NCBI GenBank assembly: GCA_001769535.1
Contig: MEOH01000028.1
Location: forward strand, 1 to 64,000
Length of the DNA: 64,000 nt
DNA from: Bacteroidetes bacterium GWF2_38_335
GTDB lineage: Bacteria > Bacteroidota > Bacteroidia > Bacteroidales > GWF2-38-335
Reading direction: 5' to 3'
Shown here: positions 1 through 64,000 of the stretch, one piece after another
How positions within the stretch are numbered: position 1 is the first letter of the stretch
Layout: every line of letters begins with the position of its first letter
The notes under the pieces: model-generated
What the model was told of the DNA's origin: nothing
Seen by the model: the letters and a program-made list of their open reading frames with translations, nothing else
Databases searched by the model: none
Position numbers and translations under genes: made by a program

Positions 1-1837
1 TGGTGTAGAGCTGGTCGCCCGGAATGGCAAAGCGGTAATAAGTATTGGTCAAAAACCGGGCAGGGTTAAGATGTGTCAGCTTCATCTTTTCCTCTTCGGA
101 TAGGGTTTCCTTTAACACGAGATATTCATCATAAGGGTAATAGCCATGAAAATCGTGCGATTTGGTGTTGATCATCACATACTGCGTACCCTGTAATTTG
201 AAGGCCATCAGATAGCCGCACCTGAATTTTGGCTCCGTAAAATTTTCAATGACAACGGGCAGACACGATGGCGTAAAATAAGCTGTAGTTGTGGCGGCAT
301 AATCGGTTGCCAGATTCCCGGTGATGTCGGTGAAATCAACCAGAACCATGTTAAGCTCCGCATCTTCTTCATCTTCGAGCCAGTTTATGATCCATGGCGG
401 ATCGTGGATTTCGTCCCACTGGTATTTCCACAACTCGTCACCTTCGCCGTAATCCATAAGATTTTCGGTTGAACCGGATGAAAGAGAAGGGTAATCTGCA
501 TAGGTATGTTTTAACCTGAAAACCCCATGTCCGAGCTCATGCGCTATGGTGCGCACATCCTGCGAAAAGATAAACCCGAACTGTTTTTTAAAAGGCATGT
601 ATCCCGAAAGGGAAGCGTTGGCGGGGTTCGAAACGAAAAACAGGTAATAAACGTCCTCAGCGTACCCGGGACGACCAATAAATGCCGTGATGACCTCTTT
701 CATCTCCGGGGTGTAGTTAAGCGAGTTATCGGCATCCGTATTGTCAAAAAGATTGTTGGCGTTAAGATCGTAATCAACCGTGAAGCCGGATATGCTGCTT
801 ACCGTGAAACCGGCCACTGCTGTCCGGTAGATATTGTTTAGCTCCCATTCCACCGTTGCTGCAGCCGGCACAGGCGCTTCATTTACCGATACCAGAACCA
901 CCTGCCGCATTTCCTTTTCGTAGGATACAACGTTGGTCATTCCCAGGGTCAGTTCCTTTGCGTTTCCGGGTGCAGACCGGTCGGTATAGATGGCAGTGAG
1001 GGCGGTTTCGTTGTTGTTGCCCGGACCGGTTATCAGCAGTTGTTTGTCCAGTCCGGTATTGATCACCGGCACGTTTTCGCCTGTGCGCACAAGCTGAAAA
1101 AGAACCGAATCGGGGGTAAATCCGGCATAGACCGAATCGGTGTTCGTGGTTATTTTAAATGAGATGTGGTCAGATGTGCCTGTTTCCACAGATTTCCAGG
1201 GGATGAGGTAATCCTTTTTGTTGATTCTTGTTTTTTCGTACTTGCCGGACAGTTCGGGATATTGCAAACTGTCAAACCCGTAGATTTGATTTTGTGCAGG
1301 GAAAAATGAAACGGTCGCCGGAGTGAAAATATTCTGCTCCGGCGGACCAAAAAGCGCATGCAGAGCATCAATGATTGCCTGTGCAAGGGAACGGTCGTGG
1401 CCGGGATCAAGTGCATCATGGAGCATGGAGTTCAGCAGGCCGCTGATTTCTGCAAGGACGGATGACATGTGCTGCAGGTCAGAACTGGGGACCAGTGAAA
1501 CGGAGACAGAGAAGAGGTTTCCTTCGGCGGGAGGAGAAAATTCGGCTGTGAAGATCAGGTAGGGAGGTTGAAAATCTTCGTATTTGTTTTCGGAGAGGAG
1601 GTTGACAAATTCGGCCAATATTCCCGAATCCCTGACAAAAGCCTGTGTATATATGTTAAGTCCGGATGACTGTTTGTATGATTCGATTTCAGAAACAAGC
1701 GCGCTGTCGGTGAGGGACGAATAAATTTCCACAATGTTGCCGGCATTGGTGAAAATGGGCTCCCACACATTAATCTGTGCCCATGTGATATTGAAAAAAC
1801 AAATCAGAAAAAGAGGTATGAGAAAACTTTTTTTCAT
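1..1837 (-). CDS. Secreted zincin-like metallopeptidase-domain protein, partial (C-terminus beyond window)
   Basis: Open minus-strand frame from ATG at 1837 to the window edge; signal peptide MKKSFLIPLFLICFFNITWAQ; HELGHGVFRLKHTY followed by NLMDYGEGDELWKYQWDEIHDP. Not in the ORF track because it runs off the edge. Confidence 0.75.
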   Translation of the reverse strand, partial: MKKSFLIPLFLICFFNITWAQINVWEPIFTNAGNIVEIYSSLTDSALVSEIESYKQSSGLNIYTQAFVRDSGILAEFVNLLSENKYEDFQPPYLIFTAEFSPPAEGNLFSVSVSLVPSSDLQHMSSVLAEISGLLNSMLHDALDPGHDRSLAQAIIDALHALFGPPEQNIFTPATVSFFPAQNQIYGFDSLQYPELSGKYEKTRINKKDYLIPWKSVETGTSDHISFKITTNTDSVYAGFTPDSVLFQLVRTGENVPVINTGLDKQLLITGPGNNNETALTAIYTDRSAPGNAKELTLGMTNVVSYEKEMRQVVLVSVNEAPVPAAATVEWELNNIYRTAVAGFTVSSISGFTVDYDLNANNLFDNTDADNSLNYTPEMKEVITAFIGRPGYAEDVYYLFFVSNPANASLSGYMPFKKQFGFIFSQDVRTIAHELGHGVFRLKHTYADYPSLSSGSTENLMDYGEGDELWKYQWDEIHDPPWIINWLEDEEDAELNMVLVDFTDITGNLATDYAATTTAYFTPSCLPVVIENFTEPKFRCGYLMAFKLQGTQYVMINTKSHDFHGYYPYDEYLVLKETLSEEEKMKLTHLNPARFLTNTYYRFAIPGDQLYT

Positions 1838-1996
1838 GGTTATACTGTTCAAAATAACATCTTATGTAAACAACAAACAATTATAACAAATGTTTTTGAT
1901 ATGTAAATAATGTTTTGATAAATTATTTTCAGGAAATGTTATTTTCAGGCAACCATTACTTAAGAAATCACGTCTTTTTATCAAAACTATTATACT

Positions 1997-3460
1997 ATGA
2001 AAAAGGGACTTTTATTGATTCTTTTCATTTTCTGCTTTACACTTAACCCGTTTTCTCAGGTAATTTTTTTCTCGGGAGATATAAACAGCAATACTTTATG
2101 GGATGCAGATACAGTTAAAATAACGGGAAATGTATCCATAAACAGCGGGGCCACTCTGGCCATTGCACCCGGAACAGTTATTTCTTTACAGGGCTATTAC
2201 CGGATCACTGTTCTGGGAGCTATTATTGCCTGTGGTATTGAAAACGATTCCATAATTTTTACCGTTCAGGACACTTCACTTTGCTATTTGGAAGATACAT
2301 TGGCAGGCGGATGGGATGGTATACATCTTGATTCTGTTTCTGAAACAAATGATTCCAGTATTTTTAAATATTGCGGAATTTATTATGGGAAAAGCTTTAA
2401 CAATGGCGGGGGAATTTATTTAAAATACAATAACAAGGTCCGCTTTGATCATTGTACTTTCTTTCATAATATGTGTCATTGGGATGGTGGAGGAATGGTG
2501 ATTGAATATTCAGACTGTATCATCCGAAATTGTGAATTCTATAAAAATAATGGCCGCGCACACGGGGGTGGTTTATGCTCATATGGTGGGAAACCCGAAT
2601 TCGAAAACAATCTATTTTATATGAATTTTACGTGGGGCTGAGGCGGCGGAATGAGCTGCTACTACAGCTTAAGCAACATAAACGCAAACAGGTTTCATAA
2701 CAATTGGGCAGATATTTGCGGAGGAGGATTTTATGGTTACGGAGGAATTTTTAAGATCACAAACAATTTGGTTACAAACAACGGGAGGCATGCCATTAAA
2801 AACACATTATCGGATTTTTATATGCGAAATAATACCGTTGCATTGAATCAGGGAGCAGCTATTTATGTTGAAGAAGGAGCGTTGTTTAATCTGGCCAACA
2901 ACATTTTCTGGGGGAATGAATATGCGGGAATTGACACGTCTGTTTATACTACCGTGACTTTATTGACCAACAATATCATTGAAAGTTTTCCCGGGGCCGC
3001 TGATCCGCTATTTATAAATCCTACTGTGGGTTTCGGAATCGATTACGATGGTTTGTCGGCCGACTGGACGCTCAATGAATTTTCACCGGCTTTCAACGCG
3101 GGAACACCTGATACAACAGGATTGTTCATTCCAATCACCGACCTCGACGGCCACCAAAGAATTATTGCCGACACCATTGATATGGGTTGTTTTGAGTATG
3201 ATTATGGAATTTCTGTTGACCAGCCGGAAAGCAAAGAAAACCTGATTGTATATCCAAACCCCGCCCGGGATGTTATTTATTTTAATACCCGGGAAATTAT
3301 TGAATCTGTTACAGCAACAGATATTTCGGGCAAGAAATTCCATTTGCGATCAAACAGAAACAGCGCAGACATCCGTTTTTTACCGGCAGGAATTTATGAA
3401 TTGAAAATACGCAATCAGAAAAAGAAATTTACAGAAAAAATAATGTTGATTAAACTGTAG
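1997..3460 (+). pseudogene. T9SS-secreted right-handed beta-helix protein interrupted by an in-frame TGA (2639-2641)
   Basis: ORFs 1997-2641 and 2651-3460 share a frame; N-terminal signal peptide, repeated GGG/NN beta-helix motifs across the stop, C-terminal sorting domain (VYPNPARDVIYF...LPAGIYELKI...EKIMLIKL). Confidence 0.75.
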
Positions 3461-3508
3461 GGCCATGCCTCTGCATGGCTGTGCTTTTAATGACATACCC
3501 AAAACATT

Positions 3509-3536
3509 AAAAAACCCCGGAACCCCGGGGTTTTTA
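3509..3536 (+). terminator. Rho-independent terminator
   Basis: AAAACCCCGG-AACC-CCGGGGTTTTT just after the beta-helix gene. Confidence 0.75.
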
Positions 3537-3770
3537 ATTGAACCAATAAACATTCTATGAAAATCTGCTACGAAAATCCTTTACGTTTTTATGAATTTTG
3601 TCAAGTTTACCCAACAAAAGTACCATCACATGAAAAAAGATCCGTTACAGAATTTTGTAAAAAAGTTATAGGAGGGAGAAAAAGCCACAGGAAAGCAAAA
3701 AGCCGCCAATACTCAAATTTTTAATCATTCGCGCATTAGCGGCTAACTTAAAAATATTTCAATCAAAAAA

Positions 3771-4271
3771 CTAAGCCAAAACTTTCATGGCAGCATTATA
3801 ATCGGGTTCTTCAACAATTTCGGGAACCTGCTGCGAATAAACAACTTTATGGTTTTCATCAAGAATCACAACAGCCCTTGAATGCAGGTGTGCAAGCGGA
3901 CCATCGGCGATTTCAAGACCATAGTTTTTACCAAATTCGCCAGTGGCAAAATCGGAAAGGGTAATTACGTTATTTAAGCCTTCGGCTCCGCAGAATCTTG
4001 CCTGAGCAAAGGGAAGATCGCGTGAAATACAAAGCACTTTTGTGTTTTTCATGTCACCGGCAAGCTTGTTGAACTGACGGACTGATGCAGCGCAAACACC
4101 TGTATCCAGACTTGGGAATATGTTCAGTACCAGTCTCTGTCCTTTAAAATCGGCCAGCGATACAACTGAAAGATCTGATTTTACAAGTCTGAAATCTTTT
4201 GCGTTTTCACCGTTTTTTGGAAGTTCACCTGTGGTGTTGAAGGGATTTCCCTTTAAAGTTATTTTTGCCAT
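3771..4271 (-). CDS. tpx: Thiol peroxidase (Tpx, atypical 2-Cys peroxiredoxin)
   Basis: NIFPSLDTGVCAASVRQFN and CISRDLPFAQARFCGAEG motifs. Confidence 0.93.
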   Translation of the reverse strand: MAKITLKGNPFNTTGELPKNGENAKDFRLVKSDLSVVSLADFKGQRLVLNIFPSLDTGVCAASVRQFNKLAGDMKNTKVLCISRDLPFAQARFCGAEGLNNVITLSDFATGEFGKNYGLEIADGPLAHLHSRAVVILDENHKVVYSQQVPEIVEEPDYNAAMKVLA

Positions 4272-4394
4272 ATTAAATCTGTTTAAGGTTTATTAAAATG
4301 TTTAGCGATACAAATATATATAAAAAAATCAATTTAAGTACTTAATAGCTTAAATTATTTTAAAATAATTTGTTAAATGTTGAATATTAACATA

Positions 4395-5015
4395 TTAAGA
4401 TTTTTTAGATTTCCTTCTCCTGACAGCTTTAAATACCAGGTATCCCACAAAAAGAACAGCAATGGCGATAAATCCCCAGGTTATTTCCTGCATGTACTCT
4501 TCCCATTTGTCAATGAGATAATAGCTGAGTACGGCAAGAATGGTGTTCCAAATCAAACTTCCAAGCGCAGTAAACAGAATGAAACTTTTCAGGTTCATTT
4601 TGGATAAGCCGGCCGGAATGGATATCAAATGCCTGATTCCCGGCAACAATCTTCCGATAAAAGTTGAGATATTTCCGTTTTTTAGAAAGTAGTTTTCTGC
4701 ATGCTCAACCTTTTGCCTGTTGATGAAAAAGATCCTTGCCAGTTTGCTGTCTGCCAGTCCATATATAATTTTTCTCCCCAGATAGTACGACAGCATATAA
4801 TTAAATAATGCACCGATAACACAACCGACGGTAGAGAAAACAATAATCAGAATCAGGTTTAACTGTCCGGTTACAGCCAGGTAAGCAGCCGGCGGAATAA
4901 CCAGCTCACTGGGAAGCGGGACAAAAGAACTTTCAACCGCCATTAAAACTGTTATTGTGAAATAATTGATGTTGGCAAGGTACCAGTCAATAAAGGGTTG
5001 CAGAAATTCGAGCAT
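4395..5015 (-). CDS. DedA family membrane protein
   Basis: ESSFVPLPSELVIPPAAYLA...GALFNYMLSYYLGRKI...GRLLPGIRHLISIPAGLSKM pattern. Confidence 0.9.
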   Translation of the reverse strand: MLEFLQPFIDWYLANINYFTITVLMAVESSFVPLPSELVIPPAAYLAVTGQLNLILIIVFSTVGCVIGALFNYMLSYYLGRKIIYGLADSKLARIFFINRQKVEHAENYFLKNGNISTFIGRLLPGIRHLISIPAGLSKMNLKSFILFTALGSLIWNTILAVLSYYLIDKWEEYMQEITWGFIAIAVLFVGYLVFKAVRRRKSKKS

Positions 5016-5224
5016 GTTTTTTTCTTGCAAAGATAGAAAAATTGGTTTAATAGTGAAATGTGTGAAAATACATATGCAACCACCAACCAGTGGTTGTCAT
5101 TTCGACTGAAGGGAGAAATCTCCAATTATATCACCGGCAACTAATTATTTTAAATTATACGTCATTTAAAAACCAAATTATTATAAATTTGCGTTGACCA
5201 GCGAAGAATAACATGAGCTTTTAA

Positions 5225-5944
5225 TTGAAAAAAACGGGAATCATATTAATCACAATCCTTCTGCTGCTTTCCGCCGAAAACGCCAGATCGCAATCCCATA
5301 TCCGCACCTTTTTCGATGCCGGCTCAAACAATGTTTCTGATGGTTTGTTTCTTAAATCAACGGTGGCCGGACAATATCAATATCGCAGGATTTTTATTTT
5401 TGCAGCGTCGCGGTTTAACCTGGTTTCAAAAACAGAAAGCGCTTTTTCAGGAGCTGAGCTTCATGTCTCAAAAAAATTCCCTACCAGATATTGCAACTAT
5501 AATATCGATGGCTTTTTATTTCACAACAAACACATTAAAAAAATGTTTGAAAACAAGGCCGGACTCTTAGCTGGAATAGATCTGGTTCACTGGACCATCA
5601 ATTTTGGTATTTCAAAAGGGGTTTCGGGTTTTACCCAAAAAGCAGCCGATGAATATGGGATAACGAGTGGCCGGACGATGACAGAAAAACTTAATTTCAT
5701 TTATCAGTTCAAATACAAGGTCTTTAAAAATGAGGAAAAACTTACTATTTCACTGACAAACAGGGATGTTTTTCTTGTGGAAAAGGAACCCAATCCGCTG
5801 ATCAGTGTGGGCGGGTATTACAAATTGACCGAATACATTAAATGCACCGGAGAATTGTTTTATAAAACGAACGGGACGCTGAATCTGGCAGCAAATTATT
5901 TTGGTTTTTACTTTAGAGCGGGGGTGAAATGGGAACTAAAGTAA
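5225..5944 (+). CDS. Predicted outer-membrane beta-barrel/secreted protein of unknown function
   Basis: Signal peptide and alternating hydrophobic strands ending RAGVKWELK. Confidence 0.6.
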   Translation: MKKTGIILITILLLLSAENARSQSHIRTFFDAGSNNVSDGLFLKSTVAGQYQYRRIFIFAASRFNLVSKTESAFSGAELHVSKKFPTRYCNYNIDGFLFHNKHIKKMFENKAGLLAGIDLVHWTINFGISKGVSGFTQKAADEYGITSGRTMTEKLNFIYQFKYKVFKNEEKLTISLTNRDVFLVEKEPNPLISVGGYYKLTEYIKCTGELFYKTNGTLNLAANYFGFYFRAGVKWELK

Positions 5945-6765
5945 TCATCTTTCTTTTGGTATGCATTTCCCTGGTTTCCTGCAAAAAACTCGATCCCAAA
6001 GGTCTGTTTGCCTCCGATGATCCTGCAAACAAAAGGTTTGAGCAGTCTCAGGATTGGAATACCGCCCATCCGGCAGTCGAAATAATCACCGGTTCAGATT
6101 CCTACACCATTTTTGCTTTGGGCGACAGCCATATCGGCGAAACCGCAAGTCTTGATTCATTTCTGACCGAAGCAACAGAGCAAAATATTACAGCAGTGCT
6201 CATGGCAGGCGACCTCACCACAGGCCATGTAGAAGACCAGATGAGATCCAGCGATATTATTAACATGCATGATACTTTGAATATCTTTACCACACCGGGA
6301 AACCACGATCTATTTTTTGACGGGTGGGAAACATTTTTTTCGCTTTTCGGAGCATCTTCATATTATTTTTCGGTAAAAACACCATCCGCCTCCGATCTCT
6401 TTATTTGTCTGGACACAGGCGGAGCCACGCTGGGCAAAGACCAGTTCGAATGGTTAAAAAACCTTCTCGAATCTGAGCGCAATAATTTCAGGCACTGCAT
6501 CATTTTCACCCACATCAATTTCCCGCGATTCAGAACGATCTTCAGCAGTAATCAGGCAGCCGAGGAAATGTATACGTTGTTCGACCTGATGTCAAAGCAC
6601 AAAGTGGATATGGTAATCGGTGCCCACGACCACGAGCGCAACGCAGTGCAGTTTGGCAATACGCTATACGTAACCATGGATGCTTTTAGCAGAGAGGAAG
6701 AAGTTTCGGGATATCTGAAACTTGAGGTCGACAGTGAAAATCTGATTTATTTTTTTGAACAATAA
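5929..6765 (+). CDS. Calcineurin-like metallophosphoesterase, lipoprotein
   Basis: Lipobox-like LVSCKK; GDSHIGE, GDLTTG, GNHD, GAHDHER motifs; overlaps the upstream CDS. Confidence 0.88.
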   Translation: MGTKVIIFLLVCISLVSCKKLDPKGLFASDDPANKRFEQSQDWNTAHPAVEIITGSDSYTIFALGDSHIGETASLDSFLTEATEQNITAVLMAGDLTTGHVEDQMRSSDIINMHDTLNIFTTPGNHDLFFDGWETFFSLFGASSYYFSVKTPSASDLFICLDTGGATLGKDQFEWLKNLLESERNNFRHCIIFTHINFPRFRTIFSSNQAAEEMYTLFDLMSKHKVDMVIGAHDHERNAVQFGNTLYVTMDAFSREEEVSGYLKLEVDSENLIYFFEQ

Positions 6766-6774
6766 TAATTGTAA

Positions 6775-7311
6775 CTAAATATCCTCCGGTTCAGGGGCAT
6801 CCTCAATATTGGTAAAAAGATTGTAATCATCCAGATCTTCATTACTTCGGGTTTCCTCGCCGTAGATGGCATCAAGATCCTGATCAAGAATGTCGTTTAT
6901 AGAAACATCAACCACCATTATTTGTTTGGGAGCTAAACCTTTGGAGAGGACGCATTGGGGATATTTCTTTTTAGGTTCCGGACTGAGAATTTCCTTCAGT
7001 TCGATATAAAAAGCGCGATCTGAAAAGAAATCAAAAACATAGATCAGCCGGTCTTTCACTTTTTTAATTAAATAATCAAGATTCACCTCCGACATAACCA
7101 GAGAATTGCTTTCCATATCCATCATGGTAATTTCCATTCCCTTTTTCCATCCATCCTCAACCAGAAAAAAAGAAGTTATTTGTGTCATATCATAATCGGC
7201 CGATTTTTGAATGGCCTCGTGAAAATCAAGAAAAGAACTGTCTTTTCTGATGTCAATCTCCCTGTAAAACTGGTCTTCATCAGGAGAAACTATTCTGAAT
7301 CTGTATATCAT
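6775..7311 (-). CDS. pRiA4b ORF-3-like family protein
   Basis: MIYRFRIVSPDEDQFYREIDI...FLDFHEAIQKS...DRLIYVFDFFSDRAFYIEL resembles this family. Confidence 0.7.
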   Translation of the reverse strand: MIYRFRIVSPDEDQFYREIDIRKDSSFLDFHEAIQKSADYDMTQITSFFLVEDGWKKGMEITMMDMESNSLVMSEVNLDYLIKKVKDRLIYVFDFFSDRAFYIELKEILSPEPKKKYPQCVLSKGLAPKQIMVVDVSINDILDQDLDAIYGEETRSNEDLDDYNLFTNIEDAPEPEDI

Positions 7312-8321
7312 ATCCGTTCCGATAAAAATTTCATTGTATCCACTCCATCTGCATAATCATCAATTTCAGGCTGTTGGGCTTTTCCGAAACCTATGGCTCC
7401 GGGAATTTTCCCTGAGTTTGAAATCACACACTGCAACCGGTCTTTTATGCTGATGAACGTATCGGCTAAATTACAAATATCTCCGTAATTTTCATAGTAG
7501 AGAACCGAAATCGGGGATGATAAATCACTGCTTTTTTTCAGGAGGATATTTCCTGCATCGTAATACTCTTCACGGTTAAGGAGATATATGGATTTATAAT
7601 AATCAAAATTATTGATGTACTTATTGTGGTCCATCAGATGTTTATATTCTGAAAACGGCTTTTCAAATTGTTTAAAATCATATTTTTCAGGCAGATAAAT
7701 CTTGGATACGTTTCGGCAGCCTTTTCCGAAATACAAAAAGACATCCTTTGCCAGATATTTCAGATCTTCCTCTGTTTCATCTCCGGTCAATACCGCAACC
7801 GAATTTCTGTTTTTACGGATTATGTGCGGATATTTTTTAAAATAATACTCAAAATAATTTGCTGAATTATCGCTGCCCGTTGCAATGATCGCATCGAAAG
7901 TTCCGGGTTTTTCATCGGTAAAGGTTATTTTTTCTGAGAAACCGGGATCAATCTTAATGAGCAGTTCGCTGATTTTTGAAAACAAATAATTGTCCTTATG
8001 TGAGATTTTTCCCAGGAAATTATTTCCCGAAACCAACACGCACATAAAGTCGTGAAATCCCACAAGCGGAATGTTTCCGGCAGTTATAACAGCAATTGTT
8101 TTTGGACGGGATCCGGATTTTTTATGCGGATATCGGGCTGCCCATTCATACAATTTTTTTTTATGGAGCATTTTACTCAGTGATTCCAGGGCAAAAACCG
8201 AAAACTCACGGGTAAACCAGGGATTGAGCATTTCATTTTCCCTGAGATTTTCTTCAGTAGCCAGAGACATCATCTCACGGCCCAGTTTGGCAAACGCCTT
8301 CAGAGTTTTTTCCTGTGTCAT
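7308..8321 (-). CDS. Acyl-CoA reductase (LuxC-like)
   Basis: ITAGNIPLVGFHDFMCVL, GCRNVSKIYLPE; resembles Bacteroidetes acyl-CoA reductases. Confidence 0.8.
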   Translation of the reverse strand: MTQEKTLKAFAKLGREMMSLATEENLRENEMLNPWFTREFSVFALESLSKMLHKKKLYEWAARYPHKKSGSRPKTIAVITAGNIPLVGFHDFMCVLVSGNNFLGKISHKDNYLFSKISELLIKIDPGFSEKITFTDEKPGTFDAIIATGSDNSANYFEYYFKKYPHIIRKNRNSVAVLTGDETEEDLKYLAKDVFLYFGKGCRNVSKIYLPEKYDFKQFEKPFSEYKHLMDHNKYINNFDYYKSIYLLNREEYYDAGNILLKKSSDLSSPISVLYYENYGDICNLADTFISIKDRLQCVISNSGKIPGAIGFGKAQQPEIDDYADGVDTMKFLSERI

Positions 8322-9754
8322 TTTTCGGAAATTTTATTCAGAAACCCTGAGAGAAGTCTCACTCCCACTCCGGTTGCGCCCTTTCCAAGATATGAACCGT
8401 TTGTTTTTTTGAATGCCTGGCCGGCAATATCAATATGAATCCAGGGATAATCGGTAAAATGTTCCAGAAATTTTCCGGCAGTGATCATTCCTGCTGTTTT
8501 TCCGCCCGTATTTTTTATATCGGCAATGGATGATTTGATCATCTCCCCGTACTCATTCCACAAGGGAAATTCAATAAGCCTTTCACGGAATAAATCGCCG
8601 GCCACAGTGAGCTTTTCTTTGATTGTTTTGTTCGCGGTTCCCATAAACGGAATTCCGTGCGGTCCCACCGCCTGGTTCGCCGAGCCGGTAAGCGTGGCAA
8701 TATCAATTACCAGCATGGGTTTGAATCGTTTTGCGTAACTGAGCGCATCGGCCAGGATCATGCGGCCTTCGGCATCGGTATTTAGCACTTCAACGGTTGT
8801 TCCGTCGTGCATGGTGACCACATCGCCGGGAACGACGGCATTTTCGCCCGGGCGGTTATCGGTGGCCGGAATCAGGGCAACCACCCACAGGGGCATTTTC
8901 GATCTTGCCAGAGCAAAAATTGTTCCGGTTACCGCAGCAGCTCCGGCCATATCTGATTTCATGTAATCCATGGAGTCAGTGGGTTTCAGACTTAATCCGC
9001 CGGTATCAAAAACAACACCCTTTCCCACCAGGACAACAGGGTTTTTGTTCACTGCGTTTTTTGCTTTCCATTCAATGGTTGTAAAAGTAGGGGGATCAAT
9101 ACTTCCCCGGTTAATGGCAAGCAGTCCGCCCATCTTTAATGACTCAATCTTTTTATGATCGAAAATTTCAACAGAAAAACCGGAGCGCGGAGCAAGTTTG
9201 TCAATTTCCTGAGATAGTTTTTGCGCAGTGAGGTATGACAAGGGTTCGTTTGTGAGGTCGCGGGCAATGGCTATTCCTTCCATGATATTCCCAAAAAACT
9301 CAAAATCTTTTTTCGATATTTTTTTATCCAGCAGACCCGCTTCGGTCAGGGAATTTTTCTTTTTTTCAGATTTAGAGAAATATTTCAGAAACTGATAATT
9401 TGATAAAACCATTCCTTCGGCAAAAGCCAGGGTAATATCTTTTTCCCGGGTTTCATTTTTAATGACAACCGATTTCAAAGCTTTTTTATTTGCGTGGCCA
9501 ACAATTTTCCCGGCCGCATCGCGTGCTTTTTCAAGTGTTGCTCCCGGATCCTCTTTCTTCAGCTCCCCTGCAGGCACCACATACACGTATCTTTTATACT
9601 GATTGATAATGACAACATCATCCTTTTTTATTCTTTCTTTGATATAATCGGATTCTCTTTTTGAAAAAATAATTTTATCGGGAATGAATTTTTTTCCTGC
9701 AAGAATGATCAGATTGTCTTTTTCTTTAATGGTATTTACAAGGGTCAGTTTCAT
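8318..9754 (-). CDS. pepA: M17 leucyl aminopeptidase
   Basis: VGKGVVFDTGGLSLKP, NTDAEGRMILADAL motifs. Confidence 0.95.
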   Translation of the reverse strand: MKLTLVNTIKEKDNLIILAGKKFIPDKIIFSKRESDYIKERIKKDDVVIINQYKRYVYVVPAGELKKEDPGATLEKARDAAGKIVGHANKKALKSVVIKNETREKDITLAFAEGMVLSNYQFLKYFSKSEKKKNSLTEAGLLDKKISKKDFEFFGNIMEGIAIARDLTNEPLSYLTAQKLSQEIDKLAPRSGFSVEIFDHKKIESLKMGGLLAINRGSIDPPTFTTIEWKAKNAVNKNPVVLVGKGVVFDTGGLSLKPTDSMDYMKSDMAGAAAVTGTIFALARSKMPLWVVALIPATDNRPGENAVVPGDVVTMHDGTTVEVLNTDAEGRMILADALSYAKRFKPMLVIDIATLTGSANQAVGPHGIPFMGTANKTIKEKLTVAGDLFRERLIEFPLWNEYGEMIKSSIADIKNTGGKTAGMITAGKFLEHFTDYPWIHIDIAGQAFKKTNGSYLGKGATGVGVRLLSGFLNKISEK

Positions 9755-9861
9755 TTTTTCAGTTTTAAATTGAAATAAATATCTGCAAATAAAACAAGGT
9801 TTTTTAAATAATCCAGTGTAAAGTTAATAATTTTGTGGCGGATATTATTTGAAAAACGCAG

Positions 9862-10959
9862 TTGGATAAAATCGGGAAAATATTAGAAAAAGTTTTACAT
9901 CAGGAATTTCCTGACAAAGAAGAAGGACTAATTCTTTTCAGGCAGGCCTCTTTATCAGAGCTTATTCATTGTGCGTGGGAACTCAGAAAAAAGATAAAAA
10001 ACGACGACAAAAAGGTCAGCTGGATCATCGACCGCAATGTCAACATCACCAATGTGTGCTGCTCACAGTGTAAGTTTTGCAATTTTTACCGCAAGCCCGG
10101 AGATGAAAACGCCTACATTACAACCATCGAACAATACAAAGAGAAGATCAGCGAATTAAAAAAACTCGGTGGTAATCAGCTTTTATTGCAGGGCGGATTG
10201 CATCCACGGCTCGGACTTTCTTTCTATGCCGATCTTTTCAGTGAGTTGAAAAAAATTGAACCCGGATTGAAACTTCATGCGCTGGGTCCACCTGAAATTC
10301 ATCATCTGTCGCGATTGGAAAAAATACCGGTGAGCAAAATTCTTGAAAGACTGGCAGATGCAGGTTTGGACAGTTTGCCGGGTGCCGGAGCCGAAATTCT
10401 CAGCGACCGTGTCAGGAAAATTATTTCCCCTGTCAAATGTACCACCCAACAATGGCTTGATGTGATGCGTGAAGCCCACAAAATAAATCTGGTTACCTCG
10501 GCCACAATGATGTTTGGCCATGTTGAAACAGATGAAGAAATTTTGGATCACCTTTTGGCGTTGAGACAGGTGCAAAGTGAAAAACCCGCTTCGTCCAAAG
10601 GATTTATTTCGTTCACTCCCTGGCCCTATCAGGAAAAGGGAACCGATCTGCAAAAGCAGGGAATGCTGGCAAAAAACACAGATGCTGCTTATTATGTCAG
10701 ACTGATCGCATTGAGCAGAATCATGCTTCAGAATGTAGAAAATATTCAGGCCTCATGGCTCACCGTTGGAAAAGACACGGCACAGGTATGTCTTCACGCC
10801 GGAGCCAATGATTTCGGGTCAATTATGATTGAGGAAAATGTTGTTTCTTCGGCCGGAGCTTCATATAAATTTGATGCAGAAGGAATTCAGAAAGCAATTA
10901 TTGAGGCAGGGTTTGAGCCGGTATTGAGGGATCAGGGGTATAATTTTTTAAGCCGCTAA
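9862..10959 (+). CDS. mqnC: Cyclic dehypoxanthine futalosine synthase (radical SAM, MqnC)
   Basis: CSQCKFCNFYR radical-SAM cluster, LLQGGLHP, GHVETDEEILDHL; menaquinone futalosine pathway family. Confidence 0.87.
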   Translation: MDKIGKILEKVLHQEFPDKEEGLILFRQASLSELIHCAWELRKKIKNDDKKVSWIIDRNVNITNVCCSQCKFCNFYRKPGDENAYITTIEQYKEKISELKKLGGNQLLLQGGLHPRLGLSFYADLFSELKKIEPGLKLHALGPPEIHHLSRLEKIPVSKILERLADAGLDSLPGAGAEILSDRVRKIISPVKCTTQQWLDVMREAHKINLVTSATMMFGHVETDEEILDHLLALRQVQSEKPASSKGFISFTPWPYQEKGTDLQKQGMLAKNTDAAYYVRLIALSRIMLQNVENIQASWLTVGKDTAQVCLHAGANDFGSIMIEENVVSSAGASYKFDAEGIQKAIIEAGFEPVLRDQGYNFLSR

Positions 10960-11039
10960 CTTAGCGAAGCGATCTCTCGCAGCGAAGCAAGAAATGCGCG
11001 AATGATTGTAAAAAAAGAAAAAATAATAAGAAAAGTTCA

Positions 11040-12038
11040 TTACCAAATAATCACCGCCCCCCCCCACGAATAGCCCACGCCAAAACCGCACAAAAGCAAT
11101 TTATCCCCTGATTTTATTTTGTTTTCATCATGTAGGTTTTTCAATGCAATCGGAATGGTTGAGGAAACAGTATTTCCGGTATCAAGAAGGTTGTTGTAGA
11201 ATTTATCCTCGGGAAGATCCATTTTTTTCATGAGATAGCCCAGCATGTATTTGTTGGCCTGGTGAAGAATAAAATGATCAATCAGGCTTTTTTCTGTTTT
11301 GTTTTTCCGTAGTACATTTTCTATCACAACCGGAACCGAGTCAATGGTAAAGTTGAAAATTTCGGGTCCGTTCATATACAGGTTATTGTCTGTGCGGATG
11401 TTTCCCGAATCATCGGTAATAATTGGTGCGTTTGGCGTGCAGGGATTTCTGAAGCAGCCGTTGGGAACAATGAGGTTGTTCATGCCTGAGCCGTCGGTAC
11501 CAAGATCAAATTCAAGGATGTGTTCTTTATCTGAATATTCAATTATTGTTGCAGAAGCAGCGTCGCCAAAAATACTGCGGTTGCTGATATCGCCCGGATG
11601 CATGTGCCTGCTGTATGTCTCGCTCATAATGAGCAGCACCGAACGGGCAATTCCGGCTGCAATTAATCCCTTCACAATGGCCAGTCCGTACACATATCCC
11701 GAACAGCCCAGATTGAAATCAAACGCACCGCATGTTTTTTTCAGGCCAAGTTTATCCTGCAGAATACAAGCTGAGGTTGGTAAAAAATAATCCGGACTTT
11801 GGGTACAGAGCATGACAAAATCAATTTTTGACCGGTCATAGTCTTTCAGGATTTTTTCTCCGGCTTTCAGCGCAAGATCGAGGGCGGTTTCATTTTCTGC
11901 GACAATATGTCTTTTCCGGATGCCCAGTTTTTTTTCTATTTTGCCGGCACTCCATTCGGGATGCATACGCCCGATGTCTTCGTTGGTAAGGACATTTTCG
12001 GGTAGATAATATTCAATGCTGTGAATTTTGCAGCCCAT
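11040..12038 (-). CDS. 3-oxoacyl-ACP synthase III family (FabH-like)
   Basis: GCSGYVYGL active-site Cys, FILHQANKYML, DTGNTVSSTIPIAL motifs. Confidence 0.9.
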   Translation of the reverse strand: MGCKIHSIEYYLPENVLTNEDIGRMHPEWSAGKIEKKLGIRKRHIVAENETALDLALKAGEKILKDYDRSKIDFVMLCTQSPDYFLPTSACILQDKLGLKKTCGAFDFNLGCSGYVYGLAIVKGLIAAGIARSVLLIMSETYSRHMHPGDISNRSIFGDAASATIIEYSDKEHILEFDLGTDGSGMNNLIVPNGCFRNPCTPNAPIITDDSGNIRTDNNLYMNGPEIFNFTIDSVPVVIENVLRKNKTEKSLIDHFILHQANKYMLGYLMKKMDLPEDKFYNNLLDTGNTVSSTIPIALKNLHDENKIKSGDKLLLCGFGVGYSWGGAVIIW

Positions 12039-12109
12039 ATTGATTTAAATTTCGGAATAAAGGTACGTATTTTGAAAAATATAACAAATGTCAATTTATA
12101 CTGCCAGGG

Positions 12110-12799
12110 TTATTTGAGCTGTTCAAACTGTTTCATAAGCGAAAGGCCTCTGTCCACATAATCGGGATCGAAGGTGCGTGACTTTCCGTTCGAAGGAAAC
12201 GGATCTCCGGTGTTATGCATGTGAAAAGCATCTCTATACCGGCCTTTTCTGAGGTATGACCCGTAAGTAAGGTCAATCCATTTAATACCCCAGTAAAGAG
12301 AATTATCGCCCCGGATGTCAACCACATAAATTCCAAGAATGACACATTTATAGCCCATAAGTTGAAAAGGACCCCAGGATGTGGCCAGGTTTTTTAATCC
12401 GTCGTCATTAACATTTTTTACAGTAGTCATTTTCAGATTTTCCATCTTGGAAATTTTCCCGTCGCGAAGTTTTTTAAGTCTTTTAAAAACATGCCTTTCA
12501 AATCTTGTGCCGGGCGGTTTCATACCCGAACATTCAAGAGCCACAAGGGCTTTTAGGTATGCGGCGGGCAGACCAAATTCGCCGGCCAGCCGGTCAATTT
12601 CCTTTCCATAATTGTGTTCGGTCCGGTTAATGAGGGATTCGTGGTTGTAGTTTTTTTCTGTTTCGGGGACTGTTTTTTTTATCCCAAAAAGAAAGTCCCT
12701 GTTGTCATAAACAACAAATACAAGGACAATGGTAAGAAGTATAAAAAGGACCTTGCGATCGGTATGACTAAAATATTTGGTTTTCTTCTTTTTTGCCAT
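12110..12799 (-). CDS. Membrane-anchored muramidase/lytic transglycosylase-like protein
   Basis: Single N-terminal TM; LKALVALECSG...RFERHVFKRL...TSWGPFQLMGY; start placed at MAKKKK. Confidence 0.65.
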   Translation of the reverse strand: MAKKKKTKYFSHTDRKVLFILLTIVLVFVVYDNRDFLFGIKKTVPETEKNYNHESLINRTEHNYGKEIDRLAGEFGLPAAYLKALVALECSGMKPPGTRFERHVFKRLKKLRDGKISKMENLKMTTVKNVNDDGLKNLATSWGPFQLMGYKCVILGIYVVDIRGDNSLYWGIKWIDLTYGSYLRKGRYRDAFHMHNTGDPFPSNGKSRTFDPDYVDRGLSLMKQFEQLK

Positions 12800-12855
12800 G
12801 AGGCCGTTTTTGTAAATGCGGGATAAAAATAAATAATTTTTTGGTTTTAATGTTC

Positions 12856-13154
12856 CGGTGCTCTGCACCTTTGTATGTTGTGTACGCTATTAGCTATATA
12901 TCTGGCGGTGCTCTGCACCTAAATTGCTATAAACAGTAAAATCTCAGATACAAAAAAAAGAGGCAGCGCTCATAGCCGTCAGGTTTATTTTGCAACAAAA
13001 TGATTATCAAGCTATAACAAGGAGATCCTTCACTGTGTTCGGGATGACAGTTCGTATTATGTGTTGGGTGTGGAGGTTGAGGAAGGCCAGCCTTCCTCAA
13101 CCTCCACACCCCTCTTATTCCAAAATGAACCTGACAGCTAGGTGCAGCGCACCG
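12856..13154. repeat. Nested inverted-repeat intergenic element
   Basis: CGGTGCTCTGCACCT at 12856 and 12906; inverted AGGTGCAGCGCACCG at 13140; GTCAGGTTTATTTTG (12978) / CAAAATGAACCTGAC (13121); perfect 21-bp hairpin 13066-13086/13091-13111. Confidence 0.8.
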
Positions 13155-13223
13155 AAACATAAATAATAACCAATTCCTTTCAAACAAAATTTTTCATATC
13201 CCAAAAAATAAATATATTGTAAG

Positions 13224-13231
13224 TACTTTTG
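13224..13231 (+). promoter_or_regulatory. Putative Bacteroidetes -7 box (TACTTTTG) upstream of rnr
   Basis: TAnnTTTG consensus about 20 nt before the ATG. Confidence 0.5.
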
Positions 13232-13251
13232 TATAATTATAAAATACAATT

Positions 13252-15390
13252 ATGGGCGCAAAGAAAAACAAAAACAAATACAGGGAAACAACCGGACAAG
13301 ACATGATGGATATGATTTATGGCGTGTTTTCATCTAGTCCGGGAAAATCATTTAACTACAAACAAATTTCTTCAAAACTGAATATAACCGATCCGGCCCT
13401 CAGGCAGATGATCACCAAAATACTCAATGTGCTGGTCGGTCAAGGCCGCTTGGTTGAAATTTATACCGGTAAATACAAGCTTAAAGATATGGTGGGATTC
13501 ATCACCGGAGTTGTTGAACTCACTTCAAAAGGATACGGGTTTGTGAAAACGGATGATATGGATGAGGATGTGTTTATTTCACAGGCAAACCTAAAACATG
13601 CGCTCAACGGCGATAAGGTGAAGGTGTACCTGTATGCCCGAAAAAAGGCATTTCATATTGAGGGCGAAGTGACTGAAATACTCGAAAGAGCCGAGCAGAT
13701 TTTTGTCGGAACCATCGAAGTATCAAAGACTTTTGCTTTTCTGGTTATGGAATCGAAAAAAATGCCTTACGATATTTTTATTCCGCTCGATAAACTCAAA
13801 GGCGCCAAAAACGGACAAAAAGCCATTGTCAAAATTACCGACTGGCCCCAAAAAGCCCGCAATCCCTTTGGTGAGGTTACCGAAGTTCTTGGCTATGCCG
13901 GAAACAACGAAACTGAAATGCACGCAATTCTGGCTGAATTTAATCTTCCCAATAAATTTCCCCAGGAAGTGTTGGATGCTGCTGAAAAAATAAAATCAAA
14001 AATCACCCAAACCGATGAGATGAAACGCCGTGATTTCAGAAAAATTACCACTTTCACCATCGATCCCGTTGATGCAAAAGATTTTGACGATGCCCTTTCT
14101 CTCCAAAAACTCGAAAACGGTCATTGGGAAGTGGGTGTGCACATTGCCGATGTTACCCATTATGTTGACGAAGGAACTGAATTGGACGTGGAAGCCCTTG
14201 AACGCGCCACATCCGTTTATCTGGTCGACAGGGTCGTGCCCATGTTGCCCGAAAAACTGTCGAATTTTATCTGTTCATTAAGACCTGATGAGGAAAAACT
14301 TTGTTTCTCTGCTGTTTTTGAAATGGACGAAAATGCCAATATACTTGAAGAATGGTTTGGTAAAACCATCATCAAATCATGCCGCAGATTTTCTTACGAA
14401 GAAGCTCAGGAAATCATTGAAACAGGAAAAGGTGATTTGGCTGATGAGCTGATGGTTCTCGATAAACTGGCAAAAAAACTTCGTGCCGATAGATTTAAAT
14501 CCGGCGCCATTGCCTTCGACCGTGTTGAGGTGAAATTCTATCTGGATGAAGATTCCAAACCAACCGGAATATTTTTCAAGGAATCAAAAGACTCCAATAA
14601 ACTTATTGAGGAATTCATGCTTCTGGCTAACAAAAAAGTGGCCTTATTTATCGGGAAAACAAAAGGAGCCAAAAAGACTTTTGTGTACCGTATCCACGAT
14701 GAACCCAATCAGGAAAAAGTTAGGTCATTCTCCAATTTTATTAAACGTTTTGGGTATAAACTGAACACCAAATCAAAAATTCAGACCGCCCATTCCATGA
14801 ACCAATTGCTGGTAGAGGTGGCCGGAACCAAAGAGAAAAACATCATAGAGACACTGGCCGTAAGAACAATGGCCAAAGCCGAATATTCAACAAAAAATAT
14901 CGGGCATTACGGATTGGCGTTTTCACATTATACCCATTTTACCTCGCCCATACGCCGGTATCCCGACATGCTTGTTCACCGCTTGCTTCATGAATACCTG
15001 AAAGGCGGACAGTCGGCCGATGTAAAACAGTACGAAAAAATGTGTACCCACTCATCGGAGATGGAAAAAAGAGCCGAAGAAGCCGAGCGCGCTTCCATTA
15101 AATATAAACAGGTTGAATTTCTGAAAGACCGGATCGGCGAGCAGTTCGATGGGGTGATTTCAGGAGTTGCCGAATGGGGTGTTTATGTCGAAATAACTGA
15201 AAATAAGTGCGAGGGACTGATTCCCTTGCGCGACATGACCGATGATTTCTATATTTTTGATGAGGATGAATATTGCATCTACGGCAAACACACAGGAAAA
15301 AGGTTTCAGCTTGGCGAAGAAGTAAAAATTGAGATTGTAAAGGCTAACCTTGCAAAAAAACAGCTGAACTTTAAACTGGTTGAAGATTAG
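13252..15390 (+). CDS. rnr: Ribonuclease R
   Basis: RNB domain (TIDPVDAKDFDDALSL, HYTHFTSPIRRYPDMLVHRLLHEYL) and C-terminal S1 domain. Confidence 0.95.
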   Translation: MGAKKNKNKYRETTGQDMMDMIYGVFSSSPGKSFNYKQISSKLNITDPALRQMITKILNVLVGQGRLVEIYTGKYKLKDMVGFITGVVELTSKGYGFVKTDDMDEDVFISQANLKHALNGDKVKVYLYARKKAFHIEGEVTEILERAEQIFVGTIEVSKTFAFLVMESKKMPYDIFIPLDKLKGAKNGQKAIVKITDWPQKARNPFGEVTEVLGYAGNNETEMHAILAEFNLPNKFPQEVLDAAEKIKSKITQTDEMKRRDFRKITTFTIDPVDAKDFDDALSLQKLENGHWEVGVHIADVTHYVDEGTELDVEALERATSVYLVDRVVPMLPEKLSNFICSLRPDEEKLCFSAVFEMDENANILEEWFGKTIIKSCRRFSYEEAQEIIETGKGDLADELMVLDKLAKKLRADRFKSGAIAFDRVEVKFYLDEDSKPTGIFFKESKDSNKLIEEFMLLANKKVALFIGKTKGAKKTFVYRIHDEPNQEKVRSFSNFIKRFGYKLNTKSKIQTAHSMNQLLVEVAGTKEKNIIETLAVRTMAKAEYSTKNIGHYGLAFSHYTHFTSPIRRYPDMLVHRLLHEYLKGGQSADVKQYEKMCTHSSEMEKRAEEAERASIKYKQVEFLKDRIGEQFDGVISGVAEWGVYVEITENKCEGLIPLRDMTDDFYIFDEDEYCIYGKHTGKRFQLGEEVKIEIVKANLAKKQLNFKLVED

Positions 15391-16037
15391 TTTCCTGTTG
15401 GTTCTTCGGCAGGAACTTCATCTTCATTGGGAGCATTAAAATATCCAAATTTGAACGTGATCTGCACACTCAGATCACTGAAATTATCATCCGTGAAATC
15501 TATTTCAGAGATGCCGGATACTTTTCGGTAATAAACACCAGCGGTAATTTTCAAAAAAGAAGCAATGCTGTACTCAATGTCTAAACCCGGAGTAATCACA
15601 TAAATATTATCAAGTTTCTGGATATACCCCAATTCGTTGGCAATGGTAACATTCCCCCATCCCAGCATCAGAGTAATGCAAGGATGGACTTTTTTCTTGT
15701 TCATAAAAACATATCCTGCCCACAGACCACCATTGGCAAAACCCAGATAATTTCCTGCATAAACAGATGAATCAATCTCAAGTTTATTGCTATTGCCCAT
15801 TCCATATCCACCGAAAAACAGATTGTCATTAAAGAGAATACCGCCGCCGCCGCCCATCATAAAGGAAAAGTCACCATTTATTTTAGTGAAATTAATCAAT
15901 GGACCCCCGAACCCCGAAATTTTCGCATTTCCCTGAAACAACAGATTATCTTCTTCATATAAAGTGTCGTTTTCTTCCTGGGCATAGGAAAGCTGAAAAA
16001 AAGGAATAATAAGTAAAAATAGAAATAAACGCTTCAT
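15387..16037 (-). CDS. Outer-membrane beta-barrel protein
   Basis: Signal peptide MKRLFLFLLIIPFFQLSYAQ and barrel-like strands. Confidence 0.6.
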   Translation of the reverse strand: MKRLFLFLLIIPFFQLSYAQEENDTLYEEDNLLFQGNAKISGFGGPLINFTKINGDFSFMMGGGGGILFNDNLFFGGYGMGNSNKLEIDSSVYAGNYLGFANGGLWAGYVFMNKKKVHPCITLMLGWGNVTIANELGYIQKLDNIYVITPGLDIEYSIASFLKITAGVYYRKVSGISEIDFTDDNFSDLSVQITFKFGYFNAPNEDEVPAEEPTGN

Positions 16038-16257
16038 TTTATTACGGTAAAAGAATTTATTGTTTATACGAAAGATTAAAAAAAAGTTGCAATAATTTAA
16101 ACTCTTTGACGAAAGGAGCCGAATTAACATTGGTTCTATGGTCGGGGAAATCGAAAAGTTGTGCTTTGAAATTAATATTTTTCTTTAATTTTAACCTTAG
16201 CAAGATTGGACAAGTTGCCATGATTTCTTCATATTATTTTTGCTTAAAATTATTCAG

Positions 16258-17136
16258 ATGGACAACAAAAGTTTAACCGAAAAAGATTATAGGGAACGCG
16301 TAAACAATGTTCTGGTTTTCATCAATAAAAATCTTGGTGAAAAGCTTGATCTCAATATTCTGGCTTCGGTTTCAAATTTTTCACCCTTTCATTTTCACAG
16401 AATAGTGAGGGCATTTATTAATGAGCCATTGGGAACCTACATCATCCGGCTGAGGGTTGAAATGGCAGCAGGATTGATCGAAAACACCGACCTGAGCATC
16501 ACTGATATATGCTTTAAGGTTGGGTATGATTCACTCAGCTCATTTAATAAAGCGTTCAAAAAAAGGTTTGACATTTCTCCTTCTGAATACCGGGAAAACA
16601 AAAACGCAAAACTGAATTATATGAAAGAAAACGACATGGAAGCGCAGATCAACCTGCTGAATTTTAAATTAAAGCCCAAAGTGAAGGATTATAAAAACAA
16701 AAAAGCCGTATATATCCAGTCTTTTGGCGATTATTCCGGTCCGGCTACCGGCGAATCCTGGAATAAAATCTTCGAGTTTGTTAAGAAAAACCGGCTTTTT
16801 CATTGGAAAACAGAGTGCTTCGGAATCAGTCTCGACAACCCCGACATCACCGAAACCGACAAATGCCGATATATGGCTTGTGTCACAGTAAGCAAAGAGG
16901 TTAAGCCCGACGGCGAAGTGGGGGTGACAAATATTGAAGGGGGAAGGTTCGCGGTATTCAGATATCGGGGTCCATACTCCAACCTCAATCTGGTTTATGC
17001 TGCAATTATAAGAAGGTGGTTGCCGCAAAGCGGATATGACCTCAGGGAACAGCCGCTAATGGAAAAATATCTGAACAACCCGGCTAAAACCAAGCCCGAG
17101 AGATTGCTCACCGAAATTTATGTTCCTGTTCAATAA
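16258..17136 (+). CDS. AraC-family regulator with GyrI-like effector-binding domain
   Basis: HTH AraC (SITDICFKVGYDSLSSFNKAFKKRFDISPSEYR) plus GyrI-like C-terminus. Confidence 0.9.
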   Translation: MDNKSLTEKDYRERVNNVLVFINKNLGEKLDLNILASVSNFSPFHFHRIVRAFINEPLGTYIIRLRVEMAAGLIENTDLSITDICFKVGYDSLSSFNKAFKKRFDISPSEYRENKNAKLNYMKENDMEAQINLLNFKLKPKVKDYKNKKAVYIQSFGDYSGPATGESWNKIFEFVKKNRLFHWKTECFGISLDNPDITETDKCRYMACVTVSKEVKPDGEVGVTNIEGGRFAVFRYRGPYSNLNLVYAAIIRRWLPQSGYDLREQPLMEKYLNNPAKTKPERLLTEIYVPVQ

Positions 17137-17165
17137 AGTATTCAAAACCTTAAATAAATAGTCAA

Positions 17166-17804
17166 ATGGAAAAAATTGATTTCAAAAAAAAGTATAAGAA
17201 TCTGTTTAGCGCTTCGGCAAAAAAAATAACCATTGAAAACGTACCCGAACTCAACTTTTTAGTTTACAGGGGAAAAGGTCATCCCGAAAACAATCCTGAA
17301 TATGGACACGCCATGGAATGTTTGTTCAGCGTTGCCTATACCCTGAAATTTATGCTGAAGTTTGATGAGAAAATACAGCCGAAAGGGTATGCCGATTATT
17401 CGGTCACTCCGGTCGAAACCCTCTGGTATGGGGAAAATGATCATTTTGATGTGAATAAACCCGAATCATGGTTGTGGGATTGTATGATCCTGACTCCGGC
17501 ATTTATTGATGCGAAACTTATTGAAAAGGCCAAAGAAGAAATCATTAAAAAGAAAAAGGCTAAAAAGGAAATAGTTCCACCACTTGAAAAGCTGAGATTC
17601 GAAAAATTTCATGAGAAAAAAGTGGTACAAACCCTTCATATCGGTCCGTATGGTGAAGTGGGAGAAATCTATCAGAAACTGGAAGAATTCATAGATAAAA
17701 ACAATCTCAAATGCCATGGAAAAGCCCATGAAATTTACCTCAACAACCCTTGCCGCACGGCACCGGAAAAACTGAAGACGATTGTGCGGCTGCCCGTTTT
17801 GTAG
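17166..17804 (+). CDS. GyrI-like small-molecule-binding domain protein
   Basis: Resembles YPVSAETLWYG...LHIGPYGEVGEIYQKLEEF...EIYLNNPCRTAPEKLKTIVRLPV type. Confidence 0.85.
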   Translation: MEKIDFKKKYKNLFSASAKKITIENVPELNFLVYRGKGHPENNPEYGHAMECLFSVAYTLKFMLKFDEKIQPKGYADYSVTPVETLWYGENDHFDVNKPESWLWDCMILTPAFIDAKLIEKAKEEIIKKKKAKKEIVPPLEKLRFEKFHEKKVVQTLHIGPYGEVGEIYQKLEEFIDKNNLKCHGKAHEIYLNNPCRTAPEKLKTIVRLPVL

Positions 17805-17824
17805 AAGATTGGTTGGGACATTTG

Positions 17825-17900
17825 CAAACACATTATACCGAAAAGCCCGCTCGGTTTTGAGCAGGCTTTTTTGGTTGGTTTTATTCTTTGGTGGTCCCCT
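17825..17900 (+). repeat. Terminator-containing direct repeat, copy 1
   Basis: CAAACACATTATA..AAAGCCCGCTCGGTTTTGAGCAGGCTTTTTTGGTTG; hairpin 17841-17872. Confidence 0.8.
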
Positions 17901-18082
17901 ATACCGAAAAGCCCATTGGGCCCAACGTCCTTGCGAGGAGCGAGAAAAAGCATTATAGTTTACAAATAAGTTTTTGCGACGAAGCAATCCCCCAATAGTG
18001 CCCATGGGCTCCATCAGGAGATTGCTTCGTTCCTCGCAATGACCCGGTTCTATTTGAATTCTTCGACGCCCCGCATCCCTGT

Positions 18083-18155
18083 CAAACACATTATATTAAA
18101 GCCCGCTCGGTTTTGAGCAGGCTTTTTTGGTTGTTTTTATTATTGCCGTTCCCTA
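18083..18155 (+). repeat. Terminator-containing direct repeat, copy 2
   Basis: Near-identical to 17825-17900; hairpin 18098-18128. Confidence 0.8.
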
Positions 18156-18213
18156 TTCACCGCTCCAAGTTACAACTTCTATTACGACCAGAGGGAGTAT
18201 ACTTGAAGCTGTT

Positions 18214-18972
18214 TTAGGGTTTTGTTGGAACATTTTGGGGTTCAGAGTCAACAAAATCACTAATAACTAAAGTGGAATCAATAAGAACACTTTTTTTAAA
18301 ATAATTTGCTTTAAAGATTTGATTTTTTTGAATATACAGCACACAAGAATCATATGGTTTATTCTCAATACCAGTATACCATTCTTCTCCAGTAAAATAA
18401 TTCTCTTGAAAATAACCTACTTTATTATCAACTATCCATTTACCAGTTTTTCTATTAAAAATATCATAATTATTTATTTCACTTTGATTAGGGGTAAACT
18501 CTGTAAAAATTTTAGAGAAGTAAATCTCTTTTTCATCAATTAAAGCATATAATACAACCAAATACTTGTCTGTTAATTTTTTAACAAAAATACTACCATT
18601 CATTTGCGTATTTATTTTTGGAGTTTCAATATTCCCTTTAGTAAAATATTTTAAATTAAAATTATTTAAGCTAGTGTTTTTTATATTAATTATAGAGTCA
18701 CAACATGAAATTTGAAACATTAACTCCTCTATATAGGAGGAATTTGGCGTACCGTAATCATAATTGTAAATATAATGAAAAACAATGTTATTCCCTACTT
18801 CTCTTTGTTTAATTGAATCCTTTGAAATTGAACAGTTCTTGTAAAAATAATACTTACCTGAACCAATTTTAGGTTCATCTTCAAGGTTTTTTTCAATATT
18901 TGAGTTTTTTCCTGAACAAGATATTAGGACAGGTAATAGAATAACTAATATTTTTTTAAAATAACTATACAT
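18214..18972 (-). CDS. Lipoprotein of unknown function; candidate immunity protein
   Basis: Lipobox VLLPVLISCSGK; immediately downstream (10 bp) of the RHS-core/toxin-like ORF on the same strand. Confidence 0.6.
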   Translation of the reverse strand: MYSYFKKILVILLPVLISCSGKNSNIEKNLEDEPKIGSGKYYFYKNCSISKDSIKQREVGNNIVFHYIYNYDYGTPNSSYIEELMFQISCCDSIINIKNTSLNNFNLKYFTKGNIETPKINTQMNGSIFVKKLTDKYLVVLYALIDEKEIYFSKIFTEFTPNQSEINNYDIFNRKTGKWIVDNKVGYFQENYFTGEEWYTGIENKPYDSCVLYIQKNQIFKANYFKKSVLIDSTLVISDFVDSEPQNVPTKP

Positions 18973-18981
18973 TTCAATAAC

Positions 18982-19920
18982 TTATTGTATTTTACTTTTT
19001 TTCTTATGCTCCTCATATTTTTTTATAGCTGCATCTATTACTTTTAACGTTTTTCCAGCTGGACTATTTTTTGGAATATCTTCAATTGGTGGTGATTTAC
19101 CACTATTAATGGCATCAAAATACTCGTTGAAAAATTTAAGGTTTTCATAAAAATTAAAATAATCAATATGGTCTTTATTTGGCTCCGTTTCTTTTTTCCC
19201 TGCTAGCTCTCTCATTAAATGTGCTTCAATTTCATGGAAAAATGTGGCAGTCGATTCTCTTAAGCCTTGCTTTATTCTATTCATGCTAATTGCAACCATG
19301 AAAATTGTTTGTCCATTTTCATATGTTTCCATTATTTCATCCTCAGTCATACCCGACATTTTAATAAGATTATCATTTTTGTGCAAAATTTCCATCTCAT
19401 CTTCAGTTTTATACTTTTTATCTCTTAATTCCCTTGATTGTTGCACATAATTATGCAATGACTCAACAGTAATACCATTTGCATTTCCTTTATACTCACC
19501 TTTATAAAAAGTTGTGAAAAGAACTATTTGCGTACTTTCTTTTTCTTTTTTAGAAATTTCATCAATCTTTGATTTTAATGTTTCACTATTTTCAACAACT
19601 GTACGAATAGAATAACCCCAATGAAGAAACCTAAAGGAATAGATTAATTTCTCTAATCCTTCTAATTCAACAAATGCAATAGTACTGTTCTCACTAAACG
19701 CATAAGGCGAGTTCCAAGGATACTTTGCCGCCAACGGGTCAACAGCAAAGAACCGTCCAATCCTATTATCAGAGATTCTGTATTTGAAAAACGAGTGGCT
19801 TCCAGTCTGCCCAGCAATTTCATTTTCAGCTTCCTGGCCTTGAAATCCGAATCCGTACCCTCTCGCGTAAAACTGAGTGTTTTCAAAGGTTTCAGAAAAT
19901 TGAGGGGTTAAATTTTGCAT
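18982..19920 (-). CDS. RHS repeat-associated core fragment fused to a toxin-like C-terminal domain
   Basis: YGFGFQGQEAENEIAGQTGSHSFFKYRISDNRIGRFFAVDPLAAKYPWNSPYAFSEN core followed by variable domain with HEIEAH. Confidence 0.8.
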   Translation of the reverse strand: MQNLTPQFSETFENTQFYARGYGFGFQGQEAENEIAGQTGSHSFFKYRISDNRIGRFFAVDPLAAKYPWNSPYAFSENSTIAFVELEGLEKLIYSFRFLHWGYSIRTVVENSETLKSKIDEISKKEKESTQIVLFTTFYKGEYKGNANGITVESLHNYVQQSRELRDKKYKTEDEMEILHKNDNLIKMSGMTEDEIMETYENGQTIFMVAISMNRIKQGLRESTATFFHEIEAHLMRELAGKKETEPNKDHIDYFNFYENLKFFNEYFDAINSGKSPPIEDIPKNSPAGKTLKVIDAAIKKYEEHKKKSKIQ

Positions 19921-19949
19921 GGATATCAGGATCTGCTTTCAGTGGAATT

Positions 19950-20110
19950 TATACTTCCCTTGCTTTAACTTTTACTATTTTTCCGTTTCTTGAAAATATC
20001 AGTATGCCATCATTTTGCTTTTTTGAGTTAACAAGTTTTTCGAAGGCCTTTTCAATACCTAACAGAATTTTTTCCCTAAGATTGTTTGTATCAATTTTTT
20101 CTTTTTCCAT
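19950..20110 (-). CDS. Small ORF (53 aa) downstream of the toxin gene
   Basis: MEKEKIDTNNLREKILLGIEKAFEKLVNSKKQNDGILIFSRNGKIVKVKAREV; same strand and close to the TA pair. Below the ORF-track length cut-off. Confidence 0.4.
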
Positions 20111-20169
20111 TTGCTTGTTCTGTTCATTTTGTTTTTTTAGAATGATAAAATCTTCTGAAAAACTATTTG

Positions 20170-20478
20170 TTAGTATTCTTTCGGCTCCCTGCTTGTATGT
20201 CTGACCCTTAAAATATATATTCTCTCAGTTGTGATTTTATAAGCTATTCTGTAACTGTATATAATAAAGGATCGGTATGAGCCATCATTATTTGTTTTAA
20301 GTTTATCAGGTTCAAAAATCCAAGGATCTTTAGCAAGTTTTTTTGCTGTTAACAATATAGTGTCTTTTACCTTTTTTGCTCCCTGAGGCGATTCTTCTTT
20401 TACATAATTGAAAATATCCATTAATTGTCCAGCTGCCTGAACATCCCAAACAACTGTATATTTCCTCGTTTTTACCAT
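20170..20478 (-). CDS. ParE/RelE-type toxin
   Basis: VVWDVQAAGQLMDIFNYVKEESPQGAKKVKDTIL...RSFIIYSYRIAYKITTERIYILRVRHTSREP. Confidence 0.9.
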   Translation of the reverse strand: MVKTRKYTVVWDVQAAGQLMDIFNYVKEESPQGAKKVKDTILLTAKKLAKDPWIFEPDKLKTNNDGSYRSFIIYSYRIAYKITTERIYILRVRHTSREPKEY

Positions 20479-20690
20479 TTAGCGGTTGCTTTTTCAAGGT
20501 CTTCCTGAGAAATGAATTCACCTTTCTCAATCCTCTCTTCAGCTTGCTTCAGTTCTTTATTATATCGGGCAACACTTATTCTTTCTGCATTGATAAATGA
20601 TTTTATCATACTCAGAACAGATTCTTTTTGTGACCTGTTCAGCATCCTCAGGTATATACTAAGTTCCTTCTCTATTGTGTGGCTTTCCAT
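20472..20690 (-). CDS. Antitoxin of the adjacent ParE/RelE-type toxin
   Basis: 72-aa ORF overlapping the toxin start by 7 nt; C-terminal EERIEKGEFISQEDLEKATAKW typical of such antitoxins. Confidence 0.75.
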   Translation of the reverse strand: MESHTIEKELSIYLRMLNRSQKESVLSMIKSFINAERISVARYNKELKQAEERIEKGEFISQEDLEKATAKW

Positions 20691-20951
20691 GGCTTAACAT
20701 TTTTGTTATATATACAAATATAGGAAATTTTTAGTTACATTTAATTCTTATATGTTTTAAAGTTGGTTGTCGCAACATAGGTTTTTCCAGTGGTGGCGTG
20801 GAATCTAGTGGCCACCAAAAGTTCATGTCAGATGTCAGACGCCATCCCGTATAGCCATCGGGAGTTTGACCCTCGTAAATATTTTTATTACCACTTTATA
20901 AAGTTCATTACTGCCGCCAGTTGGCGGATAAACTTCTCGTCCTGATATTCA

Positions 20952-20976
20952 ACAAAAAAACCTCCGAAGAGGTTTT
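20952..20976 (-). terminator. Rho-independent terminator downstream of tRNA-Gln
   Basis: Minus strand AAAACCTCTTCGGAGGTTTTTTT. Confidence 0.75.
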
Positions 20977-20981
20977 CTTTG

Positions 20982-21053
20982 TTGACCCATCAAGACTCGA
21001 ACTTGAAACGACAGAACCAAAATCTGCTGTGTTGCCAATTACACCATGGGTCA
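20982..21053 (-). tRNA. tRNA-Gln (anticodon TTG)
   Basis: Minus strand TGACCCATGGTGTAATTGG...GCAGATTTTGGTTCTGT...GTTCGAGTC...TGGGTCAA; acceptor TGACCCA/TGGGTCA; anticodon loop TTTTGGT. Confidence 0.93.
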
Positions 21054-21201
21054 ATCTTTAAATGAACATTTTTTCAAATGCCCTGCAAAATTATAAAAAA
21101 TATGGTAGCTGCCAAATTTTTTTTACCCTGTTATGCTTATTTCATTGTTTTATTGCATTTATTCCCATAAACCTATCCACTCCTAGCTCCTGACTCATAA
21201 T

Positions 21202-21330
21202 CCATTTCCGCCGGAACAGAATTTATGGTTCTTTATAGCTTTTTGGCCGGCGGTCTGTTTCTCGACCATTCAACCCCGGCTTTCAAGCCGGGGCTGAATT
21301 GATCTGGCCTTGCAGGCCGTATGCTTTATA
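21202..21330. repeat. Modular triple-palindrome intergenic element, copy 1
   Basis: CCATTTCCGCCGGAA...GGCCGGCGG...CCCCGGCTTTCAAGCCGGGGCTGAATTGA...GGCCTTGCAGGCC. Confidence 0.75.
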
Positions 21331-21420
21331 GAATTTAATTGTTTAATCAAAACTTCCGGTTTTTTTACTTTCTCAACCCATCACCCATAATTCATAACCC
21401 TGACATCAATGCCTTCTCAT

Positions 21421-21543
21421 CCATTTCCGCCGGAAAATTACCTCTTTGTTTTAATGAGTTCATGGCCGGCGGGTTTGACCACGATCTTCCCACCCCGGCT
21501 TGAAAGCCGGGGCTGAATTAAGGCGGCCCTACAGGCCTATGCA
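21421..21543. repeat. Modular triple-palindrome intergenic element, copy 2
   Basis: CCATTTCCGCCGGAA...GGCCGGCGG...CCCCGGCTTGAAAGCCGGGGCTGAATTAA...GGCCCTACAGGCC. Confidence 0.75.
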
Positions 21544-21567
21544 CAAAAAACTTCTAACTTTCTAACC

Positions 21568-21651
21568 CATAACCTATAACCCATAACCTATAACCCATAA
21601 CCTATAACCCATCACTCATAACCCATAACCCATAATTCATAACTCATAACT
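21568..21651. repeat. Heptamer tandem repeat (consensus YYATAAC, about 12 units)
   Basis: CCATAAC CTATAAC CCATAAC CTATAAC ... TCATAAC TCATAAC immediately upstream of the 1300-aa gene. Confidence 0.85.
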
Positions 21652-21686
21652 TTTTCCTATCTTCGCTCCCAAATTTTATTTTTTGT

Positions 21687-24600
21687 ATGAAAGAGTATAA
21701 ACTGATCAACAATATTGCCGGCTGGATTGCCTTTCTTATTGCCGCTGTTACCTATCTGCTTACCATGGAGCCCACTGCAAGTTTCTGGGATTGTGGCGAG
21801 TTTATTGCCACTGCTTATAAACTTGAGGTTGGTCATCCTCCCGGAGCACCCCTGTTTATGCTTCTTGGAAGATTTTTCTCGCTTTTCACATCCGACCCCG
21901 AAAGCGTGGCTATGATGATCAATGCCTTATCGGCCCTGGCAAGCGCCTTTACTATTCTTTTTCTTTTCTGGACCATTACCCACCTTGCCCGCAAAATGAT
22001 TGTCAAAATAGGTGAGGAAATGGATATGGCTAAAATGATTTCGGTTATTGGTGCCGGAATGGTTGGTGCCCTGGCCTATACTTTTTCAGATACTTTCTGG
22101 TTTTCGGCGGTTGAGGGTGAAGTGTATGCTCTTTCTTCGCTGTTTACCGCTGTTGTTTTCTGGGCGATACTCAAATGGGAAAATGTGGCCGACGAACCAC
22201 ATGCCGACCGCTGGATAATTTTTATTGCTTATCTCATGGGACTTTCCATTGGCGTCCACCTGCTTAACCTCCTCGCCATTCCGGCCATAGTTTTCGTTTA
22301 CTATTTCAGAAAATATAAACCCGATGTTAAAGGGATCATCATTACTTCTGTTTTGGGAATTGTAATCCTTGGTCTGGTTCAATATGGAATTGTTCAGGGT
22401 CTGGTTAAGGTTGCCGCACAGTTTGAGCTGATTTTTGTGAACGACTTCGGACTTCCTTTTTATTCAGGTGTCTTTGGATTTCTTATTTTGCTTATTGCTT
22501 CGCTGGGCTTCGGTATGTATTTTACCCAATTTAAAAACAAGCCCATTCTAAATGTGATTTTTTTCAGCATTGCCTCAATATTGCTGGGTATTCCTTTCTT
22601 TTCGGGCAGCACCGCAGTGAGCGTTATAGCCGTTTTGCTAACCATTGCCGGAGCTTACCTGCTGGCAAATAAACAAAAACTGCTGAATACAATTTTATTG
22701 GTGTTTACGGTGATTTTACTGGGATATTCTACTTTTGCCACCATTGTCATCAGGTCACTGGCAAATCCGCCCATGGACGAAAACAACCCCGAGAATATTT
22801 TCTCTCTGCTCGATTATCTTAACCGCGAGCAGTATGGCGACCGTCCATTATTCTACGGACAATATTATTCTGCTGCTGTTATAGGCACCGAAGAGGGTTC
22901 ACCAAAATATTATCCCGACCCTGAAACCGGAAAATATAAACTGTATTCCCATAAAATAGAAGTGGAATATTCACCGGAACTGCAAACCATTTTCCCCCGT
23001 ATGTACGACAACGATCCTTCGCACATCAAAGAATATGAAAAATGGGGCGGCGTAAAAGGAAGAAAAGTGATGGCCACCGTGGTGAGCCGTGATCCTGAAA
23101 CAGGTGAAAGAACGCTGGTTCAGAAAATGGTTGTGAAACCTACATTTCTCGAAAATCTGCAGTATTTTTTCAAATACCAGGTTGGGCATATGTACCTGCG
23201 CTATTTTATGTGGAATTTTGCAGGACGACAGAATGACATCCAGGGACATGGCGGGTTTTTTAACGGCAACTGGATTTCGGGCATTCCTGCTCTTGATGCC
23301 GGACGGACAGGTCCCACAGCAAGCATGACCGAGGAAATGAAAAACAATCCCGGAAGAAATGTGTACTATTTGTTGCCGCTAATTCTTGGCCTCATCGGAT
23401 TTTTTGTTCATTTCAACCTGCACAACAAGGATGCAGTAATTGTTTCATTATTGTTTTTCTTTACGGGAATAGCCATTGTAATTTACCTTAACCAGTATCC
23501 CCTACAGCCCCGGGAACGTGATTATGCCTTTGCGGGATCGTTTTATGCCTTTACCATCTGGATCGGATTGGGCATAATTTCACTGTTTAACCTTGCCCGA
23601 AAATATATTTCTCCGAAAACAGGGGCAATTGCTTCTACTGTGATTGGCTTGCTGATGGCTCCGGTTATCATGGCCGTTCAAAACTGGGACGACCACGACC
23701 GCTCGGGAAGATATACTGCCCGAGATTTTGCAAAAAACTATCTCGATTCCTGCGAACCCAATGCCGTTATTTTTACCAATGGCGACAACGACACTTTCCC
23801 GCTCTGGTATGTTCAGGAAGTTGAGGGTTACCGCACCGATGTCAGGGTAATCAATCTCAGTCTGCTGAACACCGACTGGTATATTGACCAGATGAAAAGG
23901 GCAGCCTACGACTCCGAAGCCGTGCCTTTTGGCCTTACTCACGACCAATACCGGCAAGGCGGATCGCGCGACTATGTTTATATGGTTGGTGAAGAAGCAA
24001 AATATCTTTTCCTGGATGAAAAATATCTGGCCAATCCCAAACAAAAGGAAATTTACAAGGGAATTTTTGAGCTGATGATGGCTGTGATTAAATCTTCAGA
24101 TATCCCAACCGCTTTTCCGAAAGATTATGCTGAGTTGATAAAAGGACACGAAAACATTCTGCCCTCCCAACTTGCCGATTTTGTAAAGAGACTGACACAG
24201 CAGGAAAATGCCACAAAATACAAAATTGACCAGGCGCAGATCAATGAAGTGCAATCAATGCTCAACCAGCTTATCGAAAGCATAGCCGGCGATTTTCTGC
24301 CCCTTGACGTGGCCATGAGGTTTGTTCGTGATGACAGCCCGCAATCGGCTATCGAAGGACAAAAATACATACCCTCGCGCAAACTTTGCATCCCCGTTGA
24401 TAAGGAAAAGGTTTTGAAAAACGGAACCGTATCCCCCGAATATAAAGACAAAATTGTTGACCGCATTGAATTTGAAATCCCCGAAAGCGGCATCAACAAA
24501 AACTTCCTGATGATTCTCGACCTCCTGGCCAACAACAACTGGGACCGTCCCGTGTATTTTGCCGTGACCATCGGAAGGGAAAATTTCCTTTACCTTGATG

Positions 24601-25589
24601 AATATCTGCAGCTTGAGGGGCTTGCCTACAGACTGGTTCCGGTAAAATCAGATCTCGAATATAAAGACATGCGCGACAATACCGTTGGTTTTGTCAACAC
24701 CAAAATCATGTACCAGAACCTCATGGAAAATTTCCAGTGGGGAAGGATGAACGAGCCTGATGTATATCTTGATGAGCAAAATATCAGAATGCTGTATAAT
24801 CTTAAAAACAAGTTTTCGCGCCTTGCCGACGAGCTGATCCTTGAAGACAAAAACGACCTCGCCGTTAAAGTCCTCGACCGTTGCAACGAACTCATTCCCA
24901 ACGAAAGGGTTCCGTATAACCTTTATAATATTGCAATTGTGAAAGGGTATTATCTGGCAGGAGAATACGAAAAAGCACGAAAACACCTGAAAATTCTGGA
25001 AGAAAATCTCAATCAGGAGCTGGAATATTACGGAACATTCGACAGTGAAGATTTTAAGTCTATTGAAGACAGAATCCTGGGAGCACAGGACAATCTTTCT
25101 TTGGCAAACGGTCTGTGGTATCTCCTTGGCGATAAAAAGCCCGAAGGAGTGAAAATGCCTGCAGGGTTTAAAAAGGAAGACATGTATAAGAAGATAATGC
25201 AATACTATAAACTCTCATTCCGCGAAAAAATGGTGTTTATTAATCACCTTGAGCTGGCGGCAGCTTACAGAGAGATGATTACAGGATTCACAGAAGATGT
25301 TCGCTCAAAACTTGGATTTGGAAACAGCGAACTCTTTGAGTGGTTTCTGAATGCCCCCGAGGAAAAACTGCTGATGCTCAGGAACACACTCGAGAAACAA
25401 CTTGACGATAAAAACAAAAAGGAATTTCTTGAATTTATCGATCGTTTCGTTTTATACAACAGAACAAAAGCCGATAAGGAAAAACTTGCAAAACTTGACA
25501 ATATTGCACTGTTCGAATGGATTGTTTCTTTCTCGGATTATGAAATGATGCTGACAACAGGATTTATTAGAGCGGATATCAATTTGTAA
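21687..25589 (+). CDS. DUF2723 multi-pass membrane protein (protein O-mannosyltransferase/TMEM260-like)
   Basis: YLLTMEPTASFWDCGEFIATAYKLEVGHPPGAPLFMLLGR N-terminus is characteristic. Confidence 0.92.
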   Translation: MKEYKLINNIAGWIAFLIAAVTYLLTMEPTASFWDCGEFIATAYKLEVGHPPGAPLFMLLGRFFSLFTSDPESVAMMINALSALASAFTILFLFWTITHLARKMIVKIGEEMDMAKMISVIGAGMVGALAYTFSDTFWFSAVEGEVYALSSLFTAVVFWAILKWENVADEPHADRWIIFIAYLMGLSIGVHLLNLLAIPAIVFVYYFRKYKPDVKGIIITSVLGIVILGLVQYGIVQGLVKVAAQFELIFVNDFGLPFYSGVFGFLILLIASLGFGMYFTQFKNKPILNVIFFSIASILLGIPFFSGSTAVSVIAVLLTIAGAYLLANKQKLLNTILLVFTVILLGYSTFATIVIRSLANPPMDENNPENIFSLLDYLNREQYGDRPLFYGQYYSAAVIGTEEGSPKYYPDPETGKYKLYSHKIEVEYSPELQTIFPRMYDNDPSHIKEYEKWGGVKGRKVMATVVSRDPETGERTLVQKMVVKPTFLENLQYFFKYQVGHMYLRYFMWNFAGRQNDIQGHGGFFNGNWISGIPALDAGRTGPTASMTEEMKNNPGRNVYYLLPLILGLIGFFVHFNLHNKDAVIVSLLFFFTGIAIVIYLNQYPLQPRERDYAFAGSFYAFTIWIGLGIISLFNLARKYISPKTGAIASTVIGLLMAPVIMAVQNWDDHDRSGRYTARDFAKNYLDSCEPNAVIFTNGDNDTFPLWYVQEVEGYRTDVRVINLSLLNTDWYIDQMKRAAYDSEAVPFGLTHDQYRQGGSRDYVYMVGEEAKYLFLDEKYLANPKQKEIYKGIFELMMAVIKSSDIPTAFPKDYAELIKGHENILPSQLADFVKRLTQQENATKYKIDQAQINEVQSMLNQLIESIAGDFLPLDVAMRFVRDDSPQSAIEGQKYIPSRKLCIPVDKEKVLKNGTVSPEYKDKIVDRIEFEIPESGINKNFLMILDLLANNNWDRPVYFAVTIGRENFLYLDEYLQLEGLAYRLVPVKSDLEYKDMRDNTVGFVNTKIMYQNLMENFQWGRMNEPDVYLDEQNIRMLYNLKNKFSRLADELILEDKNDLAVKVLDRCNELIPNERVPYNLYNIAIVKGYYLAGEYEKARKHLKILEENLNQELEYYGTFDSEDFKSIEDRILGAQDNLSLANGLWYLLGDKKPEGVKMPAGFKKEDMYKKIMQYYKLSFREKMVFINHLELAAAYREMITGFTEDVRSKLGFGNSELFEWFLNAPEEKLLMLRNTLEKQLDDKNKKEFLEFIDRFVLYNRTKADKEKLAKLDNIALFEWIVSFSDYEMMLTTGFIRADINL

Positions 25590-25591
25590 TT

Positions 25592-26257
25592 ATGTGGATA
25601 AAGTCGTTTAAAGTCATAGAAAAACTGTATCCCAGCGCCCACTGGCATTTTCCGGTGGACGATGGCCGTACTTTTTTGACTTTTGATGACGGTCCGCATC
25701 CTTCAATAACCCCCTGGGTACTTGATAAACTTGATGAGTTCAATGCCCGGGCAACATTTTTCTGTCTGGGGAAAAATGTGGAAAAATATCCTGAAATATA
25801 CAGGGAAATAATCGCGCGGGGTCACCGAACCGGCAACCATACCTTTAATCATAAAAACGGATGGAAAACAGCCAACAAAGATTACTATGAAGATATTCGC
25901 AAGGCAGCCGGAGTAATTGATTCAGACCTGTTCAGACCCCCTTATGGCAAAATCAGAAGTTCGCAGCTTTACGCCCTGAAAAAGGAATATTGTATTGTGA
26001 TGTGGACCTTGCTGAGTATGGATTTTGATAAAAAAATCAGTCCGCAGCAATGCTTAAAAAATGTAACCGGATACATGACCAAGGGAGCAGTAGTTGTTTT
26101 TCATGATTCTGAAAAAGCCGAGAAAAACATGAAATATGCCCTTGAAGGCACTCTTGTTAAACTGGCCGAAGCAAAAATGTCATCAGAATCAATTCCCGTG
26201 AAAAAACAAGAACAGGCACAATCTTTGCAATTGAATCAACCAATAATAAACGGATAA
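25592..26257 (+). CDS. Polysaccharide deacetylase (NodB) family protein
   Basis: LTFDDGPHPSITPWVLDKL, ATFFCLGKN, GHRTGNHTFNH, RPPYG motifs. Confidence 0.92.
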   Translation: MWIKSFKVIEKLYPSAHWHFPVDDGRTFLTFDDGPHPSITPWVLDKLDEFNARATFFCLGKNVEKYPEIYREIIARGHRTGNHTFNHKNGWKTANKDYYEDIRKAAGVIDSDLFRPPYGKIRSSQLYALKKEYCIVMWTLLSMDFDKKISPQQCLKNVTGYMTKGAVVVFHDSEKAEKNMKYALEGTLVKLAEAKMSSESIPVKKQEQAQSLQLNQPIING

Positions 26258-26268
26258 AATTTACAGAA

Positions 26269-26667
26269 ATGAAAATATTGTTTTCAGTCATACTCATTGG
26301 CCTGGCATCTCTGGCTTTTTCGCAGGATACCGTAAAGTACATCAACAAAGAAGTTCTTGTTGATCGGGAGCCGGCTTATCCGGCTGGTGAAATGGCCCTG
26401 TATTCATTCATTTACCAAAACCTCAGATTTCCCGATGCCGCAAAAAAACAAACCATTGATGTGGAAGTTTCAGTGAGTTGGGAAGTGCTGACCGATGGCA
26501 GTGTAGGCAATGTACAGTTTTTAAGAAAAGCAGGTTATGGAATTGACGAAGAGATAGAAAAACTCATCCGATCACAAAAATTTCTTCCCTGTATCCAGGA
26601 AGGCAAAATTGTAAAAATGACCATGATGATGAATCTGCCTGTACAGCGGCGCGCAGATACTAATTAG
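26269..26667 (+). CDS. TonB C-terminal-domain protein
   Basis: Signal peptide; YPAGEMALYSFIYQNLRFPDAAKK...SVSWEVLTDGSVGNVQFLRKAGYGIDEE. Confidence 0.8.
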   Translation: MKILFSVILIGLASLAFSQDTVKYINKEVLVDREPAYPAGEMALYSFIYQNLRFPDAAKKQTIDVEVSVSWEVLTDGSVGNVQFLRKAGYGIDEEIEKLIRSQKFLPCIQEGKIVKMTMMMNLPVQRRADTN

Positions 26668-27194
26668 TGATGGTGTTTATTTCGATTAAGTATAAAAAAC
26701 ATTGCAGCTTCAGCGGCAGGAAGCATAGAATTAAAATTGTCATATTGCCCGTATCCAATCATTAAATCAAAACTCAGGTTTGGTGAAGCAAATAATTTGA
26801 AATCAACACCCAGCCCGGAATTCCATTTGGTTGTTTCTCTGACTTCCTGATAATAATAATTTGTCTCATAATTCCTGTAAATAGCACTGTTTGCAAAGTA
26901 AAGATTTAACTCGAAAGTTTTACTGCTGGCCGATGAAATTTTGTAAAACAAAGTCAGTCCGTTACTCACGGTAACATCCCTTCCGTCCCTCATAACCAGC
27001 GGGACACAGTTTATTTGAATGCCAAAATTTTTTATGAGGCAGCGGTAAGAAAACCCCATGCCGGTTGTTGTTCCAACGGCAAATCCCAGTTCATGCCTTA
27101 ATTTACTTTTTTTAACAGAATCTGCATCGTGATTTTGTGCGTAAATGGCATTGACGACAAATACTATTGATAAAAACAGAATGATTTTTTTCAT
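26664..27194 (-). CDS. Predicted secreted/outer-membrane protein of unknown function
   Basis: Signal peptide MKKIILFLSIVFVVNAIYAQ; beta-barrel-like strands. Confidence 0.55.
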   Translation of the reverse strand: MKKIILFLSIVFVVNAIYAQNHDADSVKKSKLRHELGFAVGTTTGMGFSYRCLIKNFGIQINCVPLVMRDGRDVTVSNGLTLFYKISSASSKTFELNLYFANSAIYRNYETNYYYQEVRETTKWNSGLGVDFKLFASPNLSFDLMIGYGQYDNFNSMLPAAEAAMFFILNRNKHHH

Positions 27195-27507
27195 GACACA
27201 TAAAATATATGCAATGATAAATAAAAATCAAAGCAACACCAAAAACTGAATAAAAAAATTTCGGCAAGAATAATGAAATAGCTTCTACGAATTCATTTGC
27301 GAAGGCAAAAGAGAATGAACTACCACGTTGCAAGCAAACGGGGTATCAACTTAGGCTTTATTACATATCCGCCCCAAGGGGCGAGGAACCGAGTTTACGA
27401 GCTCGGCGAAGCCAATAAAACCTTAGAGATCCCTCGGCTTCCCTCGGGATCAGTTCGACTAAATAATTTCAGTTCACTATCGTTCCTGAAATTATAGTCT
27501 CATTGAC

Positions 27508-28497
27508 TTAAAAGCTTCTGAACCCAATAACTTCCCTGACTTCCTTCAGTGTTTTGGATGCCGATGCCCGGGCTTTTTCAGCACCCTGACGGGCTACCTT
27601 ACCCAAAAAATTATTGTCGGCGGTATATTCCAGAATTTTTTCCCTGATGGGCGAAGTATATTTGATAATATCTTCGGCAAGCTGTTTTTTCAGATCGCCG
27701 TATCTGACTTCACAACTGTTGTATTTGTCTTCGAAATAACTTACGGTGTCAGGTGTTGATACCACCTTAAGTAAGGCATAAAGATTTTCAACTGCCTCGG
27801 GTTTTTTGCTGTTTTTTTCTGTTGGTCCGGCATCCGTTACGGCCCGCATAACCTTTTTTCTGATGGCTTCGGGTTCATCGGCCAGATTGATGGCGTTGCC
27901 CTCAGATTTTCCCATTTTTCCGCTTCCGTCGAGTCCCGGAATTTTAATCAGGTCATTTCCAAAATTAAATGGTTTGGGCTCGGGGAAAATTTCAGCTTTA
28001 TACATATTATTAAAACGCCTGGCAAATTTTCGGGCCATTTCCACATGTTGTTCCTGGTCTTTTCCCACAGGAACATGGTGCGCTTTGTGAATGATGATAT
28101 CGGCTGCCTGCAAAACGGGATAGGTTAGCAAACCTGCATTCACATTGTCGGGTTGTTTTCTCACTTTGTCCTTGAAGGTAGTGGTCCTTTCAAGCTCCCC
28201 CACATAGGCATTCATGCTGAGCAAAAGATACAATTCGGGGATTTCGGGAATGTCGCTCTGAATATAAATAGTGGAAATATCTGGGTCAATGCCGGCGGCC
28301 AGATATTCGGCCAGAACGGTTTTAATATTTCCATGCAGATTTTCCGGATTTGGATGTGTGGTAAGCGAGTGCCAGTCTGCAATAAAAAAGAAGCAATTAT
28401 AATCGTGCTGCATTTTCACAAAGTTTCTGAGCGCGCCAAAGTAATTTCCAAGGTGAAGGTTGCCGGTTGGTCTTATTCCGCTTAATACTGTTTCCAT
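27508..28497 (-). CDS. trpS: Tryptophanyl-tRNA synthetase
   Basis: SGIRPTGNLHLGNYFGAL, GKMGKSEGNAI (KMSKS-like). Confidence 0.95.
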   Translation of the reverse strand: METVLSGIRPTGNLHLGNYFGALRNFVKMQHDYNCFFFIADWHSLTTHPNPENLHGNIKTVLAEYLAAGIDPDISTIYIQSDIPEIPELYLLLSMNAYVGELERTTTFKDKVRKQPDNVNAGLLTYPVLQAADIIIHKAHHVPVGKDQEQHVEMARKFARRFNNMYKAEIFPEPKPFNFGNDLIKIPGLDGSGKMGKSEGNAINLADEPEAIRKKVMRAVTDAGPTEKNSKKPEAVENLYALLKVVSTPDTVSYFEDKYNSCEVRYGDLKKQLAEDIIKYTSPIREKILEYTADNNFLGKVARQGAEKARASASKTLKEVREVIGFRSF

Positions 28498-28587
28498 TTC
28501 GTTTTATTTTGTATGCAAATTTAACAAAGATGCTGGAAAGATTGTGTTATTGCATGTGGATTTTTAATACTCTTGTTTAAGCTTGTA

Positions 28588-28620
28588 TTTTGAAAAATCC
28601 CATTAATTAGACTATTTTTG
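28588..28620 (+). promoter_or_regulatory. Putative Bacteroidetes promoter (TTTG -N21- TATTTTTG)
   Basis: TTTG at 28588-28591 and TATTTTTG at 28613-28620, 20 nt upstream of the ABC operon. Confidence 0.55.
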
Positions 28621-28640
28621 CCATATTAAATAAAAACTCA

Positions 28641-29891
28641 ATGCGGTTTTTTGTCCTTTTTTCAGAGAATGTGGTTATTGCCATCCGGTCAATCCGGTCA
28701 AATTTAACACGCGCCATACTCACCATACTCATCATTGCTTTTGGTATTATGGCGCTGGTTGGAATTCTTACTGCCATCGACTCCATCAAAGGATCCATAT
28801 CCGACCAGTTCACGAATATGGGCGCCAACACCTTTACCATTAAAAGCAAGGATGGTTTTGCACACGGACCAAGAAAAAGAGGCAAGCGCAGCAACAATCT
28901 CAAAACAATAACATACAAGGAAGCGGCACGGTTTAAGCAAGAATTTAATTTTCCTGCAATAGTTTCGGTTTACACCCAGGCCTCAAATCAGGGGACCCTT
29001 AAATTTAAATCAGAAAAAACAAATCCAAATATTCCTGTTTTTGGAATTGATGAGAATTATTTACAAACCTCGGGTTTTGAAATTGAAAAGGGCCGGAATT
29101 TTACGCAGGAAGAAATTCGCATGAACCGCAATTATGCCATTATCGGTAGCCAGCTTGTGAAAACACTTTTCAAAAACAATGAGGATCCTTTGGATAAAAT
29201 TGTTTCAATTGGCAACGGAAAATACAAAATCATAGGTGTTTTAAAGGAAAAGGGATCGAGTCTGAGTTCAAATTCTGACATGATTTGCCTATTGCCCCTG
29301 ACCAATGTGCGCATGTATTTTGCCCGTGAGGAAATGGCTTATGAGATTGCGGTAATGCCCGGAGAAAGCATTTCCTTAGATGTTGCCACCGGCGAGGCCG
29401 AAGGTTTATTCAGGAAAATAAGAAAACTTACCTTGCGCGACCTCAACAACTTCGAGATTCAAAAAAGCGACAGTCTGGTGAGCATGTTTCTCGAAAACAT
29501 CCAGTATGTGACTATCGCAGCAACGATTATCGGAATCATAACTTTACTGGGGGCGGCAATCGGATTGATGAACATTATGCTTGTGGCTGTATCGGAGCGT
29601 ACCCGCGAAATAGGCACGCGCAAAGCCATCGGCGCTACTTCGGCAGATATCAGACAACAATTCCTGTTTGAAACAATTATAATCGGACAACTCGGGGGTG
29701 CACTTGGAATTATCCTCGGAATTTTCATGGGCAACATTGTTTCGATGTTGACGGGCGGACCATTTATCATTCCATGGCTGTGGATTTTCTTCGGCGTATT
29801 CCTGTGCCTGGTCGTTAGTCTGGCCTCCGGAATGATTCCGGCCATGAAAGCCAGTAAACTTGATCCAATTATTGCTTTAAGATATGAGTAG
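28641..29891 (+). CDS. ABC transporter permease, MacB/FtsX family
   Basis: N-terminal TM plus MacB periplasmic core; LMNIMLVAVSERTREIGTRKAIGA. Confidence 0.92.
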   Translation: MRFFVLFSENVVIAIRSIRSNLTRAILTILIIAFGIMALVGILTAIDSIKGSISDQFTNMGANTFTIKSKDGFAHGPRKRGKRSNNLKTITYKEAARFKQEFNFPAIVSVYTQASNQGTLKFKSEKTNPNIPVFGIDENYLQTSGFEIEKGRNFTQEEIRMNRNYAIIGSQLVKTLFKNNEDPLDKIVSIGNGKYKIIGVLKEKGSSLSSNSDMICLLPLTNVRMYFAREEMAYEIAVMPGESISLDVATGEAEGLFRKIRKLTLRDLNNFEIQKSDSLVSMFLENIQYVTIAATIIGIITLLGAAIGLMNIMLVAVSERTREIGTRKAIGATSADIRQQFLFETIIIGQLGGALGIILGIFMGNIVSMLTGGPFIIPWLWIFFGVFLCLVVSLASGMIPAMKASKLDPIIALRYE

Positions 29892-30504
29892 TATTCTGGA
29901 GATAAAAAATCTGTACCTTAAAGCAGGCGAAAAAGAATTATGTTCTGATTTCAGTCTTTCACTAAAAAAAGGAGACAAAGCAGTTGTTGAGGGATCTTCG
30001 GGTACCGGAAAAAGCACACTGATACACACCATCCTTGGATTTTTTCCTGATTATAAAGGATCCATCAGATTTATGGACAAGGAATTATCTCCCGAAACAG
30101 TCCATTTTTTCAGGACAGGTATTGCATGGATGCCTCAGCAAATAACCTTCAGGGGAAAAGTATTGGGGTTTTTTGAAAAGACATTCGACTTTCATGTAAA
30201 CAGGCATCTGAGGCCCACAGAAAAGGAAATCAGCGATTATATTGGTCTTTTCAAACTGGATAAAGACACGCCCGATAAAAAATTCGAGCAAATATCAGGC
30301 GGAGAAAAGCAACGGGTGATATTAATGGTCGTACTTCTCCTCAAACGCCCACTGCTGTTACTTGACGAACCTGTTTCCTCACTCGATGAAGAAAATAAAA
30401 CCGTGGTAACGGATGTGATACTTGGGAACCCTGCTTTAACTGTGCTTTCGGCATCCCACGATAAAACATGGAACAGCCGGTGCACCATTAACAAGCCATT
30501 TTGA
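29884..30504 (+). CDS. ABC transporter ATP-binding protein (FetA-like)
   Basis: GSSGTGKSTL Walker A, ISGGEKQRV signature, LLLLDEPVSSLD. Confidence 0.92.
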   Translation: MSSILEIKNLYLKAGEKELCSDFSLSLKKGDKAVVEGSSGTGKSTLIHTILGFFPDYKGSIRFMDKELSPETVHFFRTGIAWMPQQITFRGKVLGFFEKTFDFHVNRHLRPTEKEISDYIGLFKLDKDTPDKKFEQISGGEKQRVILMVVLLLKRPLLLLDEPVSSLDEENKTVVTDVILGNPALTVLSASHDKTWNSRCTINKPF

Positions 30505-31307
30505 TGAACACAACAGCCGACATATTATGGATTGATCTGCTCATTGGGCAAACCATGCTGATTGTGCCATTGATTATTTTCTGGTATTATAAAACCGGAC
30601 TGATTCTGGATACATTAATTGCCACCGTCAGGATGTCGGTTCAGCTTTTTCTGGTGGGAGTTTACCTGAAATATGTTTTTGAATGGAACAATCCATGGAT
30701 CAATTCGGCCTGGGTGATGATCATGGTGATTGTGGCCTCACTTTCAATTTCAGACAGAACAAAATTGAAACACCGGTTTTTCTTTATTCCCAATTTCATA
30801 GGCGTGTTTATTTCACTTTTGGTGGTAGATGCCTTTTTGCTCGGCTATATCATTCAGCTCGATAATGTTTTCGATGCCAGATATTATATTCCGATAACCG
30901 GAATGATTCTCGGCAATTCCCTGCAGAACAACATCATAAGTCTGAACACCTTTTATAAAACATTGAAAGACAATCTACCCGAATATCATTTTGCTTTGGC
31001 GGGCGGGGCAAAAAAATCAGAAGCATTATTTCCTTACATGCGCGAGGCACTGATCAATTCATTCAATCCAACTATAGCCAGAATGGCCGTTATTGGTTTA
31101 ATTGCCCTTCCGGGCACCATGACAGGCCAAATTATCGGGGGCAGCAGTCCCGAAATGGCCATCAAATATCAGATCATGTTGATGATTGCCATTTTCAGCT
31201 CATCGGTGATTTCTGTTTTTTTATCGATATGGGTTTCCATGAAAATTGTTTTTGACAGGTATCAGAATCTGAATCTTGGGATTTTCAGGGAAAAGAGAAA
31301 AAAATGA
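30504..31307 (+). CDS. fetB: FetB/UPF0014 family ABC permease
   Basis: RMSVQLFLVGVYLKYVF, ITGMILGNSLQN, IGLIALPGTMTGQIIGGSSPEMAIKYQI. Confidence 0.9.
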   Translation: MNTTADILWIDLLIGQTMLIVPLIIFWYYKTGLILDTLIATVRMSVQLFLVGVYLKYVFEWNNPWINSAWVMIMVIVASLSISDRTKLKHRFFFIPNFIGVFISLLVVDAFLLGYIIQLDNVFDARYYIPITGMILGNSLQNNIISLNTFYKTLKDNLPEYHFALAGGAKKSEALFPYMREALINSFNPTIARMAVIGLIALPGTMTGQIIGGSSPEMAIKYQIMLMIAIFSSSVISVFLSIWVSMKIVFDRYQNLNLGIFREKRKK

Positions 31308-31343
31308 GTCCATAAAAAAACCCATTTAAAAAAGGGGAATAAT

Positions 31344-31413
31344 GAACAAGGAACATCGATATTCGATTTTAGAAGTTTAAAGTTCATAAATCTAAATTCG
31401 GTGTTCCTTGTTC
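31344..31413. repeat. Inverted-repeat intergenic element (GAACAAGGAACA..)
   Basis: GAACAAGGAACATCGATATT... / AAATCTAAATTCGGTGTTCCTTGTTC. Confidence 0.75.
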
Positions 31414-31485
31414 TTAAATCAAAATCATTTTTATGGCTAAGCCATTATTAAATAGCCATCTTTTTAGAAGGTAGGTTTTTGGTCT

Positions 31486-32493
31486 TTATAAAAAAAGTTT
31501 TGGAATCAGATCCACAACCCTGCATGAATATCCCCATTCATTGTCATACCACGACATAACTTTAACAGTTTTTCCAATAACCATTGTGCTGAGTGCATCG
31601 AAAATTGATGAGTGGGTGTTGTGGATAATATCAACAGAAACTATAGGGTCTTCGGTGTATTCGAGAATGCCTTTCATGGGACCTTCGGCAGCTTTTTTCA
31701 TGGCAGCATTGATTTGTTCGATGGTGGCTTCGGTTTTAAGATTTGCCACAAAGTCAACCAGTGAGCCGGTGGGGGTTGGAACGCGGACGGCTACACCGTC
31801 GAGTTTTCCTTTAAGCTCGGGAATTACTTTTCCAACAGCTTTAGCGGCGCCGGTGGTTGTGGGTATCTGAGAAACAGCACATGATCTGGCTCTGCGTAAA
31901 TCTTTATGAGGAGAGTCAAGAATCATCTGGTCGTTGGTGTAAGCGTGAATGGTGGTCATGAAACCGTTTTCAATGCCAAAATTATCATTCAGGACTTTTA
32001 CCACAGGAGCCAGGCAGTTTGTTGTGCAGCTTGCGTTTGAAACACACTTGTCTTCGGGTTTCAGGTCGGCATCGTTAACGCCCAAAACAATCATTCTGTC
32101 AATGGCATCTTTCGAAGGAACGGTAAGAATAACTTTTTTGGCACCTGTTTTCAGGTGGTCGCCGTAGCCTCCCTTTTCACTTTCCCTGCTAACAAATTTT
32201 CCGGTAGATTCAATTACAACATCAGGAGTTATTTCCCATGGGATGCCTGCCGGACTTTTTTCGGCGCTCACTTTAATCTTTTTTCCGTTTACAATAAGGT
32301 ATTCCTTTTCAACAGCAACGGTGCCGTTGAATTTTCCCTGAGTCGAATCATATTTCAGCAAATGGGCCAGAGTAGCTGTGTCGGTAAGGTCATTAATCCC
32401 AACTATTTCAATATCGTTTCTGTCGAGGGCAATTTTGAAAACGTTCCTTCCGATACGTCCAAAACCATTGATGGCAACTTTTATTTTTGACAT
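31486..32493 (-). CDS. gap: Glyceraldehyde-3-phosphate dehydrogenase
   Basis: INGFGRIGRNVFK, SNASCTTNCLAPV, WYDNEWGYSCRVVDL. Confidence 0.97.
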   Translation of the reverse strand: MSKIKVAINGFGRIGRNVFKIALDRNDIEIVGINDLTDTATLAHLLKYDSTQGKFNGTVAVEKEYLIVNGKKIKVSAEKSPAGIPWEITPDVVIESTGKFVSRESEKGGYGDHLKTGAKKVILTVPSKDAIDRMIVLGVNDADLKPEDKCVSNASCTTNCLAPVVKVLNDNFGIENGFMTTIHAYTNDQMILDSPHKDLRRARSCAVSQIPTTTGAAKAVGKVIPELKGKLDGVAVRVPTPTGSLVDFVANLKTEATIEQINAAMKKAAEGPMKGILEYTEDPIVSVDIIHNTHSSIFDALSTMVIGKTVKVMSWYDNEWGYSCRVVDLIPKLFL

Positions 32494-32615
32494 GTCTTTA
32501 CTTTAAAATGTTAATAAAAATAAGAGATCAAAATTAACCATTAATTGATTAATGTGCAAATGATATTAGTCATAATAAAACAGAATGGTTTTCGTGAGAC
32601 GCCCGTGGTGAGTCT

Positions 32616-33668
32616 TTAACTGAAATCCCAATTGTGCTTATCAATATCCGTCAGACAGGCTTTCATCAGCTTAATACATTCCAGCACATCTTCTTCGTGA
32701 ACCGATTCGATAACCTGATGGATGTGTCGGGTAGGAACAGAAACTGCGCCGGCAATGGATCCACTTTTGGTCATGCGTTGTATGTTTGCTGTATCGGTGC
32801 CTCCGGCGGGCAATATTTCGGGCTGCCATTTGATTTTATTTTTATCGGCTGTCTTTTTCATGAACTCAACCATTCGGTAATCGGCAATGGCAGAAGAGTC
32901 CATAATTTTTATGGCTGCTCCGCTTCCAAGCTTGGTAACGGTTTCGTGGGGAGAGCTTCCCGGAACATCAAAAGCAATGGTGGTATCGATGGCAAAGCCA
33001 AAATCAGGTTGAATTTCCTGTGCTGCCACTTGTGCTCCGCGAATGCCAACCTCTTCCTGAACAGTAAAAACAGCGTACAGGTCATAGGGCAATTTTTTTC
33101 CTTTAAGCTCCTTGAGTGTTTCGATCAGAATAAAAACAGAAATCCTGTTATCCAGAGATTTTCCATTAATACAATGACCCATTTTAATCATTTCCCTTTC
33201 GCGGGTAACCGGATTTCCCGGCTCAATATATTTAACCACTTCTTCTTTAGTCATTCCCAAATCAATAAAGAAATCGGTAAGTTCGATGCTTTTCTTTTTT
33301 TCATCTGCTTTCATCAGATGCACCGGCTTGGAGCCCATCACGCCAACAAAGTCTTTTTTCCCATGAACAATTACCCGTTGAGCGGTAAGGGTTTTGGGGT
33401 CGAATCCGCCCAGGGGATGAAACCTTAAAAAGCCGTTGTCATCAATATGATTCACAATGAAGCCAATTTCGTCCATATGTGCAGCAACCATAACTTTTTT
33501 TGCCTTACTGCCTTTTTTAAATGCGGTAACATTGCCCAGATTGTCAATGCTGATTTTATCGACAAGCGGAGTAACTTCCTTAATGACCAGATTTCTTATT
33601 TGATTTTCAAACCCAGGGGCTCCGGGTGTTTCACTAATTTTTTTTAAAAGATTGAAATTCAGCTTCAT
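32616..33668 (-). CDS. M42 family metallopeptidase
   Basis: MVAAHMDEIGFIV, GKSLDNRI, VFTVQEEVGIRGA, GGTDTANIQ, HQVIESVHEEDV. Confidence 0.93.
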   Translation of the reverse strand: MKLNFNLLKKISETPGAPGFENQIRNLVIKEVTPLVDKISIDNLGNVTAFKKGSKAKKVMVAAHMDEIGFIVNHIDDNGFLRFHPLGGFDPKTLTAQRVIVHGKKDFVGVMGSKPVHLMKADEKKKSIELTDFFIDLGMTKEEVVKYIEPGNPVTREREMIKMGHCINGKSLDNRISVFILIETLKELKGKKLPYDLYAVFTVQEEVGIRGAQVAAQEIQPDFGFAIDTTIAFDVPGSSPHETVTKLGSGAAIKIMDSSAIADYRMVEFMKKTADKNKIKWQPEILPAGGTDTANIQRMTKSGSIAGAVSVPTRHIHQVIESVHEEDVLECIKLMKACLTDIDKHNWDFS

Positions 33669-33671
33669 ATT

Positions 33672-34157
33672 TTAAAATATTAATTTCTGTTTGGATTTCA
33701 GGGATTCCACCTCAATGGAAAAAACAGTAAGCACCGTATTTACCTTTTTCAGGGAAGACATCAGGTTGTTTAGCTCATTTTCGGACAGGATGCCGTTGGT
33801 TTGAAGAAAAAAGTCCATATTCTTATATTCTTCAATAAGATAGCCGTTTTCGCAACGGTTTGAAACAAATCTCATGGAACGGTGAGCGGCATCAGCAGGG
33901 TACTCAAACACAGAAAACACTTGTGGTTCGCTGAATTTAGGATTGGAAATTTCAAGATCATTTCCTTTCACAAAACGGAAACTCATGGCTGTGTTGATCA
34001 GGTAAACCAATCGGTAATCCTTTTCGTGAGAAGAAATTCCTATTAAACTGAAATCATATTCAGGGTTAAATGTGAGCTTTACGTTTTTTTTATCCACAGA
34101 AAACAGTTTTTTCTTTACCGAAAGATAAGGATTTTTTTGAAGTTTTGGTTGTCTCAA
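33672..34157 (-). CDS. IPExxxVDY family protein (hypothetical)
   Basis: Position next to rnc and general resemblance; function unknown. Confidence 0.5.
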   Translation of the reverse strand: MRQPKLQKNPYLSVKKKLFSVDKKNVKLTFNPEYDFSLIGISSHEKDYRLVYLINTAMSFRFVKGNDLEISNPKFSEPQVFSVFEYPADAAHRSMRFVSNRCENGYLIEEYKNMDFFLQTNGILSENELNNLMSSLKKVNTVLTVFSIEVESLKSKQKLIF

Positions 34158-34223
34158 AAGGGCTTTTTGGTATCAGCTCCCTGAAAAAAAATATCAACAG
34201 ACCTAATTAATAGACAGATTCCA

Positions 34224-34937
34224 TTAAAGCCCTTCATCCTCAATTTTTCGGAGGGCTTCGCCGGCAGCCACCTGTTCGGCATTTTTCTTGGAGTCGCCGT
34301 ATCCTTCGCCATAAACAGTTTCATCTATCACTACCGAAGATTTAAATCCGGTAAGCAGGCCCTCATTGTTGTCTTCAGTTTTGAAGCAAACAGGTTTTTT
34401 GTGTTTTTGTCCCCACTCTATGATGCGGCTTTTGTGGTTTGACTCGGTATAGATCAGTTCGTCCAGATTAACGAGTGGTTCAATAATTTTAGAAATAATA
34501 AATTTTTCGGCTTTGTTGTATCCAAGGTCAAGATACACTGCGCCAACAAAGGCCTCGAAAGCATCTCCGTATATTTGGGTAGCCGGATTTTTGGTCATGT
34601 TGGATACTATAAAGCGGTCGAGGTTCAGTTTTAGGGCAATATCATTTGTAAACTCGCGGTTAACGATTTTCGATCGCATTTTAGTAAGAAAACCCTCGTC
34701 CTTATCGGTATAGCGTGAATATAAAAACTTACCGATAACGGCACCAAGAATGGCGTCGCCGAGAAATTCGAGTCTTTCGTTGTTGATTCGGTGGCCTGAC
34801 TGGTCTTTTTGAGTAGCCGACCGGTGAATAAATGCGGTTTTATACAGGTTTATATTTCTGGGATAATAACCTGTTACAGCTTTAAGGTCCAGATAAAATT
34901 TCTTGTTGGCTTTAAAAAGAAATCTTAATGGAGTCAA
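34224..34937 (-). CDS. rnc: Ribonuclease III
   Basis: NNERLEFLGDAILGAVIG, YGDAFEAFVGAVYLDLGY, C-terminal dsRBD. Confidence 0.95.
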   Translation of the reverse strand: MTPLRFLFKANKKFYLDLKAVTGYYPRNINLYKTAFIHRSATQKDQSGHRINNERLEFLGDAILGAVIGKFLYSRYTDKDEGFLTKMRSKIVNREFTNDIALKLNLDRFIVSNMTKNPATQIYGDAFEAFVGAVYLDLGYNKAEKFIISKIIEPLVNLDELIYTESNHKSRIIEWGQKHKKPVCFKTEDNNEGLLTGFKSSVVIDETVYGEGYGDSKKNAEQVAAGEALRKIEDEGL

Positions 34938-34949
34938 AACAACGGATTT

Positions 34950-36197
34950 TTACAGTTGTTTGAAAATAACTGATGCATTGTGACCTCCAAAACCGAATGT
35001 ATTGCTGAGCGCAGCCCTGATTGTTCTTTCCTGTGCTTTATGCAGGGTAAGGTTCAGTTTAGGATCAATATCCGGATCAACCTCATGATGGTTGATGGTT
35101 GGAGGAACAAGTCCATGTTTCATGGCAAGTATCGAAACAATGGCTTCAACAGCTCCTGCGGCACCCAAGAGGTGGCCGTGCATTGATTTAGACGAGCTGA
35201 TATTTAATTTGTAAGCATGTTCACCGAAAACTGCCTGAACGGCTTTAGGCTCAGCGATGTCTCCCAGAGGAGTTGAAGTGCCGTGAACATTGATATAGTC
35301 AATATCTTCGGGACGCATGCCGGCATCATCCAGAGCATTAAACATGACGTTTCTTGCGCCGTGGCCGTCGGGATGTGGAGCGGTAATGTGGTGTGCATCG
35401 GCCGATAAACCTGCGCCGGCTACTTCACAATAGATGCGTGCGCCGCGGGCTTTGGCGTGTTCGTATTCTTCGAGGATCAGGGCACCGCCGCCTTCGCCGA
35501 TTACAAAGCCATCGCGGGTTTTGCAGAACGGACGGGAAGCTGTAGCAAAATCTTCATTTCTTGTTGAAAGTGCCTGAAGGGCGTTAAATCCGCCAACGCC
35601 TGTTTCATTAACAGCTGCTTCTGAGCCGCCTGTTACAAAAATATCAGCTTTACCTAATCTTATATAATTGTAAGCATCAATGATGGCATTTGTAGATGAA
35701 GCGCAAGCTGAAACGGTGGCAAAGTTTGGTCCACGGAAATTATATTTCATGGAAATATGACCGGCAGCTATATCAGAGATCATTTTAGGGATAAAGAACG
35801 GGCTGAACCTTGGGGTTCCGTCACCCTGAACATATGTTTTTACCTCTTCGAGGAAAGTTTCCAGTCCGCCGATACCCGAAGCCCAAATAACTCCGGCCTT
35901 GTCGTGGTTAATGGTTTCAAGGTTAAGTCCGCTGTCCTTTAAAGCCTCTTCAGCAGCCACCATGGCATACTGTGCGTAAAGGTCCATTTTGCGTGCTTCC
36001 TTGCGGTCCATATGGTCCTGTACATTGAAATTTTTAACTTCGCAGGCAAATTTTGTTTTAAATTTGGAAGCGTCGAAATGAGTAATCATATTACATCCGC
36101 TGACGCCGTTTTTAAGGCCTTCCCAAAATTCAGGTATGGTATTACCAAGAGGTGTTATTGCTCCCAGTCCTGTTACAACTACTCTTTTAAGTTCCAT
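34950..36197 (-). CDS. fabF: 3-oxoacyl-ACP synthase II
   Basis: KAS II: ATVSACASSTNAI, NVHGTSTPLGD, SSKSMHGHLLGAAGAVEAI, NTFGFGGHNASVIF. Confidence 0.96.
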   Translation of the reverse strand: MELKRVVVTGLGAITPLGNTIPEFWEGLKNGVSGCNMITHFDASKFKTKFACEVKNFNVQDHMDRKEARKMDLYAQYAMVAAEEALKDSGLNLETINHDKAGVIWASGIGGLETFLEEVKTYVQGDGTPRFSPFFIPKMISDIAAGHISMKYNFRGPNFATVSACASSTNAIIDAYNYIRLGKADIFVTGGSEAAVNETGVGGFNALQALSTRNEDFATASRPFCKTRDGFVIGEGGGALILEEYEHAKARGARIYCEVAGAGLSADAHHITAPHPDGHGARNVMFNALDDAGMRPEDIDYINVHGTSTPLGDIAEPKAVQAVFGEHAYKLNISSSKSMHGHLLGAAGAVEAIVSILAMKHGLVPPTINHHEVDPDIDPKLNLTLHKAQERTIRAALSNTFGFGGHNASVIFKQL

Positions 36198-36238
36198 AAA
36201 TAACAATTTAAATCAAAATTTGAAATTAAAGCTTTTTA

Positions 36239-36309
36239 ACTGAACAGGAAAACGTCAGATACTGGTTTGAATTGCTCAACCAGTTAAAAAATGACGTTTT
36301 CCTGTCAGT
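36239..36309. repeat. Intergenic long stem-loop between acpP and fabF
   Basis: ACTGAACAGGAAAACGTCA / TGACGTTTTCCTGTCAGT, inner ACTGGTT/AACCAGT. Confidence 0.8.
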
Positions 36310-36330
36310 TTTCTGTTTAGTAGTATCTAC

Positions 36331-36567
36331 TTACTTAGTGTTATTTTCAATGTATGAAATAGCGTCTCCTACAGTTCCGATGTTTTCGGCCTGATCGTCG
36401 GGAATTGCAATGTTGAATTCTTTTTCAAATTCCATGATCAGCTCAACTGTATCCAAAGAATCAGCACCTAAATCATTGGTGAAACTTGCTTCAGGTGTAA
36501 CTTCGTTTTCATCAACGCCTAATTTGTCAACGATAATTGCTTTTACTCTTGATGAAATGTCAGACAT
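36331..36567 (-). CDS. acpP: Acyl carrier protein
   Basis: [21 protein letters not shown] phosphopantetheine site. Confidence 0.97.
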
Positions 36568-36759
36568 AATTTTTAATTTTTTAGTTAATATTCAATAATT
36601 CGAAAATTTAAGAGTGCAAAGAAATAGATTTCTCGCTAATAAATCAAAAAAAAACAGAACTTTTTTGACTAATTTCAGTTTTTGGGGTTTGATTAACAAT
36701 GTTTTAATTGAAAATAGTATCTTTAGCGCGCCGATATTGACTGACAGGAGGTTTTTAAC

Positions 36760-37326
36760 ATGAAAAAAATTGTAATATTTGCTTCAGGATCAGGGACTAA
36801 CGCTGAAAACATAGCGAAGCACTTCCTGAATACCATTGACACCCGTGTAACCCTTATCCTGTCTAATAAGCAGGATGCCTATGTTTTTGAACGGGCAAAA
36901 AAACTTAGCATTCCGGCTGTATATTTTGAAAAACATGACTTTTATCAGTCCGATAAAGTTATCAACATCATCAGGAAAGAAGATCCTTCTCTAATCGTCC
37001 TGGCCGGTTTTCTCTGGCTCATACCGTCGGAGCTGATCAGGAGTTTTGAGGGACGCATTATTAATATACATCCCGCTCTGCTGCCAAAATACGGAGGAAA
37101 AGGAATGTACGGAGATGCTGTACACCGCGCCGTGGTTGAAAACGGAGAAAAAGAAACCGGTATTACAATCCATTTTGTTAATGAAGTATACGACGAAGGG
37201 AAAATTATTTTTCAGGCAAAATGCTTGGTTCACCCCTCCGACACACCCGAAATTGTGGCGCAGAAAGTGCATGAGCTGGAATATGAGCACTTTCCGAGGG
37301 TTATTGAGGGTTTGCTGAAAGGATAA
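36760..37326 (+). CDS. purN: Phosphoribosylglycinamide formyltransferase
   Basis: FASGSGTNAENI, INIHPALLPKYGGKGMYG, GITIHFVNEVYDEGKII. Confidence 0.95.
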   Translation: MKKIVIFASGSGTNAENIAKHFLNTIDTRVTLILSNKQDAYVFERAKKLSIPAVYFEKHDFYQSDKVINIIRKEDPSLIVLAGFLWLIPSELIRSFEGRIINIHPALLPKYGGKGMYGDAVHRAVVENGEKETGITIHFVNEVYDEGKIIFQAKCLVHPSDTPEIVAQKVHELEYEHFPRVIEGLLKG

Positions 37327-37334
37327 TTATTTTC

Positions 37335-37398
37335 ATCCGCAAAATTCACATGAATTTTGCGGATTGACCAGAAGAATTCATTGGAATTTTGCGGTTTG
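37335..37398. repeat. 64-bp flanking direct repeat, copy A
   Basis: ATCCGCAAAATTCACATGAATTTTGCGGATTGACCAGAAGAATTCATTGGAATTTTGCGGTTTG. Confidence 0.9.
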
Positions 37399-37448
37399 CC
37401 ATTAAACAGGACTTATAAAAACATGTTTATTAATAAATTAAGCTTGTA

Positions 37449-38573
37449 TCAGGAGGAAATAAATGATTCGTAATTGTCCCTTGAAATAACACTGGTGGTT
37501 TTTGGCTTGTATTTTTCAACAAACGAGTCGGGAAAACGATATTTTGAGGTGGTTTTCCATTTTATTTCATAAGCATCCAGGCTGGAGCCGTTTTGCTCTA
37601 CCAGATCTATTTCCTGTCTGTTGTGGTTTCTCCAGAAATAAATTTTTGTGTTTATCTTTTCATTATTTAGAAATTTAACCCTTTCGCTTATAATGTAGTT
37701 TTCCCAAAGCTGACCAATATCATTGCGCAGGTCAGGTTTGTTAAAATTATTAATCAGGGTATTTCTGACACCGTTATCAAAAAAAAATATTTTCCTGAGA
37801 TTTTTTAGCTCGTTCCTGGGGTTGCTGCTGTAGGGAGAAACCCTGAAAAGGACAAAGCTTTGTTCAAGCAGGTCGATGTATCGCTCAACAGTTTCATGAT
37901 TTAGTCCGGTCAGGTTGCTCAGTTCATTATAGGAAACCAATTGTCCTGTTTGAAAGGCAAGCGCCTGAATCAAACGTACCATTTTATCGGACTTTTTTAT
38001 TTTATTGTTTGAAAAGATATCCTTGAACAGATAGGAATCAACAATTTCTGAAAGAACAGCGGTTTCATTGCCCGGATTGGATATCACCTCGGGGTATGAA
38101 CCGAAAATCAAACGGCTTTCCAGGGCGTTTAATTCATCAAACAATCCAAGATGGTTTTTTAGTTCATTAAAGGATAAGGGAAAAAGAGTAAAAACCGTTT
38201 TTCTTCCTGTTAATGGTTCGTTGATTTTATTGGCCAGATCAAAGGAGGATGATCCAGTTGCAATAATTTTAACCGGTAATTCATCCAAAAGGATTTTTAA
38301 TTTAATGCCAATATTATCAATACGCTGGGCTTCATCAACAATCAATAGATCTTTATCTGCAAGAGTCCGTTTATACCTTTCCAGTGAAGTATGGTTAAAA
38401 AATTGCTGGCCTTCAAAGGTATCGGCATTGATCCAAAGCACCTTTTGATTTTCCTCAATGAGATGTTTCAGCAATGTGGTTTTTCCCGTTTGCCTTGCTC
38501 CATAAAGGATAAGCGCTTTTCGTGAGCCAAGGTTGTTCCGCAGTAAATGTGAAAGGTGCCGTGGTATTTTCAT
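37449..38573 (-). CDS. AAA+ ATPase with DUF4143 domain
   Basis: LILYGARQTGKTTLLKHL Walker A, LLIVDEAQRI Walker B, IIATGSSSFDL, C-terminal DUF4143 nuclease-like FWRNHNRQEIDLV. Confidence 0.92.
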   Translation of the reverse strand: MKIPRHLSHLLRNNLGSRKALILYGARQTGKTTLLKHLIEENQKVLWINADTFEGQQFFNHTSLERYKRTLADKDLLIVDEAQRIDNIGIKLKILLDELPVKIIATGSSSFDLANKINEPLTGRKTVFTLFPLSFNELKNHLGLFDELNALESRLIFGSYPEVISNPGNETAVLSEIVDSYLFKDIFSNNKIKKSDKMVRLIQALAFQTGQLVSYNELSNLTGLNHETVERYIDLLEQSFVLFRVSPYSSNPRNELKNLRKIFFFDNGVRNTLINNFNKPDLRNDIGQLWENYIISERVKFLNNEKINTKIYFWRNHNRQEIDLVEQNGSSLDAYEIKWKTTSKYRFPDSFVEKYKPKTTSVISRDNYESFISS

Positions 38574-38590
38574 ATCAATTTGCAATTTCT

Positions 38591-38654
38591 ATCCGCAAAA
38601 ATAATATAAATTTTGCGGTTTGACCATAAATATTCATAAGAATTTTGCGGTTTG
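38591..38654. repeat. 64-bp flanking direct repeat, copy B
   Basis: ATCCGCAAAAATAATATAAATTTTGCGGTTTGACCATAAATATTCATAAGAATTTTGCGGTTTG; gap-free 54/64 match to copy A. Confidence 0.9.
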
Positions 38655-38690
38655 AAATTTATTTAGCATGATTTAACGCCTTAAGGATAT

Positions 38691-41165
38691 TTATTCAATT
38701 GTTTCGCCTCGGATGGTTTTTTCCCATAATCCAGGACAGTAATATTTTTTGATGTAGGCATCCCCGGGAACAATTTCGAGGTTTTTCACGAAATATATTT
38801 TTTCAAGTGCCCCTAGAGAACCGTCAAAATAGCCCTGAGGATTCATTATAACATAGTTAGCAGAATCCAGGAATGTAATTGAGATGATTTCTTTATTTGG
38901 AGTAATTTCATTTATAGCAGAGGAAAACTCTTGTAGTTTTTGTTTTGAATTAATCATTGTAAATAATATATTGTTTTTCAAATAGGACCAATCCAAATAA
39001 AAGGAATTTTTAAACTGGTCAATTGTATCACAATTAAATAAGTTCATGATTGTTTTCTGCTCATCAAAATATGAATAAATCAAAAAGTTGTCATTGAAAT
39101 TTTCTAATTCAAAATCATTATAATCGTTTAAAAAACTACAAGTCTTAGTTATTTCTCCATTAGATAAATCTATTTTTGAAATTTCAATTTTATCATAAAA
39201 ATTATTCAGGCAAAACGCATATTTTGAATCATTTGAAAACTCTATATCGTCGAAAGCATTGAAATGATAAATTTCTGAAAGGGTTTTGCAATCCCAAATA
39301 GAAGTTCCTCCGCGTAAGTCCGAAATAGTGGCAAAGTATTTCCCGTCCTGACTGAAAGAGACCATTTTAATTCCATAATGACAATTGAAAGGTACTTCTC
39401 CGGAGTCCAAATCATAAATAGCCGTGCCTCCATCTAAGTGCCTGACTAATATCATATTACTTTTTGGAAAAAAATTATATTCACACCTGTGTCCCAAACT
39501 CCTTACACAACCCGGTTTAAAATATTGAGTGACAAATTTGAGCTTCCCTGTTTGAGCATCCCAAATTCGGATTATCGGGTCAAAGGAATTGGAAACTATG
39601 CTTTTATCATCGGGACTAAATTGAACATCCCAGGTTTCTGAATTATGACCTTCCATTATATTAATCAGTTTTCCGGTTGCAGATTCAAAAACCCTTATTT
39701 TTTTGTCCAGAGATCCTGTTACAATGTACTTTCCATCATGACTGTAACTTGCGGAATTTCCTTCTATAACTAGAAGTTGTTTGCCTGTATGATAATCAAA
39801 AACCCTCGTGTTGTTTTGTGCGATTAAAACTTTTATACTATCAGGACTATAGGACAATGAGTAAAAATAAAACCCATCATTAATAATTGAGTCAAGGTTT
39901 CGGCCTGATGAGGATTCAATCAGAATAGAGCTTTTATTTGTTTTAATAGAAATGTATTTGCTGTCGGGACTGTATTCAATTTTTTCAATTGAACTTTTTA
40001 ATTTTACTGAATAGTCCATCATTCCATTAGTAAGATTCCATGATGCAATTGTACCAGTGCAAGGATTAAACGAAATTAGTTGTTTGCCATCGGGCCTCAT
40101 AGCTCCAAAATAAGGACAAAAACATGTGTCTGAATATAAATCAAATACCTTTTTCCCGGTTAAGGTTTCATATATTTTTATTGTGTCATAAGGCATATGT
40201 TGATTATAAACAGGAGTTTCCTGTAGTGGAATAACATATTTGCAATCTGGACTAAAATGGCAGCTATTAGCATATAAACCAAATATATTTTCAAGAGCAC
40301 ATATTTTTTTCCCGCTTTGGCCATCCCATATTTCACAATCCGGGTTATTAAGCAAGGTCATTTCTATACCCTTTTCAACAAGAGTTCTTTCAGAATTTAA
40401 ATCAATAGATGAGGTAAAAATAAACTGGCCATTTGGGCTAAAACATGTATAATTGAGCCAACTAAAAGTTTTATTAATTGAAAAAAGTTTTTTTCCGCTT
40501 AATGTTTCACGGATTATAACTTTTTTGTTACGTAAATGGGCATCAATAATTCTTTTGTTATCAACATTTAATTCAGTCGGAAATGTGTAATATTTCCTTT
40601 TTTGAGTTCCTTTTTCTGCATGCAAAATTCTTGATATATAATTATTGGATTGTGCTACAAGATATTTTCCGTTTTCAATGGAAGATATAGAAATAATATC
40701 CTTTTGGCTTTTCCTTATCCTATGGATCAATCTTCCTGTTTGTACATCCCAGATATAAGTTATATTATCAGCATAAGCAACAATGAATTTATTATTCTGA
40801 ATAAATTGCGGATCGAATGCTTCTTCAGGATAATTTTTCAGTTTCGATAATATTGAACCTTTATATGTATCCCAAATAATGGCATTATTATAGGACACTG
40901 ATATAATATATTTTCCGTCAGGACTGAAATCAGCATATTGGACTATTGATTTATTTCCAATAAGTGTATTCAATAGTTTCAATGTTTTACAATCCCAAAT
41001 TTTAATTGTAAAATCATTTGAAGCAGTAATAAGGTATTTATTATCAGGGCTAAAAGAAATAAAGTTAATATTGTCTTTATGCCCAGTCGACACAACCAGT
41101 TCAGCATCCTGAGAATGATTAATAAGCCATGAAATAATAACTAATATTGTCAAATATATTTTCAT
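38691..41165 (-). CDS. WD40-repeat secreted protein, apparently lacking a C-terminal caspase-like domain
   Basis: Multiple SPDxKYI..S.D..IxIWD repeats; C-terminus YVIMNPQGYFDGSLGALEKIYFV...YYCPGLWEKTIRGETIE. Confidence 0.88.
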   Translation of the reverse strand: MKIYLTILVIISWLINHSQDAELVVSTGHKDNINFISFSPDNKYLITASNDFTIKIWDCKTLKLLNTLIGNKSIVQYADFSPDGKYIISVSYNNAIIWDTYKGSILSKLKNYPEEAFDPQFIQNNKFIVAYADNITYIWDVQTGRLIHRIRKSQKDIISISSIENGKYLVAQSNNYISRILHAEKGTQKRKYYTFPTELNVDNKRIIDAHLRNKKVIIRETLSGKKLFSINKTFSWLNYTCFSPNGQFIFTSSIDLNSERTLVEKGIEMTLLNNPDCEIWDGQSGKKICALENIFGLYANSCHFSPDCKYVIPLQETPVYNQHMPYDTIKIYETLTGKKVFDLYSDTCFCPYFGAMRPDGKQLISFNPCTGTIASWNLTNGMMDYSVKLKSSIEKIEYSPDSKYISIKTNKSSILIESSSGRNLDSIINDGFYFYSLSYSPDSIKVLIAQNNTRVFDYHTGKQLLVIEGNSASYSHDGKYIVTGSLDKKIRVFESATGKLINIMEGHNSETWDVQFSPDDKSIVSNSFDPIIRIWDAQTGKLKFVTQYFKPGCVRSLGHRCEYNFFPKSNMILVRHLDGGTAIYDLDSGEVPFNCHYGIKMVSFSQDGKYFATISDLRGGTSIWDCKTLSEIYHFNAFDDIEFSNDSKYAFCLNNFYDKIEISKIDLSNGEITKTCSFLNDYNDFELENFNDNFLIYSYFDEQKTIMNLFNCDTIDQFKNSFYLDWSYLKNNILFTMINSKQKLQEFSSAINEITPNKEIISITFLDSANYVIMNPQGYFDGSLGALEKIYFVKNLEIVPGDAYIKKYYCPGLWEKTIRGETIE

Positions 41166-41392
41166 CAGGATGATCAATAATTTTTATTTAAAAATAGGGT
41201 ATTTTATTATTTTTTCCCATAATTATTTTAAAATATTTCGATTAATGGACATTCATTTATGGAATAATCTTAATGCAACAAATACTGCTGATGTTTTGCA
41301 GGAGAGGCAAGTTATGCGTCTCTGCTGCAATTTGTTCATAATTTTGTTGGTAATTAACAAATACCTGACTTAATCCCCTTTTGTTTTCGTGT

Positions 41393-41400
41393 TATTTTTG
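41393..41400 (+). promoter_or_regulatory. Putative Bacteroidetes -7 box (TATTTTTG)
   Basis: TAnnTTTG about 27 nt upstream of the ompA-like ATG. Confidence 0.5.
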
Positions 41401-41427
41401 GGAGTTGCAACTTAAATACTTACAAAA

Positions 41428-42438
41428 ATGTACAGAAAATTAAAGTACTTTATCGGATTGCTCTTTTTGGGCGCCTTTTTGTTTTCATGCGTTCCTGCCC
41501 GTCAGTTTCAGGATCTTAAGGATAAAAACCAGAAATGTGAGGAAGAAAGGGATTTGCTGAAAGCCGAAAATCAATCGCTGGCGGTTAAGGTGAAGGAGCT
41601 GGAATCGGAAAATGCCATGATCAAAAAACAGCTCGTTGGTTTGTTGAATGACACCACGGTAATGGGCGTTTCATTGCGCACAATTAAATTGCAGTACAAC
41701 GACATCGATGAACTCAATAAAAAACTTCTTGAGAAGCAAAAAGAACTTTTGAAAGGCAATCAGGCCGAGCAGAGAAAACTGCTTGAGGAACTGGAAGCGT
41801 TGAGACTGAATCTTCAGAAGCAGGAAGATGACCTGAGAAAACTTGAAAAAGATCTCATGGAAAAGCAAAAAAGCATCACCGATGCCGAAAATGAACTGGA
41901 AGCCAAAAACAAAAGACTGGCCGAACTGGAAAGAAAGCTTACGTATAATGATTCAATTGTAAGATCTCTTAAGGATAAGGTTTCCAAAGCTCTGACAGGA
42001 TTCGAAGGACAGGGTCTCACCGTGGAACAGAAAAACGGAAAGGTATATGTTTCTCTTGATGAAAAATTACTCTTTAAATCAGGAAAATGGGATGTGGATC
42101 CCAAAGGACAAAAAGCACTGGAAAACCTTGCCGATGTGCTTGCTAAAAACGAAGACATCAACATCATGATCGAAGGCCATACCGATGATGTGCCTTACGG
42201 CGGTACCGGTAATGTTACCGACAATTGGGATTTATCGGCCAAACGTGCCACCGCTATTGTGAAAATATTATTAAAGAATACCCAGATTGATGCCAGGCGA
42301 CTCACAGCTGCTGGTCGGGGCGAATTTGTACCCGTAGATCCCTCTAAAACAACAGAGGCACGCGCCAAAAACCGCCGCACCGAAATCATCCTCACACCCA
42401 AACTCGACGAGCTGTTTAATATTCTGAATTCCAATTAA
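41428..42438 (+). CDS. OmpA-family lipoprotein with coiled coil
   Basis: Lipobox FLFSCVPA; long coiled coil; IEGHTDDVPYGG, NWDLSAKRATAIV, NRRTEIILTPKLDEL. Confidence 0.92.
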   Translation: MYRKLKYFIGLLFLGAFLFSCVPARQFQDLKDKNQKCEEERDLLKAENQSLAVKVKELESENAMIKKQLVGLLNDTTVMGVSLRTIKLQYNDIDELNKKLLEKQKELLKGNQAEQRKLLEELEALRLNLQKQEDDLRKLEKDLMEKQKSITDAENELEAKNKRLAELERKLTYNDSIVRSLKDKVSKALTGFEGQGLTVEQKNGKVYVSLDEKLLFKSGKWDVDPKGQKALENLADVLAKNEDINIMIEGHTDDVPYGGTGNVTDNWDLSAKRATAIVKILLKNTQIDARRLTAAGRGEFVPVDPSKTTEARAKNRRTEIILTPKLDELFNILNSN

Positions 42439-42460
42439 ACGTTATATATGCCATTTTTTG

Positions 42461-42493
42461 AAAAAAGCAGGATTTTTTTCCCTGCTTTTTTTA
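42461..42493 (+). terminator. Rho-independent terminator after ompA-like gene
   Basis: AAAAAAGCAGG..TTTTTTTCCCTGCTTTTTTT. Confidence 0.8.
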
Positions 42494-42504
42494 TGGATTT
42501 TTTT

Positions 42505-42512
42505 TAATTTTG
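42505..42512 (+). promoter_or_regulatory. Putative Bacteroidetes -7 box (TAATTTTG)
   Basis: TAnnTTTG upstream of the thioredoxin-like CDS. Confidence 0.45.
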
Positions 42513-42555
42513 TCCCTAAGGAGAGAGAATAGTTTTAACTTAAAATAGCATTTCT

Positions 42556-43980
42556 ATGAGAACAATTTTTTATTTTATTTTTTTGTCCTTTATTGGGACT
42601 TCAGTTTTTTCCCAGCAAAAAACAATAGTATCAGGTAAAATAAACAATCCAAAAACAAAGGAAATTACAGTTGAATATATGGACCATCATAAAATGGATT
42701 CAAAAATTGAAAAGACCAAACTTGAAAAAGACAATTCATTTTATCTGGAGTTTCAGCTTTTGAACCCTGTTGATGCCTATTTTAGTAACGGAGAGGTTAC
42801 ACAAATGGCTATTTGTCCCGGGGACAGTTTGTACATTACAATTGATGCAAACTATTTTGATGAAACAGTTTGTTATTCAGGCAAAGGTTCAGTGAAAAAC
42901 ATCTATCTGGCGCAACATTTTTTGCTTTTTAAAGATTCGGATTCAACCAAAAAAATTGAAAAGCCTGATAGATTTGACTTGCCTCCCTGTGAATTTCTAT
43001 CACACGTTAAAAAAATCAGTAAAAAAGAACTGGAACATCTGAAAGAGTTTTTTTCTAAACACCCTGGCAATGAGGAATTTGTTAAACAGCGCACTAAGGA
43101 TATACTTTATAATTCATATGACCTGTTAATTTTTCATTTTTTAGAAAATAATGGAAACAAGGGGCTTACCATGTTACCGCCTGAATATCAATGCATAATT
43201 AATTGCCTTGACAGTTTAGATTTAAAAAATACTCCTGAAGTAATAAGCCTGGATTATAAAAGATTAATTAGTAATTATATCTACTTTTTTAAAAATTACA
43301 CTTTTAATAACCCTGAGATGCCTTGGCAAGAAAAATGTTTTTTTCTTGCCAAACAATACCTGAGCGAGGCAAACCTTGATTATTTTATGTATTCACATAT
43401 GTTAGAGTACCTAAAGGCCGGGACAGTTGATCAGATGAAAAACCTTTATGATGATTTTTTGAATACTTGTAAAAATCAGGATTATATCATTAGTATTTCA
43501 GATATTTATAATAAGTACCTGGATCATGCAAAAAATCCAAAGTTGCCCGAAAATGCTGTGGTATATCAGCAAAACGATAAAAAAACCAAAGGACTTACAT
43601 TGGAAAAACTTGTTGAGCAGCACAAAGGAAAGGTGGTCTATATTGATTTTTGGGCCTCATGGTGTTCACCCTGTATTCAAATGATGGAACCAGCTGCCAC
43701 TTTGCACGAAAAATATAAATATAAAGATATTGTGTTTATTTATTGTTCAACCGACAGAGATGAAAGGGCCTGGCTTGCATCCATATCGGCAAAAAAGCCG
43801 GAGGGAATTCATTATCGCATTAACACCGATACTGATGAAGCATTTTATAAGCAGTTTCAAATAAAAGGAATACCCCATTTTGCATTAATTGGAAAAGATG
43901 GCAAAGTTCAATTTATTGAAGCAAAAAGACCAATAGATCCTGAAGTGGAGGACCAATTTAATTTATTGCTTTCAAAATAG
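42556..43980 (+). CDS. TlpA/AhpC-like thioredoxin-fold protein with N-terminal DUF4369-like region
   Basis: Signal peptide; VVYIDFWASWCSPCIQMMEPAATLHEKY; IKGIPHFALIGKDG. Confidence 0.88.
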   Translation: MRTIFYFIFLSFIGTSVFSQQKTIVSGKINNPKTKEITVEYMDHHKMDSKIEKTKLEKDNSFYLEFQLLNPVDAYFSNGEVTQMAICPGDSLYITIDANYFDETVCYSGKGSVKNIYLAQHFLLFKDSDSTKKIEKPDRFDLPPCEFLSHVKKISKKELEHLKEFFSKHPGNEEFVKQRTKDILYNSYDLLIFHFLENNGNKGLTMLPPEYQCIINCLDSLDLKNTPEVISLDYKRLISNYIYFFKNYTFNNPEMPWQEKCFFLAKQYLSEANLDYFMYSHMLEYLKAGTVDQMKNLYDDFLNTCKNQDYIISISDIYNKYLDHAKNPKLPENAVVYQQNDKKTKGLTLEKLVEQHKGKVVYIDFWASWCSPCIQMMEPAATLHEKYKYKDIVFIYCSTDRDERAWLASISAKKPEGIHYRINTDTDEAFYKQFQIKGIPHFALIGKDGKVQFIEAKRPIDPEVEDQFNLLLSK

Positions 43981-44017
43981 AGAATTGAATTTATAGTGAA
44001 AAAAAGGTGTCGAGTAG

Positions 44018-44135
44018 CGAAATCATCCTAGTACCCAAACTCGACGAGCGGTTCAATTTTTTGAATACCAATTAACGTCATAAATGCCATTTTTTGAAAA
44101 AAGCAGGGTGAATATCCTGCTTTTTTTTATTTTTG
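44018..44135 (+). repeat. Duplicated ompA-like 3' end plus terminator and promoter (remnant)
   Basis: CGAAATCATCCTAGTACCCAAACTCGACGAGCGGTTCAATTTTTTGAATACCAATTAA...GCCATTTTTTGAAAAAAGCAGG.. matches 42381-42493. Confidence 0.88.
44097..44128 (+). terminator. Rho-independent terminator (duplicate of 42461-42493)
   Basis: AAAAAAGCAGGGTGAATATCCTGCTTTTTTTT. Confidence 0.8.
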
Positions 44136-44151
44136 TAAAAACGCTATAGCT

Positions 44152-45636
44152 ATGGTGAGAATATTTACAATTATGCTGCTTGTATGTTGTTATTTTTTTG
44201 GTCTTTCACAAACACGCACTGTAATATCAGGTAAAATTAATAAACCTGAATCTGAGGAATTAATTCTGGTTTATGATTATGTTGGTCCTTTTACTGCAAA
44301 AAAGATGGAGTATAAAATTGATTCTGTCGGCAAATTCAAATATATATTCGATCTTTTTTATCCGGTAGATGCAGGGTTAAGTTCAGAAAACAATGAAGTC
44401 GCTTTTTTTTATCTATACCCGGGCGATAGTTTAGTAATTGATATTGTTACCGATTCGGTTTCAGCTGCCAGCAAATACCCAAATTATTCTTTTACAACCC
44501 CACCATATGAAAACAGGAAATTAAATTATAAGGGCAAAGGCTCAGAATTAAATAATTATCTGGAGAATAAGGCAAATTTAGATCCTTCAATAATAAACGA
44601 GGATGTATTTAATGCTTACGTGAATAATTATGCCTCTTTTTATAAGCTTCTGATTGATGATGTTGAAAAACAGATCAATCAGTTAAAAGGGATTATAAAA
44701 AACAGCGGAAATTCAGATAAAAAAATTCTGAAAGACATGAGAGATATTTTTGAAATAGAAGCAGGTATAAAAATGATACAATTTTTGAATAATATTGATT
44801 CAACATCATTATATGAGAAAGGAAAAAATGAAAAATATCGTCAATTCTACAATTATTTTGACAGCATAATTATTGATGACATAAATGTTTTTCATATGAC
44901 ACCTGATTACCCTGCATTTTTAGAGTATTATTTATGGCAAATTAAAGCCGAAACAAAAGAGGAGCCAAAAGATATTTTTTTTAAGACCAATTATATTTCT
45001 GATATTAATAAAATCATTAGTTTTTTAAAAGGAAAAAACAGGGATTATTATATGTTTTTTTATTTATTTAATAAAATGAATGCTGGTAATATTCTTGATA
45101 TTGATCCTGCATATAGAAAATTCAATGCAACCTGCTCAAATCAAACATATATTGCGCGATTGGAAAAAAAGAGGGAGGAATGCATGAAACATGTTAATGA
45201 TCCTAAATTTGTCAATAAACCTGTGATTTTTTCAAAGTTAAATAACAATTCAGATACTTTAACTCTTAAAGACATATTGGCTAAGTGTGAAGGACGGGTT
45301 TCTATATTAATCTTTTATTCTCCTGAGAGTTATAATTCATTTTATTTTAGATATACATTAAATGAATTGGAAAAATTATATGGCGACGAAGGCGATCCAA
45401 TAATGATTTATTGTGCAATTGTATCCAACGAAAAACAATGATTGGGTTTTATCTCGCAAAATAAAATGAAAAATCTTCATTATATGGTAAAGAGCAACTC
45501 CGACAGCATATATTTTAACGACCTGAAATTTAATGATATACCCAGGTTTGTTTTGATTGATAAAAAAGGTGAAATATATAATCCCTCTTTTGAGGGGGTT
45601 TATGAGGGTATAGAAAAGCTATTAAAAATGAAATAG
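44152..45636 (+). pseudogene. Degenerate paralog of the 42556-43980 thioredoxin-like gene with in-frame TGA (45439-45441)
   Basis: Frame continues through TGA: EKQ*LGFISQNK aligns with ERAWLASISAKK of the paralog; CxxC replaced by SPESYNS. Confidence 0.82.
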
Positions 45637-45735
45637 ATATTTGCAGACAATAAATAATTTAAGGTTGTTTTTATTATATCCTTTGAACCTTTTCCCTACA
45701 TCTTTGTTTAGAATGAAACTAAATAATGATATATT

Positions 45736-45945
45736 ATGAATAAAAATATGGGAAATGCCGACAGAATAATCAGGATACTGATTGCTGCGGTAATCGCAAT
45801 ACTGTTTTTTACAGAAACTGTTACAGGTATTTTGGGAATTGTTCTTCTTGTTATGGCCGGAGTATTTTTGCTGGTTTCACTCATCGGAGCTTGCCCCTTG
45901 TATTTACCTTTCGGAATAAGGACCTTTAATTCGAAAAAAGGCTAA
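45736..45945 (+). CDS. DUF2892 (YgaP-like) membrane protein
   Basis: NMGNADRIIRILIAAVIAILFF...GACPLYLPFGI. Confidence 0.88.
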   Translation: MNKNMGNADRIIRILIAAVIAILFFTETVTGILGIVLLVMAGVFLLVSLIGACPLYLPFGIRTFNSKKG

Positions 45946-45959
45946 TTAATCCGGTTACA

Positions 45960-46592
45960 ATGAAAACCCTGATTTTTTCAATAGCCATCGTGCTGATGTC
46001 TTTTAAATTTGCGCCATCACAAACAGTGATGTGCTCAAATTTTTGTGTTACTGATGTACAGTTTCAGGATACGGGAGTTCTTACCATTACAATTCAGTTT
46101 AACGGAACAGGCTCCGAATTTATTAATTATCCGTATGTCTCTTCGGTTCTGGATGCCGGTGGAAATGTAATTGCCACAGGAAGCATGTTTTATTTCGGGC
46201 AGATTGTGAATACTTCACAGGATTATGAAGCCACAACCTCGCTCACGCCCCCTTTTCCTGAAAACTTCGACGGCACAATTGTGTTTAATTATGACACTGT
46301 TTTCTGCCTGCTTCCTTTTTCCTGCCTCACACAGGTTCAGGAAAATTTTGCGGTCGAAAAAACGCCTCTTCGTTTGCTTTCAAATCCGGTTGCTGATAAG
46401 CTGATAATGGTCAATTACAATAATACCAGTGCCACTGAATTTATCATTTATGAAAGTTCCGGAAGACAGGCAAAAGCAGGAAAAATCAAATCAGGACAAA
46501 ATGAAATTAATGTTGGAGATCTGAAAAACGGAATATATTTTTTGACTTTGCCGGATTCCGATTTTCTGACAGTGAAATTCTTGAAAATTTAA
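45960..46592 (+). CDS. Secreted protein with T9SS C-terminal sorting domain
   Basis: Signal peptide; LRLLSNPVADKLIM...IYESSGRQAKAGKIKSGQNEINVGDLKNGIYFLTL...VKFLKI. Confidence 0.85.
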   Translation: MKTLIFSIAIVLMSFKFAPSQTVMCSNFCVTDVQFQDTGVLTITIQFNGTGSEFINYPYVSSVLDAGGNVIATGSMFYFGQIVNTSQDYEATTSLTPPFPENFDGTIVFNYDTVFCLLPFSCLTQVQENFAVEKTPLRLLSNPVADKLIMVNYNNTSATEFIIYESSGRQAKAGKIKSGQNEINVGDLKNGIYFLTLPDSDFLTVKFLKI

Positions 46593-46602
46593 AACAAAAA
46601 AA

Positions 46603-47019
46603 ATGAAAAAGTTATTATTAATATTGCCGGTATTGGCCATTATTTTGGCCAGCTGCAGCAGCGACGACGATTCTGTTACTCCATCAGAAGCCACATCAAC
46701 CCTAACATCCGACCAGTGGAGAATTTCCTATTACTGGGACAAGGATAAGGATGAAACATCCGACTACAGCGGATATGTATTCACTTTTAACGATGATGGC
46801 AGTTTAACCGCTGTTAAAGGATCGGTAACTGTGTCAGGTTCCTGGTCGGTATACTCATCCGACGGATATACAAAGCTGGATATTGATTTTGGCACGGCCG
46901 AGCCATTGTCGGAGTTCAATGACGACTGGAAGATTCTGGAACAAACATCAGCCGAAATTAAGCTTGAAGATCAGAGCGGGTCAGGGGGCACAGAAACCCT
47001 GCACTTTGTTAAAATCTGA
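46603..47019 (+). CDS. Lipocalin-like lipoprotein
   Basis: Lipobox ILASCSSDDD; TSDQWRISYYWDKDKDETSDYSGYVFTFNDDGSLTA. Confidence 0.75.
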   Translation: MKKLLLILPVLAIILASCSSDDDSVTPSEATSTLTSDQWRISYYWDKDKDETSDYSGYVFTFNDDGSLTAVKGSVTVSGSWSVYSSDGYTKLDIDFGTAEPLSEFNDDWKILEQTSAEIKLEDQSGSGGTETLHFVKI

Positions 47020-47037
47020 TTTATAAAAGTATTATAG

Positions 47038-47081
47038 ATTATGCCTCTTCCCGATAAAAAGGGGATGTGGCATAATTTTTT
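47038..47081 (+). terminator. Rho-independent terminator
   Basis: ATTATGCCTC..CCC..GGGGATGTGGCATAATTTTTT. Confidence 0.7.
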
Positions 47082-47253
47082 GTTCGTGCTTGTTTCATCA
47101 GAAAGGTTATGCAAAGAACATGTAATGAAAAAGTTTTCAGGGAAAACAATCAAGCCCTTTTTTAATCCTTTCAAATAAAGCTTTTTAATATCTGTCAAAA
47201 AGAAGCAATAAATCAGCGAAAACAGTTTATATTCGCTTTCCTTAAACTGAAAA

Positions 47254-49398
47254 ATGAGGTTGTTGCTTCTTAATATATTGGTGCTTGGTGCATTTTATCT
47301 TCTTTCTGCTCAGAAGGGTTCAGATGATAAAAGGATCAGTGGTATTGCCGAAAAAATTGATTTTTATATCTCCATGGCCGATGCTTCGCTTAATGAAGAG
47401 CCCGAAAAGACTTATAAATATGCCAATAAAGCCCTGATGCTTGCAAAAAATATGGGCCTGAACAAGCAGCACGCCGAAGCGTTGCAGATGCTTGGCAGAT
47501 ATTATGATTTGTCGGGCAAATACCATAAAGCCCTCGAAAAATATAAACTTGCCGAGAAAATTATCATTGATTTCAGCATTACCGAAAAAATCTCATCCAT
47601 AAGCAATGATATTGCCATTTCCTATGAAAGTCTGGGCGATTATAACGAAAGTCTGGTCTACTATTTCAGAGCATTAAACAGTGTTGAAAAATCTGACTAC
47701 CGATATTCACATATACTTTCAAACATTGCCGGGGTTTATACCATTCTTAAGGAATATGATCTGGCTGCCGAATATTATGAATTTGCCCTTGAAGAAGCAA
47801 AAAAGACCAAGGATAAAAGGCGGATTTCTATTGCACTGAACAACATCGGAATGATTTCTAACCTTATGGGTTTCAACAATGTTGCGCTGCTGTATTTTAA
47901 AGATGCCATTAAAACAGCCCGAGAATCAAAGGATCTTGCCCAGATTTCGAGCGTTTTGGCCAACATGGGTATGGCTTATCTCAATATAGAAGATTTTCAA
48001 AAGGCAGAGGAATGTTTTGTTGAATGTCTGGATATCGACAGCAGCCGCAATTACCGCGGTGGTATTGCCTATGATTACATGAACCTGGGAAAGCTGGAAT
48101 ATCTCAAAAAAAATTACAGTAAGGCGCTCTATTTCTTCGACAAATCATTAAAAATTGCAATTGACATCAATACCAAATCACTGCAGCAGGAAAACTATGA
48201 TTTTTTATCGAGAACCTACAGCAAACAAAATGATTTTAAAAAAGCCTACGATTATCATATTTTATACTCGGCCATAAACGACACCATCATCAGCGCCGAA
48301 AAAAACAGGAAAATTGCCGAGTTGCAGGTCAGCTATGATTTCAAGCAAAAGGACAATGAACTTCAGCAGCTTAATGAAAAGGAAGAATATTCAAGGGAGG
48401 TTATTACCAAGCAAAGGCAATTCATTCACCTGGTGTTTGGTGCATCTATTGTACTGCTTCTGGTAATTGTTTTGTTTGTTTGGCAATATTTTCAAAAAAA
48501 GCGAACCAACCGCAAGCTTTCTGAACAAAACAATCAGATTGAAAAACAGCATGAAGAGTTGAATACACAAAACGAAAAACTGTCGGTTTTATATGAAGAA
48601 CTGAAGGAGTACAATAAAAATATCACCGACAGCATCGTGTATTCAAAGCGCATTCAGAAAGCCATCCTTCCCAATCAGGAAAGATTCCAGAGGATTTTTC
48701 CCGAATCTTTTGTTTTTTATAAACCCAAGGATATTGTGAGCGGTGACTTTTACTGGGTTGAGGAAACAGAAGACAAGATTTTGCTTGCGGCTGTTGACTG
48801 TACCGGACATGGCGTTCCCGGGGCAATCATGTCGGCATTGTGTTTTTCGGTACTCAACCATATATTGAAAACAAGCTATAACAACCTTGAACCGGATGAA
48901 ATTCTCCGTCGTGCCCATTTTTCACTTAATAATGTGCTTAATCAGGAATATGGCAACAGCAATTATTCCGATTCCATGGATATTGCTCTTTGTGTAATAA
49001 TACCTTCCGAAAACCGACTGCTGTTTTCAGGAGCCAATCGTCCGCTTTTCTACATCCATCAGGAAGAACTTTTTGTTGTAAACGGAAACAAACTGTCGGT
49101 GGGAGGAAAAGCAGATCTGTTTAATGGTGATTATGAAACCCGTGAGATAAAATACAAAAACGGTGATTTGATTTACCTCTTCAGTGACGGATATGCCGAT
49201 CAGTTTGGTGGTCTCAATCATATTGAAAGATCCGGGGGCGGAAAGAAATTTACCACCGGACGCTTTAAGGAGTTTATCCTGAAAAACCATAATAACGACA
49301 TGAACATCCAAAAGGAAATCTTCATCCACACTTTTGAAAACTGGAAAGGGGACAATGAACAGGTGGATGATGTTTTGGTATTGGGAATCAGGTTATAA
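47254..49398 (+). CDS. TPR-repeat membrane protein with SpoIIE/PP2C phosphatase domain
   Basis: N-terminal TPRs, TM, SIVYSKRIQKAILP linker, SGDFYWVEE...AAVDCTGHGVPGAIMS...FSDGYADQFGG. Confidence 0.93.
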   Translation: MRLLLLNILVLGAFYLLSAQKGSDDKRISGIAEKIDFYISMADASLNEEPEKTYKYANKALMLAKNMGLNKQHAEALQMLGRYYDLSGKYHKALEKYKLAEKIIIDFSITEKISSISNDIAISYESLGDYNESLVYYFRALNSVEKSDYRYSHILSNIAGVYTILKEYDLAAEYYEFALEEAKKTKDKRRISIALNNIGMISNLMGFNNVALLYFKDAIKTARESKDLAQISSVLANMGMAYLNIEDFQKAEECFVECLDIDSSRNYRGGIAYDYMNLGKLEYLKKNYSKALYFFDKSLKIAIDINTKSLQQENYDFLSRTYSKQNDFKKAYDYHILYSAINDTIISAEKNRKIAELQVSYDFKQKDNELQQLNEKEEYSREVITKQRQFIHLVFGASIVLLLVIVLFVWQYFQKKRTNRKLSEQNNQIEKQHEELNTQNEKLSVLYEELKEYNKNITDSIVYSKRIQKAILPNQERFQRIFPESFVFYKPKDIVSGDFYWVEETEDKILLAAVDCTGHGVPGAIMSALCFSVLNHILKTSYNNLEPDEILRRAHFSLNNVLNQEYGNSNYSDSMDIALCVIIPSENRLLFSGANRPLFYIHQEELFVVNGNKLSVGGKADLFNGDYETREIKYKNGDLIYLFSDGYADQFGGLNHIERSGGGKKFTTGRFKEFILKNHNNDMNIQKEIFIHTFENWKGDNEQVDDVLVLGIRL

Positions 49399-49512
49399 AA
49401 CAATAAAAACAATGTTGTTGTTACTGAAGATGCTGGAGAATAGCTTAAAAACAACCCTCGGTTACAAAATGATTTTTTATATTTGGTTACTAATTTGATA
49501 AATCATTGTAAT

Positions 49513-50040
49513 ATGACCTGTAAAAAGAAAAACCTCATTAAAATTTTATTGCTGTCAGCAATCCTCTCTATATTCTTTGTTGCTGGCTGCGATGAAGAAC
49601 AAAAGGACGATCAAAATATATCAGGCGAAGAAAAGCCGTTGCTTTCCGAAAAGCTGGATATTTTTACCGGTTCATGGGAATCAAAGGAATTTGATGCGGT
49701 GTTTACCGAAACATGGAATAAAAATCCCGACGGATCGCTATCCGGAGCAGGGGTATCAATTTATAACGACACTGTGGTTTTTACCGAAACACTTTCATTC
49801 AGGCTTATCAGAGATACCACCTATTATGTGGTTAATATTCCCGATCAGAATGAAGGAAAAGATGTGATGTTCCGAATGACAAAATGCGAAGACAGTCTGT
49901 TTGTTTTTGAAAACCGTGCACATGACTATCCCCAGGTGATCACTTACAAATTTTTCAAGAAAGACAGTGCCAGGGTAACCCTCGAGGGATCCCTCGAAGT
50001 GGACAAATCAGAGTTATTAATGAAAAGGGTAAAAAGATGA
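49513..50040 (+). CDS. Lipoprotein, DUF6265-like
   Basis: Lipobox FFVAGCDEE; FTGSWESKEFDAVFTETWNKNPDGSLSGAGVS. Confidence 0.7.
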   Translation: MTCKKKNLIKILLLSAILSIFFVAGCDEEQKDDQNISGEEKPLLSEKLDIFTGSWESKEFDAVFTETWNKNPDGSLSGAGVSIYNDTVVFTETLSFRLIRDTTYYVVNIPDQNEGKDVMFRMTKCEDSLFVFENRAHDYPQVITYKFFKKDSARVTLEGSLEVDKSELLMKRVKR

Positions 50041-50534
50041 ACAAAGTATATTTGCTTCTGGGAACAAACCTTGGCGAAAAGGAAAATAATATCGATAAAG
50101 CCTGCGAAGGAATTGAAAACGAAATCGGTTTGATTTATGATCTTTCACCGATTTATGAAACCGAGCCCCATGGATTTAAACATGAAAGTAATTTTCTAAA
50201 CAGGGTGGTGTGCATACGCACTTGCTTTTCGGCAGATGAGGTTCTTGAGAAAATTCTGGCTATCGAACTTAAAATGGGAAGAACGCGAACAGGCGGTGAT
50301 TACCAGGCCAGAGTTATTGACATTGACATTTTGTTTTTCGGGGATCAGATTATTGAAAAGCCGGGACTGATTGTTCCGCATCCCAGACTGCAAGACAGAA
50401 AATTTGTGTTGATTCCATTAAATGAAATTGCTTCAGATTTGATTCATCCCACGCTGAAAAAAAGCGTGTCAGAACTTCTTGAAAAATGCTATGATGAAGG
50501 AATGGTTAAAAAATATCAGTCTACCAAAGAGTAA
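50037..50534 (+). CDS. folK: 2-amino-4-hydroxy-6-hydroxymethyldihydropteridine diphosphokinase
   Basis: LLGTNLGEKENNI, YETEPHGF, RVIDIDILFFGDQI, VPHPRLQDRKFVLIPL. Confidence 0.95.
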   Translation: MNKVYLLLGTNLGEKENNIDKACEGIENEIGLIYDLSPIYETEPHGFKHESNFLNRVVCIRTCFSADEVLEKILAIELKMGRTRTGGDYQARVIDIDILFFGDQIIEKPGLIVPHPRLQDRKFVLIPLNEIASDLIHPTLKKSVSELLEKCYDEGMVKKYQSTKE

Positions 50535-51012
50535 AATACTCGTAATAACCATCAAGTGAGGTGATTATATAACTTAAAACGATTGACCAAACCAACACAA
50601 AAGAAACAAGCATAATCAGTGTTTTTCTTGAGTTATTGAAAAATCTTACCGCAATAAAGGTTCCAACCGGAATAGAAATAATTATGGGAGTAAAAAGGGC
50701 CAGACCAAACAAGCCATAATTTCTTTTGAGTTTGATAACCCTTCTAAATCTTTTATAATTCACTTTTTTTGGCTCACGAACCCTGATTTTTTCTTTTCTT
50801 AATCCGGTGCTATTAAGAAAAAGTTTCCATAAACGCATAAATGGTTTGGTTAGATAGGCAAAGAAAAAAACTCCGGCAATGCCCCCAGTTGAAGTTGTAA
50901 ATAAAATCTCATGAAAATTTAATCTGAGCGATATTGCCGCAAACGGAAAGGCAAAAGCAAATTTTACAGTGCTAAGCAAAAAAACCAGCGTAAGATCAAT
51001 TAAATACTCCAT
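50521..51012 (-). CDS. Small-multidrug-export-like/hypothetical multi-pass membrane protein
   Basis: Several TM helices; overlaps folK 3' end convergently. Confidence 0.55.
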   Translation of the reverse strand: MEYLIDLTLVFLLSTVKFAFAFPFAAISLRLNFHEILFTTSTGGIAGVFFFAYLTKPFMRLWKLFLNSTGLRKEKIRVREPKKVNYKRFRRVIKLKRNYGLFGLALFTPIIISIPVGTFIAVRFFNNSRKTLIMLVSFVLVWSIVLSYIITSLDGYYEYFTLW

Positions 51013-51015
51013 TTA

Positions 51016-51666
51016 TTATTCTTTTTTGCCAAAAGCAAGATCTCCGGCATCACCCAGTCCGGGCACAATATACGACTTAACAGTAAGTTCCTCATCAACA
51101 GCTCCGGTCCAGATGGTCACATTATTATAAGGAAGGTTTTTTTCAACACAGTCAATACCTTCGGTGCAGGCAATGGTGGTTACAATATGGATGTGTCTTG
51201 GTTTTCCCTTTTCGAGTAATGCTTTGCAGGCAAGAACCATGGAAGTACCGGTCGCCAGCATGGGATCTGATATGATGATGACTTTATCGTCGGTTGAGGG
51301 ACAGGAAATGTATTCAACCTTTATATCGAAAGAGCCGTCTTTTTCATATTTGCGGTATGCAGATATAAAAGCATTTTCAGCCCGATCGAAAAAATTGAGC
51401 AATCCCTGGTGAAGAGGCAGTCCGGCCCGCAAAATAGTAGCAAGCAAAACGGTATCGTCAAAAACTGATGCATTGGCAATTCCAAGAGGGGTTTGCACCT
51501 CGACATTTTTATACCTCAGTTCCTTGCTCACCTCATATGCAAAAATTTCACCCGTTTTTTCAAGGTTTTTCCTGAAACGCATACTATCCTGCTGGATTAT
51601 TTCGTCGCGTATTTCAGCAATAATGTTGCTGAGGAGAGAATTCTGGAGACCAAGATTTTTTACCAT
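51016..51666 (-). CDS. upp: Uracil phosphoribosyltransferase
   Basis: LATILRAGLPLHQGLLNFF, IISDPMLATGTSMVLA, VPGLGDAGDLAFG. Confidence 0.94.
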   Translation of the reverse strand: MVKNLGLQNSLLSNIIAEIRDEIIQQDSMRFRKNLEKTGEIFAYEVSKELRYKNVEVQTPLGIANASVFDDTVLLATILRAGLPLHQGLLNFFDRAENAFISAYRKYEKDGSFDIKVEYISCPSTDDKVIIISDPMLATGTSMVLACKALLEKGKPRHIHIVTTIACTEGIDCVEKNLPYNNVTIWTGAVDEELTVKSYIVPGLGDAGDLAFGKKE

Positions 51667-51891
51667 GTTGCTTCTTCTGTTTGGTTTTTTTGTCCGGAAA
51701 ATTAAAACCTGTATTCGTTTGTAAAAACAAACAAATATAGTTAAAATATCTGTTTGACAATTATCCTTATATGCGAATAAAGTTATAAAAAAGTCTGTTT
51801 TTCAAAGCCCCTTCCTAATCACAATACTGTTTACTTGCTTTTTAATATTTTTTTTAGTATCTTTTCATCCTTAACCATCTGATAAATAGTT

Positions 51892-54165
51892 TTGGAAAAG
51901 AAAGCAGTTGTAAAAAACAGGAAAGAAAGCCTGAAAATTTTAAGTATTGCTTCAGGTACGATTATTAACTCATCAAAGGATATTGTCTTGCTCATCGACT
52001 GTAAGGGAAATATTCTGGAGGTGAACAAATCAGCCATGAAATTTCTGAAGCTAAAAGACCAAAGCGACAGACCCTGGGTTTTTTATGGTTGCCTGAATAA
52101 AAGCAGCAAAAGTTTTTTCAAAAAAAATGTTGACCATTCAATTAAATCGGGCAAACAACTTAAGGTTGAATATGCCGATAACAACAAATATTTTGAAGTA
52201 AGTATATATCCTGTAAAGGTAAAAAACAATCCAGCTTGCGCAGCAATTTATATTTCTGACATATCCAAAAGAAAAAAAATGGAATTGCTTCTCAATGAAA
52301 GTGAAGCCCATTACCGCAAGCTGTATATGGAAACGCCGAGCCCCTATCACAGTCTGGATAAAAACGCAAACATCATCACTGTAAATCCCGCATGGGAAAA
52401 GTTCCTGGGGTATAAAAAGTCTGAGGTTTTAGGAAAATTTTTCGGTGATCTTGTTGATATTCCCGTATCATTGTTTAAAAGGAATTTCGCTAAATTTAAG
52501 GAAAAAGGAGAAGTCAGCAACCTTGAATACCGGTTGATCAGAAAAGACGGAACTATTGTTCATGCTTTGTTTACAGGAATTGTTAAATACCACAAAAACG
52601 GCAAATTCAGTCACACCCATTGTGTAATGAGTGACATCACCGACAGGGCAAATATGGCCAGAGAAAGAATCAGGCTGCAGCAGGCAATCACACAAAGCCA
52701 TTCCCCTGTAGTAATTACCGACATTGAAGGAAACATTGAATTTGTCAATCCCGCTTTTACACGAATTACCGGCTATTCATTCAATGAAGTTAAGGGCAGG
52801 AACCCCCGGATTTTAAAAACTGAACTTTACGATCAGGCTTTTTATAAAAAACTCTGGGAAACAATTCTTTCGGGTCAAACCTGGAAGTGTGAATTTTTCA
52901 ACAGAAAGAAAAACGGGGAAAAATACTGGGAACTTGCTTCTATTTCGCCGGTGTATGACCAGAAAAAAAACCTTATAAACTTCATCAAGGTGTCGGAGGA
53001 TATCACCCGGATCAAAGAAATTGAACAGCAGTTAAGGGAGGAAAAACAAAAAGCCGAACAGGCAAACCTGTTGAAAAGTACTTTTTTGGCCAACATGAGC
53101 CATGAGATTCGCACACCAATGAACGGAATTGTTGGATTTTCAGAATTACTGGCACGGCCAAATCTTTCTAAAGAGCAGAAGGATAAGTTTGTCAAGGTAA
53201 TCAATGACAACTGCAATTCACTGCTTAATCTAATTGACGACATCATCGACATTTCAAAAATTGAAGCAAATCAACTAAATGTCAATCCTGTTTCAGCAGA
53301 AATTTTACCGTTGATGCGAGAGCTGGCCGTACTGTTTGAAAAGATTTTGGCCGACAAACATAAAAATCATGTGAAATTTATTACTGAAATTCCTGATGAC
53401 TTTGAAAATCTTCATATAGTAACCGATCCGGTACGATTAAAACAGATTTTTACAAACCTCATTGGAAATTCAGTAAAATTTACCTCTGCGGGGTATATAA
53501 AAATCGGTGTTGAAAGAAATGCCGGACAGCTTGCTTTCTTTGTTGAGGATACAGGCATTGGAATTTCGGCAAACAAGCAAAAACTCATTTTTGAAGAGTT
53601 TGCCCAGGCCGATAAATTTATTTCACAGAAATTTGGGGGAACGGGATTGGGTTTGTCTATAAGTCGCGGATTGATTAAAAACCTCGGAGGGAATATCAGT
53701 GTTGAATCTTCGGAGGGCCAGGGATCGCGGTTTGTTTTCACCATTCCTGATATAACTCCGGACAACCCCGGTGTTGAAAAGCTTCTTGCACAGGTAAATA
53801 TTTTGGGACTTAAGGAAAAAAACATCCTGATCGTTGACCCCGACGAAGTCAATTATCTGTTTTTGAAATATGCTTTTGGAGAGACCGGTTTTGAAATAAC
53901 CAGAGTGGGTGGCGTACTTTCGGTTTATAGGAAAATTGACACTCAACGGTATGATGCGGTTATTATCAGCGGTGAATTGCCCGATAATCTTATTGAGCTG
54001 GGTAATATCATAAAAAAGCAAAATCCGGGAGCACGAATTTTCGTAATGTCAGAGCAAAAACCAGCTAACCTTTCAATAAAATTCAGAGGAGTTAATGTTG
54101 CAGCATATCTTAAAAAACCGCTCGACACAAAAGAAATTTCTCGTTTTGTGAAGGAGCTTGGTTGA
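51892..54165 (+). CDS. Multi-PAS hybrid sensor histidine kinase with degenerate receiver domain
   Basis: Three PAS-like regions, NMSHEIRTPMNGIVGFSELL, HATPase motifs (FVEDTGIG, KFGGTGLGLSI), C-terminal REC-like domain. Confidence 0.92.
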   Translation: MEKKAVVKNRKESLKILSIASGTIINSSKDIVLLIDCKGNILEVNKSAMKFLKLKDQSDRPWVFYGCLNKSSKSFFKKNVDHSIKSGKQLKVEYADNNKYFEVSIYPVKVKNNPACAAIYISDISKRKKMELLLNESEAHYRKLYMETPSPYHSLDKNANIITVNPAWEKFLGYKKSEVLGKFFGDLVDIPVSLFKRNFAKFKEKGEVSNLEYRLIRKDGTIVHALFTGIVKYHKNGKFSHTHCVMSDITDRANMARERIRLQQAITQSHSPVVITDIEGNIEFVNPAFTRITGYSFNEVKGRNPRILKTELYDQAFYKKLWETILSGQTWKCEFFNRKKNGEKYWELASISPVYDQKKNLINFIKVSEDITRIKEIEQQLREEKQKAEQANLLKSTFLANMSHEIRTPMNGIVGFSELLARPNLSKEQKDKFVKVINDNCNSLLNLIDDIIDISKIEANQLNVNPVSAEILPLMRELAVLFEKILADKHKNHVKFITEIPDDFENLHIVTDPVRLKQIFTNLIGNSVKFTSAGYIKIGVERNAGQLAFFVEDTGIGISANKQKLIFEEFAQADKFISQKFGGTGLGLSISRGLIKNLGGNISVESSEGQGSRFVFTIPDITPDNPGVEKLLAQVNILGLKEKNILIVDPDEVNYLFLKYAFGETGFEITRVGGVLSVYRKIDTQRYDAVIISGELPDNLIELGNIIKKQNPGARIFVMSEQKPANLSIKFRGVNVAAYLKKPLDTKEISRFVKELG

Positions 54166-54184
54166 TAAATAGGGTGCTCAAAAA

Positions 54185-56086
54185 TTAATACGCCCTTTGG
54201 TTTTTCCCCTCAATATAATTGATGAATGCCGTGTTCACTACCTTGTTGCCACCCGGAGTAGGATAATCTCCGGTGAAATACCAGTCGCCTAAATCATTCG
54301 GACAAGCTGCATGCAAGTCTTCAATGGATTGAAAAACAATATTAACCTCAGCTTTGATATCATCAGGAGTAAGCAAGTCGGCAATTTTTTTGGAAATCTG
54401 CTCTGCGGTAAATGGCTTGTAGATTCCCTTTACGTAATTTACAATGTCTTCTTTCGGAAGATTTTCCTGCGCTTTGCACTTTTTATAAACTTCTGCCAAT
54501 ATCTTTTGCTGACCTGTTTCTTTGAGCAAATGAATGGCTGCCTCAAAAGCAATGAAATCACCAAGCTTGGCCATGTCAATGCCGTAACAGTCTGGATACC
54601 TGATCTGGGGCGCCGATGAAACAATCACTATTTTTTTCGGACCCAAACGGTCAAGTATTTTTAAAATGCTTTGCTTAAGGGTTGTTCCGCGAACTATGCT
54701 GTCGTCAATTACCACCAGATTGTCTGTTCCTTTTCTGACCGTTCCGTAGGTTACATCATATACGTGAGCAACCATGTCGTCGCGGGCAGCATCTTCGGTG
54801 ATGAAAGTACGGAGCTTGGCATCTTTAATGGCAATTTTTTCAACCCTCGGACTGAAATGAAGAATTTCAACCAGCTCCTTATCTGTCATCTTTCCGTTTT
54901 TTTGACGGATCTGCTCTTTCTTTCTTTCACTCACATATAAGTCCAAACCCTTGATCATGCCGTAAAAAGCCGATTCGGCTGTGTTGGGAATATAGGAGAA
55001 AACTGAATTGTCAAAATCGTAATCAATGGCTTTCAGGATAGACGGAACAAGGTTTTCACCAAGTTTCTTTCTTTCCCTGTAGATGTCCTGATCGCTGCCC
55101 CTTGAAAAATAAATCCTTTCGAAGGAACAGGATTTTCTTTCCTGAGGAACACGAATCATTTTTTCTTCATAGGTTCCGTCTTTTTTAATAACCAGCGCAC
55201 TACCCGGTTGCAGTTCCTTAACATTTTCGGCCGGAACATTCATTACGGTTTGAATCACTGCTCTTTCTGACGCCACAACAATCATTTCATTGTTTGCATA
55301 CCATGAGGCAGGACGGATTCCCCAAGGGTCGCGGGCAACAAAAGCATCTCCGTGACCAATTAATCCGGCTACCGCATAACCACCATCCCAGTTTTTGCTT
55401 GATTCCTGAATTATTTTCGCAATATTTATCTCGCTGGAGATGAGCTGTGAAATATCTTTGTTTTGTACTCCGTTGTTTTTGAAATTTCTGAACAGCCGTT
55501 GATTTTCTTCATCGAGAAAAAGTCCGACCATTTCAAGAATGGTAACGGTATCTGAAAAATCTTTGGGATGCTGGCCATAATCAATCAGCCCCTGAAACAG
55601 TTCATCCACATTGGTGAGGTTAAAGTTACCGGCCATCACCAGGTTTCTTGATCGCCAGTTGTTAACCCGCATCACCGGATGAACGTAATCAATATTGTTT
55701 TTTCCAAAAGTACCGTAACGCAAATGTCCCAGATATAGTTCTCCGGCAAAAGGCAGATTCTCCTTAGCAAAAACCGGATCCTTAAGCAATTCGGGATTTA
55801 AATCTTCGTATTTTTCATAATTGGCCCTTATTTGCTGAAAGACATCTTTAATTGGGGTGGCGTGATTTGATCTTACACGGTTGATGTATTGCTTTCCCGG
55901 GTGCATGTCGAATTTCACGCAAACAGCTCCGGCGCCATCCTGACCGCGGTTATGCTGTTTTTCCATGAGCAGGTACAGCTTGTTGAGGCCGTACATCCAG
56001 GAGCCATATTTAAGTTGAAAATGTTCTAAAGGTTTGAGCAGCCGTATCATGGCTATCCCGCATTCGTGTTTTAAGTTGTCACTCAT
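54185..56086 (-). CDS. Amidophosphoribosyltransferase-type class II glutamine amidotransferase (PurF-like, 600+ aa)
   Basis: HECGIAMIRLL N-terminal Cys, VVIDDSIVRGTTLKQSI PRPP motif. Confidence 0.88.
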   Translation of the reverse strand: MSDNLKHECGIAMIRLLKPLEHFQLKYGSWMYGLNKLYLLMEKQHNRGQDGAGAVCVKFDMHPGKQYINRVRSNHATPIKDVFQQIRANYEKYEDLNPELLKDPVFAKENLPFAGELYLGHLRYGTFGKNNIDYVHPVMRVNNWRSRNLVMAGNFNLTNVDELFQGLIDYGQHPKDFSDTVTILEMVGLFLDEENQRLFRNFKNNGVQNKDISQLISSEINIAKIIQESSKNWDGGYAVAGLIGHGDAFVARDPWGIRPASWYANNEMIVVASERAVIQTVMNVPAENVKELQPGSALVIKKDGTYEEKMIRVPQERKSCSFERIYFSRGSDQDIYRERKKLGENLVPSILKAIDYDFDNSVFSYIPNTAESAFYGMIKGLDLYVSERKKEQIRQKNGKMTDKELVEILHFSPRVEKIAIKDAKLRTFITEDAARDDMVAHVYDVTYGTVRKGTDNLVVIDDSIVRGTTLKQSILKILDRLGPKKIVIVSSAPQIRYPDCYGIDMAKLGDFIAFEAAIHLLKETGQQKILAEVYKKCKAQENLPKEDIVNYVKGIYKPFTAEQISKKIADLLTPDDIKAEVNIVFQSIEDLHAACPNDLGDWYFTGDYPTPGGNKVVNTAFINYIEGKNQRAY

Positions 56087-56249
56087 TTTTTGAAGGATCA
56101 AATAAATTGATTCGCAAAGTTAATTATTAAAAGCAGAAGAAAAATCAGTGATTCACTTAAATTCTAACAATTATTGAACAGGGGTAAAACATTCTGGCGA
56201 TTAACGATCTGAAGAGGAAAGATTTTACAAAACGCCCTAAAGGAACACA

Positions 56250-56490
56250 AGCATCAACACAGGGCAGCGCCCTGTGAAAAAACCAGTCATGAACATCGGG
56301 CTGAAAGCCCAACTCTATTCAGCCCGGGGCTGTGCCTCCGCTAAAGCTTCAGCGACACGCGGAACGCCCCGGGTATGAATGAGCAAAAAGATTGCGCCCT
56401 GAAAGGCATGCCTTTCAGGGCGCCGGAATATCCTCCGATTTTTTAACCCAAGGCGCTGCCTTGGGCTGAATTGAGCCGCCCTTTCAGGGC
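56250..56490. repeat. Cluster of GC-rich palindromes
   Basis: CAGGGCAGCGCCCTG, GCCCTGAAAGGCATGCCTTTCAGGGC, CCCAAGGCGCTGCCTTGGGCTGAATTGAGC.. Confidence 0.75.
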
Positions 56491-56594
56491 TTTTTAATAA
56501 CCAACCTATCAACCACCACCCTTTTTGCGCCGGTTATTTTAACAAGATACATTCCGTTTAATAATGAAGAAATGTCTATTTCGTATTTCACCCA
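56484..56594 (-). pseudogene. Orphan T9SS C-terminal sorting-domain remnant
   Basis: Minus-strand WVKYEIDISSLLNGMYLVKITGAKRVVVDRLVIKKP* preceded by an in-frame TAA. Confidence 0.75.
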
Positions 56595-56749
56595 TTAAAC
56601 GGATATGCTATGAAAGATACTCGCGATAATAAACAAAAGGAATTTGAGTTTTAAGTCCGGCAGACAACAATAATTCTTTAGCCCTTTTTTCCGTAATTTT
56701 TTAAATTATTTTTATCTTTACATTATTACCAGCAATTCATTATTTACAA

Positions 56750-58168
56750 ATGAGAGAAGTAATTATTTTAATATTTTCAGTATTAATTTTTGCAAGTGGC
56801 TATGGCCAAACCGAACCCTTTGCCAAAATTCCGGGACTTCCGTTTAAAACCATTTTAAAAATAAACGCGGTTTCAGACGATGATGGAAATGTTTGTGTCT
56901 ATTATGTTACTAATGAGAAATATCATTATGCATTAATTGATAAAAAAGGAACCCTTCTGAAAATCAACAAATATCATGAATTTGAAGGATGTAACTTCAT
57001 GGGGGTAATTTCCAGTGATACAAGTTTTCTGATTTTTTACAACAATTATAATGAGCGATTTGGAAGCATTAAGCAATTGGTAATGAGTAAAATCGATGGG
57101 ACGATTAAAGAAAACGAAATTAAAATATTTGCTGAAAAGGACGAGAAATTGATCACATCATTTGCTGCAAAAAACGAACTTTTTATTTTATCAGTCAGAA
57201 AAAAAAGTGAGAAACTGATGATCAGTAAAATTTCTGCTGGATCTGAAATTTTAAATCATGAAATTATTCTTCCAAATAATGAACTCTATTTTAGTTTTTT
57301 AAATTCAAGTCTGAAGTTTTTTGAAGAACCATATGATTACTCTTTATATAATGCTCATTATACGGATAAGATTTATCTTTCTGAAACAAAAATCACTTTT
57401 ATTTTTGAAGGGGATTGTATTGATGAAGATTTACAATCCGACTGTTCTGAAATTTTGGAGTTAGACAGAAATACTTTTAATGTTGAATATAAAAGAATCA
57501 AACCAAAAATTTTTTATGACGCTGAAAAATCCAATTCCATTTTGTACCATGATTATCTATTTAAAATAAGACTTGCTTCTAAAAATTTAATCTTATCTGT
57601 TTACGATTTCAAATCCCTGAACTTGATAAAAGAACATTCCCTGACTTCAAAAGATAGCTTTTTGTTTGCTGATAATGAAATTTATCGCGGGACATTGTTT
57701 GACAATAAACTCATTAAAAACAAAAATAATACGGCTGAAAAACCTATTCGTTCATTAGCGGGGTGTTATCCCCTAATATTGGCAAGAGAGGTTGAAAACT
57801 CGAAAATAAAACTGATTATTGGAGATCTTATACCTGAATCAAACAATGCCCCAAGTAATTTTAACACTTTTTCACCAGCTTTTCCGATGGTAGGTTACTC
57901 CGTTTTATTTTCCACCAATCTTTTATCCAATTATTCAGGTTCTCCAACTGAAAAGGGGATTTTTTTTGAAACAACATTAGCCTTAAATAGTTTTGAGAAA
58001 ACAGAAAAATCACCTGAAAACATTAACCTTTTATATGACCTGTCGGGATTACTCAATGTGACTGATTTTGACAAATTAAAAAAGGATTTATTTTTACGTC
58101 CAGATGGTTTGTACGTAGCTCTTATGGATATAAACGATAAGACAATAAAAATATATAGGATAAAATAA
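56750..58168 (+). CDS. Secreted protein of unknown function
   Basis: 472-aa ORF with signal peptide MREVIILIFSVLIFASGYGQ; no domain recognised. Confidence 0.75.
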   Translation: MREVIILIFSVLIFASGYGQTEPFAKIPGLPFKTILKINAVSDDDGNVCVYYVTNEKYHYALIDKKGTLLKINKYHEFEGCNFMGVISSDTSFLIFYNNYNERFGSIKQLVMSKIDGTIKENEIKIFAEKDEKLITSFAAKNELFILSVRKKSEKLMISKISAGSEILNHEIILPNNELYFSFLNSSLKFFEEPYDYSLYNAHYTDKIYLSETKITFIFEGDCIDEDLQSDCSEILELDRNTFNVEYKRIKPKIFYDAEKSNSILYHDYLFKIRLASKNLILSVYDFKSLNLIKEHSLTSKDSFLFADNEIYRGTLFDNKLIKNKNNTAEKPIRSLAGCYPLILAREVENSKIKLIIGDLIPESNNAPSNFNTFSPAFPMVGYSVLFSTNLLSNYSGSPTEKGIFFETTLALNSFEKTEKSPENINLLYDLSGLLNVTDFDKLKKDLFLRPDGLYVALMDINDKTIKIYRIK

Positions 58169-58320
58169 GTGTGATTTTTTTCGACTCTTCATCCGCCCAA
58201 CTGAGTACAAGAATCAATACAGGGCTAAACTGACGGATCAAACCAAGCTGTTTAAACTAATTTGAATAACGGTTTTTGTTTTATTAAAGCTCTTACTTAA
58301 TACTTAAATTATTATAAATA

Positions 58321-58406
58321 AACTTCATAAATCGAATATCGGTGTTCCTTGCTCTTAAATCAAAAAAACACCGAACAAGGAACACCGATTTATTATTTAC
58401 GAAGTT
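58321..58406. repeat. Inverted-repeat intergenic element, second locus of the 31344-31413 family
   Basis: AACTTCATAAATCGAATATCGGTGTTCCTTGCTC ... GAACAAGGAACACCGATTTATTATTTACGAAGTTTG. Confidence 0.8.
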
Positions 58407-58436
58407 TGTTTACTAATGATATACAAAAGGACTTAT

Positions 58437-58467
58437 AAAAAAAGCCGCAGCAACGCTGCGGCTTTTT
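58437..58467. terminator. Bidirectional Rho-independent terminator
   Basis: AAAAAAAGCCGCAGCAACGCTGCGGCTTTTT between convergent genes. Confidence 0.8.
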
Positions 58468-58489
58468 CATTAGCTATCATAAAGTATTC

Positions 58490-60256
58490 TTATAATCCAA
58501 ATTCCGTCATGGTTTTTTCAGTGGGCATTCCTTCTTTGTCCCACCCCCTGATGGCAAAAACCTTCTGGATGATTTCCTCGAATTCCTTGCGGTCAATTTT
58601 CTTTCCGCGTTTGAATCCGGCCAGTGATTCTTCATTGAAAAATCTTCCGGGCAGGGTGTCGTCCTTGTGTGTTCTGCCATTGCGCATGTTATAGCGGCGT
58701 GACAGATGGGCAATTTTTCTTCCCAGTTTCATCAGACTGGCGGAGGTGTGGTTGTATCCGGTCATGGAGTTAAGCACTTCTGAAAGGGCTTCAAGGTTAA
58801 GGGGAACAAAATCACAAACAACCAGTGAATTTCTGGCGTTGGTGCCGTCGATTCCGTCAACAACGGTGTTGGGAATGTCTTCTTCCTTAAACTCGGGACC
58901 CATTTCCTGTTCGGCAATCCACAGTCTGGTGTGTGATGCGAAATCTGCTGCAACCATAGCAACGCCCATGGTGAGTGCGCCTTTGGGATTGATGCCCGAA
59001 AGCTCCATTCCCGAAATGCTCATGGCAATGTCTTCGCTTCCTTTTCCAATTTTCTGAGCAGCAACTCTGGTTCCGTCGGTAAACAGTTCGCCAATGCCTT
59101 CGCGTTTGGCCATTTTGATGATCAGTTCGCGCTCGGCTTTGTCGTTGCCCCAAGAAAGATCTAATCCGTCGGTACTGTCAAGCAGTCCCTTTTCATTGCA
59201 TTCCATGGCAAAAGCAATAACCGAACCTGCGCTGATGGTGTCAAAACCAAGATCGTTGCACATTTCGTTTGCCCAGGCAATGGCTTTGATGTCATAAATT
59301 TCGCAGCTCGATCCGAGGAAAGCGGCTGTTTCGTATTCGGGACCTTCAATTTCGTGGCCGTCCCATCTTGCCCATTTTGAGCAGCGGATGGCACAGTTGA
59401 AACACGAGGTGTCTTTCCAGTTCAGTGTTTCGCGGGTGGTTTCGGAGCTGATTTTTTCAAAATGTTCGGTAACCACTTCCCTGAAATTATGTACAGGCAA
59501 CATTTCATTCTGCTGACCGCCACGGATACATTTCATGGTTCCTTTAATTCTTCTGAACTTAACACCTGCATGGTCAAGAATGGCCATGGTGTGTTTTTTA
59601 ATTACCTCATCGTAGAGTTTTTCATCCGGAACATTAATTTTTGTTTCTCCGTCGCAAACTATGGCTTTCAGCATTTTTGAGCCCATTACGGCACCCACGC
59701 CGCCACGACCAAAGTTCCTGTGTTTATCCACTCCGATGCATGACATTTTTGAGAGGTTTTCTCCGGCAATACCAATTGCAGCAACGCGCGGATCGTTACC
59801 TTTATGTTTTGCTATCAGCTCATCATTGGTGTGGAAAATTCCTTTGCCCCAGAGTTTAGAGGCATCCAGAATTTCAACTTTTTTATCTGTAAGGTATAGA
59901 TAAACCGGGTTTTTTGATTTTCCGGTGATGATCATATAATCAAAACCTGCTCTTTTCAAAGCCGGACCAAAATTTCCACCACAATGGGAATCGTGCATGG
60001 CGTTGGTTAGCGGCGCTTTTGTAACAAGAGTGGTTCTTCCGCTGGTCTGCATTTTTGTTCCGGTAAAAGGACCATTTACAAAAATCAAAGGGTTTTCGGG
60101 ACCGAAAGCATCTGGTTTCGGGGCAAGCTTTTCAAGAAGGGCAAAACCAAGTCCTTTTCCACCGATATATTCTTTTACAAGAGCTTTATCGGTTTCTTTG
60201 ATTTCGTGTTTGCCTGTAGACAAATCAATATAGATACATTTTCCTGTGTATGACAT
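58490..60256 (-). CDS. Aldehyde ferredoxin oxidoreductase family protein
   Basis: EYIGGKGLGFALL, GPFTGTKMQTSGRTTLVTKAP, CFNCAIRCSKWARW cluster motif, GPEYETAAFLGSSC. Confidence 0.94.
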   Translation of the reverse strand: MSYTGKCIYIDLSTGKHEIKETDKALVKEYIGGKGLGFALLEKLAPKPDAFGPENPLIFVNGPFTGTKMQTSGRTTLVTKAPLTNAMHDSHCGGNFGPALKRAGFDYMIITGKSKNPVYLYLTDKKVEILDASKLWGKGIFHTNDELIAKHKGNDPRVAAIGIAGENLSKMSCIGVDKHRNFGRGGVGAVMGSKMLKAIVCDGETKINVPDEKLYDEVIKKHTMAILDHAGVKFRRIKGTMKCIRGGQQNEMLPVHNFREVVTEHFEKISSETTRETLNWKDTSCFNCAIRCSKWARWDGHEIEGPEYETAAFLGSSCEIYDIKAIAWANEMCNDLGFDTISAGSVIAFAMECNEKGLLDSTDGLDLSWGNDKAERELIIKMAKREGIGELFTDGTRVAAQKIGKGSEDIAMSISGMELSGINPKGALTMGVAMVAADFASHTRLWIAEQEMGPEFKEEDIPNTVVDGIDGTNARNSLVVCDFVPLNLEALSEVLNSMTGYNHTSASLMKLGRKIAHLSRRYNMRNGRTHKDDTLPGRFFNEESLAGFKRGKKIDRKEFEEIIQKVFAIRGWDKEGMPTEKTMTEFGL

Positions 60257-60300
60257 ACTTACTTATGTTAGGTCAATAATTTTAAGATCATTTTTAAAAT

Positions 60301-60336
60301 GTAGCTGATAAAATTGATATGACATTTTATCAGCTA
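60301..60336 (-). terminator. Stem-loop between hom and AOR gene
   Basis: GTAGCTGATAAAAT-(loop)-ATTTTATCAGCTAC. Confidence 0.6.
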
Positions 60337-60382
60337 CCATTTTTTCAAGGGCTTACAGAAATTTCGATTTATGTAAGTCCGA

Positions 60383-61411
60383 CTATTTTTTGCAAGCTTT
60401 TGAAATGGCAATCATGTCAGTTAAAATGGCATATCCTGTCTGGATTTTTCCTGCACCCGGACCAACCATGGTAACGTCGCCAAGCATGTCGGTGGTGAAA
60501 GTGAGTGCATTTGTTGCGCCCATTACGCCTGCAAGCGGATGAGTTAAAGGCACTTTCTCAGGACCTACTGAACCAACAACGGTTCCGTCTGCTTTCTTTT
60601 CAACACAGCCGATGAGTTTCCATCTGGCGTTTTCTTTCTTTGCTTTGGCGATGTCGTCCAAAGAAATTTTGGTGATGCCTTTACATTTTACATCAGCAAT
60701 TTTCAGATTGGCACCCATCACAATATTGGCAAGGATGGTCACTTTACCTCTTGCATCATGTCCTTCAACGTCGCCTGTTGGATCAGCTTCGGCGTAACCA
60801 AGATCCTGAGCAATTTTCAGAACTTTGTCATAAGCCATTCCTTTTTCCATTTCGGTGAGCATGTAGTTGGTAGTTCCGTTGAGGATACCGCGAATTTTGG
60901 TGATTTCGCAACCTGCGAGCGGACCTTCGGTGAGGTTGATGATCGGAGTACCGGCAACTACAGTACCTTCAATTTTAAACTCAACACCATTTTTCTTTGC
61001 AAGTTTTGCAAGTTCCTGGTATTTGAGAGCAGCCGGACCTTTATTGCTGGTCACAACATGTTTTTTGGTTGATAATGCAGCTTTGCAATGATCGATGGCA
61101 GGGCCTCCGGTTTTCAGATCAGTGAAGGTAAGTTCACAAACCACGTTGGCGTTACATTTTTTAATCAGAGTAACGTTGTCCATTTTTACCACATCTTTGG
61201 TAAATTTCTTTTTGTTTTTGGCCTGATCGAGCATTTTTTTAAGATCAAGACCTTTGGCATTGTAGCAATTGCCATAAACAAAGTCGGCAACGGCAACCAC
61301 TTCGGCAGAATAGCCGTATTTCTTTTTTAAATAATCTTTTTTGGAAAGAAGGATTTCACAAATTCCTTGTCCTACTGTTCCGAAACCAATGATAGCTAAT
61401 TTCTGTTTCAT
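60383..61411 (-). CDS. hom: Homoserine dehydrogenase
   Basis: IGFGTVGQGICEIL, GTVVAGTPIINL, GILNGTTNYMLTEM, GYAEADPTGDVEGHDARGKV. Confidence 0.93.
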   Translation of the reverse strand: MKQKLAIIGFGTVGQGICEILLSKKDYLKKKYGYSAEVVAVADFVYGNCYNAKGLDLKKMLDQAKNKKKFTKDVVKMDNVTLIKKCNANVVCELTFTDLKTGGPAIDHCKAALSTKKHVVTSNKGPAALKYQELAKLAKKNGVEFKIEGTVVAGTPIINLTEGPLAGCEITKIRGILNGTTNYMLTEMEKGMAYDKVLKIAQDLGYAEADPTGDVEGHDARGKVTILANIVMGANLKIADVKCKGITKISLDDIAKAKKENARWKLIGCVEKKADGTVVGSVGPEKVPLTHPLAGVMGATNALTFTTDMLGDVTMVGPGAGKIQTGYAILTDMIAISKACKK

Positions 61412-61433
61412 ACTTTTTTCTTTTTTTAAACGG

Positions 61434-61545
61434 TTTAAGAAAACGCCAACTACTGCGTTATTATAAAATTATTTTTTCCTTCATTTACTTGAGTAAACTG
61501 CGGAAAAATAATTTTATAATGCCTTGTATTTGACGTTTTCTTAAA
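61434..61545. repeat. Long near-perfect intergenic stem-loop (arms about 45 bp)
   Basis: 61434-61479 pairs with 61502-61545; loop contains TTTACTTGAGTAAA. Confidence 0.85.
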
Positions 61546-61583
61546 ACCTGCATTTATTTACATTTTATTTTAATAACTAATAA

Positions 61584-63050
61584 TTATTTTCTAAGTCGGG
61601 CAGATGATGCGCCGCCGGCAGAATATTCAGGAGCGGTAAATTTAACTTTTTTACCGTCAAGAACTGAAAGGGCCTGTGTCAAATCGGCGATAATATCGTC
61701 GGGGTGTTCACCACCAACACATAATCTGATCAGATTTGCAGGAATATCTGCTGTTTTACGGGCTTCTTCACCCTGCTGCTGATGAGTTGAGATAGATGGA
61801 ATTGTTGCAACAGATTTGATTCTTCCCAAATCGGTAGCACGCCATATTCTTTCCATGGCATCAAAAACAAGTCTCGCATTTTTCGCTCCGCCTTTTATTC
61901 TGAAAGACATCAGGTGGCCATAGCGGTTGACTTTTTTCTTGTACATTTCATCAAATTCTGAATCAACAAGAACCAGATATTTATTTGCAAGTTTATGTAG
62001 CGGATGAGATTCCAGACCAAGATAATCAACCTGTTCGATGTGTTTGTGCTTTTCAAGGAATTTGGCAATTTTCATAGTGGTGCGGCTCATCATATCAATT
62101 TTTGACCTTAAAGTACGGATGTCATTGATGGTGAGGATGGCGTTAATGGGAGAAATGTTTGGTCCGTTATCCCTGTTAGGCAATGCTTTGATGTAAAAAC
62201 CAAAGTTGGCTTTTAAAGGCTCATTGTCAATTTTCAGATGGCTCAGATTGTTTCGGGCAATTACTGCTCCGGATATTCCAAAACCGCTTGATGTCAGGGT
62301 TTTTGTAACAGACTGGATTACGATATCTGCGCCCCATGCTAATGGACGGAGAAGAGCCGGTGTTGCAACGGTATTGTCAATGATTAAAGGGATTTTGAAT
62401 TTATTGGCAAGCTTGGCAACTTTTTCCAGATCAAAAAATGCTTGTCCGGGGTTGCTGGGCATTTCGCCATAAAGGAACCGTGTGTTTTTGTCAATGAGTT
62501 TTTCCCAGTCTTTAATATCATTAGATTTAACTACTTTTCTCCACTCAATATTTTTCTCCTGATCTTTTCTTACTGCGAACTGCTGGAAAGTACCACCATA
62601 AACCTGGCAGGTAGCCACGAAATTCATTTTTTCGTTTGGTTTCTTTGGGTCGACAGTAAGAAAAGGATCGCAAGCAGCGGCTATTGCGGCCATTCCGGAT
62701 GAAGTAGCACAACAAGTGGCGGTATATTTTGTTCCGTAAGTTTCGAGCATGGCCAGTACGCCTTCAAGATAATACATACTTGGATTAGCAATACGTGAAT
62801 AGCACCAGGTAGGTATTTGATAGCTCAAAGCAGCTTCCATTTCGTCTGAATCACGGTATGCCTGTGATGATGACATATAAATAGGTTCAATAATAGCTCC
62901 CTGATTGAAATCAAGAGCTTCCTGCATGGAATATACCCCATGAACAGCGATGGTATCAAACCGACACTGTTTCATTTTCTTCTGATAGTCGGCATGCCAT
63001 TTCATGGCCCGCTTTCCTGCTTCAACGTAGTAATTGACTCCTTTTGACAT
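61584..63050 (-). CDS. Cys/Met metabolism PLP-dependent enzyme (O-acetylhomoserine sulfhydrylase/methionine gamma-lyase-like)
   Basis: FDTIAVHGVYSMQEALDFNQGAIIEPIYMSSSQAY, SVTKTLTSSGFGISGAVIA, LIRLCVGGEHPDDIIADL. Confidence 0.9.
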   Translation of the reverse strand: MSKGVNYYVEAGKRAMKWHADYQKKMKQCRFDTIAVHGVYSMQEALDFNQGAIIEPIYMSSSQAYRDSDEMEAALSYQIPTWCYSRIANPSMYYLEGVLAMLETYGTKYTATCCATSSGMAAIAAACDPFLTVDPKKPNEKMNFVATCQVYGGTFQQFAVRKDQEKNIEWRKVVKSNDIKDWEKLIDKNTRFLYGEMPSNPGQAFFDLEKVAKLANKFKIPLIIDNTVATPALLRPLAWGADIVIQSVTKTLTSSGFGISGAVIARNNLSHLKIDNEPLKANFGFYIKALPNRDNGPNISPINAILTINDIRTLRSKIDMMSRTTMKIAKFLEKHKHIEQVDYLGLESHPLHKLANKYLVLVDSEFDEMYKKKVNRYGHLMSFRIKGGAKNARLVFDAMERIWRATDLGRIKSVATIPSISTHQQQGEEARKTADIPANLIRLCVGGEHPDDIIADLTQALSVLDGKKVKFTAPEYSAGGASSARLRK

Positions 63051-63341
63051 ATTCGTTTTTTTAGGGTTTTACAAAAAGTTATTTTTACGAATATAAGTAA
63101 ATCCGTGCAAGAAAATTATATTACATAGCAGTTTTTAAAAAATAACGATGGTTTGCTTTTAATGTGACAGCAAATATGGCAAATTATCTTAAATATGAAA
63201 GTAAACGCAATGAATTTTATCTGATTTCTTTCAATTTGTCAGCTACAGTCAAAAAAATATTATTTTTTAAAAAGCAGAATTTATTAAGCGTTCGATATGA
63301 TTTTCAGGACATAACGGGATTCTGGTGTTTAGAACCATGCA

Positions 63342-64000
63342 TTATTTAAAAACCTCCCTTAATATATCAAGGGAATGCAATCCGGTAAAGCCGGGCAAAT
63401 GAATTTTGTAATAAGTAAGGATGTCTTCGAGAATTGTTGCCCTTTGTTGGTTAGTCAACTGCAAATCATTGAGTTTGTTATAAGGAAGAGTCATGCAGTT
63501 GTTGAAATAACCGGCACTGTGGTTCAAGGCTGAAAATCCGTGTACGGGGGCGTGATCAGAAAACTTTCCTTCTATAAAATCAAGATATTCCTGCGGGGAA
63601 GAAGTCCTCACCGGGCCAAACCCCAAATAGCGCGTAAGTTTTATTAAAAATGCCAGATGAAAATCGGCAATATTTTTTTCCAGAACATCAAAATAAGTCA
63701 TACCTGTTTTTATGAAATCAAAGAGATCAATATCCTGAGATTCTTCCTGCAATGATTTTCCAAGCATTTCGGATAAAAAGAGGGTGGTTGTGTTTTTTTT
63801 GATGTTAAAAGGAATGTCAGAATACGGAGTATCAATATGAACTTCTCTGATTCTCTGAAGCTCCCGTCCCTGCTTTACATCTGCTTCGATGTTCAAAATA
63901 AACATTGGCTGAAAAAATGCTGCTTTAATTGCTGATTTTCTGTTTTTTGACAGTGTAACAAAAAATGATTGCCGTCCCAGTTCTCGGGTATACATCTGCA
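63342..64000 (-). CDS. recO: DNA repair protein RecO, N-terminus beyond window
   Basis: YTRELGRQSFFVTLSKNRKSAIKAAFFQPMFILNIEADVKQGRELQRIREVH. Confidence 0.88.
   Translation of the reverse strand, partial: QMYTRELGRQSFFVTLSKNRKSAIKAAFFQPMFILNIEADVKQGRELQRIREVHIDTPYSDIPFNIKKNTTTLFLSEMLGKSLQEESQDIDLFDFIKTGMTYFDVLEKNIADFHLAFLIKLTRYLGFGPVRTSSPQEYLDFIEGKFSDHAPVHGFSALNHSAGYFNNCMTLPYNKLNDLQLTNQQRATILEDILTYYKIHLPGFTGLHSLDILREVFK

What the first reader, a model, noticed from the sequence alone, without database searches (positions are those of the whole stretch)
37335..38654. AAA/DUF4143 ATPase gene bracketed by 64-bp palindrome-containing direct repeats
Seen directly: 37335-37398 and 38591-38654 align without gaps at 54/64 identities, in the same orientation, on either side of one gene. 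Each copy has one CCGCAAAA and two TTTTGCGG boxes, in the arrangement inverted, direct, direct; copy A has a perfect ATCCGCAAAATTcacatGAATTTTGCGGAT palindrome. Copy B ends about 17 bp before the likely ATG (38573) and copy A lies about 50 bp past the stop. Copy A begins 8 bp after the purN stop. Inference: a self-contained mobile or autoregulated single-gene cassette. The repeat could be an operator, an RNA structure or a mobilisation end. DUF4143 ATPases are abundant, poorly characterised and patchily distributed.
Basis: partly seen in the sequence, partly recalled or inferred. Interest (0 to 1): 0.78.

Follow-up and report, generated by a model that had tools for sequence, protein, structure and literature searches.

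The report
Travelling ATPase gene with self-addressed switch
The repeats are a paired DNA-binding site 32 bases apart on the gene's own promoter; hundreds of relatives carry the same layout with other letters that track three amino acids of the protein, so this very common but unexplained 'defence-candidate' gene appears to bind its own promoter and to travel between bacteria as one promoter-plus-gene unit.

Summary
In detail: 54/64 identical direct repeats flank one AAA_14-DUF4143 gene, and the composite motif occurs nowhere else in the 5.27-Mb genome. The meaning is broader. The motif's letters are private to this gene (absent from 387 other class genomes), but the layout is general: 61 of 115 non-redundant homologs have their best upstream repeat at exactly 32 bp (11 more at 33), each subfamily with its own palindromic sequence, on a -7 promoter box; control promoters do not. 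Half-site bases covary with three residues starting the winged-helix recognition helix (window N225, H226, E227), which rank first among all protein columns for three successive bases. A rule noted beforehand was right in 40 of 51 unseen genes (16 by chance). So the protein very probably binds its own promoter, most simply as an autorepressor. Between relatives at up to 97% identity, DNA homology often ends at the operator's outer edge and the stop codon, with unrelated flanks: operator plus gene moves as a unit. The downstream copy is uncommon (10 of 187) and is not the usual end. The family is PADLOC's PDC-S01, a common, untested defence candidate. Binding, repression and transposition are unproven.

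The parts
37452..38573 (-). AAA_14-winged helix-DUF4143 ATPase (374 aa, ATG 38573, stop 37449-37451); PADLOC family PDC-S01
   Evidence: Pfam, PADLOC PDLC04789 E 1.7e-148 over 1-372; AlphaFold2 mean pLDDT 91.7
38585..38659 (-). Copy B: operator upstream of the gene, two dyads 32 bp apart (gene-sense half-site AAACCGCAAAA)
   Evidence: 81% direct repeat of copy A; best upstream repeat offset 32
38596..38603 (-). Bacteroidota -7 promoter box TATTTTTG (TAnnTTTG) overlapping the last operator box, 30 bp before the ATG
   Evidence: sequence; TAnnTTTG in or after the repeats in 150 of 193 homolog operators
37329..37403 (-). Copy A: second operator copy downstream of the stop, same orientation, no gene of its own
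   Evidence: such downstream copies in 10 of 187 homologs, all in the same orientation
37893..37901 (-). Codons of N225-H226-E227, start of the recognition helix; the three columns that covary best with half-site bases 4, 6 and 5
   Evidence: helix 226-238 in the model
36760..37326 (+). purN, left neighbour, convergent; fabF-purN conserved in relatives, ATPase gene absent there
38691..41177 (-). WD40-repeat protein, right neighbour

Best explanation
The gene and copy B form an autoregulatory module. The protein's winged helix reads the half-site with three residues at the start of its recognition helix; two dyads exactly 32 bp (three helical turns) apart let at least two protein dimers or a larger ATP-dependent assembly sit over the -33/-7 promoter and shut off (less likely, switch on) the gene's own transcription. 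Each subfamily has its own operator sequence and matching helix, so many paralogs can live in one genome without cross-talk. Operator plus gene is also the unit that relocates between genomes; the downstream copy A is a rarer by-product, either a locus duplication that lost its second gene or a trace of insertion. Shown by computation: architecture, covariation and blind prediction, promoter overlap, boundaries of the moving unit. Inferred: binding itself, sign of regulation, oligomeric state. Not shown: how it moves and what the ATPase/nuclease-like domain does otherwise.
For: Offset of exactly 32 bp is the best upstream repeat in 61/115 non-redundant homologs (33 bp in 11); at score >=12, 54% of genes at >=37% identity against 0.5% of 222 control promoters from the same loci. 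Repeated in unseen genes: 47/52 and 72/100. Column scan over the protein: half-site idx5 best with E227 (0.92 bits excess; best column outside the helix 0.30), idx4 best with N225, idx6 best with H226. Rules noted before the data were fetched: r3 to idx5 right in 40/51 against 15.8 by permutation, p <= 5e-5, and 33/42 where the nearest training protein is <70% identical; r1 to idx4 38/48 against 26.2. Residue and base each changed >50 times on a tree that leaves out the helix-turn-helix region; of 29 independent pairs 18 fit on both sides and none is swapped. Window and L234, both N-H-E-T, share AAACCGCAAAA. TAnnTTTG box within the last 100 bp in 198/278 against 7% in shuffles. No other tandem site in the own genome. 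Moving unit: left edge median -66.5 (operator edge -66), right edge stop-2.
Against: No experiment. The code is incomplete: Glu gives G in 19 of 30, Gln in 6 of 12, and base 6 is only loosely set by residue 226. The first held-out test with a crude word count gave only 13/21 (7.3 by chance, p 0.0055); the half-site caller was improved afterwards and before the second set. About 30% of homologs show no clear 32-bp repeat. Covariation shows that protein and site coevolve, not the sign of regulation. Binding to the own promoter could serve mobility rather than repression.
Confidence: 0.83

Rival explanations
1. The operator is primarily the end sequence of a one-gene mobile element: the ATPase with its PD-(D/E)XK-like domain binds and cuts there and moves operator plus gene; promoter control is secondary.
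For: In 230 of 333 homolog pairs (>=75% aa) homology is confined to operator plus ORF. At 92-97% aa identity, flavobacterial pairs have no detectable flank homology over 3.5 kb, while Pedobacter pairs of 89-94% keep 0.7-3.4 kb on each side. Invariant nuclease-type residues E291, D323, K338, E336 nearly so. Candidate duplications of neighbouring host sequence in L021, L056, L263. Genes sit between convergent neighbours in 44 of 90.
Against: No matching right-end site in ~95% of copies; no general target-site duplication (5.88 against 5.70); Pedobacter copies are vertically inherited; no clean empty site was obtained; no transposase- or recombinase-like domain. The two readings are compatible.
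Confidence: 0.4
2. Selection alone: operator and ORF are the only functional parts, genes are transferred in larger pieces, and the co-transferred flanks are deleted or diverge.
For: Functional DNA is always what stays conserved; some copies are at a conserved locus.
Against: Pairs at 88-94% nucleotide identity (L122/L130, L135/L149, L136/L137) break off at both edges within a few to about twenty bp, which neutral decay would not do so evenly.
Confidence: 0.3
3. The repeats are an RNA element (leader structure or attenuator).
For: Palindromes directly upstream of a gene.
Against: The dyads lie over and upstream of the -7 box, 20-35 bp before the ATG, so they are mostly not transcribed; no Rfam match; bases covary with a DNA-recognition helix.
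Confidence: 0.03
4. PDC-S01 is an ordinary single-gene anti-phage system whose operator keeps it silent until infection.
For: PADLOC family match; ATPase plus PD-(D/E)XK-type residues; mobile, patchy, many paralogs.
Against: Membership rests on co-location; [quoted passage not shown] Nothing here tests antiviral activity.
Confidence: 0.35

Closest known systems
PDC-S01 (PADLOC phage defence candidate; Pfam AAA_14 + DUF4143)
   Same: Full-length profile match, E 1.7e-148; ATPase fused to a PD-(D/E)XK-type domain, single gene, very abundant (PMC12988326)
   Different: Described as a defence candidate from genomic embedding; no operator, recognition code or moving unit was found described in the open papers searched
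Archaeal Walker-type ATPase PABY2304 (PDB 2qen) and Orc1/Cdc6 initiators
   Same: Nearest solved folds: AAA-type domain plus winged helix, the latter binding DNA in Orc1/Cdc6 (Foldseek E 6e-8 and 1e-6)
   Different: 16% and 13% identity, TM 0.51 and 0.29; no known gene-specific tandem operator at their own promoter (general knowledge)
Autoregulated controller proteins of restriction-modification systems (from general knowledge)
   Same: A mobile gene carries its own operator on its promoter with tandem dyads and matched specificity
   Different: Those are small one-domain HTH proteins beside separate nuclease genes; here ATPase, winged helix and nuclease-like domain are one protein and the spacing is a rigid 32 bp
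TnsC/MuB/IstB transposition ATPases
   Same: Distant AAA+ fold similarity and association with movement
   Different: They act with a separate transposase and defined element ends; neither was found here

Membership tests
PDC-S01 / AAA_14-DUF4143 | Full-length match to the family profile | tested here: met
   PDLC04789 residues 1-372, profile 1-373 of 375, E 1.7e-148; Pfam AAA_14 and DUF4143 over cut-off
PDC-S01 / AAA_14-DUF4143 | Walker A/B ATPase and PD-(D/E)XK-like residues intact | tested here: met
   G25..G30 K31, D80 E81, E291, D323, K338 invariant in 36 sequences, E336 nearly so
PDC-S01 / AAA_14-DUF4143 | Anti-phage activity | not testable with these tools
   no experiment found
Autoregulated DNA-binding module | Operator on the gene's own promoter, conserved across homologs | tested here: met
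Autoregulated DNA-binding module | Operator sequence matches the protein's recognition residues | tested here: met
Autoregulated DNA-binding module | Physical binding and change of transcription | not testable with these tools
   needs EMSA and reporter assays
Transposon or integrative element | Relocates with defined boundaries | tested here: met
   boundaries at operator edge and stop codon in 230/333 pairs
Transposon or integrative element | Matching terminal sequences at both ends | tested here: not met
   downstream copy in only 10/187
Transposon or integrative element | Target-site duplication | tested here: inconclusive
   no general signal; individual cases L021, L056, L102, L263
Transposon or integrative element | Transposase or recombinase | tested here: not met
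   only AAA and DUF4143 domains found
Structured RNA element | Transcribed and matching a known RNA family | tested here: not met
   no Rfam match at the locus; dyads over or before the -7 box

The most novel reading that the evidence does not exclude
PDC-S01 genes, counted among the commonest prokaryotic 'defence systems', are a new kind of minimal mobile element: one gene plus its cognate operator, the encoded ATPase-nuclease binding that operator through a readable three-residue code to control and move itself, with operator and helix diversifying together so that copies ignore each other.
Probability: 0.35. Interest if true: 0.93.

Novelty: new variant of a known kind. Interest (0 to 1): 0.82.

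Why it matters
PDC-S01 is reported as the fourth commonest defence across prokaryotes (PMC12988326) and as the most frequent individual locus in rumen genomes (PMC13356809), yet has no known mechanism. A 32-bp operator rule and a three-residue code give the family its first concrete molecular handle: the DNA partner of many members can be predicted from sequence and tested quickly. If the family is chiefly a self-addressed travelling gene, current counts of defence systems need correction; if it is defence, the operator shows how it is kept quiet and how dozens of paralogs avoid cross-talk.

Tried and rejected
Exact-motif search in 388 class genomes: only the own genome, so a fixed mobile repeat was rejected. 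Rfam: nothing at the locus. Viral contigs: no relative. PDB by sequence: nothing significant. Empty-site search with joined L123 flanks: right flank found from a few bases beyond the stop codon, left flank not conserved, so no clean empty site. purN junction in 8 relatives: ATPase and WD40 genes absent, but no exact empty junction because the neighbours differ. Target-site duplications: no general signal. First word-count scoring of the code was noisy and was replaced by a half-site caller that does not see the protein. Foldseek was busy for a while and then ran. Relatives from Thermus, Wolbachia, Azotobacter and Agrobacterium plasmids showed no 32-bp repeat; Treponema did.

Full report
Observation. 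The two copies are real: 54/64 identical at the stated coordinates, 81% over 75 bp when extended, far above chance, and the pair of TTTTGCGG boxes occurs nowhere else in the 5.27-Mb genome. The gene between them is a 374-aa AAA_14-DUF4143 protein. Its own genome holds nine DUF4143 genes.

The letters are private, the architecture is not. Reading the upstream regions of homologs showed otherwise: nearly every one carries two or more near-identical dyads, but with different sequences (GCGATTGTAATCGC, GGGATTACATTCCC, GAGTTATAACTC, GGATTATAATCC and so on). Scored without prior choice of spacing between 12 and 80 bp, the best repeat in the 130 bp before the start codon has an offset of exactly 32 bp in 61 of 115 non-redundant homologs and 33 bp in 11. 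At a fixed score 54% of the closer homologs pass at 32 bp and 9% at 33 bp, against 0-2% at every other spacing from 26 to 39 and 0.5% for 222 other promoters of the same loci. Two later sets repeated this: 47 of 52 and 72 of 100. Thirty-two bp is three helical turns. In the own genome at least four further paralogs have such repeats, each with its own sequence.

Promoter overlap. A Bacteroidota -7 box TAnnTTTG lies in or just after the repeats in 150 of 193 operators, mostly 20-35 bp before the ATG; in the window TATTTTTG (38603-38596, - strand) overlaps the last box of copy B. The site therefore sits on the core promoter, and most of it should not be transcribed, which argues against an RNA element.

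A recognition code. Half-sites read outward from the dyad centre as NAA[T/C]C-X-N-AA. Scanning protein columns against each base in 154 non-redundant sequences, the best column for base 4 is N225, for base 5 E227 and for base 6 H226 (window numbering), three neighbours at the start of the recognition helix; for base 5 the excess information is 0.92 bits against 0.30 for the best column outside the helix. The AlphaFold2 model (mean pLDDT 91.7) places helix 226-238 as the recognition helix of a winged helix. The rule for residue 227 (Lys C, Asn A, Glu or Gln G) was written down before the held-out genes were fetched, and a second version with residue 225 before the second set. The first set, scored by a crude word count, gave 13 of 21 against 7.3 by chance, p 0.0055. 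After improving the half-site caller, which never sees the protein, the second set gave 40 of 51 against 15.8, p at the permutation floor; this rule includes Asp giving G, listed in the second note and concerning one gene. Where the nearest training protein is below 70% identity it was 33 of 42; residue 225 gave 38 of 48 against 26.2. Relatedness does not explain it: residue and base changed more than 50 times each on a tree that leaves out the helix-turn-helix region, and among 29 independent pairs 18 fit on both sides and none is reversed. The chemistry is familiar (Asn with A, Lys with the G opposite C, Glu with the C opposite G; general knowledge). The code is imperfect: Glu fits in 19 of 30 and Gln in 6 of 12.

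Mechanism. Best reading: the protein binds its own promoter and autoregulates, most likely by repression, with two or more dimers or an ATP-dependent assembly across the 32-bp register. Binding follows from covariation; the sign of regulation and the role of ATP are inferred. No other tandem site exists in the own genome, so the gene itself is the evident target.

Mobility. Among homolog pairs at 75% or more amino-acid identity, 230 of 333 share DNA only from about 66 bp before the ATG (where the operator begins) to the stop codon (median stop-2, quartiles -7 and +2). This holds at 92-97% protein identity in Flavobacteriaceae, where 3.5 kb on either side shows no homology, whereas Pedobacter copies of 89-94% identity keep 0.7-3.4 kb of shared flank. 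Operator plus gene is thus what changes place. In eight relatives purN was found, in most beside fabF, but never beside the ATPase gene. How it moves is unknown: no transposase, no general target duplication, no clean empty site. The C-terminal domain keeps PD-(D/E)XK-type residues.

Copy A. A downstream operator copy occurs in 10 of 187 homologs, always in the same orientation. In L056 and L263 the duplicated block includes host sequence, and in L021 the 3' end of a neighbour that reads as argB lies duplicated beyond the second operator; the orders differ and I could not settle whether these are duplicated loci that lost a gene or insertion traces. Copy A is therefore secondary, not a regular end.

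Comparison. PADLOC calls the family PDC-S01, a candidate defence gene reported as fourth commonest across prokaryotes with experiments pending for most such candidates (PMC12988326). I found no description of an operator, code or moving unit in the open papers searched, which leaves out most subscription journals and all preprints. Fold neighbours are the archaeal ATPase PABY2304 and Orc1/Cdc6. Verdict: a known protein family with a newly seen self-addressed operator system; categorically new only if self-driven movement is shown.

Noticed in passing
21493-21538 (+) and 56447-56491 (+): Two matches to the Acido-Lenti-1 RNA family (RF01687) above the gathering score, function unknown.
   Followed up: no
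L337 (Bacteroides finegoldii plasmid NZ_OY725962.1): A 40%-identical relative lies directly after an rteC-like gene in a tet(Q)-ATP-binding protein-sigma-54 regulator region, as in CTnDOT-type conjugative transposons; its upstream repeat has a 33-bp offset.
   Followed up: partly
L105, L110, L068, L062: Operators with long arrays of three or more 32/33-bp units upstream of single ATPase genes.
   Followed up: no
L188 and L193 (G458 contigs C41, C81): Adjacent ATPase genes in one genome; in L188 the two neighbours have different recognition helices and different operators.
   Followed up: partly
L079 (G049:C168 396-1349 and 2308-3261): Two distant DUF4143 genes with identical match scores in tandem, possibly a recent duplication or an assembly artefact.
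   Followed up: no
L075: A distant DUF4143 gene with several 22-bp tandem units upstream, suggesting another spacing class.
   Followed up: no
L021: What reads as the 3' end of argB is duplicated in degraded form beyond the downstream operator copy.
   Followed up: partly
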